The notes below the pieces were generated by a model. The model was given only the letters and a program-made list of their open reading frames with translations, searched no databases and was not told where the DNA came from. 64,000 nucleotides of DNA, taken from contig JAALGY010000001.1 in the NCBI GenBank assembly GCA_032358165.1, positions 1,240,001 through 1,304,000 on the forward strand, in the 5' to 3' direction. Below are positions 1-64,000 of this stretch, piece after piece. This stretch comes from Diplosphaera chodatii. Taxonomy: Eukaryota; Chlorophyta; Trebouxiophyceae; Prasiolales; Stichococcaceae. Position 1 is the first letter of the stretch, and each line of letters opens with the position of its first letter. Both the position numbers and the translations under genes were made by a program.

Positions 1-276
1 GTCATCAACGACCGCCGAATCTGCTGAGGCTACGTCAGCGGTGCCTGCTGCATGTGCCAACTGATCACCTCCCAGTGATGCCGCTGACTCTGCAAGGCCA
101 GCAGCTGTTACAGGGAAAGGCTTGCCGCCCCGATCAAGCCCATGACCAGACCATCCCCCAGCTGAGGCGTCGGCGGGCCCACTCTGACTTGCTGAGCCGC
201 CCATGGCTGCCTGGACGTCGGGCACCGGGCCTGGCGTGGCACGGAGAACCCTGATTGCAGTACATGCGCTGTTCCT
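1..276 (-). CDS. Possible partial CDS running off the left edge
   Basis: On the minus strand one frame stays open from about position 276 to the window edge (92 codons), with a TGA at 279-277 just upstream. The translation is rich in Ala, Gly, Ser and Asp (for example DASAGGWSGHGLDRGGK and ADVASADSAVVDD), which resembles the low-complexity tails of other proteins here. Plausible acceptor sites (TGCAATCAG, GGAACAG) lie near its start, so it could be an internal or last exon of a gene lying to the left. No family is recognisable. A second minus frame (380-108) overlaps it, so the frame itself is uncertain. Confidence 0.25.
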
Positions 277-1215
277 TCAGTTTCGTCCTTCACAGCAACG
301 TCCATTGCATCAGAAAGGTCGTCGCACTGCATCGCACCGTATGTTGGCGCTATGTAGCTGCACGGCCTTCTTGCTTGCACTGCATGTTACAAATTCGTGT
401 TTGAATGCTCATCACAATGCCATGGCAACGAGCTGGCCGTTCCATCGAGGGCAATGAGCATTGAGCCTACTGATTGCTGGCGCTGTTTGAAAGAAGCTAA
501 GCTGATGTAGGCTTCCGCACGGTCTGGTCAAGGGTTCACTTGTTTGCTCACAACAGGTACAAAGGGAGCGTGATGATTTGTCAAGGCTGGAGCCGGCGAA
601 CGATCTTATTAAGACACCTTGCACATGGCACCCATTCATTTGCTAGAGTGACGCTGTGAGCAGCGGTTCGGTCAGTGTGCAAACTTGCCACAAGGTTCAG
701 ATCTTCAGATTGTGACGGGGTGTACGGAAAGGCTGCGTAACTCAATGCCCTTGCGGTTTGCCCTCGCTCCTCCTCATGGCCATAGGAGGCCCCCGATGAG
801 CGGCTGTGCGTTCACAAAATTGACATGTGCACCCAGAAACGCTTCAATAGAGCGGCTGACGCCCGACAGCTTTCCAAGCTATCGTCGTCGCACATCTGCC
901 TGTGGTATTGCACAAGACCTCTGCATCTGGTCGGCGACCGGGCAACAGCACCAGACGCGGTTGCGTGACCGGGCGTGCGCAGTGACAACCCAGCATGGCA
1001 AGCGTCATTGCCATGCGGCATATGAATACAGCGAGCTGCAGAAGCGGTCTTGATGTTGCGACGCTTGCTACGCCACCACAGACTTGCCAGCAGCGGCCGC
1101 AGCAGCGCTATCCAGTCGCCTGCACTGCGATGCCGCACGCATCTCTCGGACCCACAGTGAGCCGCACCCTGTTCAATCCCCTCAAGGGCTGGATCGCGTG
1201 CATGCCACAACCTTA
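277..1215. other. No supported gene
   Basis: I see no conserved motif on either strand. The end of this stretch probably holds the promoter, 5' UTR and possibly a transit-peptide exon of the lipoyl synthase gene that follows. The long minus-strand frame at 1552-812 is antisense to the lipoyl synthase first exon and is not credible as a gene. Confidence 0.4.
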
Positions 1216-3225
1216 ATGCTGGTTGAGGACATCCACGATGCTTGCAGCCTATCTCTTGACGGGCCACTGCAGGCGGAGCATGCGGCAGATGACCTGTTGG
1301 ACGAGCTGCCCGGCAGCGACGCCTTTGCGGAGCTGGTGCGGCTGGCTGTGGCTGCAGACCCGTCGCTGGCAGACACACCAGCGGCGCATGGTGTGGTACC
1401 GCCATTGCCAACAGATGCCAAGAAGCCAGCATGGCTGCGCCAGCGTGCGCCTCAGGGAGTGAGTTAAACACTCCAGCTTTGAGGTGGCACGTGTCGGACG
1501 CTGACATGCGCAGATGTATGGTGTCAGCTGTGCACTCGCACCAGGTCAGCACATAGTCACATGCAAGACTCCTTCCTTCCAGGAGCGGTATGAGTATCTG
1601 TCAGACTCCTTGCGCTCGCTGAAGCTGAACACGGTGTGCGAGGAGGCGCAGTGCCCCAACATTGGCGAATGCTGGAATGAGGGCAGCGGCACCGCCACCA
1701 TCATGCTGCTGGGTGGGTGCACCTGACATCTGTTGCAGTGCGTGATATGACATAGATCCCCACGATAGTGCTGCCAAAGGGTATGCATGGCTGGTGTTCC
1801 AATGTTGCACACACGCTTCATCATTGTTATCGACGAATAAGTGCGATAGCCTTTGCAAGCAGGCGACACATGCACACGCGGCTGCCGCTTCTGCGCAGTC
1901 AACACAGCGCGCACACCGCCGCCACCAGACCCCGAGGAGCCAGAGCACACGGCCGCTGCTATTGCAACCTGGGTGCGTGTCAGACTGCTCATGCACAAGA
2001 CGTGGTGGACAGCGATCGGCTCTGCATGCTGCACATTGGCAGATACAGGTGATTCCATGAAGAGCCTGGTTTATGCAATGTATGTTGCTGCGCCTACTCA
2101 GGGGGTGGGCTACATCGTCCTCACATCGGTGGACCGGGATGACATCGCAGATGGCGGCTCTGAGCACTTTGCTCGTACTGTGCGAACGCTGAAGTCATTG
2201 AGGTGAGCGGCATATGCATGGCGTGCATATGCCCTTGCTGATGAACATTGCACTGTGGTTTGCTTGCTGCAATGCCAGGGTTGCCTGCAGCCATACCAAC
2301 AGACGGGTCGATTCTACGATGCAGGCCGGATATAGTGGTGGAGTGCCTGACGCCAGACTTCCGAGGCGACATGGCAGCAGTGCGCCATCTGGCTGCATCT
2401 GGCCTGGACGTCTTTGCGCACAACATTGAGACGGTCGACAGGCTGCAGGTACGGCAATCGTTGCTTGTGTCATACGCACGCATCCCGATGCTTTGCTGGC
2501 GTGATGCCGGCTCAGCAGACAGGCCTGCACCTAATCGGGCTTGTGTGCGTCGCAATGTTCGAGTCGCAGGCAGATTTACAATTTAGATCTGGTTTCTGTT
2601 GCAGCGGCGGGTACGAGACGCGCGCGCCGGCTACATGCAGTCGCTTGATGTCCTGCGTCAGGCCAAAGCTGTGGGTGTGTACACCAAGTCGTCCATCATG
2701 CTTGGTCTCGGCGAAACTGACGACGAGGTATGCCAGTCCTGCACCACTCTGAGTCGCAGAGGCATGCACAATGTGGTTGGCGCTGGCACAGTAGGTTTCG
2801 TCCTCATGCCATCTCAGATTCCTCATGCATGATGCAGATCATCGACACGATGGTGGACCTCAAAGAGGCGGGCGTTGATATCCTGACCTTCGGGCAGTAT
2901 CTGCAGCCGACGCCTCAGCATCTTACCGTGAAGGACTATGTAACACCCGAGAAGTTTGAACACTGGCGCAAGTATGGCGAGCAGGTCATCGGGTTCAGGT
3001 GCAGCCTCTGTCCAGGGAGTCGTTGTACGCTATTGGCTGCGCACAAGCCCTGTTCGGCTGGCTGTGCCTCAGTGCAGTCTGAACCCTGAGATTGTCCTCC
3101 ATCGGACCTACAGATATGTGGCATCTGGACCGTTGGTGCGGTCGTCCTACCGAGCTGGCGAGTTTTTCGTGGAGGCTATGATCAAGGAGGACAATGCACT
3201 TGGGCGGACTGCGGCGCTAGCATGA
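1216..3225 (+). CDS. LIP1p: Lipoyl synthase, plastid type
   Basis: Radical-SAM enzyme that inserts two sulfurs into octanoyl groups on lipoate-dependent proteins such as the plastid pyruvate dehydrogenase E2. Eight exons join in frame: 1216-1458, 1583-1712, 1863-1972, 2102-2202, 2325-2448, 2605-2727, 2838-2998 and 3114-3225, giving 367 aa. The auxiliary-cluster cysteines ([12 protein letters not shown]) are in exon 2 and the radical-SAM CX3CX2C motif (CTRGCRFC) is in exon 3. The conserved C-terminal RSSY ([13 protein letters not shown]) is in exon 8. The [11 protein letters not shown] run at the exon 1/2 junction is typical of the family. The start is the first in-frame ATG, but the same frame is open back to 1084 without an ATG, so a transit-peptide exon may lie upstream. 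The plastid assignment comes from similarity to the plant and algal plastid form, not from a clear transit peptide. It is convergent with the epimerase gene. Confidence 0.93.
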
Positions 3226-3633
3226 GCTAGAAACTGCTGATCCATGCTGCAGCAGCAATTTCAGCCTGGTGTGTTTGCGAGTTTCATACGCATGTGACGA
3301 CCAACTGTGAGCGAGTTTGCGACTGCTGAGTGTGTGAGCTGCAGTATTCACCTTGTATATGTACGGTTGTTTGCACAACGTGTGCTCAAGCAGGAGACAC
3401 AAGCTTCCAAGTCCAACCGGGTCTCATGCAGTGCAAGCAAGCCACTGCAAAGCGTGGCAAATGAGCGCATGTTGGCAAATGCAGGCAATACTCACAGGAA
3501 TACTGTTGTGCGGCATCTCAGCTGATCTCGCATCAGCCATTGCATGGAATGCCGATAAAAGCGTTACTGTAGCAATGTTTGCAACTTGACTCCCATCGAC
3601 CCGAAATTAAATGCTGTGCTGTTTTTGCTCGCC
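3226..3633. other. Convergent 3' flanks
   Basis: About 400 nt between the stop of the lipoyl synthase (+) and the stop of the epimerase (-). It presumably holds both 3' UTRs. No other feature is seen. Confidence 0.5.
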
Positions 3634-5509
3634 TCACGCATGCTGCAGCTGCTTTCCTGCAGGTGCTTTGCTGGTCTTGATTCCCTTGATCGCCTGTGCA
3701 TAGTCCTTGGATCCGAAAACTGCTGAGCCGGACACCAGCGCATTGGCACCCGCCTCAATCACCTGGTTGACAGCCGATACGACATCCTCAGGGTGCGTGC
3801 TGTCAAGCAGATGCCAGAAATCATGGTCGTAAAGGGAGAGGCTGCACTACGTTTCGAACGATGGACACTTGCCTGCCAGGCGTTGTCGGGGCCAATGCCG
3901 CCGTCGACCTCGATCCAGGGATCAACACCAGCAGCATCGCACATCTCCCGCAGCTGCCGCACCTTGCCCACCTGCGGTTGTGTGCCACCGCTGTCAGCAG
4001 CTGACGCCCACGCTGTGCAAGCGCGTGTATACATGTCACGTCGGCAGCCATGCAAGCATGCGCTCGTTGCAGATCAGGCTCACCTGGTAGTCGATGAACT
4101 TCTGACCGCCGAAGCCGGGGTTCACAGACATGAGGAGGACCAGGTCTGCACATGCACCGCACGCACCGTCACACTTGTGTGTTTCATGCTACAGGCTGTT
4201 TGTCATGCTGGCAGCAAGCTCATTCAAGAGCAGGCATGTAACGAGCCTGTGGCCGCCGACTCACCGACGAAGCTCAGCACATGCTCGATGGAGGACAGCG
4301 GGGTGGCTGGGTTCAGGACCACGCCAGCCTTGCAGCCCAGATCCTTGATCTGCAGGCAGCACAGGTGCAAGCAATGGGCAAGCAGCATGGGCGCACAGGG
4401 CATAAACTGACCTCCTCATTCATTAGGCAATCCATGTATGACACCAGTACTAGGCTTCACCTGGTGGATGACGCGGTCCAGATGAGTGGTTGCCTTCGAC
4501 TCGACATGGACGCTGATGATGTCTGCACCTGCCTTGGCGAAGTCCGCCACACGCTGATCTGGCTCGACGATCATCTGCAGGACAGTTTTCAACGTGACCG
4601 TTGACGCACACTTTTCGGGGCGGCTGAGATTGCTGGCTGCTCGTTGCACCTGGTTAGGTAAACTGACTGCAGACGTCCAGAGACCCGCCCATATGAGGGT
4701 TTGTGTTTGTTACCGCATGACAGGTAGAAATCGGCTGACTCACGAGGTGCACGTCCAGAGGCAGGTCAGTCACAGGCCGCAGCGCTGCCACCACCAGCGG
4801 GCCGATGGTGATGTTGGGAACGAAACGCCCATCCTGCCAATGTGGCCACGCTCACATCAGCCAGCGGGAGCATCTGCACTGCATGCGCTGCATGTGGCAC
4901 CCACGGCACGGACTCCAGCCGGCAGACTGGGTTGCTGAATGGTCTCACCATGACATCGACGTGGATCCAGTCGCAGCCGGCCTCCTCAACTGCCTTGACC
5001 TGCGGGGTGGAGAGACTTGGCGGTCGGCTGCAGCTCGTGCATGAACACGTTCCGCGGCCTTGTCTGTTTCCATAATCTGAAATGATTGACACGTTTGCAC
5101 TTGGCGCAGGAGAAACGTGTGTGGGCTGCGGACCTGCTCGCCGAGCCTGGCGAAGTCTGCAGACAGGATGGAGGGCGACACAATGACGTCCTTCTTGGAG
5201 AACCTGCATTGGTACGCCCAGTTTGTCAACAGCGCACGCGATGAGGCGGATCACCGCGTGAGACAGTGGCAAGCATCTGCACAATGGCAGGGCAGCCCGC
5301 TGCACATGCACAGTGGAAGTGCCGAAACGTATCACCACGCAAACGACCACCCACTGGGACTGCCTCACGCGCACACAGCTCACTCACTTATCCACGCGGG
5401 ACGATGCGTGTGTTGTGACTGCACGGCGGGCCTGCGGCCGTGTGCAGGTGGGTGTGCTCAACCTCTGGCCGCGGAGCATGCTGCTCTTGCTGCCCATGGC
5501 GAACGCCAT
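3634..5509 (-). CDS. RPE1: Ribulose-phosphate 3-epimerase, plastid-targeted
   Basis: Interconverts ribulose-5-phosphate and xylulose-5-phosphate in the Calvin cycle and pentose phosphate pathway. Nine exons read in phase: 5509-5388, 5203-5134, 4999-4949, 4833-4744, 4574-4461, 4349-4265, 4145-4084, 3971-3873 and 3762-3634, giving 273 aa. Motifs in order are [17 protein letters not shown], the metal-binding stretches IHVDVMDG and SVHVE, the phosphate-binding [24 protein letters not shown], and [11 protein letters not shown]. The N-terminal 38 or so residues are Ser/Arg/Ala-rich and acidic-poor ([10 protein letters not shown]...[10 protein letters not shown]), as expected of a chloroplast transit peptide. 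An in-frame ATG at 5605 would add 32 residues; I chose 5509 because the transit peptide begins naturally there. The intron at 3872-3763 has a GC donor (CAG|GCAAGT). Confidence 0.94.
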
Positions 5510-5771
5510 CGTGCCGCTGTACTTTACTGAAGCCGAGTGGATACGATCGACGATTTCCGGCAAGTGTGTTGCTGGGCAAGGCAGTGTGCTGGCAGTAAGA
5601 AGCACGCACTGAGCGACTGCCCAACACCTCTCCCAGCCAGAGGATTGGTGCAGGACTCTCGCTTCTGAATTGCGAGTCTATGGGAAGAATGAAGTCGTAA
5701 AACGCTCTTCGAACAGAGTACTGCACCATTCGATTTCTCTACACGTCCGCATGCATGCTGCAAGAACAACA

Positions 5772-5859
5772 GGTTGCCATAGATGCTCATTGTCTCGGGC
5801 CGCCAGCCCCCACGCTGTGGGTTTGATCTGGCAAGCCGTCATTGCGCACTACAGGCACC
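5772..5859 (-). promoter_or_regulatory. SECIS-like element in the GPX 3' UTR
   Basis: It begins 46 nt after the GPX stop codon. Reading the minus strand, ATGA at 5842-5839 and GA at 5794-5793 flank a helix of about 11 bp (CGGCTTGCCAG against CTGGCGGCCCG, one C-C mismatch, two G-U pairs). Above it come an unpaired AUCAAA bulge, a CCCAC/GUGGG mini-stem with an AGC loop, and then the return strand. Below the quartet, GGTGCC...TAGTGC pairs with GCA-T-CTA...GGCAACC with small bulges. The AUGA/GA quartet, the adenosines in the apical bulge and the extra mini-stem match the eukaryotic type II SECIS layout. I derived the folding by hand; no energy was computed. Confidence 0.82.
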
Positions 5860-5904
5860 GTGCTCGCGCAGCCCGCATGCGGCGCGTCAAACTGCCGATT
5901 GCCT

Positions 5905-7419
5905 TCACGGCAGGTCTTTGACCTTGCACACACTGCGCCCTGGGTGCATTATGCACTCCTCCGGCAATGGTGGCCTGCCGGCGAGCACCAGCCGCAACTG
6001 CAATGGCAACAAACCTGCACATCATGGAATGTAGGGGGGGTGGTGAGGTCTGAATGGGTGCGAACAGTGATAACGGCACGAAGCTCACGTCATCCTCAGC
6101 GCCCGCAGGATTGAATGGCGAGTTGTATCGCTTCACCGGCACGCCATTGCAATCGATCAGGAACTGCACAATAGAACAGGACAGCGTAAGCGGAAACACA
6201 GTAATATGCGCAAGCGTGACAGTCCGACAAGTGCAAACATACTGAGCTGAGTCGAACCTTTTCATAGTTCCAACCGATCTCGGCATTCAGGGCAAACCGG
6301 GATCCGGGTACAGCTCGCGGTTGCTGCTGCTTGAGGTACTTGTACAACGGATCCGCATTGTCACCATTCACCTCAAGAGTGTCCTGCATGGGCGCAACAG
6401 GTGCCGATCTGTATTGAAAAGGACGCCACTGCAGCAGGGTATCATGCTGTACATCATTTGGCACGGCAAGGCTCTAATGCACTCACAAAGACAGGAAACG
6501 TGTCGATGCCGATTTTACGATACGCACTCGCCCTCTCACCTTCTGACCCCAGTGGCGCCTATAACACATGGCATCCGTTGGATACAAGCAAATGGACACG
6601 GTGTGGATCAGGGACAGTAATGGCGTGAAGCTTGCAATGCTGCCGATGTTGCTAGATTGCACACCTGTCCGCCAAATTGATTGCATGGGAATGCCAGAAC
6701 ATCGAATTTTCCAGAAGCGCCGCCATACTTTTCTAGCAGCATGCGCAGTCCCGGATAATTCGAGTTCTGTGCATTGTGAGCAACACAACATCAGTCCGCC
6801 GCATGACAACGATATAGGAGACTCTCGTGAATGCAGGCCTCATAACAAGACCGACGCCCACCTGCAGGGATCAGGCGCTCGCGATGTTGACAATAAAGAG
6901 CGCCCGCCCTCTGTACTTACTTAGTGCCACAGGCTCACCATACTGCAGCGGCGTGAAGACATAGATGCTCTCAGCGGCTAGGCACGCACCTGTGTGCGAT
7001 CGCGCCACGCAGCACGTCAGCGAATATGAGAGTATCGAAGTTGCAGCAATCAGAGTTCTGGTTAGGCTGGAAAGCTAAAATGGCATCCCACCTGGGCTGA
7101 CACATAGCGCTGCCGCGGCCGCCGTCGCAGCAAGGAGATCGCGCCGCGTGGCGTCTGCACCCCCCGCATGCGCATGAACAGCGGAGCGTGTTCGACTGCG
7201 AGTCCTGCCTTGACGTACAGACAGGCGTGCACATCTCGCTTCTGGCAGTGCTAGGCTGCCGGCGCTCTGCAGGCTTCTGGACCCGCTCTGAGCCAGCATC
7301 CTGGGCACTGGTCGATAGCCGTATGCGCAACACGTTGCAAACGTTGCTGTGGCGCTTGCGTTCGACGGTCCCGTCTTCGACCTCCCAGGGCCAAGTGTAC
7401 AGCCTGCTACAACAGACAT
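5905..7419 (-). CDS. GPX: Glutathione peroxidase, selenocysteine form
   Basis: Thiol/selenol peroxidase reducing hydroperoxides. Seven exons read in phase: 7419-7092, 6977-6862, 6766-6665, 6558-6487, 6383-6258, 6163-6089 and 5997-5905, giving 303 aa if the TGA at 6873-6871 is read as selenocysteine. That TGA sits exactly at the peroxidatic Cys position (FIVNIASA-U-SLQ|NSNYPGL). The other tetrad residues are present: Gln in FPCNQFGGQ and Trp-Asn in GWNYEK. The rest is a normal GPX (GSEGERASAYRKIGIDTFPVF, DPLYKYLKQQQP, FLIDCNGVPVKRY), ending in EECIMHPGRSVCKVKDLP. The first 110 or so residues are Ser/Arg/Ala-rich and end in an RR-containing hydrophobic stretch (ATRRDLLAATAAAAALCVS), suggesting plastid, perhaps thylakoid-lumen, targeting. 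A SECIS-like hairpin follows the true stop. A simple pseudogene is unlikely because every other exon and splice site is intact. Confidence 0.92.
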
Positions 7420-8182
7420 CTGGGCCCAAACCCTACAACCTGTTGTACTGCACGAGCTGCTCTCGAATGAGTCCCCCCACCTGAGGCTTTTAGGGTATAA
7501 TTTTAGTTTGGCCCCCCTTTAGGGGCCAAACTCTTTGCGTTCACCGCTAGGAGCGAGCGAAAACCCTAGAGCCGATATTTCCGGCATGGCTGATGGTGCC
7601 GTCCGGCCGTCAGCGTTGCAGGCTTGTGGCCTGAAATCACCTCGCCCATCTTCTGCATTGTTGCTGTCGGGCGTCGCACAGCGAGGAGCCAGTTGCGGTG
7701 CGCGGCGAGCGAAATTTGGTTTGCGAATGGTTATGCCCTCTTGAATAAGGGGCAGAAATTAAGTGTTTGCTGATGACGGGGAGTTATGACGATGCCTTTC
7801 AGAGTGCACGCCCTTCTTCCCTGCCACTTTCCTATGCCGGTGGGGGACAAACTCGCGTCTCGCCCGTGCGAACGCCAATTGTTGACTTGACGAATTCGAA
7901 AATAGAATTCCGTCGACAGAAACGAAATCAGACCCATAACTAGAGGTCGACGCCTGGTTGCGACCCGGTGAATAAGAACCGCCCCGTTCCTCATGAAATT
8001 CACACTCCCCCGCCGCTTGCTCGAGAAGGGGTTCGGGTGTACTGAAGGGGCCTAAACCCTGGCCGCAATTGATCGCGGCTGCGAGTTTGAGTTCGGACTC
8101 GAGGGTTTGGGTTTAAACATCTCCTCCAGTATGTCCAGTCAACATGCTGATTGTCCCGGCCTTCGGCAGACAACAGCGCAAA
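7420..8182. other. CpG-rich gap with telo-box motifs, GPX upstream region
   Basis: This lies between the GPX start (transcribed leftward) and the AAR2 stop. Its composition differs from other gaps: CG dinucleotides are frequent and the TGCA/CATGC words that dominate neighbouring introns are nearly absent. Telomere-like words recur: TTTAGGG near 7489, AAACCCTAG near 7562, CCTAAACCCT near 8051 and GGGTTTGGGTTTAAAC near 8104. Plant-type telo-boxes occur in promoters, so a promoter/CpG-island role for GPX is possible; a non-autonomous insertion is an alternative. The short ORFs here (7535-7744 +, 8003-7731 -) show no recognisable motif. Confidence 0.45.
7506..7531. repeat. Perfect 10-bp inverted repeat (hairpin)
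   Basis: GTTTGGCCCC at 7506-7515 and GGGGCCAAAC at 7522-7531 are exact reverse complements separated by a 6-nt loop (CCTTTA). It lies about 90 nt upstream of the GPX start codon, next to a TTTAGGG motif. Confidence 0.8.
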
Positions 8183-10438
8183 TCATAGTTCAACTACCAC
8201 CGGCGCATCCTCGTCACTCGAATGCTGGCCTAGCTCGGCAATGTCGAGTTGGATGCCCATCCGCTGCTGCAGGGTGTGCTTCAGCTTGTCTGCCTCCTCC
8301 AGCAGCGTTTGCGGCACCTGCAGGCAATGCAACCTTGCTGGCCAGAGTATCATCTGTGCTGGTGTCACAGGCCGCGTTCCGAGGTAGCCTGTACACCCTC
8401 AGCTGCTTGACGTCATGCATGCCAGCATTGTGCTCACCGCTCCAGCATTGTCCGACAGCATCTCGAGGAAGCCACCGATGCAGTGCTGCAGGAAGCTGTC
8501 CGGCAAGAGCTCGTCAATCAGCTCTGCCATGCCTGTGTCTCCCACAGCCGGCTGTCCGTTAGCTGATGGTGGCGTCTGCACAATTCAAGTTCATATCAGT
8601 CTCTCAAAGCGTTGGTGCAAGCACCAGAAGGGATGGTGTCGAATCATTTTAACAGGCAAGCCTCGGACTGATGCTTGTCAAGCGCAAGATAGCACAGCCT
8701 ACGAATGGGTGGGCCATTGGCACCTTGCCGCTGATGCCGTACTCCAGCTGCATCCGGAGCAAGGCCAACAGGCTTTTGAAGAAGCGGGTATGAGTTTGCA
8801 GTGCAGCACGCTCGCACGCCAGCGCCAGCTGCAGTATCGTCTTCCACTGTGCAAAGCCTGTCTCAATGCAGGTCGCCACAACACAGCGTCACGTCGTTGT
8901 GTCAGGCCAACGAGTGAACAACAGCAAGCTCGAGGTACATGAGACACAGGGCAAGTAATGATATGATCACCTTCGAGAGACTGTCCATACAGAAACATCA
9001 CAAACGCGAGCTGGAACTCCGCCAAAAGCTCGTGGTCGTCACCACCGAATTGCTGCAAGAGCTCGTCCAGCAGTGCCGACTTGTCCAAGTTTTGCGCTGT
9101 CAGCTCTGCCGCGGTCAAGCCTGCGGACGATGCCACGCAGCCAGCTGTAGAGCACTGTGTATGCAAGGACACCTTCATCGCCAGTTAGCTCATGAACTGC
9201 CTGCCGTGAGGCCATTGAGCAGATCCCACCACTGCCTTTCTGGAGGCGGGGCACGGGCGTGTAGCGACAGCGTCCCACAAGTGCATCCCTGTCGGCCTTC
9301 GGCTGTGCTGTGCCTCCAGTGCCTGCTGTTGGACGCATGTGGGCACTCAGCACCCGACTGTTGGCAGCAGAGGCCAATAGTCTGACAACCCTGACTGAGA
9401 GTCCCTAGGGCAGCGCTGAAGAGAGGCAGTGGGGATGTGGCACCGTCTGAGCGCTGCTCCTCCAGCTGTGCATCCAGGTGCTGCTCTGCTGCGGTTGGCT
9501 GTCGCAGTTGTGCGGGGTCTGCCTCCGCCATGATGCTGGTGCTGCCCTGCAGCACAGAAATCGCACACAATTCCGATTGCGCACCATGTATGAACTGCAC
9601 ATATTTTGAGACGCATGATGTACGGTGCCACAGCTCATGGTCGACTGACATGCGGGAGTGAGTCGGTACCTGGGCTGGTGCAATGCGCGAGATTGTCTGC
9701 GCACTGACATACGACGTCAGCTGCTGCCAGACACTGTACGTGTTGAGCTGGTATGGCACCAGGCCGCCGTCGAAGTCGAAGCGTCGTACGCCTTCTGCAT
9801 ACCGCTCTGCCTGCGCATTGGTGCAGCACAGTGACAACATCTGCTATATCGCTTCACAGCCATGACGCTATGGCACACACAGCAAGTACTGTCTGACCAT
9901 AAACGTCTGCCATGCAATGCCAGAGCCTGACATGTGCTGCAGGAGACCATGAACCACCCACCTCGTCCTCATCGCTGAGTGGCAGCAGCATCTCCTGCTG
10001 CGGCGACCAGCGGCACACAAGCACCTGGCGCCCCGCCAGATGCAGCAGCTGTGCAATGGTGGGTGCGAAGTCTCCGGAACGGCTCGCAGCATTGTAGGAC
10101 AGAAAGTGGGGCCCAGGCGGCACCATCTTGAAGCCCTTGAAGCCACCCGCTGCCACGAAGCTCTGTGTGTCATGCTCATGGTATCAGCAAACTTTGCTCG
10201 GCACTCCCAAACATACCATGCACCGTGAGGCGACAGCTGTCAGACGCTGGCCAAGTGGCGGCGCACCGGCAAATGTGCAGCGGCAGCTACACAGGCTGTA
10301 ATATGCGGCACAGCAGCAACAAGCCGCAGGCCCCACCTGATGGTCCAACCCAACGCGTGTACCCTCCGGCACATCCAGCAACAGGATGCTGGCGCCGCGC
10401 TGCGCCAGCTCCCGGGCCTTGTCGGGATCGATCTGCAT
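8183..10438 (-). CDS. AAR2: AAR2 splicing factor homolog
   Basis: AAR2 chaperones Prp8 during assembly of the U5 snRNP, so this is a nuclear/cytoplasmic splicing-assembly protein. The N-terminal half shows IDPDKARELAQRGASILLLD, VPEGTRVGLDHQ, GGFKGFKMVPPGPHFLSY and RRFDFDGGLVPYQL. The C-terminal helical half shows CRYTPVPRLQKG, TAAELTAQNLDKSALLDELL, FQLAFVMFLYGQSLEG, FAQWKTILQLALACERA and the acidic tail SSDEDAPVVVEL. Clear exons are 10438-10337, 10162-9962, 9810-9670 and one starting at 9546; later ones include the AELTAQNLDK exon (ending before 8970), the FAQWK exon (about 8861-8715), the LPDSFLQH exon (about 8580-8443) and the last exon (about 8320-8183). The junction between the exons near 9346 and 9298 is my least certain. 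It starts head-to-head with the ubiquitin-like gene. Confidence 0.88.
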
Positions 10439-10764
10439 TGCTGCACCGCGGCGACGCTGTCGGGGATGCGGCCGGGCCTTTGCCACCCACAGCTTGCCTG
10501 CAGATGTGTGGATGTATTGTGCCTGTGCGCGTTGCCGATGAGCCGATCTATGACCGTGAACAAGGTCAATCCTGTAGGCACTGTCGATCAAGTGTCGAAC
10601 ATGACCGACATTTTCGCAGCAATGGCGACGCTGCCCTGTAGCGAAGTCTTGGAGCAGTCCGTCCAGCTCCCCCTCATGCAATTGCGCAATCTGATGCAAC
10701 ATGGTCCTCAGCTCAGAGACTGAGGCTTGAATTGAGGTAGAAGCCAGCCACAGCCTTCACAACG

Positions 10765-11730
10765 ATGACCGCAGATACCTCCGCCCCTGCAGCGGGTGAC
10801 GCCAGCGGCGGTGTGTCCATTGGCAAGGGGGCCTGGGACTGCGACCGTCGGTGCAAGATACCGCCAGAAAAGGAGGCAAGCGACTCGAGAAGATCATTTT
10901 GCTTTGTCGCACAAGAGCGCCGTGTGCCATGCACGGCTGGACCTGCTTGCCCACGTGCCGCAGAATTGCAGTGCAGCATCTGCATTGCTGTGCGGTCGAC
11001 ACTCCAAAGATGTGATGCACTCCTGCCTGGCAGCGCAAGATTGTTGGTGATTGCTTGTGATCATCATAGGCGGAGGTGTTCGAGGAGATTGCCACAATGG
11101 AGTGCCCCTTCGAGGGCATTCCAACGGTGCCGCCACGCAAGGACATGACACATATGGTGGCTGTTGTGTTAAGTATGTTCCGCGAGGACCTGACGTTACG
11201 TTGTTGCCCTTCGAACAGGACATTGTGCTGCGCAGGTGTTTTTTTGCAGCGGTTGCCGCTACAGGGTGACAGCACACCCAGACTGGCCAGTGCACAGGGT
11301 CAAGCAGGCATTGTTTGACGGCGGCATATCCAGGTCGAACAAGCCGGAGGACGTCAGAAACACGCCAGGCGTCCAGCAGTGGAATGACCTGGTGAGCGTC
11401 GCAGCTGGTTCGGCTTGTATGATTGAGGTGCCTGCTCCATCAGACTTTCAGGTTGTGAGAAGCAGCACCCTGCATGCAGACTCTCATCTACGCTGGGCAG
11501 CACATGGCAGACGACAGGCAGCTGATGGAGTACCATGTCCCACCGGTTGGCACTGCATGCATATGTGCATTCCTGCTGCTGCACATTGCCTGGTGTTTGC
11601 ACCTGCAGAGCAGCCAAACCAACGCTGACTTCATTGTTTGCGTGGGCAGGGGTGCCAGACGATGATCGCTATTGAGACAGCCAAGCTGAAGCTCGGCAAA
11701 CCAGACAGAGAATCAGCATATTGGAACTGA
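10765..11730 (+). CDS. Ubiquitin-like domain protein of unknown role
   Basis: A beta-grasp ubiquitin-like fold is suggested by RVTAHPDWPVHRVKQALFDG (first strands and helix) followed by TLIYAGQHMADDRQLMEYHV and PPGCQTMIAIE. Exons supported by splice sites: about 11077-11184 (VFEEIATMECPFEGIPTVPP... to MFREDLT), about 11251-11391 (ends QQWNDL|GTGAGC), about 11480-11549 (TLIYAG...HVPP|GTTGGC) and 11650-11730 (GCQTMIAIETAKLKLGK... stop). The proposed first exon (MTADTSAPAAGDASGG...) begins at 10765 but its link to exon 2 is unverified. It does not match membrane-anchored ubiquitin-fold proteins or UBTD proteins as I know them. It is divergent from AAR2 with 326 bp between starts and convergent with COQ4. 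Confidence 0.6.
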
Positions 11731-11826
11731 TACACATTTGACCAGTGTAAAACACACCTCATTGTGTTGGCAGTGGTCGGATCTCTCAACGAACTGACGA
11801 CCAGCCTCAGCGACCAAGAGGCACAT

Positions 11827-13622
11827 TCACGGCATGATAAATCCGCGCGGCGGCTTAGGTGCTGGGATAATGTTCCACTTCCTGCGCAGTTTCAGCAGGT
11901 CGTCCTGCACCAGCAGAGCAACGTTTCGTTGTGGAACTGATAACACTGCCATCACCGGGAGGATGCCCTGCATCAGCAAGCTGAGGTCAGAGCAGCACAA
12001 GCACACCTCGAAGTGCTTCTCGTAGTATACAGTCAGCAGGTCGGGGCAGCGTGACCCTGCGCGTAGCGCCCAGGGCATGAAGGTGCCCCACAGCAACCGG
12101 CGGTCCTGCGGCCGCAGCCGCCACTGTGCGCCCACCACTGACAGCGCTGTCATGGGCACCCCCGTCTGCATGGCGGGTGTAGTCAGAGGTCTTGGTCTGT
12201 GGTGGATGCATGCCTCCTGCATGCCTCCTGATGGCACTAATACCTCTGGGGCAGGTCGGAACAAGTGTGCTGCTGTCTGCAGACCAGCTGTGGCATATGC
12301 AAGGGCAGCCCACTACATACCGTACACTGACTTCACAGGCTTTGAGGGCATGCCAATCTGTCAGGCGATAGATGCTTTGACCAATCACAAGCATCCCTAA
12401 ATGCTTTGGCGGATGCAAGCTGCGTACCTGGACGTACTCCACAGCTTTCAGCGCCAGCTCGCCAAACACGTTGGTGTGGCAGCCGAAGAGCACATGCCAC
12501 AGGTCGTGCACCTCCCGCGACCGCTGCGCTGCGTATGCCACCTCCACATCTGCTATGAAGCGCACCGGCGGCCTGCGGATGCACGAATCAAGTTATGGTC
12601 AAGCCTCTGCCCAAGCTTCCAGACGATCAGTGGTAATGCCTCCATTCCATTCGTTGCATTCATGCAGGTGAAGCTGGGCTTTGCTGGGTGACAATAGCCA
12701 ACCCGACCTGTCATCTGCATGAAAGTGGCGTTTGTCCATGAACTTGGCATATGCACCGCCAAAGGTGGTGGGAGGCAGATCATGTAGGTGCTGTAGCGAG
12801 TCGTCCTGCGCGGGTGACATGATCGTCAAAACGACTGGGATAAGCATCTAGAATAAAATATCGTATGTAGGCACTCAGTTGCGATGTGCAGCAGCGGCAG
12901 ATGCTCCATTCATCGCTGCCACCCCGGAGGCTCACAGTCATGCGCGGCCGCAGGCGCAGCAGCTCACGGCCCGACTCTGTGCGCCGCATGCGGTCTCGCA
13001 CGGCGCGGAATGCCGCCTCGCCGGTTGTCTCCCCCAGTGCAGCGACCAGGTCCGCTCGGGCCGGGCTGGACCATGTGAAACACCAGTCGGAAGCGATGCA
13101 TTCGGCATATCAAGCTGTTCATCAGCAGGTCAACATGGTGGTGTCGGCGACACCGACTCCACTGAGCGGCATGTCTTACTTGCGTGCTGCTTCGACGGCA
13201 GAAAAGATTGCGACAGCGGTGCGCTGCAGCACATTCAGCGGCACAAAATCATGGCTGCTCCTGAGCTGCTGTGGCCTGCACGAGGGTGCAACAACCTTAG
13301 TTGCATGCTTCCCATGTTGGTGTGGAGAGGATTGTGCACGGCACATACCGGCGGCTGCCAGCTGCAGAATACAGTGCCGTGATGTCGCATGTCCATGCTG
13401 GTCGCACCCTGCCAGCTGTGCTGGACTCCCAGGCCAAGCCATGCTCGTTGTGAAGTCTGCAAGCGCCGAGGTGCCTCCAAGACGCAGAGCATGTGTCAGC
13501 CAAGGTCCAACCGTGTGCCACTTGGACAGCGCAGCCATCATTTCAGGGAGCCTAAGGTGCCATGGCGCACCATGCGATGGTGCCGGAACATGTCGATGGA
13601 ACACGCGGTTGACGCCCCGCAT
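11827..13622 (-). CDS. COQ4: COQ4, ubiquinone biosynthesis protein
   Basis: Mitochondrial inner-membrane protein required to assemble the coenzyme Q biosynthetic complex. The family zinc motif HDxxHx(11)E is present as [17 protein letters not shown] (about 12460-12520). Other family landmarks are [81 protein letters not shown] and a C-terminal [18 protein letters not shown]. At least five exons are involved. The 5' end is uncertain: one frame is open from ATG 13622 through the FVPLN segment and could include an unrecognised intron, with MMAAL at about 13541 as an alternative start. The start region is Arg/His/Ala-rich with few acids, fitting a mitochondrial presequence. Confidence 0.9.
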
Positions 13623-14271
13623 GATTCCGAGAGCCAGAGCTGCCGTTTGCTCAGTCCAGCCTGAGTAAGACTTCCTTTACAATAGCAGTCGTGACTACGG
13701 CGCGGCAAGGAGGCTGTGTCGCTGCACAGATTGTGCCAGTGGTCAGTGCAACAGTGACACTGCGGTCAGCGAATCCAAGTGCAACTACAGCGTGAAGTAT
13801 GGTGTGCTTGAAGTGCTGGAAGGATGCACACATGCACTCCGACTTCTTAGGTCGGCTGGAAGCCGGGAAGGGGATGCAGTGCAGTGGCCCTGCAGCACCG
13901 TATGCACACCGTATGAAAGATGTCAAGATGCGCACCTAAAACCGTTGTCGCATACTCGCATTACCTCGCACCCATTCAGCTGATCGTGTTAGCGTACACT
14001 GCGCAGCAAGGGGTGCTTGTGCCACAGGCCAAGTGGTTGGGTGTTAGCATTACAAACCCTGAGGTGAGACCCGAGCAGGTGTCTTGCTCGACGTGACGAA
14101 GCCGAGTGGCGCCAGGCGCAGCTCATCTGTGATGAGCATCAGTAAATCAGTATGATCGCCAGCAGGCGGCTGCCCGGTGTCTGCGTGCACATTCGGAGGC
14201 CCATACATTGGGATTGCAAGTCTCATGCTGACAGTTTGGGTGCAGGTGCGGCTCCCATCAACACCGTCGCG
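13623..14271. promoter_or_regulatory. Shared upstream region of COQ4 and the COX7A-like gene
   Basis: About 650 nt between two divergent start codons of probable mitochondrial respiratory genes. No protein motif is seen on either strand, and I could not identify a specific shared regulatory motif. Confidence 0.4.
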
Positions 14272-14720
14272 ATGGATGCGGGCGGGAACTTCAACCAGCC
14301 AAAGCCCTCAACAGACGTCCTGCAAAAATTCCAGGGCCAGCAAAAGTGGTGGCAGACACAGCAGGCGCAGCGGGGTTTTGTGCATCTGACGGGCAAGTGA
14401 GTACGTCGGGATGATCTTGGACCCATACAGCAACACATGACTCACATGTCCGCTCTGCCTGCATAACAACAGCGACTCTTTTCCCTTTGACGTGCCAGGA
14501 CTGACCGCGTGACGAGCGTGGCAATTCCACTGGCCATGGCGACAGTCGGCGGGTTCATGGCAATCCGCGCGCTTCACAACCTTTACACAGGCCAAGGTGC
14601 GCAAACTGCGACACTGCGGCACCTTGTTATCATGCGGGAAGCCTGACGAGAGCGTTATGCTGCTGACCTGCCCGCTGACGGCCCCGCCTTTGTCTCATGA
14701 CAGGCAAGGGTGACCAGTGA
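14272..14720 (+). CDS. Small single-TM protein, COX7A-like
   Basis: Three exons, 14272-14396, 14499-14596 and 14704-14720, read in phase to 79 aa. Residues about 44-64 form one hydrophobic segment (SVAIPLAMATVGGFMAIRAL). Before it is a basic/Gln-rich arm (LQKFQGQQKWWQTQQAQRG) ending in FVHLTGKTD. The pattern FQ...VHLxG..D...MxLxxGG resembles cytochrome c oxidase subunit VIIa, so a role in mitochondrial complex IV is plausible but rests on a weak, hand-made alignment. Its divergent partner is COQ4, another respiratory gene, which agrees. The start is the only ATG that begins this frame cleanly. Confidence 0.6.
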
Positions 14721-14925
14721 GGGGGAGTCGCCGTGTGGTGGTGTGGAACCTTCTAAAGATGCGTCACATGGCAACATGCGGCCATTGACTGTATGCCTTG
14801 GGCAAGCGACCCCAGCCTCTGTATTGGCTAGGACTGCAGGCATTGCAAACCACATGCTACATGTGCAGCATGCTCAAAATGCTATACGGTAACCACACTG
14901 ACAACGTGACCAACCCTGACTATGG

Positions 14926-17766
14926 TCAGTACACTCGCCCAGTTTTCCTGGAATTGAGCAGCTTCGTGTTGATGCCTGAGTCGCGTGACAGCGCGATGCG
15001 ACCAGTGCGTGCAATCTCCAGGATGCCGTATGGCTGCACAAACACACACATACGGTCACAAAGGAAGCTCAACAGCGAGGTGTGTTGAGGCAAGGCCGCA
15101 CAAATGCCACCACACAGTCCACACCCTGCAATCCCACGTACCTGCAGCAGTGTCTGGAACGCTGCCATCTTGGGCGCCTTGCCCTGGAGCTCGAGCGTCA
15201 TTGTGTCTAACGACACATCGCACACCTACAACATCGTGGCAACACATACGACCACATCCCATCTGCCAGCATCAAGGCAGCAGGCAAGACGGGAGTCCTG
15301 TCAAGTATAGAACCCACGTTGCCGTGGAAGATTTCTGCCAGGTCCCGGACCTCTCGCCGCTGAGCTGCGCTGCACCGCACCTATGCCCAGATCCAGGGGT
15401 TGCTAGGATTGCACAGAGTCACAGGAGTGCAAATGTTACTTGGCAGCTTGCACACCATGAAATGCTCAAGCCATGTCCAGTGCTGCTGCCTGGTTGAGTC
15501 AAGACTGTACCTTGATCATCATCAACTCGCGTGCAATGTGCGGCACGTCCGTCAGGTTGGTGATCTTTGCAACGAAGATGACCTTGTACACCTGACAGCA
15601 GCAGTGACAGCACAAATCAGCAACAACTCCACACGTCACCGGTGGCTGCAGCAGCTGCCCTTTACAAGCTGCGCTTGGATCTGCCCAAGTAAGTCAAGGA
15701 AGCAGGTGCCATGGTCACACCAATTACACAGACGCACCTGCTTGATCAGGTTCTGCAGGCTGTCAGAGCCACCAGGTACGACCATGGTGATGCGTGACCG
15801 GCCTTCGGTTTCGCTGGTGCCCACCGCTAGCGACTGCACATTAAAGCCACGGCGAGCAAACACCCCCGTGACCTCATTCAAGCAGCCGGGCCGGTCCTCA
15901 ACCTGTGATGGACATATGGGAGTGAACATCAGCCTTAGCTGGGCGCAAACCAATCGCTGGGGAGCATGTATGGGGCGGAAGTAGAGTCTGAATTATGCAT
16001 CTAAGTGTACGGCAAATGCATCATCCCAGAGTGAGCACGAGTTACCTCAATGGACAGTGTCTGTGCCTCGGAGATGCTGGCGTCACCGTAGCTGGCGTCC
16101 AGGACATGCTCCACCTGCATCATGACATACAGCAGTCCACCCAAAACCCTTGCAACATCAGCCGGCTTCACACCGGCAATGCGAAGACCCGAAACACCGC
16201 GCATCTTGACGGATAAATTGTGCAGCAATTGTCACTGCCCTGCGACAGCGTCACACGCGACATCCCATGGCATTTTGCTCAAATGCTCAAATGCTCAAAT
16301 CTACCTCCCATACACCGGGCCCTTCCTCTTCGTCCACCATGTACACATCGCCCTCGCCCTCGTTTGACGCTCTGTCAGCATGAGCTGCTGAGCCGGGCGC
16401 ATCTGCTGCCTGCACAGCCAGGAGTATACCAAAGGTCCTCCGCTGCACATGGTGGCTTGACCAACAAGCAAGCGGTATAACCTCTCGTGCACAGCGACTG
16501 CCCGCCGGCCTGCACATGCAGCGTGAAAGGACCTGCTTCTGCCGCTGCTGCTGGCGCCGGCGCAGCGCGCTGTCTCCCCACCCGCCCATCTCCAGCAGCT
16601 GCCGCCCGCGCTTGAGAGCAATCTTGCCCGTGCGCACCAGCTCGACGATGCCGAACTTGGCCAATTTCAGCTGCAGCGCCATCACCTTGCCCGCATCGCC
16701 CGTCACCGACAGTGTCACCGTTTGCTCTGCAAATAGACCAGTTACACGGTGGTGCATCACCCCTCATGACTTAGCCATGCTTGATGTCGTCGCACAGAAG
16801 CCCAGACACTGCAGCAAGGAATGCCCTCCTTCTCCATGCCAGCCAACTCTGCTGCACCGTGCCTGAGACGTCCACGATGCGTGCGCGGAACATGTCCGCC
16901 AGCTGCACCACCTCGGTGCGAGCGGCGCCCGGCGATGCAGACACCTTGAACAGCGCCAGCTCCCGCTCCACCCTCTGGCTCATCGTGACATCCTCCACAT
17001 AGCGCACCTTTTGGCGCAGATGTGCCAGCATGGGTGTGGATGTCCAGCACTGAGAGTGCATGTCGCTAGTGTCTCCACCCAAGTCACAGCCTGGTGAAAA
17101 CGCTGTGGGAGGTTCCCATGCAGTCACCTTGACCAGCTTGCCCAGTTGCTTGACTAGGTTGGCCACTGCTGACTTGTTGCCGGTCACCACGATCGTGAAG
17201 AGCGCCTTGTCGATATTCAACCCGACTGCCAGCGACTCAATGTTGGCACCTGCAGGAGGGTCGTCGGCGTCACGACCCTACCAGCGATTGCAGCGGAGCA
17301 TTGATCTGCTGCGTCACCTCCATGGCTATCAGCAGCGGTTGCACCACGTCAGTTGCACCTCTCCGAGCAAAGACACCGGCCACGCGGTTGATGAGACCCT
17401 TCTCATCTGCCACGAAGACGGACAGCATGTGCTTCTCCTCGCCAGCGGCCAGCGGTTGCGCGTCGTGCACGTACACATCGTAAGTTTGCTCTCCGTGATC
17501 GGTCTCCTTCTCCACCACCTCGCGGGGCACGGCCTGCAAATCCGGCTGGGGCGCGGCCTGCAGGAGGCACGTCCGGCAAAACTCATCGCCGCATTTGCAC
17601 ATGCTGCGCACACAATGCATCAGTCGTATCATAGCTTGCAGGAATACACAAGCTCACCTGCAGTGGTCGCAGCCTGGCATGCTGCCGCGGCGCTTGTGAC
17701 AGATGCGGAGCTGCAGCGCACTGCCGCTGCCGCGGCACTGATGATGCAGGTGCCCTGCTCCAACAT
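14926..17766 (-). CDS. Acetolactate synthase regulatory (small) subunit
   Basis: Binds the catalytic subunit of acetohydroxyacid synthase in the plastid, activating it and giving feedback control by branched-chain amino acids. It carries the plant-type duplication. Repeat 1 has the ACT domain [67 protein letters not shown] and [16 protein letters not shown]. Repeat 2 has [56 protein letters not shown] and [17 protein letters not shown]. The last residues are KTGRVY, with the stop at 14928-14926. The proposed start (17766) opens an Ala/Ser-rich transit-like peptide ([20 protein letters not shown]), but its donor (phase 1) does not fit the next exon's frame, so the first exon boundary or the start is not settled. 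Confidence 0.9.
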
Positions 17767-18774
17767 GCTGTGATGGCATCAGGTAAGCATGGTGTGCATG
17801 CTGCGAATTTTGTGAGCATGATCACGGTGCGGTGTCCGCAGGGCCTGCCATGTGCGCGGCGACAATCTCAAGACGTTTACCTAGAAGCAAAATGAGTCGC
17901 CGGTACCGCGCTTTCTGAACACGCTTGCCTGGTCGACGCTATTGCCTGTGCTGCTGCATGCCGCTGCGGGAAGCCGAGCGCATGCATGCTGCTGGTTGGC
18001 TGCTGTATGTTTCAGCTGGTCACATGTGCTGCCAATCAACGTAAGCCGTACCAAGCTCACAAGTATGTCGAGGAGGTTGTGCAATGGTCGACTGCGCGTT
18101 GCTGCTATCCCGGCTGCTACAGAGGGCACTGGAGCCTGTTCGTAAAGTACCCTTGTGGTCATCGTAAAGCTACATCGTGCAGCAGCTACACAAATGTGCC
18201 TGGCCGAGTCGGCCTGGCCACAGCTTGCCTTCGTAATCAGGGACACAACACCCGTGAAACACAAGCTACTGCGCGTCTAGCAGGATAGTTTTGGACATGG
18301 CGTAGATTGCTGCTGAATGTGGTTTGCTGTGAACCAAGGGCTCGCGAGCTTCTGTTGCCAGACATCACGGCCATCTACAGAGTGCATGCGCATGCGCAGC
18401 TAATCTCATCAGCAGTTGTGGTTGTATGCTAGGCACATAGTCAGCCCTCGCTTCTCGACACCTCAAATGTTAGTTGTCAGCTGACATTAATCAGGCAAGT
18501 TCGGTTTGGTGCAGTGCACCGGTGCTCCTGCGGCTGTTTTGCAGAGTCTCAGCACATCGTGCTTGGCTCTGTACTTGTTTGCGGTCTGCATGCTGCTGCG
18601 TCCTGCCGTCCCTGTCGCATGGCTCTCATAACATTGGCATGTTCCGCCCAGCCGCACTCTGCACGCCGCAGGCTGTCACGTCTCTCAATCTGCGGGTGCT
18701 CCTAAGGCAGTGGCCTCTGAGACCGCTTTCAGTGTGCAGGGCGCATGGTGAGCGCGTTGCAGCTGCACTAGCTG
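17767..18774. other. Divergent upstream region; no supported gene
   Basis: About 1 kb between the acetolactate synthase subunit (-) and the kinase (+). It probably holds both promoters and perhaps a first kinase exon. The short ORFs (for example 18264-17881 -, 18474-18869 +) show no recognisable motif. Confidence 0.4.
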
Positions 18775-21700
18775 TTGAGCCTGGTGTGCATACTGCAGGA
18801 ACAGCTACGCCTATGTGCCCCATGCCACAAGCAGGAAGTCGTGCATGTGCAGGCACGGGAGGCCGCTGATAACACTCTGGTGGATGCCGCAAGCATCTCA
18901 CAGGACTTGTCACAAAATGTGCTCAGCACGCTACACAAGACGCTGAGTGATGGCTGCCGGCTCACACGCCGTCCGTCACGTGTCGACAACCACCAGGTGC
19001 TGCACTCGGTGTTTGGCTGCATGCATCAGCTGCGGATCGAACTCGGTCAGTCGCTTGCAGCGCACATGATAAGTCAAGCAGCTGTGCAGATTGCCAAGTC
19101 GTGCTCCTTTGTGCATCCACAGGTGGATGTCCGCCCAATCGGCGAAAGCTCCCTGCGCGTGGTGCACTCTTTTGATGCGCATTTTGATGCCGCGACCCAC
19201 AGCAGCCCCTCGGCGCCTGCGCCCCTACACATTGAGGAGATGGGACGACCGGACTCGGGCGACATCAGCGACGGCACGCCGAGAGCAACAGCGCCCGCGC
19301 GCCTGATGTCTCATGTGGCGCCGCAGCACAGCTTCGCGCTGTCAGACGCAGCAACCCCACGTGCGCAGCGCAGCAGGCTGGTGCATCAGGGCTCAGATGC
19401 GCCGACTCAGACCGACTGGGGCGATGATGACGGCAGCTGTGCAGCGCCAGTGCAGCAGCAGCTGAGCCAGCCGGCACTGGCCAGCGTCAACGACTCCCTC
19501 TACCGCAACATGGCTGGGTGCGTCGCCGGCTGCCATGCGCCTGCGATACGGTGTCCTTTTGTGACAGTGCTTCATTTACAGCGATGCAACTGCGCTGCAG
19601 GGGCCACTCTCGGCAGCCGGTGTCTGCACCGCCGGTGGACACGACAGCGCTGGCCATGCAGGCGCTGCAGGCGTCGCAGTGGGAGCTGGATCCCGACAAG
19701 CTTCTGATTGGTGACCGCATTGCTGTGGGCGGCTGTGCGGAGGTAGGCTGTGCTTTGCCTTGCTGTGCTGGCATCATAGCTTTGGGCAGCCAGAACGCTG
19801 TTGTCTAAGAGTCACCAGTTCGCCAGCACATGAACATACCATGATGGTGTCTGCAGGTGTTTGTTGGGAAACTGGACGGCACTGTAGTGGCCATCAAGCT
19901 GCTGCTGAATGTGGACGCTGGGGTACTGGAGCGCTTTTTTCAAGAGGTCTCCATTCTGGCGGCCCTGCGTCACCCGAACCTGCTGCTGTTCATGGGCTAC
20001 ACACGCTCGCCTGCGCTGGCCATGGTCTCAGAGTGAGTCTGGACCTGCTGCTGGGTGCTAGGCCTTATCCAAGACCTCTGTTGTAGCTCCAGCATGTCTG
20101 TCATCATGCACTTGTCATGCGCATTGTGACATGACCTTGTTATGCTTTGTAGGTATATGCATCGAGGGTCGTTGTTCAAGGTCTTGCGCAAGCGGGAGGG
20201 CAGGTGCGTGTGCAGCTCTGCACTGGTTGGAATCATATGTGAGCAGGATATACAATTGTAGTCAGCAGTTGTCCAAGTGCAGGTGCGCCAACAGACACTG
20301 AAGTTATTGCAGCCATGTGCAGGTTACTGGAGCCCAAGTTGCAGCGGTCCATAGCCACCTCGGTGGCGCGTGGCATGGCACACCTGCACAGCCGCAGCCC
20401 GCCCATCCTGCACCTGGTGGGTTTTGCATGCGTGGCTATGGCAATGGCGCAGCTTGTGATCCAAGCAAATTCCTCATGTCGATGATCCGCCGTCATATTG
20501 TGGCTCACATTGGTCATTGCATGCGCAGGATCTGAAGTCGCCCAACATCCTGATCGACAACCAGTGGCGCATCAAGATTGGGGACTTCGGGCTCAGCCGC
20601 CTGCTCAAGGGCGGCAAGAAGTTCGTGACTGCCAATGTGGAGAGCGGCACGCCTGAGTGGATGGCTCCAGAGGTCCTGCGCACAGAGGGCAGCTCCGACA
20701 AGTCCGACGTGGGTCGTGGTTCATGCAACAAGAATGATCATGATGCAGCCTCTGCTCCGCATTGCGAACAGTTGACAGCCAGCAGCTTCAGATTCATGCA
20801 TCCGCATCATGTGTGTCTGCAGGTGTACAGTTTTGGTGTAGTCCTTTGGGAGGTACTCACCGGCGAGGCCCCGTGGGACTGCATGCACCCCATGCAAGTG
20901 GTGGGCGCGGTCGGCTTCCAGCAAAAGCAGCTGCCGTGGCCTGATGAGGTGTCTGGCGAGGCATTCCTGGTCGACATGGCCAAGCGCTGCATGTCGCCCA
21001 ATGCGAGCGAGCGCCCCGACTTTGCTCAGGTGTCCATAATGTAGCAGGCCCCTGACGAGGACGATCTGCCGGCTGGCATGCACAGTGCAGTTGCCACAAC
21101 CGTTGACGGACACAGAGTGTGATGTTTGACACAGATCCTGGAGGAGTTGGAACAGCAGTATGCGCCACATGGGCCGGAGGTCAAAACCCTCTCGCAGTCG
21201 ATGGCAAGCAATCCCGCGGCCGCAAGGTATGGTGCTACAGTCAGGGCTGGCCCACGTTGTTTTGGATGTGCAACCCGGAACAAGGGGCATGCCAACAGAG
21301 AGTGGCAACACTTCATGCATGCGTTCACCAAAAATACAGGCTGGCGCTGCCCCCACCCCTGCTGGAGAAGCTGGCAGAGCCCGCACTAGATCAGGAGGCC
21401 ACTAATGCAAGCGTCAAGACGATGTCCGAGCCCACGCCTATCAGATCCGATTCTGCTGAGGGTATGGTCGCTTGCTGCCAACCGACCACACATATAAATA
21501 TCGTAACATTGTTGCCAAGGGTCCACAACGTCGAAGTTCGTGCTGCCTGCAGTGAGTGTCGTGCATGTTTCTTGCTGTAGATGCCAATGGCACGGCGCAG
21601 CTGAGGATGCCAGCATCTGTTTGCAACTTGCGTGCCATCGCGCAGCCAAAGACTATGCCAGCTGGCTTTGGCTTGCAAAGGTGTGCTCTGCTCCTTTTCG

Positions 21701-23782
21701 CTGCTCTAGGCATTGCTTCTCCTTTGTGCATGGCCACAATCAGTTGCACAGGACTGGTGACCTGCTGGCCGATGAACAAACAGGCTGTTGCGCAGGGCAT
21801 GCGAGGACTCCGCCATGCAGCTGTTTCAGGGGCAAACCTCGTCCGAAACTGAGCGCAGCAGTTCGCAGGCCAACAGCAGGCAGCAAGGGCAGTCATCATC
21901 GGAGGACTCGCAGGTTGTGCACGCCTCGCAGCAGCAGTGGCTACCGCTGCGGCAGATGTCCGTGCCGCCGCAAGCGCTGACTCACCAGTCGTCCGCCGCC
22001 GTGCCTGTCACCGGGATGCGTGCCACAGCAGCAGACAGTATGCGCCCTGTGCCTGCGGCCAGCACCAGGCCCACGCCCGCTCCGTCATCTGCAACTGCAG
22101 TGAGCAATGCAGCCGGTGCGTCAGACAGGGCCATCGGCGCCGCAGCTGGCAGGCAGGGCAGCGCTGCTCAGGGCAACGCTGTCGAGCCCGCCGAGCCAGA
22201 GGCCATAGGCGCAGGTGGCGGTGCAGCAGCGCCCTCATCTCCCCGCTCACCACCGCCGCCGAAGATACTGACGCCATTCGAGATGGCAGCCCAGGGCTCG
22301 CCATTCTCAGCGGCTGCCGCCAGTCCTGCGGATCCGGTCCATGCAGCCTCAGCACCCGGCATCGAACCGCAGCACCAGGCTCTTGCAGCCAGCGGCAAGA
22401 GCCCAGAGCTGAATCACGACAGCGCCCCACCGCGGCCAGACCTGCTGGACACACTGCAGCCAGGCAGCGAGACTGCAGCTGCTGCAGACTCAGACAAACT
22501 GCCTGCACAGCAGCAGGTTAAGACAGTCCCACATGTGGCAGAGTCAGCGCCGCCCGCTGCCCCTGGCTACAGAAGCCCGTTCGAGACTGCAGCAGAGCTG
22601 CAGCCGGCGTTCAGCCTTGCGCCTTTGGTGCCACGAAAAGAGGAGCAGCAGCACGGCAACGGCGAGGCTGCAGCCGCAGCAGAAGCCCCGAAGCAGCAGC
22701 ACCAGGCAGCAGAGCCACAAGATTATAGGCAAGGCAGCGGCCACGACGCCACCGCCGACGAGCCTTCAGGCAAGACAGAGGATGGCACTCGGCTGCCATC
22801 AGTGCACGGCGGCGGGGGCAGCCTCCCGCCCTCGGCAGCGCCGTCTGCCGCAGCGTCCCGCGTGCTGTCACAGCCGAGCGACAGCGGCAACGTCAGCAAC
22901 GCACGTAGCCTGAGCAGCCTGCCCAGCAGCCAGCCCAGCGCCCCTGCCAGCAGCTATGCATCTGGCCACGAGCGTGAGGGCATGGCCTCTGGCTCCTCCG
23001 CCTCCAGCCTGTCGAAGCGGCAGCTTGCTGAGCGGCTGCGTGACCTGAAGGCCGCTCAGGTCAGCTGCCGTGTGTCGTTCCAGTAGTGTTGCCTGTCTTT
23101 GTCAGCAGCCAGTGTACGGTGTGCTGTTTCTGCATGTGCGCAACGTGGACAACCGCTGTTAATTGCAAATGCGGCTGCCTGAGCTGGGGGTGTTGGTGCA
23201 CAGTTCGAGCGGCTCAAGGCGGCGGCTGACAGGCGTGGCAGCGACAGCAGCCGCAGCGACGCTTTCGGCGGGGCCAGCAGCCAGCACTGCAGTTGGCAGC
23301 CCCGGGGCAGCGGCGCCCGCAGCCCCTCCGCCAGCCCTGGCAGCTCCCGCAGCAGCAGCGTGTCCGATGCCACGGGCACGCTGTCGCTGCGCGGCGGTGC
23401 CAGCGAACCATCGGACCCCGACAATTCGGATGACGGTGACCCATCAACATGGTCACCCGGTGGGCCGGACCGCGACACTGGCGAGGTCCAGGGCCCCGCA
23501 GCGGCGGCGAGCTCCAATCTTCATCGGCCTTCTGAGGCCACTGCTGAGCTCGCCGCCGCCGCTCGGACCAACACAACCATGCGGCGCAGCGCAGAGGACC
23601 GACGCAGCGGCCCAGTCAGCGGGCTGGGCGTCATATGTGAGGAGGGCGCCGCTTCTGCCAGCAATGTCGGCTCGCTGGCTCAGGCAGGGTCCACATGTAT
23701 CAGCGAAGCCGCGTTGCCAACGGTGCTGGCAGCTGGCGCACATGCCCTGCGGCAGGATGGACAGCAGCCAAGCAGCCCTTGA
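18775..23782 (+). CDS. Raf/EDR1-like protein kinase (MAP3K type) with long disordered tail
   Basis: Ser/Thr kinase domain at about 19690-21130. Landmarks are [12 protein letters not shown] (Gly loop), VVAIKLL (ATP lysine), [31 protein letters not shown] (catalytic loop, with Leu instead of Arg in HRD), [10 protein letters not shown] (Mg loop), [30 protein letters not shown] and ERPDFAQILEELE. This pattern is that of plant/algal Raf-like MAP3Ks. The first half (18775-19508) is Ser/Ala-rich and unrecognised; its frame begins without an ATG (an in-frame TAG lies at 18769), so the true start exon is upstream and not found. After the kinase domain, about 21800-23782 encodes a long Ala/Ser/Pro/Gln-rich, probably disordered region with a short predicted coiled coil ([16 protein letters not shown]) and a Ser/Asp-rich end. 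Such tails commonly carry regulatory phosphosites, which is inference here. Confidence 0.88.
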
Positions 23783-24535
23783 CTGAAATCAGCACGCATG
23801 ATGGACAAGCATCATAACATGCCGCATACGATGGAGTGAGCCAGATGCGAGGTCGAATGTCTCAACACATACTCATATTCTGACACACGTCTATTGCTAT
23901 GTGCAACAGCGTTGGTACATAGGATGGTGGTTTTGTAGCGCATGCTCCGCATGGTATCCGCCGTGCCGCCGTGTCTTCATCTTGCAAGCGTATCTTCTGC
24001 ATGTTGTCTTGTCGGCGTCGTGGCGTCGTAAGCTCTTTGAGTTGCATTGCTTGGCTGACTCACGACGTGCAAGCGCTGGTCCTTCCAGCCTCTGCTGCTG
24101 CCGCCATGCACCTGGCTCGGGATGTCTGCCTGCAGTATGCACTTGGCACTGCTATGTGACGTGACTTGACGCCCTTTGCCGATGTTCCCTTCTGCGTCAC
24201 GACCAGGCCTGACTGACTGTCATTTGACCCATCAGGTTCTGACTTTCTGTCCCGGTCCATGCCGCAGCAATATACAGCCTGGCAAACGACACGCCATCTG
24301 CAGCGCACATCCAGCAATTGTCGCGCGCACATTCACGTTGTCTAGAAGGTCATACATCTTTGAAAACCGGAAAGAATGTTCACACTGATGCATGGTACCG
24401 CGCTCCAAACTTCACACTTGCGTGGCATGCAGGGCGAGCATTCTTTCGGCTGCAGGATGTGTTGCGCATCTCTTCAATCCAGAGCGTAGTGCAGCTTCTG
24501 GACCGGTGAGATCGTGTATCGGTCCGAATTATAAG
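23783..24535. other. No supported gene
   Basis: Downstream flank of the kinase gene and upstream flank of the HExxH gene. No conserved motif seen. Confidence 0.4.
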
Positions 24536-25877
24536 ATGCATCAACGTTTTAACCACGCCGACGCACCAGTGGCTGCTCTGGTGCTACAGGATGCTCAGCT
24601 TCCACCAAACGCCGAGACGATTGAAGCATTCTTCCAACAGCAAGTGGATCATCTGCAGCAATCCTTAAGTGGCTTCGATGCCCGGCTTGCATGGTATGTG
24701 CCAAATGCAGTGCTACCAGCTGCGGAGATCGGCGATCCAGCTAAAGACTTCAAGTCATCTGGCAGATTTGGGGATGGGCACTGCGGCACCTTCAGACCAG
24801 GTGATGACATGGCATTCTGTGGCTTGAGTTGCAAAGAATGACGGCTATACTATGTACCGTGCGCAAGCTCTCAACATTCCCGACGTCTCATTGGTGTGAC
24901 CTTTGTAGGTGATGACATCCCATATGAGATCTGCCCAGCGCCAGGCTGCGCAGCCGCGGACGAGGCTGCGCAGCTGTGCTGCCGGCACTTTGCGTACCTG
25001 GTCCCCTATAGCCCGTGAGATGCATGCCCTGGTGTGAAGCCCCGCCTCAATGTGCTTCACAGGTTGCGCCGTCTTACTGGCAACGCGCCTGATCATGACC
25101 ACGGAAGTGTTGCTCACTTTGCACTGCAGTTCAGCGCGCGCAGAACGGAGCAGGGTTAGCACGGTCGTGATCTCACCGCGGCTAAGCAAGCTACCGGTGC
25201 GAACTGCGGTGCATGCACCTTGAAAATGTGTCAATGAGCACTACGAACTTCATCGCTACTGGTGGTCAAGCTGCATTACTGTTGGTACAGGATGATGTAT
25301 GGCAGGCCATGCTGATGCATGAGCTGGGCCACTGCATTGATGTGCATGTGTACGGAAGGTGTGCATCCGCAAGCTGGTCAACTATTGATGTCTTAACCAC
25401 ATCACTAACATTCTGGAGCAGCAAGACCAGCAGCAGATGAGCCATAGCGATGTTTCTCCATGATGCAGCTTTTGCCGTCCGCTGCAGGCGATACCGCTTG
25501 CAAGATCACCCAGTGGCAGCGGACAGACCAGAACAGCAAGTTCTGACAGCTATTGACAGCCGCGAAAGCGATTATGAGGCCCGTGCCGACGCATTTGGCA
25601 ATGCCATGCTGAGCCCAGACGTTGGTGTGCTTTGCATCCTCTGCACAGCAAGCTGTCGCATTACATTGCACACGTGCCGCTGTTACACCGGCAGAAACCT
25701 CAGGAGCTAGATGAGGGTTGCTGTGCTGCAGGGCGACGGCTGTGTTACAACCCACAGACGCTGCTGCAGACATTGGTTCGGCAGGATGTTGGGTGCTTCG
25801 GCACAGGCGCCAGCGGTGACGACAGGCCAATGGCCCATTACAAGCACGACCTGTTGGCGGGATTTGCACCGAAATGA
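24536..25877 (+). CDS. Orphan protein with HExxH metallopeptidase-like motif
   Basis: Well-supported 3' part: an exon ending near 25358 with LLVQDDVWQAMLMHELGHCIDVHVYGR, then about 25488-25620 (RYRLQDHPVAADRPEQQVLT... SRESDYEARADAFGNAMLSPD), then about 25702-25877 (KPQELDEGCC... HYKHDLLAGFAPK, stop). The junctions are phase-consistent. HELGH is a gluzincin-type zinc site, and the downstream ESDYEARADAFG resembles the third-ligand glutamate helix of families such as M78/ImmA or M48, so a zinc protease is plausible. The proposed 5' part begins at 24536 (AETIEAFFQQQVDHLQQSL...RFGDGHCGTF), but I could not join it confidently across 24841-25213. That interval contains a Cys-rich stretch (ICPAPGC..ADEAAQLCC) and HDHGSVAHFALQF that may be exons. 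No named family recognised. Confidence 0.5.
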
Positions 25878-26929
25878 GGCCAGGACACAGGCTCTGGCGG
25901 AACAAAGCGAATGCAACCTGAGCACTGCTGCAGCAAACTGCAAATACCTCGATCGATTTTGGACAAGCAGTTTTGAGCTAGAACTTATTCGGAACTGATT
26001 CAGCAGGATTGGTGACGTCGTAGATTACGACTCCTCGATGCCAGCAACGTGACGCATGTTCCCGGTGCTCACGATTTCTCCATACATGGTCGTGGAATAA
26101 GTGAAGGGCGCGATAATAGGCAGTTAGGCACATGAAATGAGAGGCTATGGAAACATTGGAAAGGCATTATCAATCAGTGACTCATCCCGGACACGTGAAC
26201 ACAGAAATCGTGACTTGGAGTGACTAACCCTTAGACACCATGTGCGACCTTCAGGCGGCACCCGCGTTAGGCAGGCGTCGACAACGGGTGAGTGCAGGAA
26301 CAGACCATCTATTGCCATCTGCTCGGGGCGCTGCACCCAGTGCAGTCGAGACCGCTGGCGTACATTGGTGTTGCGAGCAGGACCCACAAGCACTTTCCAG
26401 GCAGCGCGAAACGCATCGCGGACGACCACATCTGCCGACAGGTGAGCTCGGTCTGTGCTGCCAATCCATCTCACTTGCAGATCCGGGCCATGAGGCGCCA
26501 GCCCTTCCGTGTAGTGCCGTCCGCTCCGTGTATATAGTATGACAGGTCGTGGAACCTCAACGCTCAATCTGCGAGGTCCACTCACAAGTGATGCTGTTGA
26601 GCTTGTTGGTGTAGCTGACTGTCTGTGTCGAGTCCTCGAAGTCTCCTGTGTAAAGACGTGCGACCTGCAAGCCTGTTGTAGGATGGTACACGTGCAGGTT
26701 GTCTGTGTCTGGTCACTGCCTGAAAGTTTGCGGCCAGCAGTTGCATCAGGCTCCTAACGTTCTGCCAGAGTGTCGCCGTGTACCTGCATGTGTTGTCACT
26801 CAGCCAGCCTGCTGAGGCAGTGCTGTGGCAGTGCCACACTGCTGAAGATGACTCCTCCTTCTGCCGCACCCTGCAGGGGCTGTCTAGGAGGAGCTGCACC
26901 CTCAGCACGGCCAGCTGCTGCGGGCCGCG
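25878..26929. other. ABCG upstream region; possible minus-strand ORF
   Basis: A minus-strand frame of 146 codons at 26585-26145 is open, but it shows no motif and a plus-strand frame of 100 codons overlaps it, so I do not call a gene. The 3' end of this stretch presumably holds the promoter and 5' UTR of the transporter. Confidence 0.35.
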
Positions 26930-29900
26930 ATGAACGCACCCCCCTTTGCGGGCGGTAGCGCCGCTCAGCAAGGGATGCAAGCAGAGGAGGCTGCTGCTGA
27001 GCCCAATGTGCACTCTGGTGGCGCAACGTCAGGCGCCGACATGCGGGACGGCGCACATAGCGCACATGCGCCTGACAACACCGCCCGCCGCGCGTCGACC
27101 TCCTCGCGTGCAGCTGCGACGCTCATGCACATGTCGCAGGAGCTGCCATCCTCCCGACGCGTCATTTATGATGAGGTCAGCCTGTGCATGTGCGGCGCAT
27201 GCACGGTATTCCGTGGAGCACGCGTCCCACACTTCTGCACACCACACAGGAGACGCCAAAGGACTCTCAGCAACTGGCTTCTGTGGTGCGCTGCAGCATG
27301 ATGGCAAGGATGCGAAGGCTGTCGACCTTGACAAACCGCTCAGCAATGAGGAGCGCAAGCTCATCGTGCGGCGGGCGCTCAACACGGAGCAGGCAGATGC
27401 AGAGTACATGCTGCAGATGATCCGCGAGCGCTTCGACAGGTCTGTGCCTGCATGCATGCAGCCGGTCAGTAGCTGGTGATTTTACGGCACCCAGCTGACT
27501 GCTGCCGCCAGCTGCTGTGGCACAATTAGGTCGTGATCTTGATGCTTGTGCTTGCTTGGCATGCATCAGGGTGCAGCTGGAGCTGCCTTCAGTCGAAGTC
27601 CGGTTTGAGGACCTGCACATCGAAACCAGCGTGTTTGCCGAGAGTGGGCGCAATGTGCCAAATGTGCTGAACGCCTACCGAGACATCTTTGAGTATGCCT
27701 TCCTGAAGGTACGAGGCCTGTTCGCCCGACAGAATTGCCGCACCAAGGTAGTTTCCTGAAAACAGCAACCGGTTTCTGAAGCATTGTGTGTTGCAGGCTG
27801 GCATTTACCGTCCAGCCAAGACAAAGATGGTCATCCTCAACCACCTGTCCTCTGTGCTCAAGCCCGGACGCACAACCCTGCTGTTGGGCCCACCAGCTGC
27901 TGGTAAGGCCTGATCTCTGATAGGCACTGCGCCGTCTGTATACAGATCTCGCACACTGCACTCTATTGAATGTTGCACCATAAGGTGCTGTGACGGCTGT
28001 ATGCTATCATCTCAGGCAAGTCAACGTTGCTGAAGAGCCTGGCTGGCAAGATGCAGCACATCAGCACAATCAAGGTGCAAATTGCATACTGTCCTACCAA
28101 CTAACTGCCCCTACCGCCATGCTCCGCACATCAGCAGCACCATAGCTCTATGCTTTCATACATCGGCTCACACTTTGTCTGGCTGCGGTGCTGCAGTACA
28201 GCGGGAAGGTCACATACAACGGCCGGGACTTCAACGAGTTCCTGCCACAAACCGCGTCGATTTACATCGAGCAGGTGTGGGAAATGTGCCATGGCACCAC
28301 TTACATATGTCACAGCAGGTTGGAATGACTGCAGATGTCATTAGAATGACTGCAGATGTCAGTTGATGATCGGGTCCTTGATCCCTATGCGCAGGAAGAC
28401 AACCATCTGCCAGAGCTCACTGTGAGGGAGACGTTTGACTTTTCGGGCCGCTGCCAGGGCGTTGGCACCCGGTCGGGTACGCATGGTAGACATGTCACTT
28501 TGGTACCTGATGGACTGACATAGTCTGCGGCTGGGAGAGGTCGTGGGGCTAGTGTGCAACACATCAGAATAGGCGGCAGCTTCAACACTGATAAGCGAAG
28601 GGCAACACTGCGTCAGCTGCTTGCTGCAGTTGAGCTGGAGGAGTTGCGGCGACGTGAGAAGGAGCAGAACATCCAGCCCGACCCACAGATCCACGCCTTC
28701 ATGAAGGTGCACGCGGCTGGCTGCATTGACCAGCAATGACCACCTCTGCTCACATGCATCATCTGCGTGCACATTACACATATGCAGCGCATCTGTAGCA
28801 GTCTGCTTCTGCTAAATCCCGCTTCTGTTGCTTCAAACAGACGGATGCCAAGGAGCTGCAGAAGCACAGCATTGCTACAGACTACACGCTGCGCATGCTG
28901 GGCCTGGAGCAGGCTGCCGCCACCGTGGTTGGCAACCAGGTCATCAGGTCAGCACATCCTGGTTGCAGCACCTCCTGCTGCTGTTTATCCAGTGTGTGCT
29001 ATCCTGCACGTAGACTTGTGCCCAATGTTCAATCCCAACGTTGTCCTCAGTGGTGTCCGTGATGCTGCAGGGGTGTATCTGGTGGTCAGAAGAAGCGTGT
29101 CACGACAGGAGAGCAAGTCGTCGGGGTGAGCTGATAGGATGCTTCACTGCAACTCACTGATTGTGGTGTAAGTGGCTTATTATCCTGTTTGCCGCCCTCA
29201 ACAAGCTGCGGTACCTGACGTTTATCTTCCTGCTGATCGCAGCCGAAGAAGGTCATCTTTGCGGACGAGATCAGCACTGGGCTGGACTCGTCCACGACCT
29301 ATGAAATCGTGAAGTGGATGGCCGACACCACGCACGCGCTGAACAACACGACGATCATTGCACTGCTGCAGCCAGCGCCTGAGACATTCGAGCTGTTTGA
29401 TGACGTGCTCCTGCTCAGGTGTGGATGTTTGCTCTGCTCACAGCATAGTCATGCGAAGTTTCACATGGCACCGTGGTAGCTCATGTGCATATTCCAGCAT
29501 TGGGAGGCAACCTACACCCATATTCATATGCAGTGAGGGTTACCTGGTCTATCATGGCCCGGTCACGGAGGTCGCGCAGTACTTTGCTAATATGGGCTTC
29601 CATTGCCCTGAGCGCAAGGGCGTTGCAGATTTCCTGCAGGAGGTCACCTCGTCAAAGGACCAGGCGGTGAGCGCATTGCGTGAAAACTTGCATTGTGATA
29701 CATTGCGCATCAAGACGAAGCGCAATGCGCCACATGCCGACAGGCAACTGGTTCTGTCTATGCACCTGTGTATGCGCTCACATCAACGCGGTGACGACCT
29801 GCAGCAATACTGGGGCGAGACCAACACGGCGTACAAGTTCATGAGCGTTGCTGAGATGGCAGACCGCTTCAAGGCATCCAAGTTTGGGCAGGCAATTGCT

Positions 29901-32900
29901 GCCGACCTGGCGGCTCCCCTGGAACAGTCTGAGGTCGGGGACAAACACCACGGCAAGGATCTGGTAAGGATGCTGCACATGTACCCACCTGATATGAACA
30001 CGTTGTCCTTCCAACCAGCTGCTTACATCTGCAGTGGGCAAGCCACCTGCATACGACAGCTGTGACACTCTGCGATTCTGCACATTCACAGCTGCTGCAC
30101 AAGAACAAATACCCCCTGCGCGGCCGGGACTTGTTTTGGATCTGCTGGGAGGTGCGCACTGCATTCCAGATTTGCACGCCCGCTTTGCTAGACATATAAC
30201 AGCACACCCTGCTGCAGAAGCTCAACTGATTTTGGACATGCATTGACACCTGCAGCGGGAAAACACGCTTGTCAAGCGTAACCTGTTCGTGTATGGTGCG
30301 TCAGGCTGCAGTGGATGTGTAGCTGCTTTGCTGTGTAGTTCCAACTGCAAGTTCTTCTGCTGTTGACTTTCATCGAGCATCCCATTCTGAGCTTATGTGA
30401 GTGAACCGTGCACAGGCTTCCGTTTTTTTGTCACCAATATAATGGCGGTCGTCACGGCAACACTGTTCCTGCGCACCAACCTCAAACCCGACTCAGTTGC
30501 CAGCGGCAATCTTTGTGAGTGTTGGCTGCAGCATGCTGGTGTTGTTGCTCCTGGGCTTAACCAGTCTTGATTTGCAGGTGCAACCTCATTTCTTGGTGAC
30601 TGTGTCATCTTGCTGTGCTGCAGATTTTGGCATGATCTTCTTCTCGATGATCATGTGAGCCACGGCGTCCTGTTGCATACATAGTGTTTGGGAGAGTGTG
30701 TAAGCATCAATGTGTCAGCATATATATGATGAATGATTCTGAAGTATATCTTCTTGCCGCAGGTTGATGTTTGACGGCTTTGCAGAGGAGACGCTGACGG
30801 TGTGACATCCTGACCATGTGGAGCACACACCACATGACCACATGTGTTGTGGAAATACCACAGTGCACACCTGACTCAGCAGGCGGACGTTTGCTGTTCA
30901 TCTGTCTGCAGGTGCAGCGGTTGCCAGGTTACTTCAAGCAGCGTGACAACCTGATGTACCCCGCCTGGGCCTATGTGTTCCCCACTACCATCCTGCGGCT
31001 GCCCTGTAAGGCTGCACTGCTGCGTGTAGCACCCTGTTCAGCGTGCGAGCTGCAGCACATGCCTGCCTTGCGGCAGACTGTGTCTGGAAGAAGCTGACTT
31101 CCCTTGTTCTGCACCCTGCAGACAGTCTTGTGGCCGCTATCCTCTGGGCGTGCATCACCTACTACCCCGTGGGGCTCGCCCCAGAGGCATCTCGCTTCTT
31201 CACATTCGTCCTCATCCTGTTCGTCGTGCACTCGATGGTGGGTCCATCCAAACCACGCTCGGCTGCCTGGCATCTGCTAGCAGAAGGCTTGTGTTTCCGT
31301 TGACAAACTGACGTGTACGTTGCTTGCTATGCAGGGCATTGCAATGTTCCGATGTATCGCATCAATATGCCGGAATGAGACAGTGGCATCCACAGGCGGC
31401 GCATTCTTTTTCCTGGTCCTGCTGCTGCTGGGAGGCTTCCTGCTTGCACGTGGAGGTGCACCTCTGCTGCTTGCAATCACCCAACCCCCTAGCGTGGACA
31501 TCTGGTGTACAAGCATGCTGCTGTCGTTGCTGATCATATGCTGCGCCCAATTGGCTGCTGCTCCCCAACTGAAGTTAAACAGCTTTGGTTGCCGCCTTGC
31601 AGACATCCCGCCGTGGTGGATCTGGTTCTGTGAGCATCCCGGTCATATGCTCACCTGATAACTTGTGCACTGTACTGTGTCTGGTGCTACGCATGCCAGT
31701 CACATCATGACCCTAGATACTGACCCTGATGTGCGCACTGTCCCTTGCAGATTGGGCAAACCCAGTGTCATACATCCAGCAGGCCATTGCCATCAACGAG
31801 TTCAAAGCGCCGCGCTGGCAAAACATTCCTGCGCCAGGCTATGCGAATGCCGGCGAGGCCATCCTGATCCAGCGTGGTGTCCACACTGATGAGTGGTGGA
31901 TCTGGCTGGTAAGTCACTGAGGCCTTCAAAATGTATGATTGCCCTGCCTCGACTGATATCCTGGTTTCTGTTATTGCCTTGATGCAATGTCCTGCTTTTT
32001 GCTGCTTCAGGGTGTTGGTGCTGCAGTTATTGGCTGGGTGGTGTTCAATATTGGCTGCTGGTTAGCGCACGCTTACCTCGACCGTAAGCTTCTTGCAGGC
32101 CCTACACTGCAAAGCCTCCATGATGATCATGTACTGCCGCGTGTGTACTACTTCTATTGGGAGCCTACCTGGCGATGTAGACCTGTCATTGGCTCACTGA
32201 GTCGATGGGCATCGGCTCGCAGCGCTGGAGGCGCAAAAAGCCACCCTGCGGCCAGAGCAGGCCGAGGACCTGATGCTGAAGAAGGACAAGAGCAGGCGGG
32301 GACCCGCCATTGAGCCACTGGACACTGTCAATGAGAGTGATGGGAGCACCCCCACAGCCAATGGCACACTGGCTAATGGCACAGCCACCAATGGCACTGT
32401 CACCAATGGTGTGCTTGCTTCAGCTAGATGTAACACACGGTCTGCGATGACTTGTCAGTAAGCAGCAGTTCCTACGTGAGTGAAAAAGTAGAGCTGCTGA
32501 AGCGGATCGTCTTATGTAGCATTTCTCCGTTTGGCGTGCGTACAGGGGATGTTGAGACGGGGTCGATGTCACCCAGTGCGCGGCGCTTGAGCACAGGCGA
32601 TGGACCAGCGACGCCCACCCTGAATCAGCTGATGGAGAGCCGCCGCAGCCTTGGCGGCTTCCCAGACAGCAGGCGCTCTGTCAACCCCAATGGCACCGCA
32701 CACTCGTTAGGTGTGGATTCGACAGCCAGTGGCGAGGTCGTCCCCCAGGGCGGCAAGGGCATGGTGAGTTTGGCTGTGGCGCAGTAGACTGTGCCTGGTG
32801 CAGGAAAACCGCGGTGTTGCCAGCTGCATGTCGGTAAAAGCAAGCTGCTGTCTCCTGCAGGTGCTGCCCTTCGACCCCCTCAACCTCACATTCCACCACC

Positions 32901-35900
32901 TCAACTACTATGTGCCTCTCACCAAGGTGTGCAAAGTGGCCCCTCAAAAGTGTATGTCTATTTTCTGCTAACATTCAATGATCCCGGGGAAGCACAGCTG
33001 GCACTTGCGCTGCTGTGGTGCTCAAATACATGCACACCTGGTGTCAACAGGAGGTGGCACAGGCGGAGGGTAAGAAGTCCAACTCCCGCATCGGGCAGCA
33101 TGATGGCAAGGACATGCTGCAGCTCCTGCGGGACTGCAGCGGGGCCTTCCGCCCCGGCATCCTGACGGCCCTAGTGGGCTCCTCAGGCGCCGGCAAGACC
33201 ACGCTCATGGATGTGCTTGCCGGCCGCAAGACAAGTGAGCTGTCACCTATAGCACCTCATCAATGCTACTGATTTGAAAAGTCAAAGCACGACCTCGGCG
33301 TACCGGACCACTGACAAGCTCGAGCTTTGATTGGCTGTGCAGCTGGTATCATTAGTGGCGACATTCGGGTGTCTGGCTTCCCTAAGGAGCAGAAGACATT
33401 TGCCCGCGTCATGGGGTGCGCTGTCACTGTTGCTGACTGCATTGCGTTCAAATGTATGTGCACGGCTCGTCCCGCACAGAAATATTGATTCACCTCCGTG
33501 ATGATGCTGACATGCACTTGCCAGCACTGCAGGTACTGTGAGCAGGTAGGCTTGACAAGGCCCTCTTCCGACTTGCTCCACTTGATGTGCATCATGGGCC
33601 TTGGAAGGCAACCTTATGTTGCGCACCTCGACATTGCAAGGCTGCAGAGGTGACAACGCCTGCCAGGACAGCTCACCTTCGTTGCTGTTCGCAGAACGAC
33701 ATCCACAGCCCGAACGTCACGGTGCACGAGTCGCTCCTCTTCTCGGCGCGGCTGCGGTTCACCAAGTCCGTGGAGCGGGATATTGTGGACGCCTTCGTGG
33801 AGGAGGTGACACTGTTTAGCCCACATTGGCGTGGCATATGCTCGTCATGCCAGCTGCAGCTGCTGCAGCATGTGCAGGTGCGTCTGACCCATTGACGACA
33901 GGAGGGAGTCTGCAACATTCCATGCAGGTGCTGCAACTGGTGGAGCTGGAGCCGATTCGGGGCAACATTGTTGGCAAGCCGGGCGAAAGCGGCCTGTCGG
34001 TTGAGCAGCGCAAGCGGCTGACCATTGCGGTAGAGCTGGTGGCCAACCCCTCCATTGTGTTCATGGACGAGCCCACCTCAGGTGCATGCCGTTCCTCAGC
34101 GTGCCTGTGCCTTGGGTCCTCTTAAGTTGGGCTTGATGGCTTGCATGCCACCACAGGCCTCGTGTCCCATGGTCTTTCTGCATCCACTCTCAATACCCTT
34201 CTGTCTTGCGATCAGGGTTGGATGCACGAGCAGCCGCCATCGTCATGCGTACTGTGCGCAACACCGTGAACACAGGGCGTACGGTGGTGTGCACCATACA
34301 CCAGCCGTCGATCGACATCTTCGAGGTGATTCAGTGTGCTGGAAGGCAGCGCACCATAGGGGCCTTCGCAAGCGTGTGCAGGGTGCAGCCTGAAGGTGTT
34401 TAAGTATGCGATGGGTTGCTGTTTTGAGCGCAGGCCTTCGATGACCTGCTGCTGATGAAGGCGGGCGGCATGATCACATACCACGGGCACCTGGGGAAGC
34501 GATCCCACTCCCTCGTCACATACTTCGAGGTGGGCGCCAGACCCGCACCACATGTTGCAGGGGACCAGACACACTTGGCACGGTGCTGTACAGCTGCTAC
34601 ACCATGTGCACGGCAAGCTCACCTGCATACTGCTGCGCCTGCAACTGATTGCTACTATGCACATGTGGTCCTAAGCCCTGCCTGTTGCTTGCACAGGCGA
34701 TCCGGGGTGTGCCCAAGCTGGACGAGGGTCTCAACCCAGCAACGTGGATGCTGCAGATCAGCACGCCTGGCATGGAGGCCAACCTTGGCACGGACTTTGC
34801 TGAGGAGTACCGCAAGAGCAAGCTGTACCAGTGCGTTGCGTTGCTCGCTCGACGTGCTCATCCGACTGTCACCAGACCTGGGCTCAAACATACAGCAACT
34901 GATGTGCATCATGCTTGTTGGAATTGGCAGCATCACGCCACCTGCTCTTGACGCTGAATCCTTTCGTGCTTGCACTGGTCGCTGCCTAGTTCATATATCC
35001 TGCTGTATCCCTGCAGGCGCAACGAAGAGCTGATCGAGAAGCTGTCGGTGCCACCAAAGGACGCACAGCCGCTGCACTTTGACACAGCCTACCCGCAGGG
35101 CTACCTGTCGCAGTTCAACCAGTGCTTGTGGAAGTTCTGGCTCAGCTACTGGCGCGACGCGCCATGTGAGTGTGTCTGCATAAGATGGGCCGACTCACAG
35201 CATAAGTCCCAGCCTGACGGCAAACACAGCCAATCATACGTCATTGCTAGACCATGCAATGACCTGGCATCTGGCCCCTTGCAGACAATGCGACGCGCTT
35301 CCTGTTTGCCACTGTGCTGGCGTTCCTGGTAGGCACCATTCTGTACAAGGTCGGCAAGTCAAAGTGAGTGGCATCGACCCTGGGCACAGCGATGTATGCT
35401 TGCTGCACGGTGTTGACGCTAAAGTATATTGCGGTGTTCAGGCCTCTTGCATGGTACTCCTACAAACGAGCAGCAGACTGCGATTGTGCCCGAGGCTGTT
35501 GACACATTCTCTGAGAAACGACCTGCAACTGCAACAGGGAGAACGGTCAGGATATCGGCAACATTCTGGGAGCGCTGTACCTGGCAGTTCTGTTCCTGGG
35601 CATCATCAACTCCCGCACTGTGCAGCCGCCGTGCGCATATGAGCGCACCGTCATGTACCGCGAGCGTGCGGCGGGCATGTGCGTCACTTCTGGTCGTCTC
35701 ACCACAGCCGCTTCTCAACTGCTGCCTGTCTGCCTCCTCACATTCGGATGCTTACCAGTGCTGGGGTTGGTGCCTCTTGACCACATCATGACCCAGTGGG
35801 GTCTATCTGGCGTCCCTGCTTTTGCATTGGCTCCATGATCCTCGATGGGGTCGATGAGCAGTTGCAGTACTTATCTGCTGTCGTGGTTTGCAGGTACAAT

Positions 35901-37812
35901 GAGCTGCCATTTGCTCTGGCGCAGTGCGTCATTGTGAGTGCCTACTTTGATTCCCTTCTGTCCTCCCTGCCATGGACAATACTTGCCTCCTGTAGTGTTC
36001 TGTTGCCTCGGTCACCCGGGCAAGTGCTAACCACGTCCTGCTGCGCTGGCTGCAGGAGCTGCCGTACAACCTGCTGCAGGCGGTGCTATTCTCCTGTGTG
36101 GCGTACTGGGTAAGTCACAGCTGGACAGAGTGCTTAGGCACCTGCAGCTCTCATTGCCTGGTGTCGCAACCATGCCGCCTGCCACTTGTGGTAGATGCTG
36201 CACCCTATTCATGTCGTTCGACTGTGCTGTCGTTCTGGTGTAGATGATGGGCTTCGAGAACAATGCTGGGAAGTTCTTCTGGTGAGTTGTTCACAGCCAT
36301 TCAACGACCACATACTCACAGCGTCACTCATATCGTCACAGCGAGTACTGTAATAATCACCTTGGGCTACATCCTGAAAGGCTATTGCTGTTGAGCAGGT
36401 TCTTGTTCATCATCTACCTGACGCTGAACCTGATGGCATTCTATGGCATCATGGGCGTGTATGTGACGCCAAATCTGGTCGTCGCATCTGTCCTGTCCGG
36501 CTTCTTCTACGGTGCGGCGAAGACATGCAAATCGTGTCTCTCCACGTTCCTTCAGACTGCCCTCATGTGATGTACACCCACAGTCGTAAGTTTCTGGGAA
36601 CTTCAATGCTGATCTGCACACTGTCATGCTGCAGGCTTCTGGAATCTGTTTGCGGGTGCGCTGGATGTGGTGCTGATCACGGCAGTCCATCAGCATGCGC
36701 TGTCGGCACTTTTGTGTTCTGTGCAGAAACCTGTCATCATCCGTTGCTTCTACTGGCCCCAGTGCAACAGTTGTGATCCCAATATGTTGAAGATGCTGTT
36801 TTCTATGCAGGGTTCATCATCCCGCTCTACAACATGCCCTGGTGGTGGCGCTGGTGAGTGTGCATCGCTGCATTGAGAAATTTGCTTTTTAAAGTGTCAG
36901 CAGGCTGTGTGAGTGCATGATACTGTCTCACCATCACCATCTGCTGTCACCTGGCTGCAGGTACTACTATGTGAGTCGAGTGTTCCACAAGCACATACAC
37001 TGTCTACCCAGTGTGCCTGGCTCGGCAGCTGCTGCCTGATGCATTTGAGGACTGGCAGGCATGGTGCTGTATGCGTGCGCTTTGTACAGCTCACTTATAC
37101 CTCACTGCTTGCTCATTGCAAACAGGTCAACCCCATTGCATGGGCCTTGTACGGTATCATTGTCACGCAGCTTGGCTACACTGTCGACACGAGGATACAG
37201 GTGAGTGCTACCATCAGCTGCCTACCTTGACTTGCTGTGGACCCCACCCCGCTGCAGTCCCGATGTTTCTACTGCCAGTTGGGTTGCTTCCTGTACAAGG
37301 TGTGCTGCGCGTAGGACTGACCAGTGTGTCAGGCATCTGCCCGGGTCATCAACAGTTCGCCCAATGCTGATGCAGATCGAGCTGGAGGGATCAGGCCAGC
37401 CGCCGATCACGGTGGCAGACTACTTGCAGCAGTCCTTTGGATACAGATACAGCTTCATGGGGCCGGTCGTGGGCATCCTACTTGCCTTCACCGTGTTCTT
37501 TGCAGGTGATGTGACCCAGCACTCCTGGGGTGCATACAGACTGTTACCTGCTAGCAAAACCCCCATATAGCACGCCTGCACATGTCCTGCAGTTTTGACT
37601 CTCGCTGTGTATAACATCAAGTGTGTCTCTGTACTGCAGCCCTGGCAGTCGTCTCCCTCAAGTACATGAACTTCCAGGTGCGCACCTCCAAACGGTTGGC
37701 CTGCTGCAAAAGCACTGAGTTCACTGCCTGGTTTTCCAACCAATGTCTGCAGTATCACTACATCTTGCCGCTTCGATTAATAGTCTTATATGCATGGATG
37801 CAGAAACGCTGA
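26930..37812 (+). CDS. Full-size ABCG (PDR-type) ABC transporter
   Basis: Plasma-membrane-type exporter with the reverse order NBD-TMD-NBD-TMD, interrupted by roughly 30 introns. NBD1: Walker A GPPAAGKST (split by the intron after 27901), signature [13 protein letters not shown] (about 29070), Walker [15 protein letters not shown] (about 29252) and the PDR-specific [17 protein letters not shown]1 has [35 protein letters not shown] and [26 protein letters not shown]2: [19 protein letters not shown] (about 33180), [47 protein letters not shown] and [22 protein letters not shown]2 ends in [20 protein letters not shown] and [11 protein letters not shown]. The Asn-Gly-Thr-rich linker (32300-32800) is low complexity. 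The start ([10 protein letters not shown]) precedes a long disordered N-terminus. Substrate cannot be inferred. Confidence 0.95.
32356..32412 (+). repeat. Degenerate 12-nt repeat encoding NGT units
   Basis: Inside the ABCG linker, (C/T)AATGG(C/T)(A/G) words recur every 12 or 15 nt, encoding [20 protein letters not shown]. It is a short coding minisatellite in a probably disordered linker. Confidence 0.6.
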
Positions 37813-38446
37813 GCCTTCACTGGGTTGGCATTCCTGACGCTGCCTCCGCATTGCTGTTGGCCTGGTCGGTGCGTTCAGTACTGCCGTGGGCTAGTGCCCA
37901 AGGTCGGCCTTCTGGAAGATGGAAGATGAAGCGAACTTGTAGCCCGCACAGAGCCATGTAGCAGAGCGCTCAGGTCGGATCCTTTTTGTCAGCATCTGTT
38001 TTGCTTGTACGAAATGCAGCACACAGCTGTTCACTGCACCCCGATTGTTGAGGCACCTCGTTCAGGTCCGGGCTGCAGGCACCCGGAACTCGCGCACTTT
38101 GTCAATTGCTGCCAGAAGTTGTGATGGGAGCATCAGTAAGAAGGGCTTGTAACATGTTTCCCACTGCCGCACCCTCTGCTTCAGGATCTGGATGCACTAT
38201 GTCCATCTGTCACTCCATGCAAGCACCATTGCAGCTGACGGCTGGAAACTCCGTGCTGCACAATGACCCGTTCACCCCACTAGGCATTAGGACAGAACAC
38301 TTGCAGGTGCAAAAGCAAAGATGATGCAAAACCAGTCAGTACCTCCTGCCTGTCCTGCACCCCAATCCGAGCCCAAGCAGCAACATGCGCTGCCAGCCCT
38401 GCACCCCAACCCGAGCCCAAGCAGCACCATGCGCTGTCAAAATCGG
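37813..38446. other. Convergent 3' flanks
   Basis: Lies between the transporter stop (+) and the stop of the Gln/Ala-rich gene (-). Apart from the 44-nt tandem repeat at its right end, nothing is recognised. The plus-strand frame at 38321-38656 is antisense to the last exon of the minus gene. Confidence 0.45.
38355..38442. repeat. Two-copy 44-nt tandem repeat
   Basis: Unit 1 (38355-38398) and unit 2 (38399-38442) both start CTGCACCCCAA and share CCGAGCCCAAGCAGCA. They differ at only about six positions. The repeat lies immediately downstream of the stop codon (38449-38447) of the minus-strand gene, in its 3' UTR. Confidence 0.75.
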
Positions 38447-41009
38447 TTATGTCCCCGCTGCTGCATCTGCATCGTTGCCGGCTCCTCCTGGTGCAGTGGC
38501 CCCAGCATGCTGCTGTTGATGCTGCAGTGCCTGTGCATCTGCACCAGCTGCTTCGCCCGCCTCGCCAAAATGGCCTTGGAGCACTGGTTCAGCGTCAGCT
38601 TTCATGGCAGTGATTGCCTTGTCTGCTGCCTGCGTGTAGAAAAGTTTACACTATAGCAGCCGCACGCCCAGCAACCACATGCATGCAGCTCAGTAATGTG
38701 CCCTCACACCTTTTTCATCTGCCGCTCAACATCGTATCACTATTGATCAGGTACCTGCAATGCCTCATGTGCTGCATTGGCGCCGCTCGTGACATTGATA
38801 CCCGGCTGCAATGCTCTGGGTGTGCCGCCAGCATCGCCCTGGCTCCCAACGACAGGCGCCAGGCGTGCGGCTGGTGGCGTGCGTGGCAGTGCTGGCGAGA
38901 AGGCTGAGCCAGCGGCCGGCGCAATGAATGCACTCGTGCCGTTTGAAGGCCGTATTGGTGCCCAGCCATCGCTCGACTTTGGCCGTGGGAAGCCGGACGC
39001 GCCCTGAACATAGACAAACATGCATTCTGCCATGAGTCACTAACTGCACCCACAGCGTCTGTTGCACATGCAACCTGACATTTCCACATGGCTCTGATGA
39101 GCACCTGATCACACCAATTCACATCAGCTACCTGGCCAATGTTAGCTGGAGACGGTGCTGCCGAGAATGACGGCAGCTGCGCGCCGCCAGGCATGCCCAG
39201 GCTCCCGCCGTGACCGCCGAGCAACTCGGCGCCGGCGCTGTTGAAGCGCAGCTGCTGCAGGGGGGCCATGCCCGTGAGCGCAGTGGCGGTCGCAGGCGCC
39301 AGCAGGGGCCCGACAGGGGACAGGGTCGGCCGTGGGGCGGGTGCTGTGGCGGACGCGGTGGCCCCAGACGCGCTGCCGGAAGCACCGGTGCCCCAATGTG
39401 GCGAGGGGTTCAGCAGCTCCGCGAACCCCGAGGTCTGCGCGTGGGCAAAGCCACCACCGCCGCCGCTGCCCAGCTGCTGTGTTGCTGGGGGCTGCTGCAG
39501 CAGGTGCGCGATGGTCATTACGAACTGTCCTTACATATATGGCATAGTTGGCAGCTGCGGCAGAAACACGACACAACTGCTTGCGCGTCTGTCAACCGAC
39601 CTGCACTTGCTGTTGTGGTTGCTGGAGCTGCTGTTGCGCCGCAGCAGCTGCCACATCTGCTGCAGCAGCCTCGGCAAGTGAGGTAGGTGGCATGCTTTGG
39701 CCCCCCGTCAGCATCTGCAGCATACGCTGCTGGATTGCACCTTGCCTATACGGCCACGAAAGACAAGGGTCTGTTGGATGGCACCCTGCCAGGATGCAGG
39801 GTCACGACAGAGCGCTGGGCAGCATGCACTGCTCATGTGCTGAACCAAACGCTGCAAATGCCCAGTCGCGCATGTGTACAACCTCGACTCCCACCGGGGA
39901 AGCCACACATCCGAGTAATGCAAATATATGCCGACGATGTGGCAGGAACGGCATGGTGGCCGGTGGAGTGGCCCACTTTTCGAGCTCGGCAGTGCGGGCA
40001 GCGCTGTCCCACAGCCGCGCCTTGAGCGCGTTGAGCTCCGCCTGCGCCTGCGCCAGCTGCTGGCTCTGCGCCTCCGCCGCCGCTATGGCCGCCCGCGACT
40101 GCCAGGCAGCCTGCACAGCGCCAGCCACGCACAATATAAACCAGTCCATTGTCGGTCTACCTTCAACATGCCCAAGGACCCCCGGCATGGGTGGGCTCCG
40201 CATGGAGTCAATGCCAGCGGTGCAGTTCTGTTGCAAACTAGCGATCCAGCGTGCCTGCAGGTCGGCTGCAGCGTGGCCGCCGCCGCCCGGCCCGCCCCGG
40301 GGCAGGTGCTCCTCCAGGTACTTGCGCACGCGGCCCGACGCGATGGAACGCACGATGGTGGACAGCCTGCAGCCAATGGGCACAGGTCACATGCGTCAGC
40401 CATTCCACGCCCTCATCACAGCGCGCAGCCAGCAGGAGCTGAGCGCAGCTGTGACACAGGCACGACTCCTGCGCGTCGGCTGCTGTCGATGTGATTTGAG
40501 CAGCATTCAAGCTGACAACCTACCTCCCGGCTTGCTTGGCACCAGGCCACCTGGAATACCAGAAACATCGCTACAAGGGCTCACGTGGCGGGCTGCGTAT
40601 CGCCCAGCAGCGGGCCCAGCAGCGCGCACTCCACCACCAGCTGCGCCTCGTCCTCCTTGCGCGCCAGGCGGCCCGAGAAGCGGCCCTGTAGCGCGTTGCG
40701 CTGAACACGGCGGCTCAGTGAGTTCTGGCTCTGATGCCTGGCATCCCAGATGACGCGCCTAGGCCGTCCCAGATGATGCGCCACAGCAAGCACGCTGCTA
40801 GCCAGCGACTAGTGTCACTGCACCCGAACCAATCATGATAGCAGCCAGCTGCATTGGACCAAAGGCGGTGCAGGCATGTTGACGGCCTTCAAAGACATGC
40901 GGGCCCTGGCCCGAAAGCTCACCGCAAGTGTCTGACGCTGCCGCTTGCGCGGCTCCTGCCCGGCGCCACTTTGCACCGTCCGCTGGGGCATCGCCCCTTC
41001 GGCCTGCAT
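38447..41009 (-). CDS. Gln/Ala-rich protein with basic N-terminus and coiled coil, unknown function
   Basis: Splice-consistent segments in order: GQEPRKRQRQTLA|NSLSRRVQRNALQGRF with GRLARKEDEAQLVVECALLG, then LSTIVRSIASGRVRKYLEEH. A coiled-coil exon (IAAAEAQSQQLAQAQAELNA) and an Ala/Gln exon follow (LAEAAADVAAAAAQQQLQQP). Next come Gly/Ser/Pro-rich exons (TIAHLLQQPPATQQLGSGGG; FPRPKSSDGWAPIRPSNGT). The final exon is about 38634-38447 (DKAITAMKADAEPVLQGHFG ... NDADAAAGT, TAA). The start at 41009 (MQAEGAMPQRTVQ) is tentative. The KRQRQ patch could be a nuclear localisation signal. A nuclear regulator is possible, but I recognise no family. Confidence 0.6.
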
Positions 41010-41545
41010 CCCACTGCTCGTTGTTGCCCTTCTCACGCCATGCAGCGGGTCGCCTCCCCAGCAGGAGCAAGCGCTGCGTCGCCCTGCCTGCCTAAACAAG
41101 AACGTCGAAAGCGACTGAGCACAGCAGCTCCTCACAAACATCGGGCATTGGAATGTCTTAAGCCGACATGTGCTATGCGCCACGCCCTTGTTGGGAAATG
41201 GCGATCGAGGTTACTCGACGCCTGGGGGCAGTTTGTTGCAAGCTACCTTTAGTGCAGATTGACATACTGTTCGAGTGCTGCTGTAGCAGGCACATGGCCC
41301 CAGATGGTTCTGTATACCTATTGTCAGCTGCTTCAGCTTCTCATCAGGCTGCTTTGTTCGAAGGCAGGCCGACAACTGAGTGTGGTTTCTACGTTGAACG
41401 ACTTGCAAGTGCAAAGATAGTCTATGAGTGTGCCTGTCACGCTGAACACAAGCGCAATCTCGCGACACAATGCGAGGTGGCACAGCAGCCACTGCTTTTG
41501 CACGACTATCATGATCGAGTGTGCCACCCTGCTTGCCCAAAACGC
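41010..41545. other. No supported gene
   Basis: Upstream flank of the Gln/Ala-rich gene. A plus frame at 41168-41563 is open but shows no motif. Confidence 0.4.
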
Positions 41546-42338
41546 CTAGCCATGGGCGTCTAGGGGCTGTTGAAAGGCGTTCAGGACATCTCTGAAGCGC
41601 AGCAAGCGCATTGCTATCGCCCGCACAGCCGGCACCGGCATCGTTCGACCTTGACTGTCAGTCAGACAACTGTCCCTTGATCGCTGTCGCTCTGCATAAC
41701 AGACCGCCGTTGGGGAATGCAACACACCTGTGAGTATAGTAACAGCTTCAGGGGGCTGCCGCTGCCAAGATAGACCACGAGGTTGGTAGCGCCTGCACCC
41801 TCGTCGCCTGGTCACAAAGCTTCCGGCCCAAAGTACACCGCCACGCCCTGCGCCGCGTGTCCGGCTGGCTGTATACCCAGTAGTACCGTCTGCGACAGGT
41901 CACAAGCAAGATGGAAAGCCGCAGAAGCCTGTCTGGAGCAGGAACTCCTCGACCGGAACACCGGCATCAGTGTTGGAGATAGGAAGTATTTGCCGATTAG
42001 ACGATAGGACCGGTGCAAAGGGACACGATACCATGCGGGCAACAATGCTCTCAGCGACCTCACAACACAGGCCGCGCCGTATGTACCACTCAAAATGGAT
42101 ATAGAGAGCCTTTCGGTTGCTTTTGGCTGTGTCGATGACGTAGCCTGGTAGAAAGCACGCCCAGTCGAGCCAGCGAGACTACCGACCTGCTGCTCGGAAA
42201 GTGCATGCAAATAAACCTACAGAGCCACTTCTGGCGCATCCGCTGAAATCGCAGCACCTCCAAAGGCGTTGAGACCTGCACCTTGTAGGGATCTGCTGAG
42301 ATTGGGTTTGCCAGCAGCTCTGCCGGATAACTACAGCT
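41546..42338 (-). CDS. Possible small gene, unrecognised
   Basis: Several minus-strand segments look coding and are bounded by acceptor/donor-like sites. They are SCSYPAELLANPISADPYKV followed by QVSTPLEVLRFQRMRQKWLC (42338 to about 42220), LACDLSQTVLLGIQPAGHAA followed by QGVAVYFGPEAL (about 41920-41812), and PVPAVRAIAMRLLRFRDVLN to DAHG stop (about 41640-41546). I could not join them with consistent phases and no family is recognised, so this may be a real short gene, a decayed one, or chance. It would be divergent from the TBC gene. Confidence 0.3.
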
Positions 42339-42395
42339 CTGCAGATCAGCTTGGCGTCCTCGCCCTGTGCCGTCGCTGCCTGTTTCAGGTTGAGC

Positions 42396-45300
42396 ATGCG
42401 TCCAGCACCGCAGGCTGCACGCTCAGGCCGCGGCAAGCCGGTGGTCAGTCACAGGGTGTCCACATCGCCGCCTGATGTATCTACAGTGGAAGACGTCGCA
42501 GTGCGCGGCCTGGCGTCACCGGGTCGGACTGCACAGAATGGCGTACGCGCCCTGGACGCTGCTTCGGCGCCCGTGCAGAACCACAGCAGCAGCGGGCAAG
42601 GCAGCACCGGAGCACAGCCCCTGCCAGGCGGACCTGATGGTGTCAGAAGCAGTGCTCCAGCGCCAGACGATGCTGTTACGCACCCAGATCCCGATGCTAG
42701 AGCGCAACTCACCGGATTCGCAGGTGCAGAGCAAAGCCCTGCGGTCCAAACAGTCCGTCCAGTCGCCGCAGATGGTGCATCAGACAACGCCAGCACAGCT
42801 GCAGAAGATGGCGTGGCAGCGCAGCACCTGTCTGCGCAGGCTGTCGACCTGCGGCGTGACACGCCATCCTCAAACCTGTCATTTGGCACGCTTGACAGCA
42901 GCTCTGCACCTGGCAGGTGAACCTCTGTGGCCGCTATGGCGGTTACGCATGCACTTCTGACTGCGTCGAGTAGGCTGCAGGCGAATCTCCTGTAACTGAT
43001 AAGCCATGAAAGCACGCAGCCCATCATGGGGGCATCAATTGAGTGGTGACCATTACGTGCAGTCGGAGGTCCAGCCTGACCAGCAGCGGCAGCCACAGCC
43101 AGGAGGTTTGGAGCCGAAGTTCCATCGGCAGCAGCCTTAACAACCTGAAGGTGACAGTAGTCATGGCAACTTTCGATGTCACCTGGACTAGAGCAAGACG
43201 AAAGGCGGGGTTGTGTAAAAGTGGCCTGCTTTGCTGGCCTGCAGCTCGACAGCCGGTCGGGGTCAGAGGCGGCCCCTGCAGCTGTGCTGGAGCGCCTCCA
43301 TACACAGCCCTCAGATCCAGCGCAGCCATCAGGGGAGGCCGTCAGCCCGGCCCGGGGCGGCCACCCTATGGATGCCGCAGACCAGCCGGAGCGTTCAGCA
43401 CGGCAGGATGGCGATGGCGCAGATGATGGACCCCCAGCAGCGATGGCGCCTGCCGAGGAGCGTGCAGCTGCCAATGGGGCGGCAGGGCTGCAGGACGAGA
43501 GCGAGCTGGTCGACGGCCAGAGGCCTCTGGGTGTGCCTCGCCTGGCCATGGCGGCCGCCACATGGCTCCACCACATGATCGGCCCTTTTGAGGTGCACCG
43601 CATGCCAGCAATTTTGCAGCACCTCTGACGCCCTGCTGCTTGCTTCATGGCAGGCCTCATGACGGAGACACAGGTTTACGAGCTGATGAAGCAGAAGTCA
43701 GGCGGTATGCTCAATGTGGACCGTTTTGGCTTCATCACGAGGCAGAGCAACGACCAGGTTGGGGCCACGAACAGCTTCTGTTTGGCAGCTGTATGAACTT
43801 GTCGAGGTCTATGTGGCAAGGGCGTGGGTTGCACTTAGGCAATGCCCTGCTTGCAGATGCCAGCAAGTGCAGCGCCGCAGCAGTCGCAGCCATCGGCTAG
43901 CAAGGATACCCGACGTGGCATCTCCCGTCTGAGCAAGACTCTGGTGCCTGTGGTGCGGCATCGGCGGCGTCCCAGCGGCAACAGCAGCGGTCTGCACGCA
44001 CCTGCAAGCAGTGGTTAGTTGATGAGCTGCACAGAGGCAATGTCCTGATGTTTATTTTGCGAGCTTGCAAAGGTCCAGAACCTCTAAGCACCACCTGCCA
44101 TCTGGTGTCCTCATGGTTGCAGGGGGCCTGCCGCCAGACAAGCCGCAGCTGCCCGCACCGCTCTGGAATCCCCAAACAGACTCCAAGGCGGCAGCAACTT
44201 CCGAACGCAACATCAGGCGGCTGCATAAGTGGCGCCGAATGCTGGGTAACACCTGCTGCAGCTCATATCCAACCGCTGCTTAGTACACCCTTTGCACTCC
44301 TGCAGCGCGGGGCAATGGCCGTATTCATGTTGCTGTCTATGGTGCATTTAGACATCCTCTTCTCTGGAGCAGGAACATCGACGTGCATACATATGTTGTA
44401 TGCTTGTTGCTGTCTGCTTGCAGGCTCTGGTGGGACAGACTGGAAGGCTTATATGAAGGCGAACCCGCGCAAAGTGCAAAAGCGCGTCCGCAAGGGCATC
44501 CCCGATCAGCTTCGTGGCTTGGTGTGGCAGCTGCTGTCGGGTGGTCGTGACCTTGCGCTGCGTAATGAAGGTGTGCACCGAACAGACTGCAGGCTTTCTT
44601 CGTGGAGGGTAGACTGGACACTATATCGGTGTCATGCTTCTTACCTGCCACGAACTTGTGCCAATGGTATTACAAGAGGCCGCTTGAGCTGGCCACAACA
44701 GACCTGACGGAGGTAAGCATGTGTGTTCTGCTCAGGTGTGTACCGCGGACTGGTGGCGGCGGAGGCGCCAGCAAAGGATGCGGAGATCGTGCGCGACCTG
44801 AATCGCACCTACCCCTCGCACGTGTACTACCAGCAGCGGCAGGGCCCTGGGCAACTGTCTCTGTACAACGTGCTGAAGGCCTTCAGCCTGTACGATACCA
44901 AGGTGCGCCCCGTGCAGCAAGGGACGCCTGGACATGCAGATGTCAGTCCACCAGTTAGCGCATGCTTTTGTTGACAGCAATGCTTTTGGACCAGCGATGC
45001 ATAGGCAGCATATGTGCGTTCTGCTGCCTGTGCAGGTGGGGTATGTGCAGGGTATGGGGTTCATGGCAGGGCTTCTGCTCCTATACATGAGCGAGGAGGA
45101 CGCATTCTGGACGCTGGTGGCACTGCTGCACGGCAGCCGGCGGCCCCCTCTGGAAGGCCTCTTTCATCAGGGCTTGCCACTGCTGCAGCTCTGTCTGTAC
45201 CAGGTGAGGTGCAAGGCAGAACTGCTATGTTAACTCTCAGCAGCCTGATCGTGTGAGCAGCTGAGGGTGGAGAGCCCCGGCAGCAGGGCCCGCCGCTGCT

Positions 45301-46225
45301 GCATCATCTGCTGCAGTGGCCATGTCAGTCTGCAGCTCAGCTGGCACAAGCTCCCGTCAAACTTTGCCACCTTCACCAATTTCCACACTGTGGGCTGCGG
45401 CGGCTTGCACATGACATGCTGACGGCGATGGTGCGTGCCACAGCACACGAGCGTTTTGCTGGCCGTGCAAGTTCATGGCCTCGAGGCTTTCCCGCCTGCT
45501 GTGCAGTTCCAGAGGCTGGTGGAGGACGAGCTCCCGGAGCTGGGGCGCCACCTCGCGGACGAGGGCGTGGCGCCCAGCATGTATTGCAGCCACTGGTTTA
45601 TGACCGCATTTGCATACGCGCTGCCCTTTGACCACCTGCTGCGCGTCTGGGACGTCTTCCTGCTGGAGGGCATCAAGGTGCTGCTGCTGCTGTGCCTCAG
45701 CCTCCAGATCCGGCAGTAGCTGGCTGTGCCACAATGGTCAGATCCGTTGAGCGGTGTTGATTGTTTTCACAACGAACCGCAGTTTGCACGTCCGATCGTT
45801 TCCCTTGCAGACGACCTTCCGGGTGGGACTGGCGCTGCTGACGGGAGTTGAGCGGGAACTGCTGACCGCCGACTTTGAGCAGGTGAACCCCTGGTCGCAG
45901 ATTCACAATCTGAGTGGGCACACATTTGCGAACCGTGGCGCTTGGCAGGCTGCCTGCATGTCTGGCATTACCTTTTCGCATTCAGTGCAACAAAGGCCAG
46001 CGTGCAGTAGACCACACAATTTGCTGCGATGCCATCCTGACACTCTGCAGTGTTGCGCAGATTCTCAGCGTGGTGAATGCAAAATGGTTCCCAGCATTCA
46101 GCCGCTCGCCGGTTGAGCTGCTGAGGACCGCACTGAGCTTCAGTGTGTCAGCGCGGCTGGCCAAGTACGAGGCAGAGTACAACATGCAGGAGGCAGCAGC
46201 GGCGACTCCGCAGCAGCGGCGATGA
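42396..46225 (+). CDS. TBC-domain Rab GTPase-activating protein
   Basis: Accelerates GTP hydrolysis by a Rab GTPase in membrane traffic. The TBC domain (about 44420-45880) has the entry signature VRKGIPDQLRGLVWQLLSGG, the arginine finger IxxDxxR as IVRDLNRTYPSH (about 44785), the glutamine finger YVQG in VGYVQGMGFMAGLLLLYM (about 45040), then SMYCSHWFMTAFAYALPFDH and VWDVFLLEGIK. Both catalytic fingers are intact, so it should be active. The first 400 or so residues are Ser/Ala/Pro/Gln-rich and probably disordered, followed by YELMKQKSGGMLNVDRFGFI, a motif I associate with this TBC subfamily. N-terminal exons 42396-42918, about 43061-43150 and about 43237-43600 join in phase. The start (MRPAPQAARSG) is the first ATG of the open frame. 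Confidence 0.88.
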
Positions 46226-47354
46226 CAGCAGGCAGCTGCACAAGCGCAAGCTGGTGCACGGTGACTGCGCAGCATGGTGCTGTTCACAGCACATGCGCAG
46301 CAACAATTCTCTTAATGACATTGTATCCGGCATGTCTGCACCCCGCTGTGGTTGAGTGGGCAGCAGGGAAGTATGCCGCATGCATGCCTGGTTGACCCAT
46401 GTTTCTATGACAGCCAGGTCGTTGACCATGCTTCAACGACCTGGTCTTGATTCCGTCAACGTCACATTCGTTTTGCGGGCTGTGCACAACCATGCTGAAC
46501 AACCTCAAGTAAGCTTGCTGACTTCCCAATGTCACGAAAGGCCAGCTTCCTTCTATTGATAAACCTTCATCAGTCACTAATCTCCGATCTTGGCTGCATG
46601 GCAGGAGGAATCTCTCGCGATCAGCCGCTGCGCCCAGTTTGCGGGTTGTCTGCTGCTTTGCATGCATAGGACAATAGCAAGCGACAGAGGCGTTTCTGGG
46701 CACGGGCACTTATCTCTATCTGCTGGCCGTCAGTGCAGCTGCTCCATAGGTCATTTCTGCAAACTATGCGCCAGCGGCCATAGATAGTGTTGCCAGCGGC
46801 TTCTCGCAACAGAGCAACGCTACACTTGATCTTTTGATCAGCACATTCGGGTCTGTTTGCATGCGGTGGCAGCGGATGGCCCACTGAGCACTGCTGGACG
46901 TAACTGAAAGTCTGCACAGCAAGCCTCTCAACAATAAAATCTCGGGGGTGCCCACATTGCCTGAAGCATGCAGCCTGCCATCTCTTGGAATCCAAATGGT
47001 GGTGAGTGTTGGCTAAGATGTTGCAGAGACACAAGGTACTTCTGGCATGGTGATGCGCAGCAGTCTCACTTCCTGCATGCTTGCTCCTTTGCATCCACAT
47101 ATGTTTGGTGGCTGGAAACAAGCAGCCAGTAGGCGTGCTGAGGATTGTGGATAGCATTCGCGGTGCTGAGGTCTGGCTTCGAGGACGGTGGGCATGCCGC
47201 AGCCCTGACTTTGCCACCCTGGCACGTGTGCAGGTCGTGCAGCTGGACATTTGATAGGGGCTGCATGCAGCCGCAACGCCAGCTGATTGTTCGTACGGGC
47301 AGCCGCTGCTAGCAGCGCATCACTGGGTGTGAGCGCAGGCACAGCTAGGCGGCC
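46226..47354. other. No supported gene
   Basis: 3' flank of the TBC gene and upstream region of the VTC gene. The minus-strand frame at 47250-46621 is open (209 codons) but Cys/His-rich without motifs, and I treat it as chance. Confidence 0.4.
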
Positions 47355-50300
47355 ATGAAGTTCGGCAAGTACCTGGGCGACAAGGTGGGCATGCCTATTC
47401 AGCACGGGCATGTAGTGCTCAAGCGGCGCAGCTGCAGAAGCTGGTAAGACGGGAGACCTTCACACGATGCCGTGCTGCCCGTCCATGCTTGCAGGCCCGG
47501 CCAGAATGGGCGACCCAATACCTGGACTACAAAAAGGTGAGGCACCCCTGGGCGTCGCCGTCCAGCGCACATGTTTGACCCAGGCTCACGCTGGATTGCT
47601 GGCACAATGGCACAACATCGTCCAGCCCAGGCTGCTTTCACTTCCTTTATCACCGTTGCTTCTGTGGCAATCCAGCTGAAGGACCTGATCAAGGAGAGCG
47701 TGCGGGAGGCGGAGGCGGGCGGCGACATGATCAGCTACTCCCCGCGCACCACCTCCCTGTCAGTCGCGCGTGCCCAGACGCAGCGGGACGCCGCAGAAGA
47801 GCGCTTCTTCAAGGCGCTGGATGGCGAGGTGCGCACCAGGGGTGCTGTGCGGGCTGGCTTCTGTGTTTTGCTAGGGCTTTGGCACGGTCTTGGACCGCTC
47901 AACACGGGTACTTCCTGTGCGAGCAGCAGTATGATGTGTGCATAGAAGGTGCAACCCACAGCTGGCATGAGATCCCTGTGACACATACGAGGGCCTCACC
48001 CAGGAGTTGTGCATGTGTGGTGAGAGACTGCACGTAGAACTGCGACAAGGCGCTGTTCTGGCGGGTGCTGTCTGTAGCAACAGTACAGCTGCCAGAGCAC
48101 GTGCTCAATCGGCTGGTGGCGACTGTTCCCCCGCGCAGGTCAAGAAGGTGGGCGACTTCACGGAGGAGCGCGTCAAGGGGCTGGTGGCCTCGCTGGACCG
48201 CCTGGACGCCAAGGTGAAGGCCGACCGCGGCAGCAACCAGCGGGACGCCCTGGAGCAGGCGAGACCTCTGCCCGCCCTGGCTTGACACATCAACAGGCAG
48301 CCGACGCACCCTACATCTGTTGCTCTGCTCATGTGTGCCGCGACAAAGCTGAAGGCACAGGCTGGCATGCGCAGGAGGCGCACAAGTTGGGCGATGAGTA
48401 CCTGGCGCTGGAGAAGTTTGTCAACCTGAACTACATGGTGCGAGGCTCATACTGGGCGCAAGACTTCGGCAGACCTTCGGCCACATGGTGCCGGTGGATC
48501 ATGCACACCTCTGGCTACACACGTTTCTCCATACTTGTTTGTTGTCATCATTGCAGGGCTTCCACAAGATCCTGAAGAAGCACGACAAGATGCTGCCGCA
48601 TGCGCCGTGCCAACAGTTCTATGTTGCGCACCTGCACCAGCAGAAGTGGGTCCAGGTGGGTTTGCTGGGCCATTGTAGCATCTCGTCCCGTAAGGTCTTC
48701 ATCCTTGTGCCTGCAGACGCTCAGTGCAGGTAGACCACAGAGGGGCTTCTCCCTGAGGCGCTGTTTTGGCAGGAAGAACGGCTGATACCTTGCTTGATGA
48801 AATATGCAGGGCACCAGCAGCAACATCCTGGTCCGGCTGTCCAATGTGTACTCGCAGTTGCGGGGTGACACCAGCGGCATCAAGAACGAGGACTCTGCAC
48901 AGGTGCAGCTGCTGCGCAGCCGGCGGGGAGCAGCCCGCAATGTGTCGTGCATGTCATGAGCATGCTGAGGTGCAGTCTGCCTTCAAGTTGCATCATGCGT
49001 CCAAGTCGCGCCCACGCAACATACCGGTGTGCGATGTGACACCATGCAGGGCTTTGTGCGGTCGACGACAAAGTACTGGGTGCGCACGACGGACGTGTCG
49101 GCCGTCAAGAACCACGTGCTGCAGCACCTGCCCGTCTTCCAGTTCGAGAAGTCGGTAGGCACATGGTTCGCATGGTAGCATGGTGACTGCTTGCTGCAGG
49201 CCACTGCATACAAACATGATTCTGCAGTCGGATGACTCAAAGCTTGCACAGCCCATGTGTTGTCTTTCCTCCTTCCTTTCCCACGCTTGCTTGCTTACGA
49301 CAGGAGGACAAGGACGTGGGCGATGCGCAGCTGATCAACAGCGTGTATCTGGACAACGACTCGCTGGAGCTGTATCACGGGCGGCTGGACAAGAAGCCGG
49401 GGGCGCTGGCGCTGCGCCTGCGCTGGTACGGGCCCCAGCCCAAGATCGTGTTCATGGAGCGCAAGACGCACCGCGAGAGTGAGTGTGCCCATCCCCCCTG
49501 GGGAGCGCTTGCAGTCATCAAAGCCTACTTTGGCTGTATCCAGCCGCTGACATCAGCTGCAGCGCCCCCCTTCTGCCTGCAGTCTCCGCCTGCATGTGCG
49601 CTGCGTTGCCATAAGCAGCTCACTTCAAAAGGTACATCTTCTTCTCCTTATTTAATAACGCAGCATGCAACTCCCCCAGGCTGGAAGGGCGAGGAGAGTG
49701 TGAAGGACCGCGTCGTGCTGGAGGAGCCACAGGTGGTGCCCTTCCTGGAGGGCAGCTACACCCTGGAGCAGGCGCTGGCCAACCTCGACAAGAAGGTCCG
49801 GCGCCGCCTGTTCATGGGCACTGCATGCAGCTCATGCACGTGTCGTGACACCTGGCCTCGCATGACGCCTGGGCACTGCAGCGGCAGGCGCAACCTCCAA
49901 CCCCTTCAGCCGTCTGCATACATGCTCGTGCTAGGTCCTCACACAGGCCATGGAATGCTGCAGGGCAAGAACGAGGCCGAGAAGAAGAAGTTTGCGGAGT
50001 TCTTCTCGGAGGTGCAGAAGGCGGTGGACAGCAAGCAGCTGCGGCCAATGATCCGCACCCAGTACATGCGCACCGCCTTCCAGGTGAACGTTCGTGGGCG
50101 TCTGCGACCTTGCACAAGCTGTGTGCATGCTGCGCATGGTGCCACGGCCAGCTGCAGTGTTGCAAAAGAACTGTCCGTGCACCCCCATTTGAACACCCGA
50201 CGTTGGACGCCTGCAGATTCCCTTCGACTCCACTGTGCGCATCAGCCTGGACACCAACCTGTGCATGATCAAGGAGAACCCGGAGGACGCGCCCTCCTGT

Positions 50301-52739
50301 CACGAGTCTGGTCGGTGAGTCCCTGTGCCCCGTGGCGTGGCAGTACCTGATGCGGAATGCTGACTGCTGACCCTTCTCTGAACCTTCGCCCACCCAGGCG
50401 GCGGCCCTGTCAGCAGGCGGCATGCCCCAGCGGTTGTCTGTCGAATTGGACCAGACTTGCAGCCGGCTCAGTGTGTGGTTTGATCATGCAGGTGGCGGCG
50501 GGACCCGGCGCTGCCGACGCCGCGCACAGAAATCACGCGCTTCCCGCACGCCGTGCTGGAGGTCAAGCTCAGCCTGCACCAGGGCGAGGAGGCGCCCGAC
50601 TGGATCAAGGCACGCTGCACTTGCTGCCGGCCTGCTGCGGTCCTTTCCTCAGCGCTACCCACCCGAGACAGCATGCATGCATGTCCTCTGCACTGCTATG
50701 CACTTATGAGATGCTTCTTGGCTTCATTGTGCCTGAGTATTGCACACAGGAGCTGCTGGAGAGCGGCTACCTCACAGAGGTGCACAAGTTCAGCAAGTTC
50801 ATCCACGGCAGCGCCACGCTGATGCCCGACATGGTCCAGGTGCGGGCATGCATAGGATCGTCAGGCCGCAGAGTGCAACACAGCAACAGTCATGCTGCCA
50901 AAGTGTGGCCTGCCTCAGACCAGCCGACGCACCCAAGATGATGCGATGCTGTCTTGGCATGCAGGCCGTGCCCTACTGGGTGGATGACGAGTCGGTGCGG
51001 CCGTCCATGCTCATGTCGGCGCCCGCGCCAAAGGTGAGGGTCAATATGGCCTCCTCCGTAATACACGCATGGCAGCTCGGGATTCTGCAGCCCCTCCTGC
51101 AGTAGTGTAGCCGATCGTGCGCCGCATGCTGCAACGCCTGCCACACGAACAGCCGCTGCATGACTGAAGTGCGCACTCTGGCGGCCCGCCATTCTCACAC
51201 TATCACTCATGTATGCAGGCGCTGCCGGCGCCGTCGACGACGACGGCCAGCGCGGTGGCGGCGGCGGCGGGCCCCCGCAAGCCGCGCAAGCGCACCGGCA
51301 ACCTCGAGGAGCTGCACCACCCGCTGCTGGGCGACGAGCCCACCCTGCAGCTGCTGCCCGACCGCTCCGAGGTCGCGGGTGCGGCGGCGCCCACCCTTCA
51401 CCGCTGCCGCCCTGCACCCTGCTCTGGCTGCCTACCAGGATTTCACCCATGGATGTCGCCTGCAATGAACATGGTTTTGTGACGGTGCAAGGCTGCTCCA
51501 CGATCACGGGAGTCTGCCTGTACTTGCGCCAGATGTTGTACAGCAACCAATTGCTGTACACAGTGGCTATGACCTGAACTCGCAGTACGAAAGCAGGGTT
51601 TTTGCCGCCCTGCTCCAAAAGTGGCACACGCCACCCTGCTGACAGTGTTGCTGCGCGACATCCCGCAGGCCTGGGGCCGGATGCGGCCAGGAAGCGGGGC
51701 GGCTTCCTCAGCCGCTGGTTCCTGTCCCGCGGGCAGCCAAAGGTGCGGCCCCCTCCACACGCTGCCCGACTGCACCCTCTGACTTGGCTGCAATGCTTCT
51801 CTCATGGATGTTGCCAGCACTGCTGCCCGATCAGCAGCTCTTCTGCAATCAAGATCTGTAGATCTGGAGCATATGCGTCACACAGTCCCTCAATCAGTGA
51901 CCGGTGCATGCACTCCGTCGCAGGCGGAGCAGCGGCTGTCGACGACCATCCCGCAGCGCATCGAGCCCAAGACCTTCTTCGCCAACGAGCGCACCTTCCT
52001 GTCCTGGCTGCACATGGCGGTGACCATCGGCTCCATCGGCGCTGCGCTGCTGGGCTTCTCGGGCACCGCCCCCCCGCGACCCACACGCCCCCAGCACCGT
52101 GAGCCTGCTGACACCTCCCCTGCAGATGCTTCCAGCTGCCACAGCCAGTCGCGCTGCTGGGCCCACCTGACATCGTGCCTTGCACCTCACATGCGTGCAC
52201 TCCTCCGACACCCTGGTGCCTGGCCTGTCATCCCGCCAGTCGATGTTTGGCCCGGGTAGTCAACTGCCACGCTGGCGCCAGATGCCCTAGACGTTTACTG
52301 GTCTGACTGCAGTGAGCTTGCACATACACGAAGCTATGTCGTGAACGCTCAACACACAGCAGGAGCCATTCGCCTGCAGGGTGTGGACGACACGACGGAG
52401 ATCATTGCCATGATCCTGCTGCCGGTCGCGGTGCTGATGTGCGCATACGCACTGGTCGTGTTCCTGTGGCGGAGTGGGCAGATCGCGCGCAAGCAGGTTG
52501 CTCATGCAGCGAGTTGCTTTTCTGTGCTCTACACATGAGGAAGGCTCGCCAGCTGCACGGCAGTAGTGCAGCATTGGTGCCTGACATTGGATGACAAGCC
52601 ATCTGCTCTGTTGCAGGTGGGGTACATCGATGATCAGAATGGCCCGGTGTGTCTGGCAGTTGTCGTAGTGCTCGCCCTATCAGGCATCTTCATCGTCAGC
52701 ACAGTTGACTTCATAAAGCAGTTGCGCAGCCATGCATGA
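47355..52739 (+). CDS. VTC4: SPX-VTC polyphosphate polymerase with DUF202 membrane domain
   Basis: Makes polyphosphate from ATP at the acidocalcisome/vacuole membrane. The SPX domain opens with [28 protein letters not shown] and includes [19 protein letters not shown], the basic surface that senses inositol pyrophosphates. The VTC catalytic tunnel domain has [88 protein letters not shown] and [10 protein letters not shown]. After a Pro/Arg linker, the DUF202-type membrane domain shows [50 protein letters not shown] and [20 protein letters not shown], i.e. three TM helices. The stop is at 52737-52739. It resembles yeast Vtc4 more than Vtc2/3 because basic catalytic residues are retained. About 20 exons. 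Confidence 0.93.
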
Positions 52740-52985
52740 CGGAAGGGGCGGTCCTACTGTCAAGGTGTCGTACCTTTGGTTGGTGAACGTGCTTGCTGCG
52801 CGGCAATGCCTGAGATTGGATGAGGCCTGAAGGTACTGTAGGGTTGTCCACTTACAGTTGCATCCATGCAAAAGCCCATCGCAATGCTCGTCAGTCTGAC
52901 CGTCCAGCTATACCATCTGAACCATGCCAATATAGAATGACGGAAGCCGATGCAAAACCAAAATGCATGCATGCAGATGATGCAC

Positions 52986-53028
52986 TACTGCGGTTTGCAA
53001 ATCGGTTGGCCCCCGTCGGTTCTGAAAA
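52986..53028 (+). repeat. Left outer terminal inverted repeat
   Basis: Identical over 43 nt to the reverse complement of 60667-60709. It begins TACTGCGG and ends CTGAAAA, after which the two arms diverge. Confidence 0.92.
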
Positions 53029-53274
53029 GCCGACCAGAATTTCTGAAAGTGGGCTTCGGAAACCGACGTCGGCCCGCCCAGCTACCGATTGCATTTACAA
53101 ATCGCCAGCGCCCCCTCACCCCTCACGGGGGTCACGAGACTCGAATTTTGCCGCATCGCACGCCAACATTGCGCCACAAACGCCGCCTACATGTTGACGA
53201 GCAGGCTTGCGTGACCTGCGGCGTTGCTGAGTGCCGCGCGCTTGCGCTTGCGTGACACCGCTGCGCGAGTGCAG

Positions 53275-53651
53275 ATGCCACCCATCCTACATCAGCTTGG
53301 ACCTGCTGGCTACAAGGCCGACTTTAAGGAGCTGCTGCTTGAAACTTGGCTGTTTGAGGGTGTCAGCGCAAAGGATGCTGTGCTTCAGTGTCATCACCAG
53401 GCCTCCTGTTGGCCAGCTCGGCCTGCTGCCAGTCGTTCATCCTAACGCTACACAGCCCGCTTGCTTGGCAGCCTGCCTCGCGTGTGCAGCACAACGGCGC
53501 GGGCCCATGCAAACATGAAAACACTACTCATGTGCCATGGCAGGCTCTGCGCCGAGTGCTGAGGGTGTTGCAGGGGAGTGCTGCGAAAAGCCAGAATTTC
53601 ACAGCAGCTTTGCTGAAAGCACGACGCCCGTTACTGACCTTTCCAACTTAA
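53275..53651 (+). CDS. Small ORF in the left arm of the transposon
   Basis: Two segments read as coding if an intron with donor GTGCTT (after SAKDA) and acceptor TGGCAG (53551) is removed: MPPILHQLGPAGYKADFKEL and LLETWLFEGVSAKDA, then ALRRVLRVLQGSAAKSQNFT and AALLKARRPLLTFPT stop. The stop and the last 11 or so codons lie inside the inner 83-nt inverted repeat. It lies in the 530 or so nt present only in the left arm. It could be a captured host-gene fragment or an accessory element gene; no family recognised. Confidence 0.3.
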
Positions 53652-53697
53652 GCAGGGTTTAAGCGATGGCCATCAGTCTACAGACGTTGACGACTGT
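53615..53697 (+). repeat. Left inner inverted repeat (83 nt)
   Basis: GAAAGCACGACGCCCGTTAC through GACGTTGACGACTGT is the exact reverse complement of 60531-60613. Confidence 0.92.
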
Positions 53698-54278
53698 GAG
53701 CCCCTCACTAGCTGCCGCTCTGACCGCGGCGTTCTTGTATGACAGCTTGCGATAGCGATCTGGATGTCATCAGATGCAAGTTCATATTGTTCGTGCCTCG
53801 TCGGAGACATGCGCGCTGCCCACAACCAGTGATTGTGCATGAGTGATTGCCAGTGATGCCAAGGTATGCAAGCAGCGGCCGTGCTGCCAAACATTGTGCC
53901 AACAAGGTGAAACATGCTCATCAATTGCATCAGAGAGGAGGGGCGGAGTCAGGTAGACATGTCACGTTGCCGATGAAAATCTGGTTTACACACATGGTGC
54001 AGCCATCGTAGTCAACACCACAGCAGGTGTTCTCCCTGATGCCCAATTTCAAAGCGGCATCGTTTGCGTGTTTGCGGCCGTCATGCGGGGCTTCGCTATC
54101 TTGGCAGGCTTCGCCTGCTGGCCAGGCTGGGTGCCATGCAGCGTCGTCAATGCAGTCCTCTGCAGATGCACCCAGAAGGCGACTGAAAGCTAACTAGCCA
54201 TGCTTACCATACGCATGCCATGCACCATGCTAAAGCTTGCTGCGACAGCGAGTCGCCAGGGCGACGTTGTGATGGTGG

Positions 54279-57200
54279 TTAAACTGCCCAACTACAGACG
54301 TGCACACATTCTGCATACTGGCAAGCACGACCCACCGGCTTGCGAGGCCTGCCGCTCGCAACGACAGTTGCAAACTGTGGGGGGCAGCTGCCGGTGTCGC
54401 CCTTGCTGCCGCCGTCGCTGCCGCCACCACCAGCCGTGCGCCGCCGCTTGGCTAACGGCGGCTCTCCAGCAATCCTGCTTCCGCTGCCGTCAGTGGCTGA
54501 TGCAATGCTACCTATGAGCGAGCTTGCCTGCTCTGGCTGTCTGTTCTCCTTGCCATTGGCTGCCGAAGCAGGGGATGGTCGTACACGCCTGACAAAGAGC
54601 GGCACGACTCGCCTCTGCCCATCTGTGCGGCGGTCTCCCGGCTGCGCTGGTCGCCGCCGGAACTGGAAGCGGGGAGTCGCCTGCTGCAGGTTGTCAGCTA
54701 TCTGCCGCAGCGCTGTCAGCTGGTCGCTGATCGCCTCATCCGGCAGCCCATGGTTGGCCAACGACTGCAGCTGTGCACCAAGCCGCACCAGCTCCTTGGC
54801 TGGCTCCGAGCGCACTGTGGCATGCTGCCGCGCCGCTGCAGTGCTGGTGCAGCCCTGCACGCTGCCAGCCGTAGCATCGACCACCAGCAGTGGCTCGAGG
54901 TGCTGCAGCGGCTTGACCTGCTGTGGCAACCGGCGGCTCACTGAGATGGGGTTGCGCAAGCCGCTGCCACTGCTGCCCGTCGCAGTTACCGCCAGCCCAT
55001 GCGGCAGCGCCAAGATCTGCTGGTACTGTGCGGCCGCCAGCAAGTGGCAGCACACCTGATGCTCTGCCCAGTCTGGGCAGCTGCAAAAGCTGCTGTGCAC
55101 ATTCAGCTGGTAGGTGATGGCGGCTGCGGGAACGAGTGCTGGGCAGTGCCACATGCCTGCCTTTGCGTCCACAGGCTGCAGAAGCTTCTCTATCACGATG
55201 GTTTGTGCAGCTGCCATCCGCATCGCTGCCGTGAAGCTGACCCGCTGTGCTGCCGCCTCAAGGTGTTTGCAGACTGCGCCGCTACGCTGTCGATCTGGGC
55301 ACTCGCAGCTGCAATCGCCCAACATGCAGCTGTACACAACGCCCGGCTTCGTCTGGCTGTTCACGAGCACCGCCCCCAGCTCAGGGATTGTTACCTGCGC
55401 CCAGTAGAGACACATAGGAGTAAGAACAACATAAAACCGTATGGTAATTTGGTCTTGTAGTTATACTTCAAGTGAACAACAGGACGCTACATTGTGGCTG
55501 CTGTCTAGGCCTGCGTATTAGAAGCTGGTCCCTGACCTGCACGGAGCCGCTGTCGACGAGGTACTTGATGTCGAACTGGTGCTTGGCATGCGCGGCTTCA
55601 TACCTCCCCGCTGCCACACCAGCAACCAGCTTGCGCCGCTGTACCACCATGTCCGCCGCGATCTCATTGAGCAACAGCCTGAGGAAGTCGACCAGCTGCA
55701 CGCCTTTCCGTCCATCCATCCACGTGTACTTGAGGACGCCAAAGCCGCGCTCCGCAAAGTTGTTGGTGTCGGTGCGCAAGTGGCTGACTGCTGATCTGCC
55801 GAAGGCTGCCCAGTGCTGCGCAAGCGTCGCCCAGTATGTCCTGTACTGTTGCACCACCGATGGGAAGCGGCTGACCAGGTCGGCCTCAAACTGCTTGCTG
55901 TGGTGCCAAAAGCTGCGCTCATCAGCCAGGCGTAGCAATGCCTGCACCCGCCGGATGATGCTGGTGCGGTCGGCCGCAGCTTTGACGCCGCTGGCTGCTG
56001 ACTTCAGGAACCGGTCCCACTCTTGTAAGACGTGGAACCAGCATAGCAGATACTGGCGCTGGAGCTGGTTGCATGCGCTCATCTCCGCTTTGGACTTGTC
56101 GATCATGAAGCGCTGCATCCTGAATGTGGGAAGGCATGGCGGTGGCGGCGGGGGCTGCTGCTGCTGCTGCTGCTGCTGGGCTGACTGCTGACTTGGCTCT
56201 TGCAACAGCGGCTGTGGCTGCAGCCGAGGCTCGACCAATGATGGCAGCGGCTGTAGCTCTGCAGGGCTCAGCTGCACTGATTGCTCCTGCTGCACGGCAG
56301 CCTCTCTTCCTTTCGGTGGCACCGTGCCCGTGGCAAATTGCGTCTCAGGCACAGATGGCAGTGGCAGCGCTGCAGACACCTGTGAAACAGCCCACAGTCC
56401 AGGGTCAGGGGCTGACAAGAGCGGGATGTCTTGCAGTCCTGATGCCTAGCAATATCATAAGCTACACTCACAGTCCAACACACGTCAGTTGCAGATGTTT
56501 ACCTGCGGTGTCACAGCCAGCACTGGAGAAGGCTGTTGTGGTGGCGACACCGGCAGCAGCTGCTGCAGGGCTTCTGCTTGCGGCGTCACACACCCCTGCT
56601 GCAGCATGTCCCATGCAGGATGCGCTGCCGCCGGCGGCAGTTGTGTCTCGGGCGTCTGCAGTGCCAACAGTTCATATAGTTAGCACTCAAAGGACCGTTG
56701 CTCGAGTCTCTCTGGTTTGAACTCTGCTCAGCAACCAGGTTCACCTGAGGCACTACTCCTGGCGAAGTCGCCAGCGGCTGCAGCACTGAAGGCGGTGTCC
56801 GATGCTGCCGCAGAGCAGCCTCGAGTTGCGAGGACACAGGCGGCTGCCGCAGGGGACCCGCCGGATGCCCCTGGATCACCACTGGCGGCAAGCGTGGCGG
56901 TGGCGGCAGCGCCACCAACGCCTACACGAGGTACAATGCCACGTTTGCACACTCTCTACGATGACACAGTTATCATGGCCTCTTGGCTTGTCGACTCCCA
57001 CCTGTCAAAATACAGCTCATGCCAACGCTTTCAAAGTGCTGTTGTTGTTCATTGCACATAGAACCATTGTCTATTACTGTGCTTCAATCACCTGCGGAGT
57101 CTTGGGTACGGCTGATGGCTGCTCGATGACATGCGCGTGTGCCGGCTGCGGGGTCAGCTGGGATGAGTGCGTGACATGGCCCAACACTACGTCCGCCTGC

Positions 57201-58378
57201 TGTCCGCCAATCCGCCCTGCGTAACACACATTCGATGCGACTGCTGAGAACCGGAATGCTGTCCTATAGCCGAAAGCCAGTAAGTATATACGTGACAGCA
57301 GCTGCAACTGCATAGCAGCCGTTGTGCACAGTTATGACCCAGGCAGGAGGTTGAAAGGGTACCTGTGTGGATGTCCTGGTTGACGGCGCGCTCCACCACC
57401 TGAATGAATGTCTTCAGCTCTGCTGTGCCTTCACTATCGCTGATCATCCATGCAGCCGCGTCGGCCGACATGAAGTCGTTGACGACGAAGATGGCTGTGA
57501 GCATGTATCCATACTTGCAGATGCCACCTGCCAACACAATGCATGTCAACATGAACGATGGTATGTGTCAGAAGTTCCAAATCACAGACGCCTACATATA
57601 TGCATGCGCCATCATACACAGGTTGTCAGAAACATCACCGACAGGCATCTGACATGACGAGTAGACGAGTTGACACCTGTTGCATCCATGCACACCAACT
57701 CCCTCCCAAAAGCCTGGAGCAGGGCGCGCTGGAAGGGTGTGCAGACGACGATGACCAGCCGCTGCTTGATGACGCCGCCGTCGCTGAGCTGTGGCTGGTA
57801 TAGCAGCACGCTGTCGTCGCCTGCCGCCTCCAAGGCGCCAAGCATTGCTTCCACTGCAGTCAGATCTGAGCCGGCGATGCGCTGGCTGTTGATGACGCGC
57901 TTCTGAATGCTGCGACATTCAGAGGCACGCTGTGATGCCCACCAACGCGAAGACTGGAAGCTGGCATCATATGCTGCTTTGTCGCCGCCAAGGGCTTGCG
58001 ACAAAAGCTGATCGCTTTCCTTGTCCAGCAGACGCAGGACGCGGCGCGGCGGCAGCCCCAGGCCGAACAGTTCGACAGCCCGCTGCTCCAGGCGCCGGTC
58101 GACACGCAGCTGCCGCTGATCCTCAGGGCTGCCAGGCACGTGAAACTGATGCGGCGCCGTGACAACGAGATCAACAACGCCAGCACGGCTGCGGTCCACA
58201 ATTACTGCCAGCTGAAATGGACAGCCGCACTTCACGCTAGAGATGCTCTGTTTGTGACCCGGCTGCCGGCTGGGTTTGGTGCTGCGGCCTCGGCGGCAGC
58301 CGAACACGGCAGCCACACGGCGCTGGCGGGCATGCTTTGTGCTCGTGCCGGTGCTGTGCTCCTGCTGAGCAAGGCTTG

Positions 58379-58410
<32 letters not shown>

Positions 58411-60412
58411 AGCGGGGGCTGCTTCTGCTGCTGCTCTGACAGCGGCGGTGCAGGCGGGGCCAGCTGCTGTGGGGAGGACGTATCCTCGTCGGCTGCGCCT
58501 GTTGTCAAGGTGAATTGTGATAGCAATCAGAATTACGCTCACACCATACAGGATGCTCTAGACGCTTGTCACGGTGCTGCTGGTCGAAGGTAGCATAAGC
58601 ACCAATGCACTTGATATCATGACGTCATATGTTGGCATTGACAGCATAGCATCTCCACACCTTGGCAGAAGGCCTCGTACTCACTACGCGAGTGAGGCTT
58701 GAGCAGAATCAGGTCGACGCCTTGGCTGTTGGCATAGCTTGTGAGGCGGTCTGGCAGCTCTCGTAGTGGCACGTTGGTGGCCACGACCTGGATAGCATTC
58801 CGCAGAGAAAACGCTGTTGATATGCTCGAGTGTCACTGGGTGATGGGTAACTGGAGTTCTGCCAGTGACAAGATCGAAGCTGTCAAGGCTTGCGAACCTT
58901 GGCGAGTGTGATAATGAACATTACCTGAGGGCCAGCACAATCTGAAGGGGTTGCTGAAGGCCCAGCCCGCTGGAACAACGCTGTTTGCGGCAAGTACTCG
59001 ACCTGCCCTTCGGACAGCTCCACGTGCCACCAAGGTCCCGTCTGCCGCAACGCCACGCCGCATCTGCCGGCATGTGTGCCGCTCGCCACCAACACCGGCA
59101 CATGTGCGCAGGCGCCCACGAGCTGCTGCCATTGACTGCTGGCTGTTTCGACGACCGCCCTGAGGTTGTGCGTGCCTGTTGAACGCTGCCGCTGGCCAGC
59201 TTTGCCCTCCCATGCCACCCCAAATCCGGCGGGCACCGCGGCTGTGATGGTGCCGAAGCTGGATGTTTTGATGTGCTGCACACGGCTGCCGACCTTGAGC
59301 GCCTGCTGGTCCAGCAGTTGCACCAGGCTTGCAGCGGCTGTCCGTGCGGCTGCCAGCCGCTGCGCATCGCTGGCTGCAGGGTCGCCCAGTGCCAGGTGTA
59401 GCTTGGCATCCGCTGCAGCAGGCTCATCAGCATCGTCGCTGTCTGAAGCTGACAGGTCCTCTGCGATGCATTGTTGAGACGCCGTGGGCTGAGGCTGCTC
59501 CTGCAATGGTTGCACCGCGGGTGCATGCCCTGCCGTCCGCATGGCAGGCCCCCATTCCTGCTTCCAGCAGCGCTGCAGGCGGGGAAGAATGCTGCTCTGC
59601 CACTGCCGCTGCCCACCACCAGCCCAGTCCACGTGGTGTACGACAGGGGCCTGGTCAGCGAACCAGATGAACACCTTGGCGTGCGGGTTCCGGAACAGCG
59701 GGAGGTTGTGGCTGCCTATCACCGCCAGCTGTGTCAGCACCTGAGCCTCGATGTGCTGCGGCAGCTGCTGGAAGTCAGCTGGCTGACGACTGTGCGGGCA
59801 TTTGATCTCCAGCAGGTGCACCGATGGACCATGGCCTGGCACCGTGACTGAAACGAGGGCATCTGGGGACGCACCCAGCCAATCCTCTGCAGCATGCAGC
59901 CACAGTCCCTCTGTGTGCAGTGTGACGCTGCTGCCCGTTGGAAGCGTACCCAGCAAATGCTGCCTGTAAGCCTCAGCTGCAAGCGGCTCGCTGGCAATGC
60001 CATGCTGCATTGCCGCTGTGGGTATGCTTCCGCCGGCAAGCTTGGCTGCAAGCCTGGCCTGCCGCTTCTGCAGACCGTCGCTGGCTGGGCTGCAGACTAC
60101 AGCTGAATCTGACGCAGTCAGGCGGTACTTCCTGGCCTGGTGCCATGCTGCACTGCCCTGCAGTAAGCGCCGGTACTCCTCGTAGCGCTGCGGCAGGCAC
60201 CCCAGTGGGCTCGCCTGCATGCAACAGCAGATTGCATTTCGTTGAACATGATACTCGTATACCTGACCGCATCGCATCCTTTCAGGCCACCGGCGGGCAA
60301 ACCGTTTCTTACCCGCGGGATCACACCGGAAGAAGTGCTGCAGTGGGCACCTGCTGGTGGACTTCGGCGTTCGACTGGTCAGGCGACTGCACTTGACGGC
60401 TGATATCAGCAA
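54279..60412 (-). CDS. YqaJ nuclease - MULE transposase fusion protein
   Basis: Ten exons (60412-60263, 60214-58925, 58787-58661, 58498-57677, 57527-57363, 57216-57092, 56921-56745, 56655-56503, 56379-55537, 55394-54279) join in phase to 1,655 aa. In order: (1) YqaJ/lambda-exonuclease-like PD-(D/E)XK nuclease, RRLLQGSAAWHQARKYRLTA, GASPDALV, LLEIKCPHS; (2) two SH3/KOW-like segments, KVGSRVQHIKTSSFGTI and PVLVASGTHAGRCGVAL; (3) FAR1/WRKY-like zinc finger, KCGCPFQLAV...APHQFHVPG; (4) MULE DDE core, ELVCMDATGG|ICKYGYMLTA, AWMISDSEGTAELKTFIQ, RFMIDKSKAEMSACNQL, LLCWFHVLQEWDRF and NNFAERGFGVLKYTW, interrupted by Pro/Gln-rich exons; (5) two SWIM fingers, CECPDRQRSGAVCKH and CSCPDWAEHQVCCH; (6) a basic nuclear signal, AKRRR. 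The transposase exons have no in-frame ATG of their own near their start and an upstream TGA, which supports fusion. An unseen upstream start exon is possible. Confidence 0.82.
58381..58410. repeat. (CTG/CAG)10 microsatellite
   Basis: Ten perfect TGC units in the plus strand, encoding a Gln run in the transposase. A similar but shorter CTG run at about 56155-56178 encodes another Gln run. Confidence 0.85.
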
Positions 60413-60530
60413 CCGTCCCCATGCCGGGTGCTAAGACCGCACCAAGTTGGCTGCAGACTGCATTGGATGTGCACATGTGCACTTGTGCAGAGCTGTGTGC
60501 TTGAAAATCGTCTAAGTGCTTCACAGGTTT

Positions 60531-60613
60531 ACAGTCGTCAACGTCTGTAGACTGATGGCCATCGCTTAAACCCTGCTTAAGTTGGAAAGGTCAGTAACGG
60601 GCGTCGTGCTTTC
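60531..60613 (-). repeat. Right inner inverted repeat (83 nt)
   Basis: Exact reverse complement of 53615-53697. Here only 53 nt separate it from the outer repeat, against 586 nt in the left arm. Confidence 0.92.
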
Positions 60614-60666
60614 TGCAACCGACATCGGCCCTTTCGATTACCGATCAAAACTTCTGAAAATCAGCG

Positions 60667-60709
60667 TTTTCAGAACCGACGGGGGCCAACCGATTTGCAA
60701 ACCGCAGTA
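60667..60709 (-). repeat. Right outer terminal inverted repeat
   Basis: Exact reverse complement of 52986-53028, ending CCGCAGTA. Confidence 0.92.
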
Positions 60710-60954
60710 TATCATCACACTCAACCTGCGAAAAACTATTAGCATATCTGATCCAGACAAATCAGGCAGCAGCCACAGCATGTGGCAAGAATGACCCTAC
60801 CAGACCAGTGTTGTTAAAGGAGACAGTCAAGCCTATTGTCCGACTACTATGCTATCATCAGTTCTGCTATGCCGTACTGCCCATGGCGGCATGATACTAT
60901 ACCAAGCAAGAATGCCCATTGACGCATGCTGTCCTGCCATAGGGCAGTTGCCCT

Positions 60955-62408
60955 TCATGCGCCGCGCCGCCCGCTGTTGAAGGCAACTGCTCGCATCGTG
61001 AGCAGCAGGGCCAGGAACTGCGAGCTGAAGTGGCTGACCCCAGACTGGGGCGCCTCAGCCGCTCGGCGTTCGGCCTGGTGTGGCGGCGATGCCGGTGGAA
61101 TGGCAGGAGGTGTGGCTACCGGTGCAGCTGCTGGCGCTGCAGCTGCAGAACGGTCCAGCTTGGCCACAGCAGCGGCCTGCGGGCGGGTGCGGCTGCGGCG
61201 GGGCACCTGCAGCTCCGAGGGCGGCTTGGCGTGGGCGGCCATCGGCATGCTCACGCAGCCCGAGTCCTCGGAGCCGGCTGAACCCCGCCACAGGGCCGGC
61301 TCCCGCGCCTGAGAGTCGCGCTTGGCGGGCGAGCCGTTCCAGGGTGAGAAGCCCGTGCCGCCGCTGCCGCCGTCGTGCTTCATGCCCGTCAGGATCTCCC
61401 CCGCGGACAGCTCGCTGTCTGAGGTGGCTGGCGACGGTGGGCGGTGCGCAGCCGCCACAGCCGCGGCCGCTGCCGCCTTGGCAGCGGTGGCCTGGTCGTG
61501 GATCATGGCAGCATTGAAGCCGGGCATCAATCGCGGCACAATAGACGCCAGCGTCTGTGCGGTGTGGCCACCGAACCCGCCTGCAGCCGCCTCTGACGCG
61601 AGGTATGCCGCCAGCGCCTCGCCACTCGGCAGGGCGACGGGCTGCTGCTGCCGGTGCTGGGGCCTGCCCTGCAGCGTGGTGGGCACGCCAGCGCCCGCTA
61701 GCACGCTGAACGCGCCGGAAACTGCTGCGGCGGGTGCCGGCTGCTGGTGGCCCCCGTGGGCGGCCGGCGACACAGGGTGGAAGGCTGAGCGGTGTTGCTG
61801 GGGCGCTTGCTCCGTCGCCACACGCTGCTCCCCAGCGGCGACTGCAGCAGCAGCGGCTGCGGACGCAGCCTTCTGCGCCTGCCACGTCGCCATCTGCTGC
61901 TGCAGCAGCGGCAGCGGCGGCGGCGGCTGCTGCTGTTGCTGCTCCTGCGAGGCGGTGTGCTGCTGCAGCTGCGCCTGCTGCAGCAGCTGGTGGAGCTGCG
62001 GCGGCAGCGCCAGCCCCGGGTTCTGCTGGTGGTACAGCTCCAACGCATGCTGCAGTGCCTGCTGCTGGAAGCCTGACAACGGAGCCTGCGCCTGCTGCTG
62101 GGGCTGCTGCGGCTGGTGGTACGCCGGCAGCCCACCCAGCGGCTGCTCCAGCCTGTTGGTAGGGGACAAGGGACCTTCGTCAGGGACCTCTCAACATATG
62201 TGCACCAAGCAAGGGGCATGGTTGGACCCCGCATGCAGGACGCCTTGCGGGTGGCGTCATATATCTGGCTGCATGATGCGGCAGACGAAAGTTGACTGCA
62301 CAAGTCCAGGAGAGCAGAATCGACTTGCCTGCGGCGGGACACGGAGTGCTCGATGGCCGCCGCTTTGCGCTTCTTGTACCGGTTGCTGCGTGCCTCCGCC
62401 TCGCACAT
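60955..62408 (-). CDS. Gln/Ala/Pro-rich protein with basic N-terminus, unknown function
   Basis: Two exons, 62408-62329 and 62152-60955, join in phase to 425 aa. The intron (62328-62153) has a GC donor, AG|GCAAGT. The N-terminus is strongly basic (EARSNRYKKRKAAAIEHSVS, then RRRLEQ) and could bind nucleic acid or be a nuclear signal. It is followed by Gln-rich tracts (QQQAQAPLSGFQQQALQHAL), Ala runs, Ser/Pro/Gly-rich stretches (PPSPATSDSELSAGEILTGM) and a hydrophobic C-terminal segment (FSSQFLALLLTMRAVAF). The overall look is of a transcriptional co-regulator, but I recognise no domain (the basic stretch does not fit CCT, bZIP or bHLH convincingly). A TAG just before the proposed ATG could be an acceptor, so upstream exons may exist. 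Confidence 0.6.
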
Positions 62409-64000
62409 CTACATGACAAGAAGGGGCTCACATCCTGAGCGGCCGATTGAAGGATATGAATAGTCGTCAACGCAGTGCGTCTGCAGTGTTAATGACAGTT
62501 GGCAGTCTGCTAGAACAACCAATATGCACAGCATACTGCATTAACCAATGCAGCTCATTGCAAAGACTGACCTTGCACCAGCCACGAAGGCCATCGCCGC
62601 GTGATACATCTGCTGAAAACTCTACACACGGCTTCATGTCCTGTGCAGCGTGCAGGCAGAATGATGATGGACGTTCAACATGACGCCATTGTGATGCCAG
62701 GGCTTCAGAGAAAGTCCTGCAGTCTGATGCTACAAGCCAAGCACATCATCCAGTTCCATCACCATACCTGGCAATGCCCGCACTTCTTCCGGCTCTCAGG
62801 GAGGAAAGCAGCAGCTGCAGGCACGAACACCATCACACGTCAGAAAGCTCAGAGCATCAACTGGGGACACCGGTGATAGGAAGCAGTCGAGCATTGTGTA
62901 CTGCGGTCAACAGTGACACACCTGGACGCTTGTCTGCCCTGCGTGCAACTCTTGCACCTGTGTGCAGGCATGTAAACTACAATGTGGGCATGTGCACCCA
63001 GGACGGTCAACCCGCTGGAAATTGTGCCCAAGTTTACTCGCTGGAACAACTGTCAGGACCCTGGTCGTACATACACACCACTCAGATGAGACGGCTGCGC
63101 ACACGGTGTGTGACCTGCACCCGCAATGCAACCTGGGCCGCAGCGCACCTGGATGGCGGTGGGCGACTGGCAGCGGGTCCGCATACCCAGCGGAGTCATC
63201 AAAAGTCGCCATGGCGGGCATCAAGCGGGCTCCTTGTGAAAGTGTCGTCTCTGCAGGCAGCATGGGCAACAGGTTCAGCTCTCTGACCGCTGTTGCGGGC
63301 TGACACACGCTGCCAACACGGCCTGTGAGACTCGCCAGCAGGAGCATGAGCAATGTCGCCGGCAGGAGCGCGCGTGCTGACGCCTCATCATGCTGTTGCA
63401 AGCCAGCATGCGTCAAGAGCAGCAGGAGGTGAGTCCTCCGACGCGTTGAACGCTGTTCTAACGAGACGCCCCACGGCGGGCGTACTGCCACGAAGCAGTG
63501 TAGTGACTCAGAGTGCTGCTGCGCCCCACCGGTGCCGCACCCTGCCACCTACCGCTGCGCGTGTTCCCTCGCGAAGTGGGATGATCGTCAGGGTGGGTCT
63601 GCTCTGTCGCGCGACAACATGCCCAGCAAGCGGAGGGCGCACAGGACTGGAGGGTTCCCGTGCTGCCTGCCGGCCAGGAAACCGACATGACAGCCCGCAG
63701 GTTGGAATCGATTGCGCATTCACGAAGGCACGTTGACGCAGGCGCGGCGGACTACATGTGCTGTCGTTTGCCCAGCACCGTTGCAAGCTGGCCACCTGGA
63801 CCGCGAGCACAGGCCCTGGCTCGTCGTACATCCTCCTGGCACGGCATGGGGTGCCCCGGCCGGGGACCGCCGACGCCGCCGCAACCAGGCCAGCCAGTAG
63901 GCCACGCGGGCAGTCTCAGGAGTTTCGTTGGGCGGGGGGCACCTGGGGGCCGGGATCCCACGCCCTGGCCAACACGTCCCCTCCTGTCCTTTTAGTAGTG
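62409..64000. other. Unassigned region at the right edge
   Basis: No conserved motif is recognised. A minus frame at 63548-62907 includes a coding-looking stretch (ELNLLPMLPAETTLSQGARL, then MPAMATFDDSAGYADPLPVA, about 63285-63165) that could be an upstream exon of the Gln-rich gene or part of another gene. A minus frame at 63831-63508 is also open. Neither can be joined by convincing splice sites. Confidence 0.3.

What the first reader, a model, noticed from the sequence alone, without database searches (positions are those of the whole stretch)
54279..60412. Single 1,655-aa protein joining a YqaJ nuclease to a MULE transposase
All nine introns are phase-consistent, the transposase part has no start codon of its own, and an in-frame TGA lies upstream of its first exon. 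A nuclease resembling lambda exonuclease/YqaJ recombinase physically fused to a DDE transposase, with KOW-like modules between, suggests a transposition mechanism with built-in end-processing or homology-driven repair. I do not know a described element with this exact architecture.
Basis: partly seen in the sequence, partly recalled or inferred. Interest (0 to 1): 0.9.

Follow-up and report, generated by a model that had tools for sequence, protein, structure and literature searches.

The report
Jumping gene with built-in DNA trimmer
A mobile DNA element in what is likely an alga carries, in what is predicted to be one spliced protein, both a cut-and-paste transposase and a virus-type nuclease predicted to trim DNA ends, which would likely let the element influence how the broken DNA it leaves behind is repaired.

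The parts
53619..60609 (-). complete MULE-type DNA transposon, 6,991 bp, gene on the minus strand
   Evidence: alignment with second copy C13:352403-359397 breaks exactly at these ends
60526..60609 (-). 5' terminal inverted repeat (84 bp, begins GCACGACGCCCGTTACTGACC)
53619..53702 (+). 3' terminal inverted repeat (84 bp)
60610..60618 (.). 9-bp target site duplication, copy 1 (minus strand TTGCAGAAA)
   Evidence: empty site C26 reads TTTCGGAAA
53610..53618 (.). 9-bp target site duplication, copy 2 (minus strand TTTCAGCAA)
58925..60277 (-). exon 1: YqaJ nuclease (Pfam match aa 45-188) plus two KOW-like modules; in-frame ATGs at 60277 and 60220
59801..59989 (-). nuclease active-site residues E97, D139, E157, K159
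58788..58924 (-). intron 1, the junction between nuclease and transposase; if retained, the nuclease would end at a stop after 13 further codons
58661..58787 (-). exon 2: start of transposase part, no ATG; two other in-frame donors at 58684 and 58687
57677..58498 (-). exon 3: zinc-finger-like C-x-C...H-x2-H segment and first catalytic Asp (D765)
57363..57527 (-). exon 4: segment after the first Asp; second copy has a 1-bp deletion here
57092..57216 (-). exon 5: Pro/Gln-rich linker
56745..56921 (-). exon 6: Pro/Gln-rich linker
56503..56655 (-). exon 7: Pro/Gln-rich linker
55537..56379 (-). exon 8: rest of linker, second Asp (D1068), C-x2-H (C1087, H1090), catalytic Glu (E1184)
54279..55394 (-). 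exon 9: two SWIM zinc fingers, C-terminus and stop
53986..53990 (-). TGTAA, candidate poly(A) signal 289 nt after the stop; the only one downstream of the start codon in the element
   Evidence: the role of TGTAA in green algae is recalled
52986..60710 (.). short inverted-repeat element into which the transposon inserted (interrupted copy)

Best explanation
A 6,991-bp Mutator-like DNA transposon with 84-bp inverted ends and 9-bp target duplications lies at 53619-60609, and its one long open gene is predicted to be spliced into a single protein that joins a lambda-exonuclease-type (YqaJ) nuclease to the transposase, where the nuclease would likely process the DNA ends made by transposition. Shown by sequence: the element's ends, its 9-bp duplications, a second copy, short non-autonomous relatives, an in-phase gene and intact nuclease and transposase motifs. 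Inferred: the transposase half binds the inverted ends, cuts the element out and inserts it with a 9-bp stagger. Inferred: the fused nuclease, held at the cut by the transposase, resects 5' strands at the donor break, as lambda exonuclease does. The exposed 3' strands would steer repair to the sister copy, refilling the donor site with the element. Fusion would limit this nuclease to the element's own breaks.
Against: No transcript. Relative P0002 aligns past the exon 1 donor (VMFHIVLPLL against our read-through VMFIITLAKV, 5 of 10 identical; P 0.014 with GTAATG fixed, 0.0014 with only GT fixed, test chosen after seeing it), as if a free nuclease ending there were also made. P0002 and P0003 have Q or R for the Glu of ExK, so catalysis is not kept in all relatives. 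pN/pS for the nuclease exon alone is 0.66, not significant (p 0.50). The second copy is frameshifted in exon 4. No fused relative was found (0 of 7,988 candidates scored; Pro/Gln stretches may have crowded the candidate list). A direct PF10551 search of the genome found nothing at E<=0.1. The transposon neighbourhood of P0001-P0003 and P0006 could not be read.
Confidence: 0.5

Rival explanations
1. Two products from one element, as in ISL2EU: a free YqaJ-KOW nuclease that ends inside intron 1 (by intron retention or as a separate gene) and a transposase made separately or only as the spliced fusion.
For: ISL2EU elements carry YqaJ and transposase as two ORFs (PMC4482050, PMC9179366). The read-through tail VMFIITLAKVRKP* resembles P0002's tail.
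Against: The transposase exon has no start codon, only 95 nt separate the read-through stop from it, intron 1 has one stop in each frame, and there is no TGTAA there. The tail similarity could be a conserved splice donor plus chance.
Confidence: 0.27
2. The YqaJ-KOW half is in the fused protein but works as a DNA-end or target binding module, not as a nuclease.
For: P0002 and P0003 have lost the ExK glutamate yet keep much of the domain and its flanks; KOW-like modules suggest binding.
Against: The window copy, its C13 twin (no change in these codons) and P0001 keep the ExK motif.
Confidence: 0.15
3. A captured host or viral gene carried as passive cargo (Pack-MULE style), with the fusion frame a coincidence.
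For: MULEs are known to capture genes (recalled); selection on the nuclease exon is not significant on its own.
Against: No other YqaJ match in the genome; three relatives elsewhere carry YqaJ with a similar stretch after it; in a small tree it splits with other non-viral-contig proteins from ten viral-contig sequences (98/98).
Confidence: 0.06

Closest known systems
ISL2EU DNA transposons of animals, PHIS superfamily
   Same: eukaryotic DNA transposon that carries a DDE transposase and a YqaJ exonuclease (PMC4482050, PMC9179366, passages read)
   Different: there the YqaJ is a separate ORF, the transposase is a PHIS type with HTH/THAP, duplications are AT, TIRs usually begin GG, and the families were found in animals; here one in-phase gene, MULE-type transposase, 9-bp duplication
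Mutator-like elements (MULE/MuDR)
   Same: long inverted ends, 9-bp duplications, D-D-E core with C-x2-H, SWIM zinc fingers (family traits recalled)
   Different: N-terminal YqaJ-KOW extension and, in the model, a 237-aa Pro/Gln linker between the two Asp residues
lambda exonuclease / LHK-Exo / viral-contig YqaJ proteins
   Different: eukaryotic clade, spliced gene, predicted fusion to a transposase

Membership tests
Mutator-like elements (MULE) | 9-bp target site duplication | tested here: met
   9/9 at the C13 copy; of 8 two-ended short relatives 9/9 at 5, 8/9 at 1, 4/9 and 1/9 at 2 diverged ones. Window copy: its two 9-mers agree at 7 of 9; each differs from the C26 empty site at two positions, one of them (A for G) shared by both
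Mutator-like elements (MULE) | long terminal inverted repeats | tested here: met
   84 bp inside the element; 97% complementary over the 93-nt arms that include it
Mutator-like elements (MULE) | MULE transposase domain (PF10551) | tested here: inconclusive
   direct six-frame search of the genome: none at E<=0.1; spliced protein: only ZSWIM1-3 RNaseH-like at E 0.006, below cut-off. Indirect: P0006 scores 32 bits (cut-off 27.6) and is 50% identical over 106 aa to exon 8 and 35% over 89 aa to exon 3
Mutator-like elements (MULE) | D-D-E with C-x2-H before the E | tested here: met
   D765, D1068, C1087/H1090, E1184; both Asp and C-x2-H aligned with P0006; the E is placed by motif from recall, as P0006 ends before it
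YqaJ / lambda exonuclease family | PF09588 and lambda exonuclease fold | tested here: met
YqaJ / lambda exonuclease family | catalytic E, D and ExK | tested here: met
   E97, D139, E157, K159; the E157 column is E in 14 of 16 rows, not in P0002 and P0003
YqaJ / lambda exonuclease family | 5' to 3' exonuclease activity | not testable with these tools
   needs protein
ISL2EU transposons | AT target duplication | tested here: not met
   9-bp duplications
ISL2EU transposons | YqaJ as its own ORF | tested here: inconclusive
   one in-phase spliced gene, but intron retention would give a separate nuclease
KOW domain | KOW sequence or fold | tested here: inconclusive

The most novel reading that the evidence does not exclude
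A cut-and-paste transposase that brings its own 5'-strand resection nuclease: the fusion resects the donor break it makes, forcing templated repair that restores the donor copy, while retention of intron 1 releases a free nuclease, so that one splice choice sets the balance between transposition and repair.
Probability: 0.2. Interest if true: 0.85.

Novelty: new variant of a known kind. Interest (0 to 1): 0.62.

Why it matters
How cut-and-paste elements gain copies depends on how the donor gap is repaired. An element whose transposase carries a resection nuclease would make that step part of transposition itself. [quoted passage not shown] The element has defined ends, an intact frame and short relatives that could serve as test substrates.

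Tried and rejected
Outer 51-nt inverted repeats (52978/60717) as the element's ends: rejected, they belong to a short element found uninterrupted at C26. Linker exons 5-7 as part of one long intron: not excluded. Keeping the whole of exon 4, in-frame joins to the D2 segment exist at acceptors 56198 and 56180, which leave a short Pro/Gln stretch; the other joins shorten exon 4 or use a donor beyond it. Acceptor strength was not scored; the exon/intron GC steps favour real exons. Host-gene capture: no other YqaJ match in the genome. Searches that gave no relative: viral contigs with the window nuclease (0 of 1 stretches) and with the transposase (0 of 58); prokaryote genome contigs (0 of 5, 0 of 123); full-length protein search (0 of 7,988). 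In one search, 108 of 149 stretches encoded relatives and 80 loci were kept; I extracted 23 proteins and put 10 in the alignment and tree, picked by eye to thin near-duplicates; P0001 was left out of the tree because its N-terminal half is out of frame. Terminal-repeat pattern: 18 matches with up to 3 mismatches against 6 for the reversed control; five of the 18, all with 3 mismatches, were not fetched. A second structure job was not used.

Full report
What is there. The finding lies on the minus strand of a complete DNA transposon at 53619-60609 (6,991 bp). Its ends were fixed by a second copy at C13:352403-359397 of the same genome: the alignment breaks at GCACGACGCCCGTTACTGACC on both sides, with 64 substitutions in between. 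The inverted repeats inside the element are 84 bp; the 93-nt arms reported by the repeat search include the flanking 9 bp, which are nearly palindromic. The C13 copy has a perfect 9-bp duplication, CCTGCAAAT. The window copy has TTGCAGAAA and TTTCAGCAA; it sits inside a short inverted-repeat element whose uninterrupted copy at C26 reads TTTCGGAAA at that point, and each flank joins it there. A target TTTCAGAAA, one base from C26, with one later change in each duplicate, explains the pair. Short elements of 415 bp share one terminus exactly and differ in the last 8 bp of the other. Of eight two-ended ones tested, five have 9/9 duplications, one 8/9, and two diverged ones 4/9 and 1/9; two further loci had one end only and one had no such end. 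Eighteen terminal matches were found with up to 3 mismatches (reversed control 6), five of them not fetched. A homologous locus on C51, 81-83% identical in the flanks next to the site, lacks both the short element and the transposon.

The gene. From an ATG at 60277 to a stop at 54279, nine exons join through eight GT...AG introns of 89-170 nt into 1,626 codons without an internal stop. Introns have GC 0.45-0.51, and stops interrupt at least two frames of every intron. In the second copy the GT and AG of the eight introns are kept, the nuclease exon has no indel, and only exon 4 is shifted, by a 1-bp deletion, so that copy is not intact. Substitutions in the coding part are 17 silent and 26 replacement (pN/pS 0.50, p 0.03); transposase exons 0.38 (p 0.03), nuclease exon 0.66 (p 0.50), linker 0.95; p values are not corrected.

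The transposase half. Its motifs are D765, D1068, C1087-x2-H1090 and E1184, followed by two SWIM fingers. A search of the genome with it found the two copies and one further weak match (C10, E 0.037, 74 aa). A public protein, P0006, with MULE at 32 bits (cut-off 27.6), is 50% identical over 106 aa to exon 8 and 35% over 89 aa to exon 3, so one ORF joins what the window splits. It also shows that the 237-aa Pro/Gln-rich stretch between the two Asp residues is an insertion here; a splice that skips exons 5-7 would shorten it and is not excluded. A direct PF10551 search of the genome found nothing, which I put down to introns and linker; so MULE membership rests on the relative, the motifs, the long inverted ends and the 9-bp duplication.

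One protein or two. For one: phase, intron composition, no start in exon 2 (an in-frame TGA at 58835-58833 precedes it), and one TGTAA downstream of the gene and none within it; the role of TGTAA as a poly(A) signal in green algae is recalled, and its expected number in the whole element is only 3.4. For two: if intron 1 is kept, the nuclease ends after VMFIITLAKVRKP, and P0002, about a third identical overall, ends ...VMFHIVLPLL at the same place. Five identities of ten have probability 0.014 if GTAATG is fixed and 0.0014 if only GT is (chosen after seeing it). This fits either a conserved donor plus chance or a real free-nuclease product. I hold the single spliced protein more likely, with a free form possible.

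How it would work. Cut-and-paste with a 9-bp stagger follows from family and duplications. The step added by the nuclease is inferred: lambda-type exonucleases degrade 5' strands from breaks (established knowledge), and resection at the donor gap would favour copying the element back from the sister chromatid. Against it, two relatives have Q or R in place of the ExK glutamate, so in them at least the domain may only bind.

Known or new. YqaJ beside a DDE transposase is described for ISL2EU elements of animals, as a second ORF; one of the papers says the function of the additional ORFs in the superfamily is unknown (PMC4482050, PMC9179366; passages read). [quoted passage not shown] Ten searches listed no paper whose title or abstract start describes a YqaJ-MULE fusion; other papers were seen as listings only. 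Verdict: a real, mobile, probably fused element; new variant of a known kind.

Noticed in passing
window 52986-60710; C26:2722154-2722876: The transposon is nested in a separate short inverted-repeat element of about 0.7 kb, whose uninterrupted copy serves as the empty site.
   Followed up: yes
L011, L012, L013, L015, L019, L021: The 415-bp relatives share one terminus with the transposon but end in GCTTTTGC instead of GCACGACG at the other, and still have 9-bp duplications.
   Followed up: partly
L126 (C51:748801-754800): A homologous stretch, 75-83% identical to both flanks of the insertion, suggests that the assembly holds diverged duplicate regions.
   Followed up: partly
window 57092-57216, 56745-56921, 56503-56655: Successive linker exons all end in ...PQ at the donor (KTPQ, VVPQ, VTPQ), as if the linker grew by exon duplication.
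   Followed up: no
window 49220-52256 +: Neighbouring gene with a VTC domain (84 bits) and, further on, DUF202 (41 bits), likely a polyphosphate polymerase.
   Followed up: partly
P0002, P0003: YqaJ relatives with Q or R in place of the ExK glutamate but otherwise conserved, possibly catalytically silent forms.
   Followed up: no
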